Positions 1-26,837 of a stretch of DNA of 26,837 bases are shown here, one piece after another. The notes beneath the pieces were generated by a model, which made no database searches, was not told where the DNA came from, and saw only the letters and a list, made by a program, of their open reading frames with translations. This DNA comes from a virus. Within the stretch, counting starts at the first letter, position 1; each line of letters opens with the position of its first letter. The DNA lies in the IMG/VR virus record IMGVR_UViG_3300005841_000077, positions 1-26,837 of that record; one strand, 5' to 3'. The translations under genes were made by a program, and so were the position numbers.

Positions 1-714
1 CAGATCGCGCGCAAATACCTGGCGGCGGCGACGATCGCGAAAGACCTCTCCGGCATTCGGAGCTACTGCCGCTGGTGTCTGCGCGCCAAGCTGCGATACG
101 ACGATCCGACCCTGGAGATTGAATGGCCCAAAAAGACACAGCCGATCCCGCGCGCGCTCAAGGCGCGCGAATTGCGGATGCTCGATCAGATATTGGATAC
201 GCCGCTGCCGATACTGGATATCAAAACACGCCACGTCCGGCAGCGCCACAACCGCGCGATCTTGCTCATGCTCTATTGCGGTCTGCGGATAAGCGAGGTT
301 CCTAGTCTCGACTGGCGCGACGTTGATCTGGATGAGGCGACATTGATCGTCAGGGACGCCAAAGGCGGCAAGGATCGGAGCATTGCGATCCATGGCCGCG
401 TGCTACGCAATCTGGCCGAGACGCCGGAGGATCGGCAGCTCGGGGCGGTCTGCGGAAAGACGAACGGCAAGCCGATCAGCGCCAAGTCCATGCCGCACAT
501 CTTCAGCGATCGGTATCTCGGGGCGTTTGGATTACACATCAGCGCGCACATGCTCCGGCATACATTCGCCGTCCAGCTGCTACGCGCGGGGGCTGATATT
601 CGCACGATCCAAACGTTGCTCGGCCATGCGAGTTTAGAGACGACACAGCGGTATCTGGCCTTAGACTTCGATGATAAAAAACGGGCGATCGACAAGCTGC
701 CGGATAGGTTCTGA
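1..714 (+). CDS. int: Tyrosine site-specific integrase, C-terminal catalytic part (5' end continues at the window's right end)
   Basis: This is the catalytic part of a phage integrase of the XerC/XerD-like tyrosine recombinase family, which would cut and rejoin attP and attB for lysogeny. The frame is open from base 1, so the gene is cut by the window edge; 237 residues are visible. The complete active-site set can be read: Arg in GLRISEV (codon 286-288), Lys in GGKDRS (370-372), His and Arg in HMLRH (547-549, 556-558), His in LLGHAS (625-627) and the nucleophile Tyr in TQRYLA (652-654). The first ~40 residues (ATIAKDLSGIRSYCRW) are the last helices of the core-binding domain. The missing N-terminus matches the reading frame at 26597-26837. 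No downstream gene is co-oriented within 660 bases. Identification as a tyrosine recombinase is firm; its role as the phage integrase is inferred from context. Confidence 0.95.
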   Translation, partial: QIARKYLAAATIAKDLSGIRSYCRWCLRAKLRYDDPTLEIEWPKKTQPIPRALKARELRMLDQILDTPLPILDIKTRHVRQRHNRAILLMLYCGLRISEVPSLDWRDVDLDEATLIVRDAKGGKDRSIAIHGRVLRNLAETPEDRQLGAVCGKTNGKPISAKSMPHIFSDRYLGAFGLHISAHMLRHTFAVQLLRAGADIRTIQTLLGHASLETTQRYLALDFDDKKRAIDKLPDRF

Positions 715-986
715 CGATCTAATCCCTGTTCCCCAGCCAGTGATTATCCTGATGTTCTGGCGCAAGAGTCGCGGTTCCCCAGCCGCTGCTCCCTGATTGC
801 GGCGCGATTCGTGCGCCGCTCGATCGCGCGCGGCGGATTCGCCAAAGTCTTACATACTCTTAACGTATGTAGCACAAAATTGCGTTTATCATGTTGGTAA
901 GGTGCTGCCGGAAGGTGGCGCATGCCATAGCGGTTTCGCGATCGTCTTAGCGGATCGGCGCGAAACCGACCAATACGAACGCCCGG
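715..986. other. Intergenic region after the integrase; attP/operator candidate
   Basis: I see no convincing gene in these 272 bases. They hold an 11-base direct repeat GTTCCCCAGCC at 728-738 and 774-784, a 7-bp-arm hairpin at 799-805/813-819, a 7-bp inverted repeat TACATAC/GTATGTA at 851-857/865-871 next to an AT-rich stretch (about 868-900), and a 10-bp inverted repeat at 931-940/959-968. Repeats and an AT-rich core next to int are what attP regions of tyrosine integrases usually look like, so this is the best attP candidate, but the core cannot be named without the bacterial attB. Confidence 0.4.
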
Positions 987-1031
987 TTATGCAGTCACTA
1001 ACGATGGCTCTGCATGGCCGGGCGTTCGTAT
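973..1031. repeat. Long inverted repeat at the 3' end of the HTH gene
   Basis: Perfect 14-base arms at 973-986 and 1018-1031 continue inward with two G-T pairs and six further pairs (TGCAG-type), giving a stem of about 22 bp with a 15-base loop at 995-1009. The hairpin spans the stop codon of the leftward HTH gene (987-989). Neither side is followed by a T run, so it is not a classical intrinsic terminator. It could slow transcription between the convergent integrase and HTH genes or be a protein-binding site in the attachment region. Confidence 0.6.
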
Positions 1032-1238
1032 GTCTGTGCGATTATAACCCTCCGATGCGCCCGCGTCACGCCCGGCTTGTAGGAACGCCTCGATCGCTTC
1101 TTTCGTGATGCGCCGCCGCGCGCCAACGCGTATCCACGCCAGCCCGCGCCGGTTCATCCAGTCATACACGGTCGGCAGCGTGACATCAAACATATCCGCC
1201 ACTTCTTTGATCGTGTAGAAGTCCTTCTCCAGTTTCAT
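987..1238 (-). CDS. Excisionase/MerR-type helix-turn-helix DNA-binding protein
   Basis: An 83-residue protein whose first ~55 residues are a typical excisionase-family winged HTH: FYTIKEVADMF, then TLPTVYDWMNRRGL, then the basic WIRVGARRRITKEAIEAFL. Proteins of this fold act as phage excisionases or as small repressors/activators. The start at 1238 has a good ribosome site (GAGGAG ending 8 bases upstream). It is transcribed leftward from its own promoter (-35 TTGACA at 1299-1294, -10 TATGAT at 1276-1271), divergent from the small genes starting at 1376, and points at the integrase. Position beside int suggests Xis or a lysogeny-switch regulator; which of the two cannot be told from sequence. 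The C-terminal ~25 residues look disordered and overlap a strong hairpin. Confidence 0.85.
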   Translation of the reverse strand: MKLEKDFYTIKEVADMFDVTLPTVYDWMNRRGLAWIRVGARRRITKEAIEAFLQAGRDAGASEGYNRTDIRTPGHAEPSLVTA

Positions 1239-1270
1239 CGGTTAATCTCCTCGCATATGTGTGCCCGGAC

Positions 1271-1343
1271 ATCATACGCCGCTTTATGGTTTCTGTCAAT
1301 ACCTAAACTCCCTATTGACAAAAACCATAAGATAGTGTATAAT
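1271..1343. promoter_or_regulatory. Symmetric divergent sigma70-type promoter pair with palindromic operator
   Basis: Rightward: TTGACA at 1315-1320, 17-base spacer, TATAAT at 1338-1343. Leftward: TTGACA (complement of 1294-1299), 17-base spacer, TATGAT (complement of 1271-1276). Both -35 boxes are embedded in one inverted repeat with 17-base arms (1285-1301 and 1313-1329, one mismatch) around an 11-base centre. A factor bound to the palindrome would cover both -35 boxes, so this looks like the switch controlling the leftward HTH gene and the rightward small-gene operon. Confidence 0.85.
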
Positions 1344-1375
1344 TCCATTAAGAAGTTAGGCAAGGACACACGATC

Positions 1376-1582
1376 ATGACCCGCAACCAGGCCCGCACCA
1401 TCCAGCACATCGAAGCCGCACACGAAGCGCAGCGCTTCACGGCCAGCCAGGCCAGCCGGGCGGCGACGGTCGCAGCGCTTAAGGCGGCGGCATTGGAGCG
1501 CGCGGGTGAGCTTGCCTTACTGGCGCGGTTCCAAGAGAGCAAGCGCGTGCTTGCCCTGAATTACTTTGTAGAGGAGGTCTAA
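1376..1582 (+). CDS. Small alanine-rich helical protein, unknown function
   Basis: A 68-residue protein rich in Ala, Arg, Gln and Glu, predicted by eye to be almost entirely helical (QASRAATVAALKAAALERAG); no membrane segment, no cysteines. It is the first gene behind the rightward promoter with TATAAT at 1338-1343, so transcription would start about 25 bases before the ATG. The ribosome site is weak (AAGG about 11 bases upstream). The stop codon overlaps the ATG of the next gene (TAATG), so the two are translationally coupled. I do not recognise a family; a small early regulator or DNA-mimic-type protein are possibilities, but nothing proves either. Confidence 0.6.
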   Translation: MTRNQARTIQHIEAAHEAQRFTASQASRAATVAALKAAALERAGELALLARFQESKRVLALNYFVEEV

Positions 1583-1707
1583 TGTCCACCACGCCCGCCC
1601 GCCCGCCGCGCTGCGCCGTTTGCCGCCGCCGGCCCGCCGACACGTATGAGGATCGCACACTCCGCCCGCTCTGCGCCGTCTGCTGGCTCAAACAACGTTC
1701 CAAGTAG
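1582..1707 (+). CDS. 41-residue zinc-ribbon mini-protein
   Basis: A very short gene (41 residues) with two CAVC knuckles (CxxC) separated by 18 residues, the pattern of a rubredoxin-like zinc ribbon. It begins at the ATG in TAATG overlapping the previous stop and has a strong ribosome site, GAGGAGG at 1571-1577. The residues around the knuckles are basic (CRRRPAD, KQRSK), fitting nucleic-acid or protein binding. Function unknown; phages often carry such mini-ribbons in early regions. The strong ribosome site, the coupling and the paired CxxC motifs together support a real gene despite its size. Confidence 0.65.
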   Translation: MSTTPARPPRCAVCRRRPADTYEDRTLRPLCAVCWLKQRSK

Positions 1708-1710
1708 CCG

Positions 1711-1716
1711 TATAAT
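1711..1716 (+). promoter_or_regulatory. Possible -10 box (TATAAT) before the 143-residue gene
   Basis: A perfect TATAAT lies 29 bases before the ATG at 1745. No -35 box is visible at the right distance (1688-1693 reads TCAAAC), so an activator or a weak promoter would be needed. Confidence 0.35.
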
Positions 1717-1744
1717 CAGATTGAATACGAAAGTGAGACACACC

Positions 1745-2176
1745 ATGCCAGTCGCCACCACCACACAAGCAGGAAGAGAAGTCCTCACCCCAGCCGCGAA
1801 GAAACTGATCGCCGATCGCGCCGCTCGTGCGCTGAACGCGCCGCAGGATGCGCCGCTGTTCGCTGAGAGCGAACCGGCAGTCGCGCCAGCCAGGCCAGCG
1901 GCGACGTTCACGATCCATGCGCTGATGGATGATTTCCCCTTCGAAGTTTCGTTCAGCGGCACGGCTGACCAGCTGGCCGCAACCGTTCAGCGGCTGCGCG
2001 ACCTCGGCGCCGTACCGCCGACGCAAGCGGCCCGCGCCGCGGTGGAGGCCGAGAAAGAGCGCAGCGCGCCGGTGTGCGAGTTTCACGGCCCAATGAAAGA
2101 GTCGAGCAAGCGGCCGGGTACATTCTACTGCCCGGCGAAAATGGGGAATGGCGAGTATTGCAAGAGCAAGGGGTAG
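1745..2176 (+). CDS. Hypothetical protein with C-terminal zinc-finger-like motif
   Basis: 143 residues from the ATG at 1745, chosen because a TATAAT and an AT-rich leader precede it and the upstream in-frame codons overlap the zinc-ribbon gene. The first ~60 residues are Ala/Pro-rich and probably disordered. Residues ~60-95 (TIHALMDDFPFEVSFSGTA, then DQLAATVQRLRDLGA) look like a small beta-beta-alpha unit. The last ~35 residues carry C-x2-H (CEFH) and two later Cys (FYCPAKMGNGEYCKSK), a C2HC-like zinc site that I recall at the C-terminus of other small early phage proteins. Role unknown; nucleic-acid binding is an inference from the finger. Confidence 0.7.
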   Translation: MPVATTTQAGREVLTPAAKKLIADRAARALNAPQDAPLFAESEPAVAPARPAATFTIHALMDDFPFEVSFSGTADQLAATVQRLRDLGAVPPTQAARAAVEAEKERSAPVCEFHGPMKESSKRPGTFYCPAKMGNGEYCKSKG

Positions 2177-2179
2177 CGC

Positions 2180-2365
2180 ATGGAAACCGAACGTGAAGCG
2201 GCGGCACTCCGCGCCATGCTGGAATTGCTCGATCAGATCGAAGCGCTGATGAATGAAGCGGCCTATTCTGAAACGGCTGAGCGGAAAGTGACCGCGCTGC
2301 GCGCCCAATGGATACGCGAACTAGCGGCGGCCGAGTCGACTCTTGTCTCGCGCTGGATAGCGTAA
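2180..2365 (+). CDS. Small coiled-coil protein, unknown function
   Basis: 61 residues, highly charged and helical (EREAAALRAMLELLDQIEALMNEA, split by a short turn, then AERKVTALRAQWIRELAAAES), consistent with a helical hairpin or coiled coil. No cysteines or membrane segment. The ATG lies three bases after the previous stop, with AGGGG as ribosome site, so it belongs to the same operon. No family recognised. Confidence 0.6.
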   Translation: METEREAAALRAMLELLDQIEALMNEAAYSETAERKVTALRAQWIRELAAAESTLVSRWIA

Positions 2366-2568
2366 CGGTGCTATACTAACCCCGTACCGCGCATGCACGA
2401 CCGCCGATCCAATGGATCGGCGTTCGTGCGTCCAGGCCTGAGCTGCTAACGCCAGTGCTACCACACCCCCGGCGCATGCCCGGCCTGATAGGTACAGTCT
2501 ATCATATCCCTGTTGACCATTATGGTAGACTATGTGTACCACACCTCTGGCGCCCACAGAGACGCGCC
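2366..2568 (+). promoter_or_regulatory. Leader region before the lysis genes: extended -10 box and two hairpins
   Basis: No gene seen. An extended -10 element TGCTATACT lies at 2369-2377, in a GTGCTATACT decamer that recurs at 8268-8277. It is followed by a hairpin with arms 2395-2410 and 2414-2429 (one mismatch, AAT loop) and a second imperfect hairpin, 2497-2506 with 2521-2530, extended by GGTACA (2491-2496) and TGTACC (2535-2540) with a four-base bulge. No T run follows either hairpin. The start of the lysis module transcript with a structured leader is the likeliest reading. Confidence 0.5.
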
Positions 2569-3279
2569 ATGCCCTATTTCATCGATCCGCACACCTATAA
2601 AAGCCCGAACTACGATAACCGTCCATCAGGAACGGTTGTTGACGCGATCGTGATTCATACCACCGAAGGCCGCTGGCCGAGCGATGCAGAATGGCTGTGC
2701 AATCCGGACGCCGGCGTCTCGTGTCACTACGTCATACCGCCAACCGGCGTGATCATCTACCGCCTCGTGCCGGACGGTCGGCGCGCGTGGCATGCCGGCA
2801 CATCGTCCTACGCCGGCCGATCCAATTGGAATAACTTTAGCATTGGCGTCGAAGTCTCTCACATGCAGGGCGATGCGTGGCCAGCTGGCCAGCATGACAT
2901 GCTCGCCAGCCTCTGCCGCAAGCTGATCGACGCATACCCGATCGCAGAGGTGAATATCGCGGCGCATCGGTGGGTTGCGCCCGATCGGAAGATCGATCCG
3001 ACTGACTGGAATGATAGCGACTTCAAGGCCTGGATCGCCAGTCTCTACACGCCGACGATCGTTCGCTACGTCGTGACATCTCCCTGCGCGATACTCACGG
3101 CGCGCGCGGGCGATGCGCCGCCGGCCGCGGGGCCGGACAACGGTCAAACCTGGCTGGACGTTGGCGACATCGTGAACGGCGAATCCCAGCCGGAAAATGG
3201 ATGGCTCTGGATAAGCGACGATGAGTTTAACCCGCCCGGTATTGGGTTCGTGCCGGCCAGTTATGCCGAGCGGCTATGA
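2569..3279 (+). CDS. Endolysin: N-acetylmuramoyl-L-alanine amidase (Amidase_2/PGRP fold) with C-terminal SH3-like region
   Basis: 236 residues. It would cleave the bond between N-acetylmuramic acid and L-alanine in peptidoglycan at the end of infection. Zinc-site and catalytic residues of the Amidase_2 family can be read: His30 in AIVIHTTEG, His133 in IAAHRWVAP, and Lys141 and Asp143 in RKIDPTDW; WHAG (74-77) and IGVEV (92-96) are also typical. Residues ~160-236 (YVVTSPCAILTARAGD to GIGFVPASYAERL) look like a bacterial-SH3-type wall-binding domain. There is no signal peptide, so release needs a holin, for which the gene at 4760 is a candidate. The ATG at 2569 is chosen over upstream ATGs because the family homology begins here. 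Its stop overlaps the next gene (ATGA). Confidence 0.92.
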   Translation: MPYFIDPHTYKSPNYDNRPSGTVVDAIVIHTTEGRWPSDAEWLCNPDAGVSCHYVIPPTGVIIYRLVPDGRRAWHAGTSSYAGRSNWNNFSIGVEVSHMQGDAWPAGQHDMLASLCRKLIDAYPIAEVNIAAHRWVAPDRKIDPTDWNDSDFKAWIASLYTPTIVRYVVTSPCAILTARAGDAPPAAGPDNGQTWLDVGDIVNGESQPENGWLWISDDEFNPPGIGFVPASYAERL

Positions 3280-3950
3280 TACCGTATTACGAAGCCAACG
3301 GCATCACGATCTATCACGGCGACTGCCGCGCGCTGGCGCTGCCGGAGCGGCCCGCGCTCGTGCTGGCCGATCCGCCGTATGGCGCGAATGAGCGAACCGA
3401 CCGCGCGAGTAAAGGGCGCGGCGTTCGTCCTAAATTGCAAGGCGGTATAGCCAGAAGCAAGGATCATGCGCCGGTTGCTGGAGATAATGAGTCCTTCGAT
3501 CCATCGCACCTGTTGGCGCTCAAAACAAAAACAATCCTTTGGGGCGCAAACTATTACGCCGATAAGCTGCCGCCCGCGCGCGGTTGGCTAGTCTGGGACA
3601 AGCGCGACGGCATAACATCGGATGACAACGCCGATTGCGAATTAGCTTGGACGAACACAGACGCGCCCGCGCGATTGTTTGCTCACCTTTGGCGCGGTGT
3701 GTGCCGCGCGTCGGAAGTCGGTCAACTCGTGCTGCATCCTACCCAAAAGCCCGTCGCGCTCATGCGCTGGTGTCTCGCGCGCGCCAAGATCGCGCCCGGC
3801 GCGCTCGTGTACGACCCGTACATGGGGAGCGGGCCGATCGCAAAGGCGTGCAAGCAACTCGGCTATCGCTATATCGGATGTGAGCTGGTGGAAAGTTACT
3901 GCGAAACGGCCGCGCTTGGATTGCAACAAGAAGTAATGGCACTCGCATGA
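3276..3950 (+). CDS. DNA methyltransferase, beta class (N6-adenine or N4-cytosine)
   Basis: 224 residues. The catalytic motif IV DPPYG is at 32-36, and the AdoMet-binding motif I is near the C-terminus (YDPYMGSG, ~179-186, followed by GYRYIGCE), i.e. the beta-class order. HPTQKPVALM (from 154) is a hallmark of this family. It transfers a methyl group from AdoMet to adenine or cytosine; no restriction enzyme is adjacent, so it is an orphan enzyme that may protect phage DNA or mimic a host modification. A separate target-recognition domain is small or absent (residues ~37-90 are the candidate). ATGA overlap with the amidase shows co-translation. The target sequence is unknown; GATC, hugely abundant here, is a testable guess. 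Confidence 0.92.
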   Translation: MIPYYEANGITIYHGDCRALALPERPALVLADPPYGANERTDRASKGRGVRPKLQGGIARSKDHAPVAGDNESFDPSHLLALKTKTILWGANYYADKLPPARGWLVWDKRDGITSDDNADCELAWTNTDAPARLFAHLWRGVCRASEVGQLVLHPTQKPVALMRWCLARAKIAPGALVYDPYMGSGPIAKACKQLGYRYIGCELVESYCETAALGLQQEVMALA

Positions 3951-3960
3951 CTGAGGCGCT

Positions 3961-4746
3961 ATGCAAGGCATCGTGTTAACCGATTGCGCCAGCATCGGCT
4001 CTCTGCTCTCGGCCGTGCGCGGGAATAACCTGCCGCTGCTGAAAGTCGTGACCGGATGGGGCTATGCATGGGACGCTACGAGCCGCGCAGAGGTGTGCAA
4101 TGCCATGCCGGAGGTGATTGTTAGAACCGTGAGCGGCGACGGCACGCGCGGCCCGCCGGAGGGCCAGAGCGCGATCTGGTGCGACCCGGGCGCGATCCTG
4201 AACGAGATCGATCCGTGGTACGCATGCCGGCCGGCGATCGCCGTAGAATTAGGCAATGAGCCAAACGGCTATGACAGCTCAGACGACGCGGCCTGGACGT
4301 TTCGCTACTGGTTTCTGGAAACGGCCGCGGCCGTGCGCGTCTCATTCCCGCAGGCGCGCATAATCGCGCCCGGGCTGATCGAGGCGCGCCAGTCGGAGTG
4401 GTGGGCTATATGCCAGGATGCATTCGAGACAGCCGACGCGATCGGCTTTCACGCCTATGCGTATCACGACGCGGATGATACCGGGCAGCTCGGCCGCGCG
4501 CTTTCCGATCTGGCGCTGTTCTTTCCGAATACGCCATGGGTATTGACCGAATACGGCATTAACGACGCAGCGACCGCGCCAGAGACGAAGGCCACGCGGT
4601 ACGCGGCGCTCCATGCGAAGCTGCCGAGTCAAGTAGCGGCGGCGTGTTGGTATCACTACTGCGAACGTCCGATCGACGATGACCAGGAGTCCTACGCGCT
4701 GCCGCCGGAGGCGCTACCGTATTTGTACGCCGGCGGCACGCTCTAA
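3961..4746 (+). CDS. Glycoside-hydrolase-like TIM-barrel protein (clan GH-A type)
   Basis: 261 residues. Two motifs at the right spacing mark a retaining glycosidase of the clan A barrel type: AVELGNEPNGY with Glu100 as acid/base, and WVLTEYGIND with Glu197 as nucleophile, with IGFHAYAYHD (161-170) on the strand between. There is no signal peptide. It lies 10 bases after the methyltransferase and 13 bases before a holin-like gene, inside what looks like the lysis module, so it may cut host wall or sheath polysaccharide together with the amidase. The N-terminal ~90 residues (VLTDCASIGSLL, KVVTGWGYAW) fit the first barrel strands. The substrate is unknown. A tail-associated depolymerase is less likely given its position. 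Confidence 0.8.
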   Translation: MQGIVLTDCASIGSLLSAVRGNNLPLLKVVTGWGYAWDATSRAEVCNAMPEVIVRTVSGDGTRGPPEGQSAIWCDPGAILNEIDPWYACRPAIAVELGNEPNGYDSSDDAAWTFRYWFLETAAAVRVSFPQARIIAPGLIEARQSEWWAICQDAFETADAIGFHAYAYHDADDTGQLGRALSDLALFFPNTPWVLTEYGINDAATAPETKATRYAALHAKLPSQVAAACWYHYCERPIDDDQESYALPPEALPYLYAGGTL

Positions 4747-4759
4747 AAGGGAGATGACT

Positions 4760-4933
4760 ATGCCAGACACAATCAGAAGCGCGCACGCCGTATTCACGCT
4801 CATCGCGATCGGCATCCTTGTCGGCCTGGGCTGGGCGCTTGTCCATATGGCGGTGCAATGGCCGGCCGGGCGGATCGCGGGCGCGGCCGCGGTGATCTGC
4901 CTGTTGCTGCTGATCATTGCCTGGCTGGTCTAG
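4760..4933 (+). CDS. Holin candidate: 57-residue protein with two membrane helices
   Basis: 57 residues from ATG 4760, chosen over ATG 4754 because the ribosome site AAAGGGAG (4746-4753) is correctly spaced only for 4760. Two hydrophobic helices, about residues 9-28 (VFTLIAIGILVGLGWALVHM) and 38-57 (AGAAAVICLLLLIIAWLV), are joined by a short loop. Size, topology and position directly behind amidase and glycosidase genes are those of a class II-like holin, which would permeabilise the membrane to free the endolysin. Holins are not recognisable by motif, so the function is inferred from context. Confidence 0.7.
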   Translation: MPDTIRSAHAVFTLIAIGILVGLGWALVHMAVQWPAGRIAGAAAVICLLLLIIAWLV

Positions 4934-4943
4934 ACGAATAGCG

Positions 4944-4984
4944 CAGAATGGCGCGCATGAGGTCATGGGAGCCATTTTGCGCGG
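4944..4984. repeat. Inverted repeat between lysis module and terminase
   Basis: GCGCAGAATGGC and GCCATTTTGCGC form 12-bp arms with one mismatch around an 18-base loop, in the 89-base gap between the holin and small terminase genes. No T run follows, so it may be a weak terminator, an mRNA-stabilising hairpin, or a packaging-related site just upstream of the terminase genes. Positions are approximate to a few bases. Confidence 0.4.
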
Positions 4985-5022
4985 TCTAGCGCGCTGCTAT
5001 CTGCGGAATAGCAAGGGAGATC

Positions 5023-5445
5023 ATGGGACGTGTCGCGACAGCGCCCGCTATTAAAGCAAAGGCGATCGCCGATCTGATGAACGGCGATCAGCCCGCGATC
5101 GTCGCAGAGCGCTACAAGATTGCAAGCGACACGGTACGCCAATGGAAACGCCGCCTTGTCACACCGGATGTCACGCAACCTGTGACAGCGCCTGTGACGC
5201 GCCAGCCGGCGATCGAGCGCGCCCAATTAGACATCGCAGCGCTCGTGTTAGATAATCTGCGGGCGAAACTGATCGCCACACAAAAGATAGCAGAGCATGT
5301 CACTACAGAAACATGGCTCGCAAAACAAAACGCCGCCGACGTGGCGACACTATTTGAAACGATCGATCGCGCTGCCGTCGCTATCCTCGATCGCATGGCC
5401 AGAGGATCGCGCACAGACGACAGCGACGGCAGCGCCGGCGACTAG
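5023..5445 (+). CDS. terS: Terminase small subunit (predicted)
   Basis: 140 residues. Residues ~7-45 form a helix-turn-helix (KAKAIADLMNGDQPAIVAERYKI, split around ASDTVRQWKRRL) like those small terminase subunits use to recognise packaging sites; a Thr/Pro/Val-rich linker follows (~47-62), then a long helical segment (ERAQLDIAALVLDNLRAKLI onward) suited to ring oligomerisation. The ribosome site is AAGGGAG. It sits directly before the large terminase gene and overlaps it in another frame by about 149 bases. Assignment rests on HTH plus position; the sequence itself is not diagnostic. Confidence 0.75.
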   Translation: MGRVATAPAIKAKAIADLMNGDQPAIVAERYKIASDTVRQWKRRLVTPDVTQPVTAPVTRQPAIERAQLDIAALVLDNLRAKLIATQKIAEHVTTETWLAKQNAADVATLFETIDRAAVAILDRMARGSRTDDSDGSAGD

Positions 5446-6688
5446 CCCGGTTGCATGGGCTGAGCAGTACGCCACGATCGTCCATCCGACGCGCGGGCGC
5501 GTGCCGTTCACGCCCTATGCGTACCAGCGCGCGTTTCTGGAAAGCTACGCCGCGCCGCGCCGGATCGTCGTGAAAGCGCGGCAGATCGGGTTTAGCCAGA
5601 TCTTTGCGCTTGAAGCGCTGTATGCCGCCATTCACGAGCCGGAAACGACGATCTTGTTAGTCTCGCGCTCACAAGACCTGGCAGTTAATCTGCTCCGCTA
5701 CTGCTATTTGACGCATGCCAACCTGCGCCACGCGCCCGCGCTCAGCAAAGAGAATGAAAGCGAGATGGGGCTAGTGAACGGCAGCCGGATTAAGTCTATT
5801 CCAGCGAACCGATCGACCGGGCGCGGTTTCGCGGCGCGGCGCGTGTACCTCGATGAGTTTGCGTATGCCGATTACGCCGATCATATTTATCAGTCGATCG
5901 TGCCGACACTCTCTCAAGGCGGCAGCCTCGTTATCGGCAGCACGCCGAACGGGATCGGGAATCTGTTCCACAGTCTCTACATGGCCGGCGACGGGTTTGA
6001 ACGCCAAAGCGTGCCATGGCATGCATGCCCGGCGTACTACACTGATCATGAGCGGGCCGCTGGCGTGCCGTACGATCAAGCGGCATGGTACATCCAAGAG
6101 CGGCCCGCCTTTCCCGCCCAAGCATGGGCGGCCGAGTATGAATGTGATTTCTCCGGCAGCGGCGCGGCGGTATTCAACGCCGCCGACCTGGATCGCGCAG
6201 AGCAAGGCGCATGGGGCGATCGGGAAATGGAGGCCGGCCATCTGTATGTCAACGTCGCCGACATCGGCCGGCGAAACGATCCGACGGTGATCAATACGAT
6301 CGACATGACCGCAGAGCCGTTTCAGCGGGTCGCACACGAGCGGATCGAGCGCGCGCCGTACCCGATTATCCAGCAGCGCTTAGAAGCCCGCGCACGCGCG
6401 TATCCAGGCATGAACGTGGTTGAATCGAATGGCATCGGCGATCCGGTGATTGAAAATACCGACGCGCGGATCGAGCCGTTCATCACCAGCGCAAAGAGCA
6501 AAGTCAACGCGATCCAGGCCTTGCAGCTGCTCTTAGAACATGGCCGCTTCAAGGCGAAATGGACAGCACAGGAACGGCGCGAGTTGATCGGCTATCAATG
6601 GGATGATAAGGCATTAGTACAAGATTGCGTCATGAGCCTTGCGATCGGCGCGATCGCAATTACGCAAATGGGGACGCCCGGACTATGA
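5297..6688 (+). CDS. terL: Terminase large subunit (packaging ATPase and nuclease)
   Basis: 463 residues if started at ATG 5297. It pumps DNA into the prohead and cuts it. ATPase motifs: Walker A-like KARQIGFS (93-100), Walker B VYLDEF (183-188), and coupling motif GSTPNG (214-219). Nuclease (RNase H fold) acidic residues: Asp in NVADIGRRNDPTV, Glu in NVVESNGIGDP, Asp in DDKALVQDC. The start is uncertain: conserved-looking sequence begins at about residue 51 (SPVAWAEQYATIVHP), yet no ATG, GTG or TTG lies between the small-subunit stop (5445) and that point. ATG 5297 or TTG 5354, both inside terS, are the only ordinary choices. The stop overlaps the portal ATG (ATGA). Confidence 0.95.
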   Translation: MSLQKHGSQNKTPPTWRHYLKRSIALPSLSSIAWPEDRAQTTATAAPATSPVAWAEQYATIVHPTRGRVPFTPYAYQRAFLESYAAPRRIVVKARQIGFSQIFALEALYAAIHEPETTILLVSRSQDLAVNLLRYCYLTHANLRHAPALSKENESEMGLVNGSRIKSIPANRSTGRGFAARRVYLDEFAYADYADHIYQSIVPTLSQGGSLVIGSTPNGIGNLFHSLYMAGDGFERQSVPWHACPAYYTDHERAAGVPYDQAAWYIQERPAFPAQAWAAEYECDFSGSGAAVFNAADLDRAEQGAWGDREMEAGHLYVNVADIGRRNDPTVINTIDMTAEPFQRVAHERIERAPYPIIQQRLEARARAYPGMNVVESNGIGDPVIENTDARIEPFITSAKSKVNAIQALQLLLEHGRFKAKWTAQERRELIGYQWDDKALVQDCVMSLAIGAIAITQMGTPGL

Positions 6689-8112
6689 GCAGACTCACAT
6701 TCCTTGACATGCTCAGAGGGAAAATGACGCCGGAGCAGGCCGCCGCGCACGAGGCCAAAGCGCTTTCGATCAGCCTGGCGCCGGGCGGTTTCGTGAATGA
6801 GATCGAGACGCGGATCGTGCGCGGGGCCGGCCAGTCGCCGTATGCGGATACCGCCGCGCTGCAAGCGACCATGCAGCAAAACGAGCTGGTCTATGCCTGT
6901 ATTCAGATCCGCGCGACATCGGCGCGCGATCCGCGGCTCATCGTTCAGCAGCAGGTCAACAAGGCCGGCAAGATCAGCTACGAAGAAGTCTCGGGGCATC
7001 CCTTCCGGCAGCTATTTATGCACCCGAACCCCATGATGACTGAGGGCGATCTGATGCAAGCGGCGATCGTCTCATGGGACATATCCAGCCCGCGCCGGTT
7101 CTTCTGCGAAAAAGTCTATAAGGCCGGGCGCCTCACTGAGCTATGGCCGCTGAACCCGGTGTGCATGAAGCCGCTGTATAGCCGCTCGGCCGATCGCGCA
7201 TTGATCGGCTACACCTGGCAGGCGGATCGCCAGAAGCGCGATTACTCGCTTGACGAACTGCTGATCAGGTCGGCGCCGGTCTGGTACGACCCGCCGCCGC
7301 TGGCCTCTGCGCTCGGCAGCGTGGCGGCTGATACGGCGCAAACGGGTACGATTTTAGCGTATTTCCAGAATGGCGGCATACCGCCGATATTCCTCAAATA
7401 CAACATGCCGATGAATGACGCCATGCGCGACGAAATCCGCGCGAAATGGCGCTCGATCTATGGCGGCGTCGGCAATAGCGGCGACATCGGCGTATTGGAT
7501 ATTAACAGTGACGTGAAAGAGGTTGGCAGCAAGTTAGACCAGCTGGCCAGCCAAACGCTCAGAAGCGTATCCGAATCGCGCATTTGCATGGTGTTTGGCG
7601 TGCCGCCGCTGATCGTGTACGCCTATGTCGGGTTGCTGCGCGCGACGTATTCAAACCTGAAAGAGGCATGGGCCGGCTTCTGGGATGCGACGATGAGTCC
7701 CGCGTTCAAAGAGTGGCGCGACTTCTGGACGTGGCAGCTCTTAGTGGAATTTGAAGATGAAGCGACGATCCGCAGCGAACGAATCAAGCTGGCCTATGAC
7801 ATGTCCACCGTCGCCGCGCTGCAAGACGACGTAGACGCGATCCAAACGCGCGCCCGCGCCAACTTCCAGGCGCAGATCATCAGCCAAAACGAAGCGCGCG
7901 CCGCGCTCGGGTACGACGGGATCGACGGCGGCGACGAAGCGTACTACCATGCGATCCCAGCCGCCGCTCCGGCCGTTGCGCCGACTAAGACACGCGCCGC
8001 AAAGGTGCGCGAGACGAAGGCCAGCCGCGCGGCGATCGAGCGCAAGATTGAGAAAGCGACACAAGCGTATCTCGCTGCCGAGTACGAAGCGGCGGCGGCG
8101 GCGGTGGCATAG
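6685..8112 (+). CDS. Portal protein, HK97 family
   Basis: 475 residues from ATG 6685, which overlaps the terminase stop; upstream in-frame codons are terminase sequence. The protein forms the dodecameric ring through which DNA enters and to which the tail attaches. Recognisable family features are NELVYACIQIRATSARDPRL near residue 50, the mid-protein GDIGVLDINSDVKEVG with LDQLASQTLRSVSESRICMV, then FGVPPLIVYAYVGLLRATYSN and KEAWAGFWDATMSPAFKEW. The C-terminal ~45 residues are Ala/Lys/Glu-rich helix. Followed with no gap by a 51-residue gene. Confidence 0.93.
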   Translation: MSRLTFLDMLRGKMTPEQAAAHEAKALSISLAPGGFVNEIETRIVRGAGQSPYADTAALQATMQQNELVYACIQIRATSARDPRLIVQQQVNKAGKISYEEVSGHPFRQLFMHPNPMMTEGDLMQAAIVSWDISSPRRFFCEKVYKAGRLTELWPLNPVCMKPLYSRSADRALIGYTWQADRQKRDYSLDELLIRSAPVWYDPPPLASALGSVAADTAQTGTILAYFQNGGIPPIFLKYNMPMNDAMRDEIRAKWRSIYGGVGNSGDIGVLDINSDVKEVGSKLDQLASQTLRSVSESRICMVFGVPPLIVYAYVGLLRATYSNLKEAWAGFWDATMSPAFKEWRDFWTWQLLVEFEDEATIRSERIKLAYDMSTVAALQDDVDAIQTRARANFQAQIISQNEARAALGYDGIDGGDEAYYHAIPAAAPAVAPTKTRAAKVRETKASRAAIERKIEKATQAYLAAEYEAAAAAVA

Positions 8113-8268
8113 ATGGACGATCGCACGCGCCAGCTGCTGCTAACGCTCCGGGCTGCGCTGCTCATGGCATTGGGCGCGATCGAAGATGCCTTGAACATGC
8201 CGCGCACGCTGCCGAGCCGGGCCGAGCGGCGCCAAGCGCGCGTCTCGTATCCGAGTATTGACCCCTAG
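8113..8268 (+). CDS. Short head-module protein, 51 residues, unknown function
   Basis: The ATG follows the portal stop directly. The N-terminal half is an amphipathic helix (RTRQLLLTLRAALLMALGAI), followed by EDALNMPRTLP and a basic tail (SRAERRQARVSYPS). I recall similar short proteins of the form 'DxRTRxLLxxLRxALLxxLGAIEDxLG' between portal and head genes of other HK97-like phages, which supports it being real; their role is not known to me. The stop at 8266-8268 is within the GTGCTATACT promoter-like element. Confidence 0.65.
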   Translation: MDDRTRQLLLTLRAALLMALGAIEDALNMPRTLPSRAERRQARVSYPSIDP

Positions 8269-8353
8269 TGCTATACTGATCATAATCTACGCTGCACTTG
8301 TGAAAGCGCGGTGATTCCTCTGGAGGGAGAGGAATCTACCGCGCCTTTTATTT
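8268..8353 (+). promoter_or_regulatory. Promoter-like element followed by a terminator-like hairpin before the Mu-F-like gene
   Basis: GTGCTATACT at 8268-8277 (extended -10 TGCTATACT) repeats the element at 2368-2377. Then come hairpin arms 8306-8321 and 8328-8344 (16 bp with one bulged base, GGAGGG loop) and CTTTTATTT at 8345-8353, a good intrinsic-terminator shape. The next gene starts only five bases later, so complete termination would isolate the rest of the head and tail genes; attenuation, antitermination or a structured leader is more plausible. Confidence 0.6.
8306..8353 (+). terminator. Intrinsic-terminator-like hairpin with T-rich tail
   Basis: A GC-rich 16-bp stem with a six-base loop is followed by CTTTTATTT. 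It follows the portal/51-residue gene pair and directly precedes the capsid block, so it may set the ratio of packaging to capsid transcripts. Confidence 0.55.
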
Positions 8354-8357
8354 CGCC

Positions 8358-8939
8358 ATGAATGTTCGTCTCAATGGCCATAAGAAAAAGCCCGATCCGC
8401 TGGCCGTGCTGGACGACGGCGACACGATCGCGCGCCTCATGCGCCCGTTCTACGCGCAATTGTCGAAACTCGCATTTGACGACGCCAACGCGATAGACGG
8501 CATTGACATCAGCTTTAGCTTAGATAACCCCTATGTGCAAAAGGTGATTGACCGACTTGCTAAGAACGTGCGCAGCGTGACCGATACGACCAAAGACGAC
8601 ATCCGGCGCTTAACCGCACAGGCCGCCGATCAGGGGTGGGGCGCTCAGCAGCTGGCGCGCGAGATACGCAAGGCCGGCGCCGACCTGAGCCGGAGCCGGA
8701 GCCTGGCTATCAGCCGCACTGAGAGCGCCGCGGGCTATACGGGCGGCTCGATCGCCGCGTATCAGGAGTCGGGCGTTGTGAGCGGCGTCGAATGGGTTCA
8801 AGGGCCGGACAGCTGCGACATCTGCCAGAGTCTGAACGGCCAGATCGCCGACCTGGGGAAAGACTTTGCGGGCGGTATCAGCGGCCCGCCGGCGCACCCG
8901 AATTGTACATGTGTGCTGAGTCCCGTTATTGCGGAGTAG
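8358..8939 (+). CDS. Phage Mu gpF / SPP1 gp7-like minor head protein
   Basis: 193 residues. The C-terminal half carries the family signature: ARSLAISRTES-like region (SRSLAISRTESAAGYTGG), then VEWVQGPDSCDICQSLNGQI with a CxxC, and GPPAHPNCTCVLSPV at the end, the HPxCxC motif of Mu-F-like proteins. These bind the portal or prohead interior and aid early DNA ejection or head assembly. It is shorter than many homologues and the first ~60 residues are divergent. The ATG at 8358 lacks a clear ribosome site and follows a terminator-like hairpin, so translation may depend on structure or a later GTG start is possible. Confidence 0.88.
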   Translation: MNVRLNGHKKKPDPLAVLDDGDTIARLMRPFYAQLSKLAFDDANAIDGIDISFSLDNPYVQKVIDRLAKNVRSVTDTTKDDIRRLTAQAADQGWGAQQLAREIRKAGADLSRSRSLAISRTESAAGYTGGSIAAYQESGVVSGVEWVQGPDSCDICQSLNGQIADLGKDFAGGISGPPAHPNCTCVLSPVIAE

Positions 8940-8945
8940 CGCGCT

Positions 8946-9743
8946 ATGGAAATGGAATACAAACACTTACGCCACGCGACGAAGGCGATCGACGGGCGCA
9001 CCGTGGTAGGGATCGTGGCCGTGCATGGCAATGTGGATGACGGGGGCGATAAGTCATGGCCGGGCAGCTTTGCCGACCCGAGCGTAGACGGGCGCGATCG
9101 GGCCGTGTTTTTGTGGATGCACGATAGCATGCAGCCGCCGACCGCCGCCATTAACTACGTGCGCGAAGTGCGCGCGGCCGATCTGCCGCCGAAAGTACTG
9201 AGCTATGCGCCGGATGCGACCGGCGGCGTTGAAATATCGCGCACCTATCTGGATACGCCGCGCGGGAACGAAATACTCACCAGCATCACGGCCGGGGCAT
9301 TGCACGAAATGTCCTACGCCTATGTGCCGGTTCAATACGACTTTGAAGAGATAAACGGCAAGACGATCCGCAATTTGCGGAAGGTTGAAATTTTCGATTA
9401 CAGCGATGTCGCTTGGGGCATGAACGGCGCAACGGTCGGCAGCAAAGCGGCCTGGAAAGATCGCCCGCTGTCTGATCACGCGGCCGCGTTGGAAGACGCG
9501 ATCGCGACATTCGCGAGCCGCCTGGCCGAGCTGAAAGACCGCCGCGCGAAAGCGGGGCGCACGTTCAGCGCAGCCAATACCAACCGCATCGGCAGCATTG
9601 CAGACGACCTCGCGAAAGCGGCGGCCGATCTGAAACAGATGCTGAAGGACAGCGAACCGCGATCGGAAGCATCAAACGACGCCATGCGGCTGTATCTGGA
9701 AAGCCAACGCATCATGGCGCGCTTACAGGGAGTGAAGCTGTGA
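8946..9743 (+). CDS. HK97-type prohead protease with scaffold-like C-terminus
   Basis: 265 residues. Family S78 (U35) features: [15 protein letters not shown] (22-36), FLWMHDS with catalytic His59, and [12 protein letters not shown] with catalytic Ser122. The protease matures the prohead by removing the scaffold and the N-terminal delta domain of the capsid protein. Residues ~170-265 are charged and helical ([20 protein letters not shown] onward), consistent with a fused scaffolding part. Six bases separate it from the Mu-F-like gene, and its stop overlaps the GTG start of the capsid gene (GTGA). Confidence 0.93.
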
Positions 9744-10972
9744 AAAAGAAATACGAGATCGGCCAGCTACTGGACGCCAAGCGCGATCAGCTGGCCACGA
9801 TCTTCAGGGAAGCCGGGCCGGATTATGACATGGCGCAAGTCAAGGCGATCGACGGCACGAGCGAGGAAAAAGTCGCGTTCATCCGCAATCTGAATCAGGA
9901 GCTGAGCGACTTAGGGCGCGACTTCGATCAAGTGCGCGAAATGGAATTGATCGCCGACGCCGCGAAAAACAACGGGCGCCAGCTGGACGATCGCCAGCCG
10001 TCCGGCCAGAACGCGCCGGCGCGCACGCTCGGCATGCAATTCGCAGAGCACAGGCTATCGAAAGAGCATGCGGGCCGATCCAAGCGCCAATTTTCGATCA
10101 TCTTCGAAAACTTCGACGAGACGCAAGACCGGCGCGATCGCAAAACGCTCATGAGTACCACCGCCGGATTCAGCGCGCCGAATCCCCGCGGCCCGATCGT
10201 CATCCTGTCGGCGCAGCGCCGGCCAGTGGTTGCGGATCTTATTCCGCAGTCCACCACGACGGCCAGCGTGATTAAGTACATGGAGGAAACAACCTTCACC
10301 AATAACGCGGCCTCAGTCTCGGAGGGCGGCACGAAGCCGGAAGCGGCGCTAGTCTTTACTGAGCGGTCGCAGATGGTTGAAAAAATCGCTGTGACACTCC
10401 CTGTCACAGATGAGCAGCTAGACGACGTGCCGCAGATCGCCAGCGTGATTGACGATCGCTTAACCCTCATGCTGGAATTGACAGAAGAGGTTGAGCTGTT
10501 GACCGGCAGCGGCGTTTCTCCCCACTTGCAAGGCATCTTGACCAAGACCGGCGTTCAGACGCAGGCCAAAGGCGCCGACCCGACTCCGGACAGCGTGTAT
10601 AAGGCCATGACGAAAGTCCGGTTCACCGGATTCGCAGAACCCTCCGGCGCGGTGTTCCATCCAAACGACTGGCAAGATATCCGACTCTTGCGTACCACGG
10701 ATGGCATCTACATTTGGGGCAACCCGAGCGAGGCCGGGCCGGAGCGGATCTGGGGGCTGCCGGTGATACTCACGACGGCCGAGACTGAGGGTACGGGGTT
10801 GGTCGGCGACTTCCTGTTATACGCGCACATCAGCCGCCGCATGGGTATCCGCGTGGATGTCGGCTATGTCGGGAGTCAGTTCATTGAGAATAAGCAGACC
10901 ATCAGGGCGGAGGAGCGCTTGAGTCTTGAGATCTACCGTGCCAGTGCGTTTTGTACTATAACCGGAATTTAA
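9740..10972 (+). CDS. Major capsid protein, HK97 fold
   Basis: 410 residues, GTG start overlapping the protease stop. Residues 1-~90 are a coiled-coil delta domain ([16 protein letters not shown] and [17 protein letters not shown]), expected to act as scaffold and to be cut off, with maturation perhaps near residues 120-140 ([16 protein letters not shown]). The rest shows the family pattern: [16 protein letters not shown], then E-loop-like [32 protein letters not shown], the spine helix ([20 protein letters not shown]), [15 protein letters not shown], and the terminal [20 protein letters not shown]. Very secure. Confidence 0.96.
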
Positions 10973-10978
10973 CTATTA

Positions 10979-11037
10979 GCTTTCAGCTATCAGCCGTCAG
11001 CCCGACTCCTGATAGCTGATAGCTGATAGCTGATAGC
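10979..11037. repeat. TGATAGC heptamer array in inverted orientation pairs
   Basis: Four perfect tandem copies of TGATAGC at 11010-11037 face three reverse-complement, partly degenerate copies at 10979-10999 (GCTTTCA, GCTATCA, GCCGTCA). The two halves can pair as a hairpin in the mRNA between the capsid gene and the next gene. No T run follows. I recall similar heptamer tandem repeats from Cyanobacteria and Chloroflexota genomes. Confidence 0.85.
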
Positions 11038-11052
11038 TCGGGAGAATACACT

Positions 11053-11574
11053 ATGCCAGTCATCGAAGGCGGCGGATTAGGCGATCCGCTATCGAACGCC
11101 GGCGCGCCCGTCGCCGGTACAAACGAAGTTCAGACCTTGACGATCGGCGGCACGCCGACCGGCGGCACGTTCACGTTAACGCTCATGGGCTGGACAACCG
11201 CGGCGATTACATGGATCAACGTCAACGCCACGCTGTTAGCCAGTATCAATACCGCGCTGGACGCGCTGCCGAATGGCGGCGCATCGGCGATCGTCGCGAC
11301 GGCCGGCACATTAACCGCCGGCATTGGGACAATTCTGCTCACATTCAGCGGCGCCCCGCTCGATCATCGTGTGCAACCGACCATGACGGCGACAAGCAGC
11401 TTAACCGGCACGCTGCCGACCTTAGCGATCGCAGAGACAACGCCGGGCGTTGACGCGACGGCGCGCGGGATCGCCGCCGGCGGGCTGTTGATCGATACGA
11501 CGAATAAGAAGCTGTATATCAATACCGGAACGCAAGCGGCCCCGACGTTCACGGTTGTCGGGACGCAGACATAA
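11053..11574 (+). CDS. Virion surface/decoration-type protein, beta-rich
   Basis: 173 residues, Thr/Ala/Gly-rich, no charged clusters. The centre (GTPTGGTFTLTLMGWTTAAI, then NATLLASINTALDALPNGG and FSGAPLDHRVQPTMTATS) matches a small beta-sandwich/helix unit found repeatedly in phage structural proteins; a related unit appears inserted in the connector protein at 11831. The last ~30 residues (TARGIAAGGLLIDTTNKKLY with INTGTQAAPTFTVVGTQT) are a typical short fibre-like tail. Position directly after the capsid gene suggests a head decoration protein. The exact role is inferred. Confidence 0.7.
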   Translation: MPVIEGGGLGDPLSNAGAPVAGTNEVQTLTIGGTPTGGTFTLTLMGWTTAAITWINVNATLLASINTALDALPNGGASAIVATAGTLTAGIGTILLTFSGAPLDHRVQPTMTATSSLTGTLPTLAIAETTPGVDATARGIAAGGLLIDTTNKKLYINTGTQAAPTFTVVGTQT

Positions 11575-11606
11575 TGCCGCTCACATTCCAAAGGGAGGAT
11601 CGGCCG

Positions 11607-11834
11607 ATGTGGATTAACGACGGGCCGGCGCTCTATCTGGACGCCAAACAACAAGAAGTGGTGAAAGACGGCGATCCGCGCGCGTCGTTTTTGCTGGTGG
11701 CAGCGGGCGGCCAGCTGAGCGACGAAGAGGCCGAGAAGTGGGGGTTGCTTATCCCTGACAAGGCTCGTTATGAGAAGGCCAAAGCCGCTCCGGCGAATAA
11801 GGCGAAAGACGCGCCGCCGAATAAGACGACGTGA
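11607..11834 (+). CDS. Small head-associated protein, unknown function
   Basis: 75 residues from ATG 11607, chosen because GGGAGG is well spaced there, whereas ATG 11574 has no ribosome site. MWINDGPALYLDAKQQEVVKDGDPRAS is a compact N-terminal part; GGQLSDEEAEKWGLLIPDK is followed by a Lys/Ala-rich tail (YEKAKAAPANKAKDAPPNK). This plan, 'LSDEEAxxxGL' plus basic tail, is common in short proteins between capsid and connector genes of siphoviruses. It overlaps the next gene by four bases. Confidence 0.65.
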   Translation: MWINDGPALYLDAKQQEVVKDGDPRASFLLVAAGGQLSDEEAEKWGLLIPDKARYEKAKAAPANKAKDAPPNKTT

Positions 11835-12676
11835 CCAGTTACGCAACCATAGCCGATCTGCGAAGCTATCTGCCGCAAGTGAGTGAATACGGCCAGCAGC
11901 TGATCACGGTGTCCGGCACGCCGTTCACGCTTGTGTATGAAGGCGTGTCGACGGGCAATCTTGCCAGCTCGGCCACGGCCACGACGGTGCAAACCGCCTT
12001 GCGCGCGATTACGGCGATCGGCTCATCCGGCGTGAACGTGCGCGGTAAGCCAGGCGGGCCGTATACCGCTTCGTTTCAGGGCAGCTTAGCGACTGACGCC
12101 GCGCTCATGACGGCGACGAACGCGACGATCGCGCCGGCGACTGACGACGTATTACAGGATTGCTTAGACCGGGCAACGGATACCGTCCGATCGACCATGC
12201 GCAGTCTCCTGGCCGATCCGACGTTTGATTATCTGGCCTATAGCTCGGCCGCCGCCAAGATCGTGCGCGGCGTGGATAGCCGGTACATGCGGCTGCCGAG
12301 CTATCAGCCGCTGAGCGTGACGATCGTGGCGTTTCAGAGCGGCAGCAACCCGAGCGCGTACACGGCGCTGCAATCCTACGAATGGGAGGAAACCGGCGAC
12401 GGGCGTTTATACCGCGCCAGCGGCTGGTGGACAGGCGTAGACACCCGCTATCAAGTGACGGCCGTTTGGGGCTATGGCCCGACTCCGCCCGCGGCGATCG
12501 TCGAAGTCACGTTAGAACTGGCCGTGAACATCTGGCGCACGCGCGATCGCGGCGGGTTTGTGGATACGGTCGGCGTGGACGGCAGCGGCGCGACGAAACA
12601 GATCGCAGGACTCACCAATTTGCAGCAGCAAGTATTGATTGCGCAGCGCGATCAATTGATTGCGATCGGGGTATAG
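11831..12676 (+). CDS. Head-tail connector protein (gp6-like) with an inserted beta domain
   Basis: 281 residues, GTG start overlapping the previous stop. The N-terminus YATIADLRSYLPQV and the later TDDVLQDCLDRATDTVRSTM are the two parts of a gp6-like connector helix bundle, normally contiguous. Between them (about residues 15-95) sits a beta-rich unit (LITVSGTPFTLVYEGVST, TATTVQTALRAITAIGSSGV, PYTASFQGSLATDAA) resembling the middle of the 11053 gene product. The C-terminal part (LPSYQPLSVTIVAFQ, YQVTAVWGYGPTPPAAIVEV, TLELAVNIWRTRDRGG) matches connector proteins. It joins portal and tail. Confidence 0.8.
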   Translation: MTSYATIADLRSYLPQVSEYGQQLITVSGTPFTLVYEGVSTGNLASSATATTVQTALRAITAIGSSGVNVRGKPGGPYTASFQGSLATDAALMTATNATIAPATDDVLQDCLDRATDTVRSTMRSLLADPTFDYLAYSSAAAKIVRGVDSRYMRLPSYQPLSVTIVAFQSGSNPSAYTALQSYEWEETGDGRLYRASGWWTGVDTRYQVTAVWGYGPTPPAAIVEVTLELAVNIWRTRDRGGFVDTVGVDGSGATKQIAGLTNLQQQVLIAQRDQLIAIGV

Positions 12677-12678
12677 CC

Positions 12679-12957
12679 ATGCCGACATCCCAAAGCCAGA
12701 ATACAAAGACGTTCAGCACGGCCGCGCCGACCAATGCGGCGGCCTCTGTGCTGGCCGCCAACGCCGATCGCGAGCGGGCGCTGATCTATAACAACGGCGC
12801 GCAAACGGTGTATCTCGGCAAGGATAATACCGTCACGACGGCGAATGGATTCCCGCTTCCGCCCGGGTCGGCGATCGAGGATGACCGGACAGCCGACGCA
12901 TGGTGGGCGATCGTGGCCAGTGGAACCGGCGATCTGCGGATACTGGAGGTGGTGTAG
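12679..12957 (+). CDS. Small virion protein (head/neck), beta-rich
   Basis: 92 residues. ASVLAANADRERALIYNNGAQ, TVYLGKDNTVTTANGFPLPP and WWAIVASGTGDLRILEVV follow the pattern of small phage structural proteins that I recall as 'NxxRxxLxIxNxGxxxvYlG...' with a C-terminal 'W...sGtgdlrVxE'; they probably form a jelly-roll or barrel on the capsid or neck. ATG 12679 follows the connector stop by two bases, and the stop overlaps the next GTG (TAGTG). Confidence 0.65.
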   Translation: MPTSQSQNTKTFSTAAPTNAAASVLAANADRERALIYNNGAQTVYLGKDNTVTTANGFPLPPGSAIEDDRTADAWWAIVASGTGDLRILEVV

Positions 12958-13541
12958 TGAAACTCACGCCGCCGCCCAGAGTCGCGATCGGCCGCCTGAA
13001 AGCGAGTGGCACGGCGCACCCGGGCATTCCCGGCGCGCAGTGGCAATCCAATAGCACACAGGCGATCGTCGCGAATCAAGTCCGGTACAACGGATTCATC
13101 ACGGATACCGCGATCGCGATTGATCAATTGGTCGCAGAGATCAGCGCCACCGGAACGGCGACGCTGCTCCGCATGGGTATCTACGCCGCAGATACGGACT
13201 GGCAACCGATCGGCGCGCCCGTGGTGGATGGCGGAACCGTTTCGGCCGGCAGCGCGGTTGCGGTGTCCATCACGGTCGCTGCCACGCTCCCTCCGGGGCG
13301 GTATCTAACGGCGCTGAACGCCGATGGCACGTGTACGCTGCGTTCGTGGCGCGGCGACGGCACGCGCGGCGGGTGGGGGATTGCGCCGGCGCTCGGGGCC
13401 GGCTCACAAAATACGATCGTGGTCGCAACCCAAACATTCGGCGCGCTGCCGACACCGGGAACCTTGTTTGTGACGGCCGGCATTACGGCCGGCAATACCG
13501 CGCCAACACACGTGATGCTGCTCAGGATAAGCACGCCATGA
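12957..13541 (+). CDS. Predicted virion protein, beta-rich, 194 residues
   Basis: Starts at GTG 12957 with ribosome site GGAGG and a one-base overlap with the previous stop. The sequence is Thr/Ala/Gly-rich and beta-patterned: QVRYNGFITDTAIAIDQLVA, ATLLRMGIYAADTDWQPIGA, then SAVAVSITVAATLPPGRYLT. The phrase 'LRMGIYAADTDWQPIGAPVVDGG...PPGRYLTALNADG' is typical of beta-sandwich modules seen on phage necks, fibres or capsids. Specific function unknown. Coupled to a 29-residue membrane peptide by ATGA. Confidence 0.65.
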   Translation: MKLTPPPRVAIGRLKASGTAHPGIPGAQWQSNSTQAIVANQVRYNGFITDTAIAIDQLVAEISATGTATLLRMGIYAADTDWQPIGAPVVDGGTVSAGSAVAVSITVAATLPPGRYLTALNADGTCTLRSWRGDGTRGGWGIAPALGAGSQNTIVVATQTFGALPTPGTLFVTAGITAGNTAPTHVMLLRISTP

Positions 13542-13627
13542 GACGGCCGCCGCTGCCGCTGCTGTTCCTGATCTGGTTGTTGTTTTTTCTGATGCTATTC
13601 ACCTTTATGGCCAGTGTACTACGATGA
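13538..13627 (+). CDS. 29-residue membrane peptide
   Basis: MRRPPLPLLFLIWLLFFLML opens a 29-residue peptide with one strongly hydrophobic helix spanning almost the whole length after two Arg. The ATG overlaps the previous stop and the stop overlaps the next ATG (ATGA at both ends), a pattern of real translational coupling. A membrane peptide in the middle of structural genes is unusual; a small lysis accessory or an exclusion peptide are possible, but nothing shows it. Confidence 0.55.
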   Translation: MRRPPLPLLFLIWLLFFLMLFTFMASVLR

Positions 13628-13965
13628 GTGAACCGATAGTGACCAAACCGGTTATAACCTGGCTTGCGGTGACGGTCGATCATGCGACCGGATTCAGCGC
13701 GCCGATCGATCTGACGGCGGGCGCGATCGTGGCGATCGGCACGCCCTCTGCATCCGAAGTCGCGATCTTTTGGGTGGAGGTGGATATCGGCGGCGCATGG
13801 TACGCGCTGGCCGATCCCTCCGGCGCGCCGCGCGACTTCCGGCTATTACGATCGCGCGCCGTGCCATGCGACTCGGCCTGGACGCTGCCATACACGAGCG
13901 CGCGGATTACGATGCAAGTGAGCGAGAGCGATTATCTTTTTCAGGTCTGCGTCCAGACGTTCTAA
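13624..13965 (+). CDS. Predicted virion protein, paralogue A of a tandem pair
   Basis: 113 residues, beta-rich. The core VEVDIGGAWYALADPSGAPR lines up with VSVDGVTYLPLSDMDGAPVR in the next gene, and the following ITMQVS aligns with LRLTVA, so the two look like tandem duplicates that diverged. The N-terminal TGFSAPIDLTAGAIVAIGTP corresponds to APGSLISGVLAIPDVTIVG. It lies between the connector genes and the gp10-like gene, so a neck or head-completion role is possible. No family named with confidence. Confidence 0.65.
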   Translation: MSEPIVTKPVITWLAVTVDHATGFSAPIDLTAGAIVAIGTPSASEVAIFWVEVDIGGAWYALADPSGAPRDFRLLRSRAVPCDSAWTLPYTSARITMQVSESDYLFQVCVQTF

Positions 13966-13973
13966 GGATCGCC

Positions 13974-14318
13974 ATGCCGACCCTCATCCTGATGCGAACC
14001 GAACAGGTTATTATCGCGCCCGGCTCGCTCATCTCCGGCGTGCTGGCGATCCCCGACGTAACGATCGTCGGAATCATGGCGCCCGGCGCGATTGATCACA
14101 ATACGCTCTATTTCGATGTATCAGTGGATGGCGTAACCTATCTGCCGCTTAGCGACATGGACGGCGCGCCGGTGCGCTGTTTGCTGGCCGCGCAGAATGC
14201 CGTCACGATGGATGTCCGGATCTTCCGGCCATGGTGGTACATGCGGCTGCGCTTGACCGTTGCGGCGGCGACCAGCCGGCGCTACACAATGCTGGTTCGG
14301 CCGGCATGGGGCGGGTAA
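13974..14318 (+). CDS. Predicted virion protein, paralogue B of a tandem pair
   Basis: 114 residues from ATG 13974, eight bases after the previous stop, with AAGGA as ribosome site. It has beta-sandwich-like sequence with the conserved-looking YFDVSVDGVTYLPLSDMDGA shared with its upstream neighbour, and an Arg-rich end (WWYMRLRLTVAAATSRRYTM). Stop overlaps the next ATG (TAATG). It is likely a structural protein acting with paralogue A; exact role unknown. Confidence 0.65.
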   Translation: MPTLILMRTEQVIIAPGSLISGVLAIPDVTIVGIMAPGAIDHNTLYFDVSVDGVTYLPLSDMDGAPVRCLLAAQNAVTMDVRIFRPWWYMRLRLTVAAATSRRYTMLVRPAWGG

Positions 14319-14671
14319 TGAGCGAGCCGCAGATAACGTGGACAGGCACGACGCCGGAGGACATCAAGGGGCGCATGACCGCGCACCCGTTCTCTCAAGC
14401 GCTTGAACCACTCATGCAGAAGGCCACGCTCATGGCCTTGCGCGCCAGCCAGCCGCTTACGCCGGTAGACACTGGCACGCTGCGCCGGTCGGAAACGACG
14501 CGGGTTGAAACGGGCGGGCTTCGGGGCTGGATTGGATCGAATATCGTCTACGCGCCCTTCGTCCATGCGCGCACGCCATTCTTTGCACAGGGCATCAAGG
14601 ACGCCACGCCGGACATCCAGCGGCTGCTGACTGAGGCGGGCGATCTGTACTTCCAGGGGATTGCAAAGTGA
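14318..14671 (+). CDS. HK97 gp10-like neck/tail-completion protein
   Basis: 117 residues. MALRASQPLTPVDTGTLRRS followed by GLRGWIGSNIVYAPFVHART is the signature of HK97 gp10-like proteins ('a...tPVDTGxLRxS...G...Y..fve'), which join head and tail. The C-terminal helix (IKDATPDIQRLLTEAGDLYF) is also typical. Start at ATG 14318 overlaps the previous stop; its stop overlaps the GTG of the next gene. Confidence 0.88.
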   Translation: MSEPQITWTGTTPEDIKGRMTAHPFSQALEPLMQKATLMALRASQPLTPVDTGTLRRSETTRVETGGLRGWIGSNIVYAPFVHARTPFFAQGIKDATPDIQRLLTEAGDLYFQGIAK

Positions 14672-15096
14672 GCGCCCTAACCGCCTGGCAGGGGCTAGAA
14701 GCGGCGTTCCGCACGATCGCCGGTCTGCGCGGTATTACGCTTGGGGAGCCGACGGGCGATCTGGAGCTGCCGGCGATCTATGGCGCGTATCAGGAATTTA
14801 CGCGCCCGCTGCGCAATAGCCCGCCGGCCCGCAACATGACCGGCATGCACCATGTGTTTGCCTGTCGGCTGGTTATCAGGTGGGTGGAGAACGCCAACGC
14901 CGAGATGCAGCTCTTAACCTTACTGGACGCCATACCGGACAGCATCGATCGCGATCCAAAGCTCGGCGCGCGGATCGACAGCGGCATGGCGTACTGCGCC
15001 AGCGGCGTAAGCGGGTTTGCGACGATCGGCGGCGTGCTGTATCGGGTTGTGGATTACAGCGTTGACGTGATTGACAAGAGGCTGAGCGATGGATGA
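14668..15096 (+). CDS. Tail terminator / tail-completion-like protein
   Basis: 142 residues with GTG start (AGTGAGC) overlapping the previous stop. Alpha/beta pattern typical of tail terminators: an opening helix (WQGLEAAFRTIAGLRGITLG), 'GDLELPAIYGAYQEF', a strand HHVFACRLVIRWVE, the helix AEMQLLTLLDAIPDSI and the end GVLYRVVDYSVDVIDKR. The position between gp10-like and tail tube genes is where siphoviruses encode the terminator that stops tube growth and docks to the head. Assigned by position and pattern. Confidence 0.75.
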   Translation: MSALTAWQGLEAAFRTIAGLRGITLGEPTGDLELPAIYGAYQEFTRPLRNSPPARNMTGMHHVFACRLVIRWVENANAEMQLLTLLDAIPDSIDRDPKLGARIDSGMAYCASGVSGFATIGGVLYRVVDYSVDVIDKRLSDG

Positions 15097-15271
15097 TCTA
15101 GCGCGCTATTACGACGAAAGTAAGAATCCCGAGGGCGGGCTACTGCCGGGCGTGCCGCTGCGCGACATCAGCCAGGCCGAGTTTGATAGCTATCCAGCCT
15201 GGCTGCAAGCGTCGATCGACGCGCATCCGATGTATAGAAAAACGCCGCTGAAAGCGCCAAAGGAGTCATAA
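15089..15271 (+). CDS. Short conserved-looking tail-module protein, 60 residues
   Basis: Begins inside the end of the previous gene (eight-base overlap). LPGVPLRDISQAEFDSYPAW and the end PMYRKTPLKAPKES follow a pattern I recall from short siphovirus proteins ('PGVPxRDLtxeEy...l.....sxlYr'), placed between tail terminator and tail tube genes. Function unknown. Confidence 0.65.
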   Translation: MDDLARYYDESKNPEGGLLPGVPLRDISQAEFDSYPAWLQASIDAHPMYRKTPLKAPKES

Positions 15272-15272
15272 T

Positions 15273-16298
15273 ATGCCCGGAGCAGAAATCCCCCTATCCG
15301 TGTTTGGCCTGGCGCTTGAAAGCACGCGCGGCACGGTCGTAACCCCGCCGAGTCACTTGCTCCCATTCGCCGGCACAATCACGCCGTTTCGTACCAAGTA
15401 CCGGCCGGAAGAGGCGCGCGGCACGCTGGAACAGTTCTATCGCAGTAAGACGGTGCGCACCGGCTGCAATTGGGAGATCCCGGATTCACTGGCCGATCCG
15501 AACTACGCGCCGATCATCTTCAACATGTTCATGAAAGCGGTCACGTCGCCAAGCACGCCGACCAACGGCGTATTAACGCGCCTCTGGACGTTTCTCCCAA
15601 CCCTCACCAGCGATGATATTAAGAGTGGCACGTTGTACGCCGGCGATCCGAACGTCCAGATCTGGCAGGCGGCCTATTGCATGGGCGATGAGCTGACGGT
15701 CAGCGCCGACGCGACAAGCGAGGACGGCGCCACATGGGCCATGAAGGGCATGGGCCGCTTCCCTACGCGCGTCTCGGCGCCCGTCTTTCCAGCCGCCATA
15801 CCCGGCGATCTGCTCATGCCGGGCGCCATGCAGCTGTGGATCGATACGAGTAGCGCGATCGGCACGACTGAGGTAACAGGTCGATTCATCAAAACCGACT
15901 GGACAATACCAACGGGCGTGACCTATAAGAATTACGCCAACGGGCCGAGCGGCGGGCTGAACTTTACCACCACCGGCCGCAAGCCGCGCGCCGCAGAGGC
16001 GACGATCGAAGTGGAGTTAAATACCACGTCGATCGGGGTCGGCAAAGAATACCTCACCTATGAAGCGGATACGATCGTGAAAATGCGAATTCGGCTGAAC
16101 GGCGCATTGATCGAAAGCGTAACGCCGGACTATTATTCATACATACAATTGGATATATATGGCCCGCTGGACGCCTTCGAGTGGGGATCGGTAGAGGACA
16201 CCAACGTCACGATGCGCTACACCGTTACGGCGCAGTATGACAGCACGGCCGGCGCCGGATTCGTGATGTCGGCGCAGAGTACACGGACAACGCTATGA
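15273..16298 (+). CDS. Major tail (tube) protein
   Basis: 341 residues. ATG follows AAAGGAG by four bases. The layout of long tail-tube proteins is visible: 'FGLALESTRGTVVTPPSHLL' near the N-terminus, a long beta-rich middle with GDELTVSADATSEDGATWAM, and the paired strands FIKTDWTIPTGVTYKNYANG, PRAAEATIEVELNTT and YSYIQLDIYGPLDAFEWGSV. It would stack as hexamers to form the tail tube. Directly before the tail chaperone pair, the standard position. Confidence 0.82.
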   Translation: MPGAEIPLSVFGLALESTRGTVVTPPSHLLPFAGTITPFRTKYRPEEARGTLEQFYRSKTVRTGCNWEIPDSLADPNYAPIIFNMFMKAVTSPSTPTNGVLTRLWTFLPTLTSDDIKSGTLYAGDPNVQIWQAAYCMGDELTVSADATSEDGATWAMKGMGRFPTRVSAPVFPAAIPGDLLMPGAMQLWIDTSSAIGTTEVTGRFIKTDWTIPTGVTYKNYANGPSGGLNFTTTGRKPRAAEATIEVELNTTSIGVGKEYLTYEADTIVKMRIRLNGALIESVTPDYYSYIQLDIYGPLDAFEWGSVEDTNVTMRYTVTAQYDSTAGAGFVMSAQSTRTTL

Positions 16299-16810
16299 GC
16301 AGATATTTTTGCACCGACCCGCCCGTTCCCGTCTATGAGTTCGATCCGACTGAGGTGATCAGCGAGACGCCGCCGAACGTGATATTCATAAAATCCAAGA
16401 TGGACGTGGCCACGGATGCTAAAGTCAAGAGTGAACTAATCACGCTCGGGGCGGATAATAAGACGGTTGAAGCGCGCCTAGGCGATAATCAGCTGGCGCT
16501 GCTGATTCACAATATCGTGCGCTGGGATGGGCCGGATCTTTCAGACACGCCATGCACCGTCGCCAACATCCGCGCGCTCGATCCGACTGAGCCGCATATC
16601 GTGTTAGTGCTGGACGAAATTGCGCGCCGGAATAAACGGCCGGACAGCCCCAACCCAAAATCAGCCGCCGGCAGCACCTTAGGGAAAAATGGCGCGGCCG
16701 GCTCGATCGGAAGCGACCCGCCCGGGCTGAGTCTGCAATTGGCGACTGGGATAGGGAAATCGCCTTTGCGATCCGCTTTGGATGGACGCCGGAGCAGGTC
16801 GGACGATTAG
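16295..16810 (+). CDS. Tail assembly chaperone, zero-frame product (gpG-like)
   Basis: 171 residues in the zero frame, starting with a four-base overlap on the tail tube stop. The first ~120 residues are ordered (VIFIKSKMDVATDAKVKSEL, ALLIHNIVRWDGPDLSDTPC, IVLVLDEIARRNKRPDSPN). The last ~50 are low-complexity Gly/Ser/Ala, as expected for a stretch overlapping another coding frame. A canonical slippery heptamer C-CCA-AAA lies in phase at 16654-16660. The protein would coat the tape measure during tail assembly. Confidence 0.85.
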   Translation: MSRYFCTDPPVPVYEFDPTEVISETPPNVIFIKSKMDVATDAKVKSELITLGADNKTVEARLGDNQLALLIHNIVRWDGPDLSDTPCTVANIRALDPTEPHIVLVLDEIARRNKRPDSPNPKSAAGSTLGKNGAAGSIGSDPPGLSLQLATGIGKSPLRSALDGRRSRSDD

Positions 16811-16899
16811 ATCCTGACTTTGTTGAAGAGTTAACCGCGCGGCTGTTAGCTGAGCAAGATATCGAGATACGCAATGGGCATGAGTCAGGCCGCGCTTGA
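16654..16899 (+). CDS. Tail assembly chaperone, -1 frameshift extension (gpT-like part of gpGT)
   Basis: From the slippery CCCAAAA the -1 frame is open for 79 codons to TGA 16897-16899. Its C-terminal part (DWDREIAFAIRFGWTPEQVG, LDPDFVEELTARLLAEQDIE) is much more protein-like than the zero frame and resembles the second chaperone domain of siphoviruses ('...a..f.wtp.evd.ldpdfv.ell..l'). The fusion would be about 201 residues. It overlaps the tape measure start (16874) by 26 bases. Programmed -1 frameshifting of these genes is well established in lambda-like phages; here it is predicted, and the efficiency is unknown. Confidence 0.78.
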   Translation, partial: PKISRRQHLREKWRGRLDRKRPARAESAIGDWDREIAFAIRFGWTPEQVGRLDPDFVEELTARLLAEQDIEIRNGHESGRA

Positions 16900-18262
16900 A
16901 TTACTGGTCACGATGAAGGACGAGGCAAGTAGCGGGCTATCGTCGCTTTCAAGCGGCCTGGGGAATGTCGGCATGGTTGCGGGCGGGGCGGCGCTGGCCG
17001 GCGTCGTGGCGTTTGGCGCGGCCCTCGCAGGGGGCGTGGCCGACGCGCAAGAGTCGCGCCGTCTCATGGCTGAGACTGAGACGATCTTGAAAAATACGGG
17101 CAACGCCGCCGGCGTGACCGCTCAGCAAGTCGCCGACCTGTCATCCGCCATGTCCGACGCGGCGGGCAAGTCGTTATTCGGCGATGATACGATCCAGGGC
17201 GCCGAGAATGTGATACTCAAGTTCAAAGAGATCAAAGTACCGCTGCAAGATGTCACCCAACTATCACTGGACATGGCCCAAGCGCTTGGCACGGCGCCCG
17301 CCGACGCTGCCAAGAAACTCGGCCTGGCATTACAAGATCCCTTTAACGCCGTCTCTGATCTCCAGAAACAGGGCGTCATGTTGACCGATACGCAAAAGGC
17401 GGTATTGGAGCAGATGAAAGCGACGGGCGACGCGGCCGGCGCCCAAACGGTGCTGGTGGATGCATTAAACGCAACCTATGGCGGGCAGGCGGAGGCCGCC
17501 GCGAAGGCCGCCGGCGGCATGACGCAATTTAAAGCCGGGCTAGGCGAGGCATTCGAGACGATGGGATCGAAGCTGCTCCCCGTCTTAGACAAGTTCGGCG
17601 CATGGCTGAATTCTCCCGAGGTGCAACAGGCGATCGGCGTGTTTGCGGAGCGGTTCGCGCGCGGGATCGAGGTGGCGGCGACGTTCGTCACCGATACGCT
17701 TATACCGGCGTTGACCGATCTGTATAATTTTCTGGCGCCGATCCTGGGGCCGATCATTGCGGAATTAGGCCGCGCGCTGTCGGAAGACTTGCCGCGCGGG
17801 ATCGATCGCGTGGTCACGGCATGGAATACCATGAAACAGGCGCTGAGCGACTTCAAGACCGGCTATATCGATCCGATCGTGCGCGGTTGGGAGGCGGTCA
17901 CGAGCGCGGTATCCACGGCCTATGATTGGTTTAACAAGATCAGCACGAGCATTAGCAGCATTGCGATCCCGTCGTGGCTTCAGGGCCATAGCCCGCCGCC
18001 CTTAGCGAATTGGTTTAGCGACATCGGCGCGGCGGCCGAAAGCGCCGGCTCATCGGTGGATGCGGTGCAACCGACTGGCGCTAGCACGCTGCCGACCCTT
18101 CCCGCGGCCGGCGGGGCGCCGGCCGGCGGCGGCGTTACGGTCAACGTGACGGTCATGGGGAGTGTGAAAACAGAGCAAGATCTGATCGTCGCGATCCGGA
18201 ACGGCCTCAACCAGATCGGCGCGCGGAATGTGTCGATCTTTAGCCCGAACGTGACACCCTAA
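16874..18262 (+). CDS. Tape measure protein
   Basis: 462 residues. A tail-length ruler: N-terminal LLVTMKDEASSGLSSLSSGL, a hydrophobic Gly/Ala stretch at ~32-53 (GMVAGGAALAGVVAFGAALAG), helical PhageMin_Tail-like body (TAQQVADLSSAMSDAAGKSL, GAENVILKFKEIKVPLQDVT, QKQGVMLTDTQKAVLEQM), and the C-terminal WLQGHSPPPLANWF phrase common in tape measures. A second hydrophobic segment is near 275-300. At about 1.5 Å per residue the rule of thumb gives a tail near 70 nm. It is short for a siphovirus. Confidence 0.92.
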   Translation: MGMSQAALELLVTMKDEASSGLSSLSSGLGNVGMVAGGAALAGVVAFGAALAGGVADAQESRRLMAETETILKNTGNAAGVTAQQVADLSSAMSDAAGKSLFGDDTIQGAENVILKFKEIKVPLQDVTQLSLDMAQALGTAPADAAKKLGLALQDPFNAVSDLQKQGVMLTDTQKAVLEQMKATGDAAGAQTVLVDALNATYGGQAEAAAKAAGGMTQFKAGLGEAFETMGSKLLPVLDKFGAWLNSPEVQQAIGVFAERFARGIEVAATFVTDTLIPALTDLYNFLAPILGPIIAELGRALSEDLPRGIDRVVTAWNTMKQALSDFKTGYIDPIVRGWEAVTSAVSTAYDWFNKISTSISSIAIPSWLQGHSPPPLANWFSDIGAAAESAGSSVDAVQPTGASTLPTLPAAGGAPAGGGVTVNVTVMGSVKTEQDLIVAIRNGLNQIGARNVSIFSPNVTP

Positions 18263-19470
18263 TGGCCTGGCCAACGCTGTCCATCGCGATCGACTTTGCC
18301 AACGGCCCATTGACCGCGCTGGCGAGCAACACATGGACTGACATCACGAGTTATGTCATCAGCTTTACGACGCGCCGCGGGCGGGCTGATGCGCTCGGCC
18401 GGATGGAGGCCGGCTCGGCCACGCTGGTCTTAGACAATAGCGATCGGTCGTTTGCGCCGCTGTACGCCGGCAGCGCGTACTATCCAAACATCGTGCCGAT
18501 GAAAAAGATCCGCATTCGCGCGACCTATAGCGCGGTCGTGTACGATCTGTTTATCGGCCATGTCACGAACTGGCCGCCGGACTGGCCGGGCGGGCTGGAC
18601 GCCACGACCACGATCCAGTGTGTGGATGCGTTCACGTTTTTCGCATCGGTCAAATTAAATGGCGCGTATGCCGCCGAATTCTGCAATTGGTCGATCGATA
18701 CGTGGCTCACCAACATCGGCTGGCCGGCCGCCGATCGCACGCTGGCCAGCGCGTCTAGCCAGATTCAGGCCGGTACGTTCGTGAATACCCAGGCCCTAAC
18801 CCATTTTCAAAACGTCGCCGATGTCGAAAGCGGGCTGTTTTTCATGGGCGCCGACGGGAAAGCGACCTTCCAAAATCGCTACTATCGCCAAACGAATAGC
18901 CTGACAAGTGACGCCACGTTTGACGACGATCCCGCCGCCGCGCTGCCATGGCTGAAAGCGGCCAGCGCCTATGACGATACGCAAATATGGAACGAAGCGC
19001 GCGTGACTCGCACCGGCGGCACGGAACAGGTAGCGACCAACGCGACAAGCCAGGCGGCCTACTTTACGCGCACATTAACCCGCAGTCTGCCGATGCAGAG
19101 CGATACAGAGGCGCTATCGCTGGCGCAGTACTTGGTAGGACTGTACGCCAGCCCGATCTTTCGCTATACCAGTCTGATACTGGACGGCAACATGGCCGAT
19201 GCGCTCTGGCCGCATATGCTCGGCCGCGCGATCTCCGATCGCATTACGGTGCAACAGCGCCCGCCGCCGCAACTACCCGTGCCATTCCTGATCACCGCAG
19301 ATTGCTACATTGAATCGATCGCGCACGAAGTGACGGCGACAGAGGACGGCACATACTGGCAAACAACATTCGGACTCAGTAGCGCCGATGCGCTGGCCGG
19401 ATCGAGCTTTTGGGTTCTGGATAGTACGACGCTCAGCATTCTTGATAGCACGACGAAGTTAGGATACTAG
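18262..19470 (+). CDS. Tail tip / distal tail (hub) protein
   Basis: 402 residues; ATG overlaps the tape measure stop. The start resembles distal tail proteins: TWTDITSYVISFTTRRGRAD, then GSATLVLDNSDRSFAPL and MKKIRIRATY with LFIGHVTNWPPDWP, the pattern 'dvt..v....i.rGR......ag.atv.ldN.dgrf.P'. Later parts (DVESGLFFMGADGKATFQNR, SLAQYLVGLYASPIFRYTSL) match the hub domain of gp27-like tail proteins. It follows the tape measure, as in other siphoviruses. Confidence 0.85.
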   Translation: MAWPTLSIAIDFANGPLTALASNTWTDITSYVISFTTRRGRADALGRMEAGSATLVLDNSDRSFAPLYAGSAYYPNIVPMKKIRIRATYSAVVYDLFIGHVTNWPPDWPGGLDATTTIQCVDAFTFFASVKLNGAYAAEFCNWSIDTWLTNIGWPAADRTLASASSQIQAGTFVNTQALTHFQNVADVESGLFFMGADGKATFQNRYYRQTNSLTSDATFDDDPAAALPWLKAASAYDDTQIWNEARVTRTGGTEQVATNATSQAAYFTRTLTRSLPMQSDTEALSLAQYLVGLYASPIFRYTSLILDGNMADALWPHMLGRAISDRITVQQRPPPQLPVPFLITADCYIESIAHEVTATEDGTYWQTTFGLSSADALAGSSFWVLDSTTLSILDSTTKLGY

Positions 19471-19471
19471 C

Positions 19472-20179
19472 ATGGCCTGGACGGCGCCCGCAACATGGTC
19501 GGTTTCCGAAGTGGTGGTCGCGTCGAAGATGAACCTCCACATTCGCGATAATCTGTCGTATCTCAAGGCATCGCCGCAATTTGATGGCACGATCGGCGTG
19601 GGCGTGGCCGCGTCGGCGTCGTATGTCGCGTACTTCAAGAATGGCGCGCTGCCGGTGCGGGTGGAACAGAGTACCAGCCAGATCAACGCGATCGAGCTGC
19701 GGAATACCAGTAACGATGCGGTCAACAAATGGGCGTTTCGTATTCGCGACCTGGCAGAGGGTGATTTTAATATCTATGACATGACCGCTGCGCTGCAACG
19801 TCTCTACATTAACGCATCTGGAAACGTCGGCATCGGCACGACATCTCCGGCCGGCAAGCTGCATGTGCTTGGCGCCGGCGGTGTAACGACCGCTGGCATG
19901 GCGATCGGTTCGGTCGCGGCGGTCACGAGCATTCAAACCGTGTTTGCCGCCGGCACGGTATCACGGATCTGCGCGTTCGTGATCTTCGATCGCAATAACA
20001 CCGGCGGCGCCGGGATCGTGACGTTCCCTGTCAACGCGGTAGCGCTCAGTAATAACCTTACCTATGTCAACAATGATACGATTACGATCGCGGTTACGGC
20101 CGGCGGCGCGGTTACGGCGCAGCGCACGGTTGGTACGAACGGCACGCATGACATTATCATTCTCGCGATATTCCAATGA
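19472..20179 (+). CDS. Tail fibre / appendage protein
   Basis: 235 residues. N-terminus MAWTAPATWSVSEVVVASKM with NLHIRDNLSYLK is a recurrent start of phage tail appendage proteins. GNVGIGTTSPAGKLHVLGAG (from ~122) is the widespread fibre phrase found before chaperone or adhesin domains. The C-terminal ~90 residues (VTSIQTVFAAGTVSRICAFV onward) are beta-rich and could be the receptor-contact tip. It shares the MAW- start with the upstream hub gene, which is probably coincidence. Confidence 0.8.
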   Translation: MAWTAPATWSVSEVVVASKMNLHIRDNLSYLKASPQFDGTIGVGVAASASYVAYFKNGALPVRVEQSTSQINAIELRNTSNDAVNKWAFRIRDLAEGDFNIYDMTAALQRLYINASGNVGIGTTSPAGKLHVLGAGGVTTAGMAIGSVAAVTSIQTVFAAGTVSRICAFVIFDRNNTGGAGIVTFPVNAVALSNNLTYVNNDTITIAVTAGGAVTAQRTVGTNGTHDIIILAIFQ

Positions 20180-20186
20180 GGCGCAC

Positions 20187-20423
20187 ATGATCGAACGCAT
20201 CAAGGCCCGCCGCGCTGCGCTGCAAGCGCAGATGGATGCGGCGCAACAGCAGTACGCCGAACTAGAGCAGACCTTACGCCAGCTCGATCGGCAGCTCTGC
20301 GCCATGCAAGGCGGGCTACAGGAGTTGGACGCGCTGCTAACTGAGGATACGCCGGAGCGTGTCAGCACGTATGCAACCGGGCTGAATGGCGCGCATGAGG
20401 CCGCGTTAGATTGGATGAAGTAA
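20187..20423 (+). CDS. Coiled-coil protein in the tail-tip module
   Basis: 78 residues from ATG 20187 (seven bases after the fibre stop; GAGG upstream). Residues ~1-52 are one long amphipathic helix with heptad character (IKARRAALQAQMDAAQQQYA, ELEQTLRQLDRQLCAMQ), suited to a trimeric stalk or an assembly helper. The C-terminus (EDTPERVSTYATGLNGAHEA) is short. Role inferred only from position between two fibre-like genes. Confidence 0.7.
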   Translation: MIERIKARRAALQAQMDAAQQQYAELEQTLRQLDRQLCAMQGGLQELDALLTEDTPERVSTYATGLNGAHEAALDWMK

Positions 20424-21016
20424 CCATGCGCGCATTTTGGGCCATGCTCGATCGTTTGCTCTGGAGGGTGCGGCGCTTCTTTCACCCGACGGTCATGCAG
20501 ATCGCGCCCGGCTACGAAGGGTACGGCGGCGCGACGATTACACGGCGCGTGGACGGGGCGGGGGCCGAGTGGATCGCATGCTGCGCCCGCCAGCAGAGCG
20601 ACGGCTATTTCGGCTTTTTCGCCTTTAAGAACGGACAGAACGTGCCGCTGTCGCCGCGCGTGTCTGGGCGCGGGTCGATCGATGATGACGGCTGGTGGAT
20701 CGCCTGGGAGGGCAGCACGAAACATCAGGGGCCGATCCCGGGCTTCGTGCCCGTGCCAAAGGGCGGCGACACAAGCGGGCTGCAAGCGCAGATCGACGCG
20801 CTAGAGCTTCAAGTAACACAACTCCAGCAAACGATCATGGCGCTGCCGCCGACCACGACCAACCCGGTGATTCGCGTGCCGGCGGCGGGCGGCAAAGAGG
20901 GCGGCGAAATTCAGCTGGCCAGCGGGAATGCGAGCGGCGTATGGGTGATTGACTCCTATGATGGACAGCTCCGGTTTATCCATGACAACGTGCTGATCGA
21001 CCACTGGCCGAAATAG
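20411..21016 (+). CDS. Terminal fibre-like virion protein
   Basis: 201 residues from ATG 20411 (ATG 20426 is an alternative; neither has a strong ribosome site). The N-terminal helix (MRAFWAMLDRLLWRVRRFFH) is amphipathic and basic; then a beta-rich domain (PTVMQIAPGYEGYGGATITR, GYFGFFAFKNGQNVPLSP), a short coiled coil (LQAQIDALELQVTQLQQTIM), and a C-terminal beta part ending SYDGQLRFIHDNVLIDHWPK. The coiled coil plus beta tip suggests a trimeric appendage. It is the last rightward gene and ends 40 bases before the convergent operon. Confidence 0.7.
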   Translation: MDEVTMRAFWAMLDRLLWRVRRFFHPTVMQIAPGYEGYGGATITRRVDGAGAEWIACCARQQSDGYFGFFAFKNGQNVPLSPRVSGRGSIDDDGWWIAWEGSTKHQGPIPGFVPVPKGGDTSGLQAQIDALELQVTQLQQTIMALPPTTTNPVIRVPAAGGKEGGEIQLASGNASGVWVIDSYDGQLRFIHDNVLIDHWPK

Positions 21017-21019
21017 CAA

Positions 21020-21043
21020 CGCCCCCGACGTGGATCGGGGGCG
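21020..21043. terminator. Bidirectional hairpin between convergent operons
   Basis: Perfect 9-bp arms (CGCCCCCGA / TCGGGGGCG) with a six-base loop between the stops of the rightward tail genes (21016) and the leftward operon (21056). The leftward side is followed by TTGCTATTT, a weak T-rich tail; the rightward side has none. Position strongly suggests a shared terminator. Confidence 0.7.
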
Positions 21044-21055
21044 CGGGGCGCGGGG

Positions 21056-21247
21056 CTATGGCGCTGCATCCCATTCATCGTAATCATCGTCGCGCTCTTC
21101 GTCAATCAAGTAACCGCATTTCATGCAGCCCTCGATCATGATCTCGACAAGCTGATCCCCATACTCGCGCCAGCCTTCGATCATCTCAAGCTTTGCGCCG
21201 CAGCGCGGGCATTTCGTCATATCAGGTTTCATGTCGATCCTCTTCAT
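21056..21247 (-). CDS. Zinc-ribbon mini-protein with acidic tail
   Basis: 63 residues from ATG 21247, or 58 from ATG 21232, which has the better ribosome site (AGAGG six bases upstream). KCPRCGAKLEM and GCMKCGYLI give two CxxC knuckles about 25 residues apart, a classic zinc ribbon; the end is acidic (DEERDDDYDEWDAAP). It is the last gene of the leftward operon. Function unknown; protein-protein or RNA-polymerase contacts are possible for such acidic ribbons. Confidence 0.75.
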   Translation of the reverse strand: MKRIDMKPDMTKCPRCGAKLEMIEGWREYGDQLVEIMIEGCMKCGYLIDEERDDDYDEWDAAP

Positions 21248-21254
21248 GGGCGCA

Positions 21255-21674
21255 TTACGCCCCCTTCGTGACCGGGTACTCGGCCGGCGCGGTCGATCCG
21301 TCGTCTTGTCGAAATTGCGGCGCCTTGCCCGTTCGCACCTCTTTAATTCTGGCCATGGTCTGATTATGGTTGCCGCCGATCGCGGCCGCGATCTTGGTAG
21401 CGGTGAATACTTCTTTCCCGCGATCGTCCATGGCCAGTGTCATAGCGACCAACCACTGATCGAGCATTATGTCACGATCGGCCGGTGGTATCGCTTTGGT
21501 ATCGGGAATACTGGTATTGATACATGTATCGCCATGCGCCCCGTTTTCGTTTCGCGCCCCCTCCGATCGTGACATAAGCGCCGGCCAGAGCCATGCCTTA
21601 GCGAGCTTATACGGCACGACGATCAGCGCGGCCAGCATGATGAGCGCCGTAATGACATCGCCAAGTGTGTGCAT
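21255..21674 (-). CDS. Membrane-anchored protein with HTH-like C-terminal domain
   Basis: 139 residues; ribosome site TAGGAG eight bases upstream. One membrane helix at ~5-32 (VITALIMLAALIVVPYKLAK), a hydrophilic linker, and a C-terminal region (~67-118) that looks like a winged helix: DQWLVAMTLAMDDRGKEVFT, then TKIAAAIGGNHNQTMARIKE and V. 'ATKIAAAIGG...TMARIKEVR' fits an HTH with a recognition helix. A DNA-binding domain tethered to the membrane is unusual for a phage. It follows two other membrane-protein genes. No family recognised; function unknown. Confidence 0.65.
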   Translation of the reverse strand: MHTLGDVITALIMLAALIVVPYKLAKAWLWPALMSRSEGARNENGAHGDTCINTSIPDTKAIPPADRDIMLDQWLVAMTLAMDDRGKEVFTATKIAAAIGGNHNQTMARIKEVRTGKAPQFRQDDGSTAPAEYPVTKGA

Positions 21675-21684
21675 GGCTATGCTC

Positions 21685-22134
21685 CTAACTTTCCCAAAGC
21701 GCCTCGGGTAGAGACGCGACCAACAGGCCGATCAGAAATGCGACCAAGAATGACGGTTGCGCGCTCATTGCCGCCTGAACGCCAAACACCTCGGCCAGCA
21801 TGCGACCAAGATCGGTTTGTGCCAGCCGACTCGTAAACGGATAGATCCCGGCCGCGTTCAGCATGGCATCGATGAGCGTGATTACGATCCCGAGCGCCGC
21901 CATGCGGCCGCCGCTGCGCTTCAGCAAGAATCGCCATAACGGCCGCTCTGCGAGGGTCAATGTCCATTGTACCAGGGCCGCCGCGATCGCGCTATAGACG
22001 ATCGGCGCCTCCGGCATGGCGTGATTGAAAAACAGATAGGTGGTAAACACGCCGCCAAGCCAGGCGCAGACGCTGGCGATCTTGCTCCATCCGAACGGCG
22101 CGCGGGTCAGCGGTTCGCTCCGAACGTTGCTCAT
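21685..22134 (-). CDS. Four-helix membrane protein, unknown function
   Basis: 149 residues from ATG 22134, which overlaps the previous stop (ATGA); upstream in-frame codons belong to that gene. Four hydrophobic stretches at ~18-35, 43-60, 78-95 and 128-145 (ASVCAWLGGVFTTYLFF, IVYSAIAAALVQWTLTL, MAALGIVITLIDAMLNAAG, FLVAFLIGLLVASLPEAL). A polytopic protein this size could be a holin, a superinfection-exclusion protein, or part of a complex with its membrane neighbours. Sequence gives no decision. Confidence 0.7.
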   Translation of the reverse strand: MSNVRSEPLTRAPFGWSKIASVCAWLGGVFTTYLFFNHAMPEAPIVYSAIAAALVQWTLTLAERPLWRFLLKRSGGRMAALGIVITLIDAMLNAAGIYPFTSRLAQTDLGRMLAEVFGVQAAMSAQPSFLVAFLIGLLVASLPEALWES

Positions 22135-22577
22135 TTCCCGCACCGCCTGGCGCCGCGCGCAACCGCGCATGCGCCGCTGCCGGTGATCACCTGATGGCCG
22201 CTATCGTCAACGTGCTGAACGATGATCAGCGGGCGCGCTTGCGGCTCCGCCGCGGGCGCGCTATCGACTGGCGCTGCGATCGGCTGAAACTGGACAGGCT
22301 GTAAAGCCTCGCCAGCGGGCGCCTGCTGCACGACGATCGGCGGGTTGGGTATAACGACTGGGATCGGCGCGTACGGCGGCTGTGCGGCCGGCGTAGGCGC
22401 GCTGGGCGCGGGCTGCGCGGTCGCTTGCATGGACGGGCCGCTCTGCCATTGCTTGACCGCGTACGGCCAGAGCAGATAGCCGAGCATCAGCACGAAGGCG
22501 ATCGTGAGCAAGTTCGCGATCCAGCCGATCGCGACGGCAGCGGGCGACGGGCGGATCGGGGTCGGTTCGCTTGCCAT
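22131..22577 (-). CDS. Single-pass membrane protein with Pro-rich exposed region
   Basis: 148 residues. One membrane helix at ~15-40 (AVAIGWIANLLTIAFVLMLG) follows a short Pro-rich N-terminus; the rest is Pro/Ala/Gln-rich (QPAPSAPTPAAQPPYAPIPV) and ends in a small domain with two Cys (LIIVQHVDDSGHQVITGSGA then CAVARGARRCGK). An anchored, extended periplasmic or wall-spanning arm is one reading, e.g. a spanin-like or stalk protein. Start at 22577 is preceded by AAGGA about ten bases upstream. First gene of the membrane triad. Confidence 0.65.
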   Translation of the reverse strand: MASEPTPIRPSPAAVAIGWIANLLTIAFVLMLGYLLWPYAVKQWQSGPSMQATAQPAPSAPTPAAQPPYAPIPVVIPNPPIVVQQAPAGEALQPVQFQPIAAPVDSAPAAEPQARPLIIVQHVDDSGHQVITGSGACAVARGARRCGK

Positions 22578-22702
22578 AGTAGAACATCCTTCCTAGTGGC
22601 TGCGATGCGCTACAATGGCAATCGCAGCATGCTTACTTCATGCTGTTCAGCGGCTAGCGCCGGCCGGGCGTGGCATGCACTCGGCCGGCGCGCTGGTGAT
22701 TC
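22578..22702. promoter_or_regulatory. Gap with 8-bp inverted repeat upstream of the membrane triad
   Basis: GCTGCGAT at 22599-22606 and ATCGCAGC at 22621-22628 flank 14 bases containing TACAAT. An operator for the leftward membrane genes is the likeliest role. I cannot identify a convincing -35/-10 pair here. Confidence 0.35.
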
Positions 22703-22840
22703 TTATTCTCCTTCTACGTCGTCTTCTTCTTCATCCTGCCACGCGCCGCAGTCGGCGCAGACCCATACCCGTAGTTTGTACTCATTCGCTTCTCCGCCAT
22801 CGTACATGGCGCACGGGCCGCCACACTCCGCACATTCCAT
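22703..22840 (-). CDS. 45-residue zinc-ribbon mini-protein with acidic tail
   Basis: Starts at ATG 22840 with ribosome site AAAGGGGA. CAECGGPC near the N-terminus and VCADCGAW near residue 30 make a C-x2-C...C-x2-C ribbon; the last 10 residues are almost all Asp/Glu (DEEEDDVEGE). The same plan as the gene at 21056, so the two may share a role. Too short to place in a family. Confidence 0.65.
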   Translation of the reverse strand: MECAECGGPCAMYDGGEANEYKLRVWVCADCGAWQDEEEDDVEGE

Positions 22841-22873
22841 GGGATTCCCCTTTACATGCATAGCGCTTGACAT

Positions 22874-23308
22874 TCATGGCGGCGCGCGACCGCCGCGCTG
22901 GCGTTCCTTCAAAACGTCTGTCGGTTCCTTGCGGCATATCACCCACACCGGCAGGTGTGCGCGTCGATCAAAGTCATCGCACTTGGTATAGGCAAGCACG
23001 CCCATCAGATGCTTGTCGCACCACGCATTATCAACCTGCCCGCGCATGAACGCGCACGTTGCGCAGCAGTTCACAACCGGGAGGTTTAGGAGTTGTTCGT
23101 GGTCGATCATGTGTCCCTCGCGTTCTTTGTCCCTGGCCGGCACATTCCGGCCTCTGCGGTTCTTTCGACTAGACAGCGCGCAGACCGCGGCATGCGAGAG
23201 CGTGCGCCCGCGTAGCGTGTACTGCGGTTCGCCGACAAGCCCGCTGCCGCCGATGTAGTCTGCTCTGCCGAGCGGCGTGTTATAGGCCAGCATAACGCTA
23301 TCGGTCAT
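22874..23308 (-). CDS. Cys-rich hypothetical protein
   Basis: 144 residues from ATG 23308, overlapping the previous stop (ATGA). The first ~65 residues (MLAYNTPLGRADYIGGSGLV, YTLRGRTLSHAAVCALSSRK) are basic. The second part may start independently at the Met in REGHMIDHEQLL, preceded by GAGGG. It carries C-C-x2-C (NCCATCAF), then WCDKH and KCDDFD, a four-Cys pattern that could bind zinc or an Fe-S cluster. I cannot tell whether it is one protein or two fused genes. Function unknown. Confidence 0.65.
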   Translation of the reverse strand: MTDSVMLAYNTPLGRADYIGGSGLVGEPQYTLRGRTLSHAAVCALSSRKNRRGRNVPARDKEREGHMIDHEQLLNLPVVNCCATCAFMRGQVDNAWCDKHLMGVLAYTKCDDFDRRAHLPVWVICRKEPTDVLKERQRGGRAPP

Positions 23309-23592
23309 TCTGTATCCTCTTTCCAGCGAAACGCGACAAACCACGAATCGCCGTGCATGCTCTGCCCCTCGGCCGGATAGCGCGCCGCTGTCGCCGGCAC
23401 GCCGCAATCACGCTCGAATGTGATGATCTCGATGTCTCCCAATTTCTTGCCCTTGCGGCTGATCGTCAACGTCGTCACGCCGTCCAGCACGCGCACGGCG
23501 ATGCGGGCGCCGCCCCGAAGGTCAAGGCCGCGATCCTCGCCGCTTTCGCGCGCCCGGCGGTGCAATTCGGTGTAGAGGTTCGCGAGGCTCAT
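23305..23592 (-). CDS. Small hypothetical protein
   Basis: 95 residues, starting at ATG 23592 overlapping the previous stop, with GGAG six bases upstream. An N-terminal helix (LANLYTELHRRARESGED), a beta-rich centre (GARIAVRVLDGVTTLTISRK, GDIEIITFERDCGVP) and WFVAFRWKED at the end follow a pattern I recall from uncharacterised early phage proteins ('...LtisR.gk.vg..Ei.tFr..cgvP...r.p.eg......w.v.yrW'). Function unknown. Confidence 0.7.
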   Translation of the reverse strand: MSLANLYTELHRRARESGEDRGLDLRGGARIAVRVLDGVTTLTISRKGKKLGDIEIITFERDCGVPATAARYPAEGQSMHGDSWFVAFRWKEDTE

Positions 23593-23708
23593 AGCATCTC
23601 CAGATCGCGCCTGTTCACCCGTCGTATGCAGCCGCGCCAGACGATGTACGCGCGGTACGCTTCGATGCGCACGATCGTGACCAGTTCGCCCTGGTAGATG
23701 GCTTTCAT
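23589..23708 (-). CDS. 39-residue hypothetical protein
   Basis: Starts at ATG 23708, nine bases after the PP-loop gene stop, with ribosome site GAGG seven bases upstream; stop overlaps the next ATG. MKAIYQGELVTIVRIEAYRA and YIVWRGCIRRVNRRD suggest a tiny five-strand SH3-like barrel rich in Arg, possibly nucleic-acid binding. Too short for a firm call, but spacing and ribosome site support it. Confidence 0.55.
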   Translation of the reverse strand: MKAIYQGELVTIVRIEAYRAYIVWRGCIRRVNRRDLEML

Positions 23709-23716
23709 CGTATGCC

Positions 23717-24523
23717 TCATGTCATGCAATAGCCGGATTCACATGCGTCGTCAAAGTCATCGAACATGTCAGATTGATCACCTATCACGCTATCAAGGGG
23801 CCGTAGTTTGCTCGTTAAAAAAATCGGTTCCTTCCCTAATCGTGTTCGTTGGCTTAGCAGACTTTGTTCTAGCTTGATAGCTCGATCGAAGAGCGCCGGG
23901 TTTGTACGCTTCATCGTTTGCCAGTCTTTTATACGATGATAGGGACAAAACCAACAAGCAGACTTTGGCGGAATAGGCAACGCTGCATGCGTAATGACGT
24001 TCATGCAATCCTGGCGGTTCAGCCGCAGATCGATAAGCGGGTACTCCTTTTGGATCAGTGGATACGCGGGATCGTCTGTTTTCATCCGATGATATTCGTC
24101 AATACTGATGCCTAACCCCATTCGCGCCGGCGCTGTTTTCACTACGCCGTATTCTTTCAACCATCGATTGATTTGATTGATCTTGAATTCTTGTGTGCAT
24201 GTGCGCCCGCTCGGCATGCCTGATGGGAACATATAGGCTGGAATATCAACAGATTTTGATCCGTCCTTTGTCATTCGCTGATAAAGTGTCTGCTCTGTTC
24301 CATCCTTGCGAATATGCCGTAATTCATGCAGTTCAATCCCATGCGCCAGCGCATACGGTTTCGCGACGTTTTCGACGTACGCCAGCGTGGCCGGATGCTC
24401 GCTGTCGTCGCCCACATTGCAGAATAGGAAAATTGGAAAGTCGATCGCGCGCTGCGCCGCCAAGACCAGCGCGGCCGTACTCTGGACGCCGCCGCCATAG
24501 GAAAAGGTGCGTAGTTGTGTCAT
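23717..24523 (-). CDS. PP-loop ATPase, PAPS-reductase/adenine-nucleotide alpha-hydrolase-like, with four Cys
   Basis: 268 residues. FSYGGGVQST (7-16) is the PP-loop that activates a substrate by adenylation with ATP, as in PAPS reductases, DndC and tRNA thiolases. PSGRTCTQEFK (Cys109), LGISIDEYHRMK (137-148), Cys173 and SACWFCPYH (Cys190, Cys193) leave four Cys that could hold an Fe-S cluster or zinc. Such genes occur in many phages with unknown substrate; sulphur chemistry on a nucleotide or nucleic acid is an inference. The ATG overlaps the replication gene stop (ATGA), ribosome site GAGG. GC is about 48% in samples, well below neighbours, a sign of later acquisition. Confidence 0.85.
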   Translation of the reverse strand: MTQLRTFSYGGGVQSTAALVLAAQRAIDFPIFLFCNVGDDSEHPATLAYVENVAKPYALAHGIELHELRHIRKDGTEQTLYQRMTKDGSKSVDIPAYMFPSGMPSGRTCTQEFKINQINRWLKEYGVVKTAPARMGLGISIDEYHRMKTDDPAYPLIQKEYPLIDLRLNRQDCMNVITHAALPIPPKSACWFCPYHRIKDWQTMKRTNPALFDRAIKLEQSLLSQRTRLGKEPIFLTSKLRPLDSVIGDQSDMFDDFDDACESGYCMT

Positions 24524-25512
24524 CGTTTTACCTCGCTCAGCTCTTTCTCCAGCTCGGCCAGCGCCTGGTCATCCGTCGCGCCGTCTACGAGCGCTTCAAC
24601 CACGATCCGCATATCGCCGAACGCGGCGCCCGGCCCGAGCAGGTCAACGGCGCGCCAGTGGGCATCGCGGTACGCCGCGTTTCGCCGCTGCGCGTCGTCC
24701 GGCGGCGCGCTGCCGAGCTGGTACGCCGGGTCACGAGCGTAGGACTCGGGATCGAGCGGGCGGGCGGGATCGGGCGGGGCGGCATGCAGCTGGCCGTTTG
24801 CGATTGCGGCGTGAAATGCGCCGCTGGCGCACAAACCGGCCCTGATGCGCTGCTCAAAATGCGCCCATGTGGCGCGAATCTGCGCCGGCGTCAAGTCCGG
24901 CCGAGCCGCTAGCGCTCTGGCGATCAGTTTCGGCGCCGTGCCTAATTCGCTCAGCAGCGCGGCGCGGTGATCCGATGGCGGGATCGAATCGGCGCCGCAT
25001 GGTAGTTTATATTTAGCAGCAGAGTCTGAGTCATGCTCTGCTGCTACTAAGACATGATCTTCCATGCATTGCGCGATTTGATCCCCCTCGGGATCAAAAT
25101 CATACTCCGCATTCTGCTGCGCTAAAAAGCGATCCGACGATGGGATCAACACCGATTCGGCGGCATCCTCAGAATCGATCCCGCGCGGGATCATTTGATC
25201 CGCCTCGGGATCAAACAGGCGTGTAATCAACCCCGTTTCGCGATCGTAGATGATATACCCGTCATACGCGAGCTGGCCTAACAACTCCGCGACGTGGCCG
25301 GCGCTCGCATAGCCAGCCCAATCGGCCAGCGCGCGATTACGCGGGCGGATCGTGCCGCCGACGCCGCAATGATCGCAGATTGCTGCGAGCAACCGACCGA
25401 CCGGGGGGATGTATGTTTGGGCGTAGGGATTTACGATGTCTCGCGTATTCCTTACATCGCTGTCGGAATATCCGCCGCTAGACAAGGAATTACTTCCGTG
25501 GTAAGATTCCAT
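24520..25512 (-). CDS. Replication initiator-like protein (winged-helix N-terminus) with origin repeats inside its gene
   Basis: 330 residues; ribosome site AAAGGA seven bases before ATG 25512. Residues ~30-95 (YIPPVGRLLAAICDHCG, RPRNRALADWAGYASAGHVA, ELLGQLAYDGYIIYDRETG) form a winged helix like those of phage O-type or DnaD-like initiators. Residues ~99-185 are an acidic, poorly ordered linker (FDPEADQMIPRGIDSEDAAE) whose DNA holds five palindromic iteron-like repeats. The C-terminal ~145 residues are helical (RAALLSELGTAPKLIARALA, LTPAQIRATWAHFEQRI), as in partner-binding domains for helicase loading. Origin inside the initiator gene is the lambda O arrangement. No helicase gene is seen, so host DnaB would be recruited. 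Confidence 0.75.
   Translation of the reverse strand: MESYHGSNSLSSGGYSDSDVRNTRDIVNPYAQTYIPPVGRLLAAICDHCGVGGTIRPRNRALADWAGYASAGHVAELLGQLAYDGYIIYDRETGLITRLFDPEADQMIPRGIDSEDAAESVLIPSSDRFLAQQNAEYDFDPEGDQIAQCMEDHVLVAAEHDSDSAAKYKLPCGADSIPPSDHRAALLSELGTAPKLIARALAARPDLTPAQIRATWAHFEQRIRAGLCASGAFHAAIANGQLHAAPPDPARPLDPESYARDPAYQLGSAPPDDAQRRNAAYRDAHWRAVDLLGPGAAFGDMRIVVEALVDGATDDQALAELEKELSEVKR
24968..25215. repeat. Five GATCC/GGATC palindromic iterons: predicted phage replication origin
   Basis: Repeats centred near 24977, 25088, 25139, 25185 and 25205. The copies at 25077-25098 and 25194-25215 are 22 bases long and differ at one position; each has 8-9-base arms. The copy at 25177-25192 is a perfect 16-base palindrome (GATCCCGCGCGGGATC). 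The copies at 24969-24985 and 25131-25147 share GATCCGA-type arms with 7-base spacers. An AT-rich stretch (25002-25015) and an 11-bp-arm hairpin (25014-25024/25036-25046) lie among them. This is the expected make-up of an iteron origin with a DNA-unwinding element. Confidence 0.7.
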
Positions 25513-25631
25513 GTAAGCATCCTTTGTGCTTCAGATCAGCCGCCTGCGCCATGAACGCTTAGGGCGGCTGATTGCTTGTCCAGAGAATGCCGGCATACGG
25601 GGCCGGCGCGGTTGCGCCAAACATGGGCGCG
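25513..25631. promoter_or_regulatory. Leader/operator region upstream of the replication gene
   Basis: A 10-bp inverted repeat, ATCAGCCGCC at 25535-25544 and its complement at 25563-25572, separated by 18 bases, sits about 25 bases before the replication gene start. A GCCGG/CCGGC hairpin follows near 25590-25607. No clear promoter boxes are seen; the repeat may be an operator or an mRNA hairpin controlling initiator dosage. Confidence 0.45.
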
Positions 25632-25715
25632 CTAGTCCTCGTAGCCGATGTCGCCGGGGATCGGGTCGCCCGGGCCATCCTCCGGCGGCGGATCATTGGT
25701 CGTCATCGTCATCAT
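25632..25715 (-). CDS. 27-residue acidic peptide (doubtful)
   Basis: ATG 25715, out of frame inside the end of the upstream gene, with AAGG five bases upstream. The peptide is MMTMTTNDPPPEDGPGDPIP plus GDIGYED, low-complexity and acidic. Overlap and ribosome site are compatible with translation, but the composition gives no fold and it may be chance. Confidence 0.25.
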   Translation of the reverse strand: MMTMTTNDPPPEDGPGDPIPGDIGYED

Positions 25716-26106
25716 TCTGCGCCTTGCATGTCTGACATTGCCAATTAAACTCGGTGCGCCAAATGCGCACGCCTTCTGCGCCGCAATCGTCACACGCTCC
25801 AATAACGAATTCTTGGGGATAATCTCCAAGCGGGCCGTTGTGGTAGCAAAACGCGCATACTGGACGATTGCCTAACGTCCTCGTTGCGGCAGCACCGCAG
25901 AGAGTGCACCGTGGTTTCATCATCCTTCTTCGTCCTTTCGCGTTTTGGTTGCCCTCCGGCGCACCCATGCGGCGCAGCTGAACGCCGGCGCGCTTCAGCC
26001 GATAATGGATCGCGGTGCGGCTGAGCGGATACCGCTCGGCCAAAGCAAGCGTAGACGCGCCAGCGATGTACGCGCCGATCAGTTCAGCGGTCGTAATCGC
26101 TTTCAT
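25693..26106 (-). CDS. HTH protein joined to a double zinc ribbon
   Basis: 137 residues; ATG overlaps the previous stop (ATGA). Residues 1-~60 are a resolvase/terminase-like HTH (ELIGAYIAGASTLALAERYP, SRTAIHYRLKRAGVQLRRMG) ending in GAPEGNQNAKG, a phrase that usually ends small HTH proteins of phages. Residues 61-137 hold CTLCGAAATR...VCAFCY and CDDCGAEG...CQTCKAQ, two CxxC pairs each, then an Asp run. MM at 61-62 has AAGAAGG just before it, so a separate 76-residue zinc protein may also be made. Likely a transcription regulator; the composite layout is unusual. Confidence 0.75.
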   Translation of the reverse strand: MKAITTAELIGAYIAGASTLALAERYPLSRTAIHYRLKRAGVQLRRMGAPEGNQNAKGRRRMMKPRCTLCGAAATRTLGNRPVCAFCYHNGPLGDYPQEFVIGACDDCGAEGVRIWRTEFNWQCQTCKAQNDDDDDQ

Positions 26107-26384
26107 TCCGGCCAGCCCTCCACCGGCGGCCCCTCAAGCAATTCAGGGGGCCGGCTGAGGCTGAGCAACCAGCCGGGAATCTCATCGGCCAGCACGGGCG
26201 GGCATTCGGCGCGGTGGCGATCGGCCAGGAGCCAGATCAGACTACGCATCGATGCGCTGTGCTCTATCACGTCCGGCACGCCCGCGCCGGCGCAGTACCC
26301 GGCGCTGTAGATGTCGAAGAGAATACCGCCCATGCCGCGTTCTACGCGGTCTAACAACACATCCTCGATCGTGGTACAATCCAT
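26103..26384 (-). CDS. First gene of the leftward early operon, unknown function
   Basis: 93 residues from ATG 26384, chosen for its ribosome site AGGAG seven bases upstream. TTIEDVLLDRVERGMGGILF, SAGYCAGAGVPDVIEHSASM, RSLIWLLADRHRAECPPVLA: a mostly helical protein without membrane segment or known motif. Position at the operon head, next to the integrase promoter region, suggests an early regulator or host take-over function, but no motif supports a specific role. Confidence 0.65.
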   Translation of the reverse strand: MDCTTIEDVLLDRVERGMGGILFDIYSAGYCAGAGVPDVIEHSASMRSLIWLLADRHRAECPPVLADEIPGWLLSLSRPPELLEGPPVEGWPE

Positions 26385-26596
26385 CGTCGTCTCCTGCTGT
26401 TTGGGCGCCGCGCACGTACTCCGCGCGGCGCCCGGGTTCAATTGTCAGATCACCACTTCATACAGCCTCACATTTCTACGCAAGCCGCCACGGCCCGCGC
26501 GGCTGGCATGTCGCCACGTCGCGGCATGCCAAGCGCCCGAGTCGTCGCGTACACTCCACAGCAGCAGCTTGCTGTGATGTTATGGGAGGGGTTGTC
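26385..26596. promoter_or_regulatory. Intergenic control region between the leftward operon and integrase
   Basis: No gene seen. Three inverted repeats: perfect 11-bp arms at 26404-26414/26424-26434 (in the leader of the leftward operon), 11-bp arms with one mismatch at 26504-26514/26521-26531, and 7-bp arms at 26557-26563/26570-26576 just before the integrase start. These look like operators or leader hairpins for two divergent transcripts. I do not see consensus promoter boxes. Confidence 0.5.
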
Positions 26597-26837
26597 TTGC
26601 TCACTGAGAACAAAACCGGGGTGGAAACCAGGCTGGCCGAGTCGCCAGCCATTCTCGGCACGCTGCCGAGCTATGCGGCCTATCTTGGCGGGCGAAAGAC
26701 CCGGCCGCGCACGATCGAGACGTATACGAAAGTCGCGACGGCGTTCATGCGCCATCTCGGAGCAGAGGCGACGGTCGCCGACATTACGCCCGAGTCGATC
26801 GGGCGTAATGTCGGCGACCGTCGCCTCTGCTCCGAGA
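26597..26837 (+). CDS. int: Tyrosine integrase, N-terminal part (3' end continues at the window's left end)
   Basis: The frame from TTG 26597 (GGGAGGGG seven bases upstream; in-frame ATG 26582 is the alternative) encodes the N-terminal core-binding domain of a tyrosine recombinase: LPSYAAYLGGRKTRPRTIET, then YTKVATAFMRHLGAE and VADITPES. The frame stays open to the window edge, but bases after 26798 are the copy-back arm of a palindrome and probably not native. Joining residue SITPES-like end to the left-end QIARKYLAAATIAKD leaves a gap of about 5-8 residues compared with XerD, so the two pieces are one gene of roughly 320 residues. Confidence 0.88.
   Translation, partial: MLTENKTGVETRLAESPAILGTLPSYAAYLGGRKTRPRTIETYTKVATAFMRHLGAEATVADITPESIGRNVGDRRLCSE
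26755..26837. repeat. Perfect 39-bp inverted repeat ending exactly at the window edge
   Basis: Arms 26755-26793 and 26799-26837 are perfect complements around a five-base centre (GTCGA). The left arm is ordinary integrase coding sequence; the right arm breaks the integrase frame homology. Termination exactly at the window edge and location inside a gene that continues at the other edge point to a foldback made during amplification or assembly. A real hairpin telomere is the less likely alternative. Confidence 0.9.

Follow-up and report, generated by a model that had tools for sequence, protein, structure and literature searches.

Replication origins carried inside the gene of their own initiator, of the lambda type, have been known since the 1970s, and sites located within the gene of the protein that binds them are typical of initiators such as lambda O. 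In lambdoid O/ori pairs, the iteron sequence changes together with the DNA-binding domain. The origin of RepA_N plasmids also lies within rep, and the iterons of RK2, F, P1 and R6K are found outside the rep gene. To our knowledge, the lambdoid and RepA_N replicons are the known sets of self-encoded origins. The lambda origin is made up of four 18-bp iterons and a 38-bp AT-rich segment, all inside gene O (PMC3349717); dimers of O bind these iterons, which are inverted repeats (PMC5043065, PMC7466680). In RepA_N initiators, a winged-helix N-terminal domain is joined to a C-terminal domain that is host-specific, and the iterons are semi-palindromic (PMC7145576). The iterons of plasmids from Gram-negative bacteria bind monomeric initiators (PMC5043065).

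The sequence studied here is a 26,837-base IMG/VR virus record from an uncharacterised phage (IMGVR_UViG_3300005841_000077), analysed at its full length and hereafter called the window. An initial annotation had described the layout in one of its genes as lambda-O-like. The likeness holds for the layout, as the protein P0001 has a DNA-binding domain, a linker whose coding sequence contains the iterons and a C-terminal domain, and does not hold for the sequence or for a lambda-P-like neighbour. As in lambda O, the iterons have the inverted-repeat form that suits a dimer, and they are located in the linker-coding part of the gene, at gene positions 301-544 of 993 (349-433 of 900 in O). As in lambda, too, an AT-rich segment adjoins them, in 8/8 genes when the seven full-length homologues described below are counted together with the window gene, and their specificity changes with the N-terminal domain among relatives. 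Unlike the lambda iterons, which are about 20-24 bp apart and all on one side of the AT-rich region, those of the window are for the most part spaced by about 45-57 bp and occur to either side of a conserved dyad, four on one side and one on the other. The place of P, the helicase loader gene, is occupied by a PAPS-reductase-like gene. The profile comparison with O gave an hhalign probability of 0.7% over 18 residues, and this alignment to the O C-terminus was rejected as far too weak. With E values up to 0.5 allowed, none of the eight members matched an O-type family in Pfam or PHROGs, the only near PHROG match being a weak Ren-like one (E 0.01, two members).

The comparison with RepA_N proteins (pSK41, pTZ2162, pAD1) and with PLE RepA leads to a similar picture. 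The winged-helix N-terminus, the variable C-terminus and the semi-palindromic iterons are alike, but the window iterons lack the poly-A centre of the RepA_N plasmids and the RepA_N domain (PF06970) was not matched in the eight proteins at E up to 0.5. With RK2, F, P1 and R6K the window shares replicon-specific iterons beside an AT-rich unwinding region; it differs from them in that its iterons are palindromes inside the gene. Judging from these comparisons, the window system would work like lambda O/ori-lambda and RepA_N without being, by sequence, a demonstrable member of either.

Genome and gene content

The plus strand of the window encodes an integrase, an endolysin, a methylase-like protein, a terminase, a portal protein and head and tail proteins, and a block of minus-strand genes occupies about 21.2-26.1 kb. 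The end and the start of the record each carry a part of the integrase gene. On the uninterrupted gene of G001, a relative, the end piece reaches base 524 and the start piece continues from base 529; the genome is therefore circular and only a few bases are missing. The relative G012 is circular too, as it carries an exact 127-bp terminal repeat. Within the integrase gene, the last ~80 bases of the window (26758-26837) make up an almost perfect fold-back palindrome, in which the final ~36 bases fold back on the preceding sequence. The comparison with G001 and G003 suggests that this is most simply an assembly artefact. An exact tandem repeat, CTGATAG in 4.3 copies, is found just after the major capsid gene (11009-11038).

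No helicase, primase, polymerase, loader or other initiator was recognised among the window genes scanned. The slot after the initiator gene varies within the family: it contains a PAPS-reductase-like gene in the window and L097, a methylase-like gene in L100 and, in L101 (3975-4349), the gene of a 124-aa protein which directly follows the initiator with a 4-bp overlap and consists mostly of DnaA domain IV (PF08299, E 2e-19). Such a DnaA-domain-IV neighbour is present in only one of the eight relatives.

The putative initiator and its relatives

The structure of P0001 was predicted with AlphaFold2 from the eight-member alignment of the family. The model contains an N-terminal winged-helix DNA-binding domain (residues ~34-104, pLDDT ~75-80), a linker (residues 105-179) of low confidence or disordered, and a helical C-terminal domain. 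The iterons (codons 101-182) fall in the linker, where the initial annotation had placed them. The winged helix aligns with the DNA-binding domains of the CRP family (VIA-align Z ~10, rmsd 1.8, 65 residues), and CRP/FadR-type regulators are its closest folds; the fold is nonetheless generic and common to transcription regulators. The Foldseek search with this domain gave no significant E value. Its list includes the RepA_N-type structures 4pt7 and 5kbj and the initiator-like 4pql (E 0.23-0.48); as pointers to a DnaD-like N-terminal fold these matches are weak, no better than those to many unrelated winged helices. For the fold of the C-terminal domain, even the best structural match was unconvincing (VIA-align Z 6.1; Foldseek E above 1). 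Neither Pfam and PHROGs, at E up to 1, nor NCBIfam contained a match to P0001, single-sequence searches of IMG/VR and of GenBank phages (tblastn for the latter) found nothing, and no sequence relation to known initiators was detectable.

The relatives were reached through the major capsid protein and then by alignment search, which provided seven full-length homologues (L097, L098, L099, L100, L101, L102 and L104) and one partial copy. All members are metagenomic contigs. A contig scan of genomes with the family alignment retrieved no relative, and the L101 protein had no match among plasmids and GenBank phages. A Chloroflexi MAG has a related capsid; a sample of 400 genomes from its phylum gave one marginal hit, rejected because it reads as a LexA-like repressor.

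Table 1 Features of the putative origin region, in window positions
Feature	Position	Strand	Basis or remark
PAPS-reductase-like gene, next to the initiator gene	23717..24523	-	phrog_424, E 2.4e-34; overlaps initiator gene by 4 bp
Putative initiator gene (P0001, 330 aa, 993 bases)	24520..25512	-	ORF list, AlphaFold2, 7 full-length homologues
Winged-helix DNA-binding domain, CRP-like fold, codons 34-104	25201..25413	-	AlphaFold2 and VIA-align
Iteron 1, GATCCGCCTCGGGATC	25197..25212		within 22-mer 25194-25215
Iteron 2, GATCCCGCGCGGGATC	25177..25192		codon frame differs from iteron 1
Iteron 3, GATCCGACGATGGGATC	25131..25147		pattern scan and shuffles
Iteron 4, GATCCCCCTCGGGATC	25080..25095		within 22-mer 25077-25098
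Iteron 5, GATCCGATGGCGGGATC	24969..24985		far side of dyad from iterons 1-4
Outer arm CCATGC of conserved element	25062..25067		pairs with GCATGG 24997-25002
AT-richest 60 bp of gene	about 24999..25058		60% A+T against 38% for the gene; overlaps dyad
Conserved dyad/hairpin, TAGCAGCAGAG-11 nt-CTCTGCTGCTA	25014..25046		11 perfect pairs; putative unwinding or loading element
Outer arm GCATGG of conserved element	24997..25002		pairs with CCATGC 25062-25067

Palindromic iterons

The five GATCC/GGATC palindromes that had been noticed within about 250 bases are indeed present (Table 1), all of the form GATCC-N6/7-GGATC, and so are the two 22-base copies differing by one base, which contain iterons 1 and 4. 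A scan for GATCC-N4-8-GGATC found these five sites only in the 26,837 bases of the record and none with the reversed pattern used as a control, when the independent frequencies of the half-sites predict ~0.6 palindromes over the whole window. The half-sites are similarly concentrated, with 10 in the 250-bp stretch and 5 in the next-best one. In synonymous shuffles, which reorder the synonymous codons of the gene and keep the protein, the mean count was 0.51 and the maximum 4, so that none of 2000 reached five. The window iterons are read in two codon frames, as DPEADQ and DPEGDQ in one and MIPRGI, LIPSSDR and SIPPSDH in the other. These unrelated peptides imply that the repeats are repeats of DNA and not of protein.

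In each of the seven full-length homologues, the linker-coding part likewise contains GATC palindromes of its own. Among the eight phages the palindromes fall into five types, with GATC in all five: GATCCCG..CGGGATC in the window; a GATCACGNNNCGTGATC-type in L099, L101 and L102, with exactly 4 copies per record, all in the gene and none elsewhere; GATCAGCTGATC-based sites in L097 and L098; GATCGATC-N-GATCGATC in L100; and GATCGATCASCTGATCGATC in L104. The observed count was reached by 0/2000 synonymous shuffles in six of the eight genes. L097 and L098 have short sites, and there 29 and 43 of 2000 shuffles, respectively, matched it. A palindrome of the phage's own type is present on the iteron-5 side of the dyad in 6/7 homologues (imperfect in two of them), and a degenerate one in L100.

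One may ask whether these repeats are a by-product of a low-complexity peptide or of a generally frequent GATC. The presence of GATC in all five types is striking, but GATC is over-represented throughout the genomes of these phages (observed/expected 1.31-1.53). In addition, Asp, Arg and Ser abound in the linker peptide, and all four copies are in a single frame in L099, L101 and L102. Yet, the synonymous shuffles do not reproduce the counts, the iterons occupy two frames in three phages (the window, L100 and L104), the palindrome arms of L101 and L102 are largely kept while the centre varies, and the repeated sequence differs according to the type of DNA-binding domain. We regard this explanation as very improbable, the least credible of those considered.

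The relationship between iterons and protein domains is best seen in pairs of relatives. Between the window and L097, identity is 88% over the C-terminal tail but 34% over the DNA-binding domain, and the two have different iterons. For L099 and L101 the DNA-binding domain is the similar part (95%, against 34% for the tail), and these two have their iterons in common. The DNA-binding domain of the window is closest to the L099 group (58-61%), and the sites of both types have the form GATC-N8/9-GATC. Similarly, the L104 domain is closest to those of L097 and L098 (57-58%), and L104 shares the GATCASCTGATC core of their sites. In these alignments, the iteron type follows the DNA-binding domain and not the C-terminus, which suggests that the iterons and this domain travel as a cassette, as they do in lambdoid phages. 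Conservation in relatives had been put forward as a check: the kind of repeat is kept inside the gene, the exact repeats of the window are not. Such a change of iteron sequence is the pattern expected of iterons and does not refute an origin.

Another possibility is that P0001 binds the sites as an element for partition (centromere-like) or for packaging. Clustered sites accompanied by a DNA-binding protein encoded on the same element would look similar, and the genome is circular. Nevertheless, nothing like ParA was recognised among the genes, 8/8 records of the family have an integrase match, and the location of the sites within the gene of their binder is, as noted for lambda O, a habit of initiators. 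This explanation seems very improbable to us.

The conserved AT-rich dyad

In every homologue, a conserved element is located between the palindromes, roughly ATGGWA...TAGTAGCAGCAG-loop-CTGCTGCTGCTA...TACCAT. In the window it corresponds to the hairpin among the palindromes reported by the initial annotation, whose 11 pairs are perfect; the AT-rich stretch described at 25002-25015 is also real and lies within the AT-richest 60 bp of the gene. These 60 bp overlap the dyad in 8/8 genes, with an A+T content of only 55-63%. When the comparison is restricted to pairs of phages with different types of DNA-binding domain, the synonymous codons of the dyad are identical in 115/120 comparisons, against 37.7 expected from codon usage, a ratio that is the highest in the gene. 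The stem is stronger than expected from synonymous shuffling in six of the eight genes (0-5 of 400 shuffles). It does not exceed this null in L098 and L099, whose stems are interrupted and without a long perfect hairpin, that of L099 having 13 pairs and one mismatch. In L097, one C-G pair of the stem is replaced by T-A, with the change compensated on both sides. A DNA pattern derived from the right side of the element retrieves only members of the family from the whole IMG/VR collection. The distance from the dyad to the centre of the last palindrome upstream is 42-43 bp in most members, and about 52 bp in L104; this constancy may be explained by common descent, because the interval is itself a conserved sequence. 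A second zone of strong synonymous conservation across types covers codons 1-23 (25444-25512, ratio about 2.3) and suggests another DNA or RNA element at the start of the gene.

The dyad also bears on the possibility that P0001 is a winged-helix transcription regulator and that the palindromes are intragenic operators acting, for example, in autorepression by roadblock. The closest folds, already mentioned, are those of regulators, the palindromes would suit a dimer, and one of them forms a weak terminator-like stem. However, the sites are clustered in the gene and absent from the rest of the contigs, apart from one lone GATCAGCTGATC in G004, and no promoter-like site occurs among them, the two matches being located at 25479-25507 and 26351-26380 on the other strand. 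Neither the frozen AT-rich dyad nor the lack of another recognised replication gene is accounted for by regulation. An operator function is thus improbable, if somewhat less so than the other two alternatives.

A probable replication origin within the initiator gene

In our opinion, the cluster is very probably a self-contained, theta-type origin of phage replication, located within the sequence that codes for its own initiator. Several observations argue for this reading: the palindromes exceed the synonymous expectation and are read in two codon frames in three phages, each homologue has its own palindrome type and this type tracks the DNA-binding domain, in all eight genes the AT-richest 60 bp overlap the dyad, which has nearly frozen codons and one compensated pair, and the position of the iterons in the gene resembles that in lambda O. 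To these may be added that no other replication gene was recognised among the window genes scanned and that the next gene of L101 is DnaA domain-IV-like. Comparison with the relatives supports the origin reading of the initial annotation. Other observations weigh against it, namely the undetectable sequence relation to known initiators, the missing match to a P-like loader gene, the generic DNA-binding fold, the imperfect hairpins of L098 and L099 and the metagenomic nature of all members. A GC-skew profile had been suggested as a further check. It shows no extremum at 25.1 kb, its circular minimum and maximum being at 3098 and 21061, which also counts against an origin there; yet GC skew follows gene orientation and is confounded by it, so that it is uninformative, either way, on an origin at this position.

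If the cluster is an origin, the winged-helix domain would bind the five palindromic iterons as a dimer, four on one side of the dyad and one on the other. Assembly on both sides could bend or strain the DNA in between and open the dyad region, possibly with extrusion of the hairpin. The helical C-terminal domain would then recruit the host replicative helicase or its loader, and replication would start in theta mode. One may go further and imagine that an initiator family unrelated to lambda O and RepA_N arrived independently at an in-gene origin, that its DNA-binding domain is exchanged between phages in a single cassette with the iterons, and that the iteron-flanked hairpin dyad gives the host helicase a structured (cruciform or single-strand) point of entry that dispenses with a phage loader. 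We consider this extended scenario less likely than not.

Nature provides eight variants in which five types of iteron are matched to their DNA-binding domains, and this makes the protein-DNA recognition code and the role of the dyad directly testable. The analysis names a probable replication protein for a group of phages in which none was annotated, and a family without database matches would display the lambda-type logic of self-encoded origins. It also suggests a route to the origins of uncharacterised phages, through in-gene palindromes that change with the DNA-binding domain.

GATC sites and methylation

Since the iterons contain GATC, methylation by an enzyme of the phage itself had been proposed to tune initiation. 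Of the eight records, some of which are fragments, 4 contain an N6/N4 methylase match, and the two largest (38-kb and 37-kb) do not. Control of the origin by a phage enzyme in the manner of Dam/SeqA is thus unsupported. The N6/N4-methylase-like gene of the window (3276-3950) matches only the C-terminal third of PF01555 and may be split, divergent or incomplete. Finally, GGATCC has no copy in the window, where 8.2 are expected and GATC is over-represented 1.41-fold; a possible explanation, kept out of the argument for the origin, is avoidance of a host restriction site (BamHI-type).
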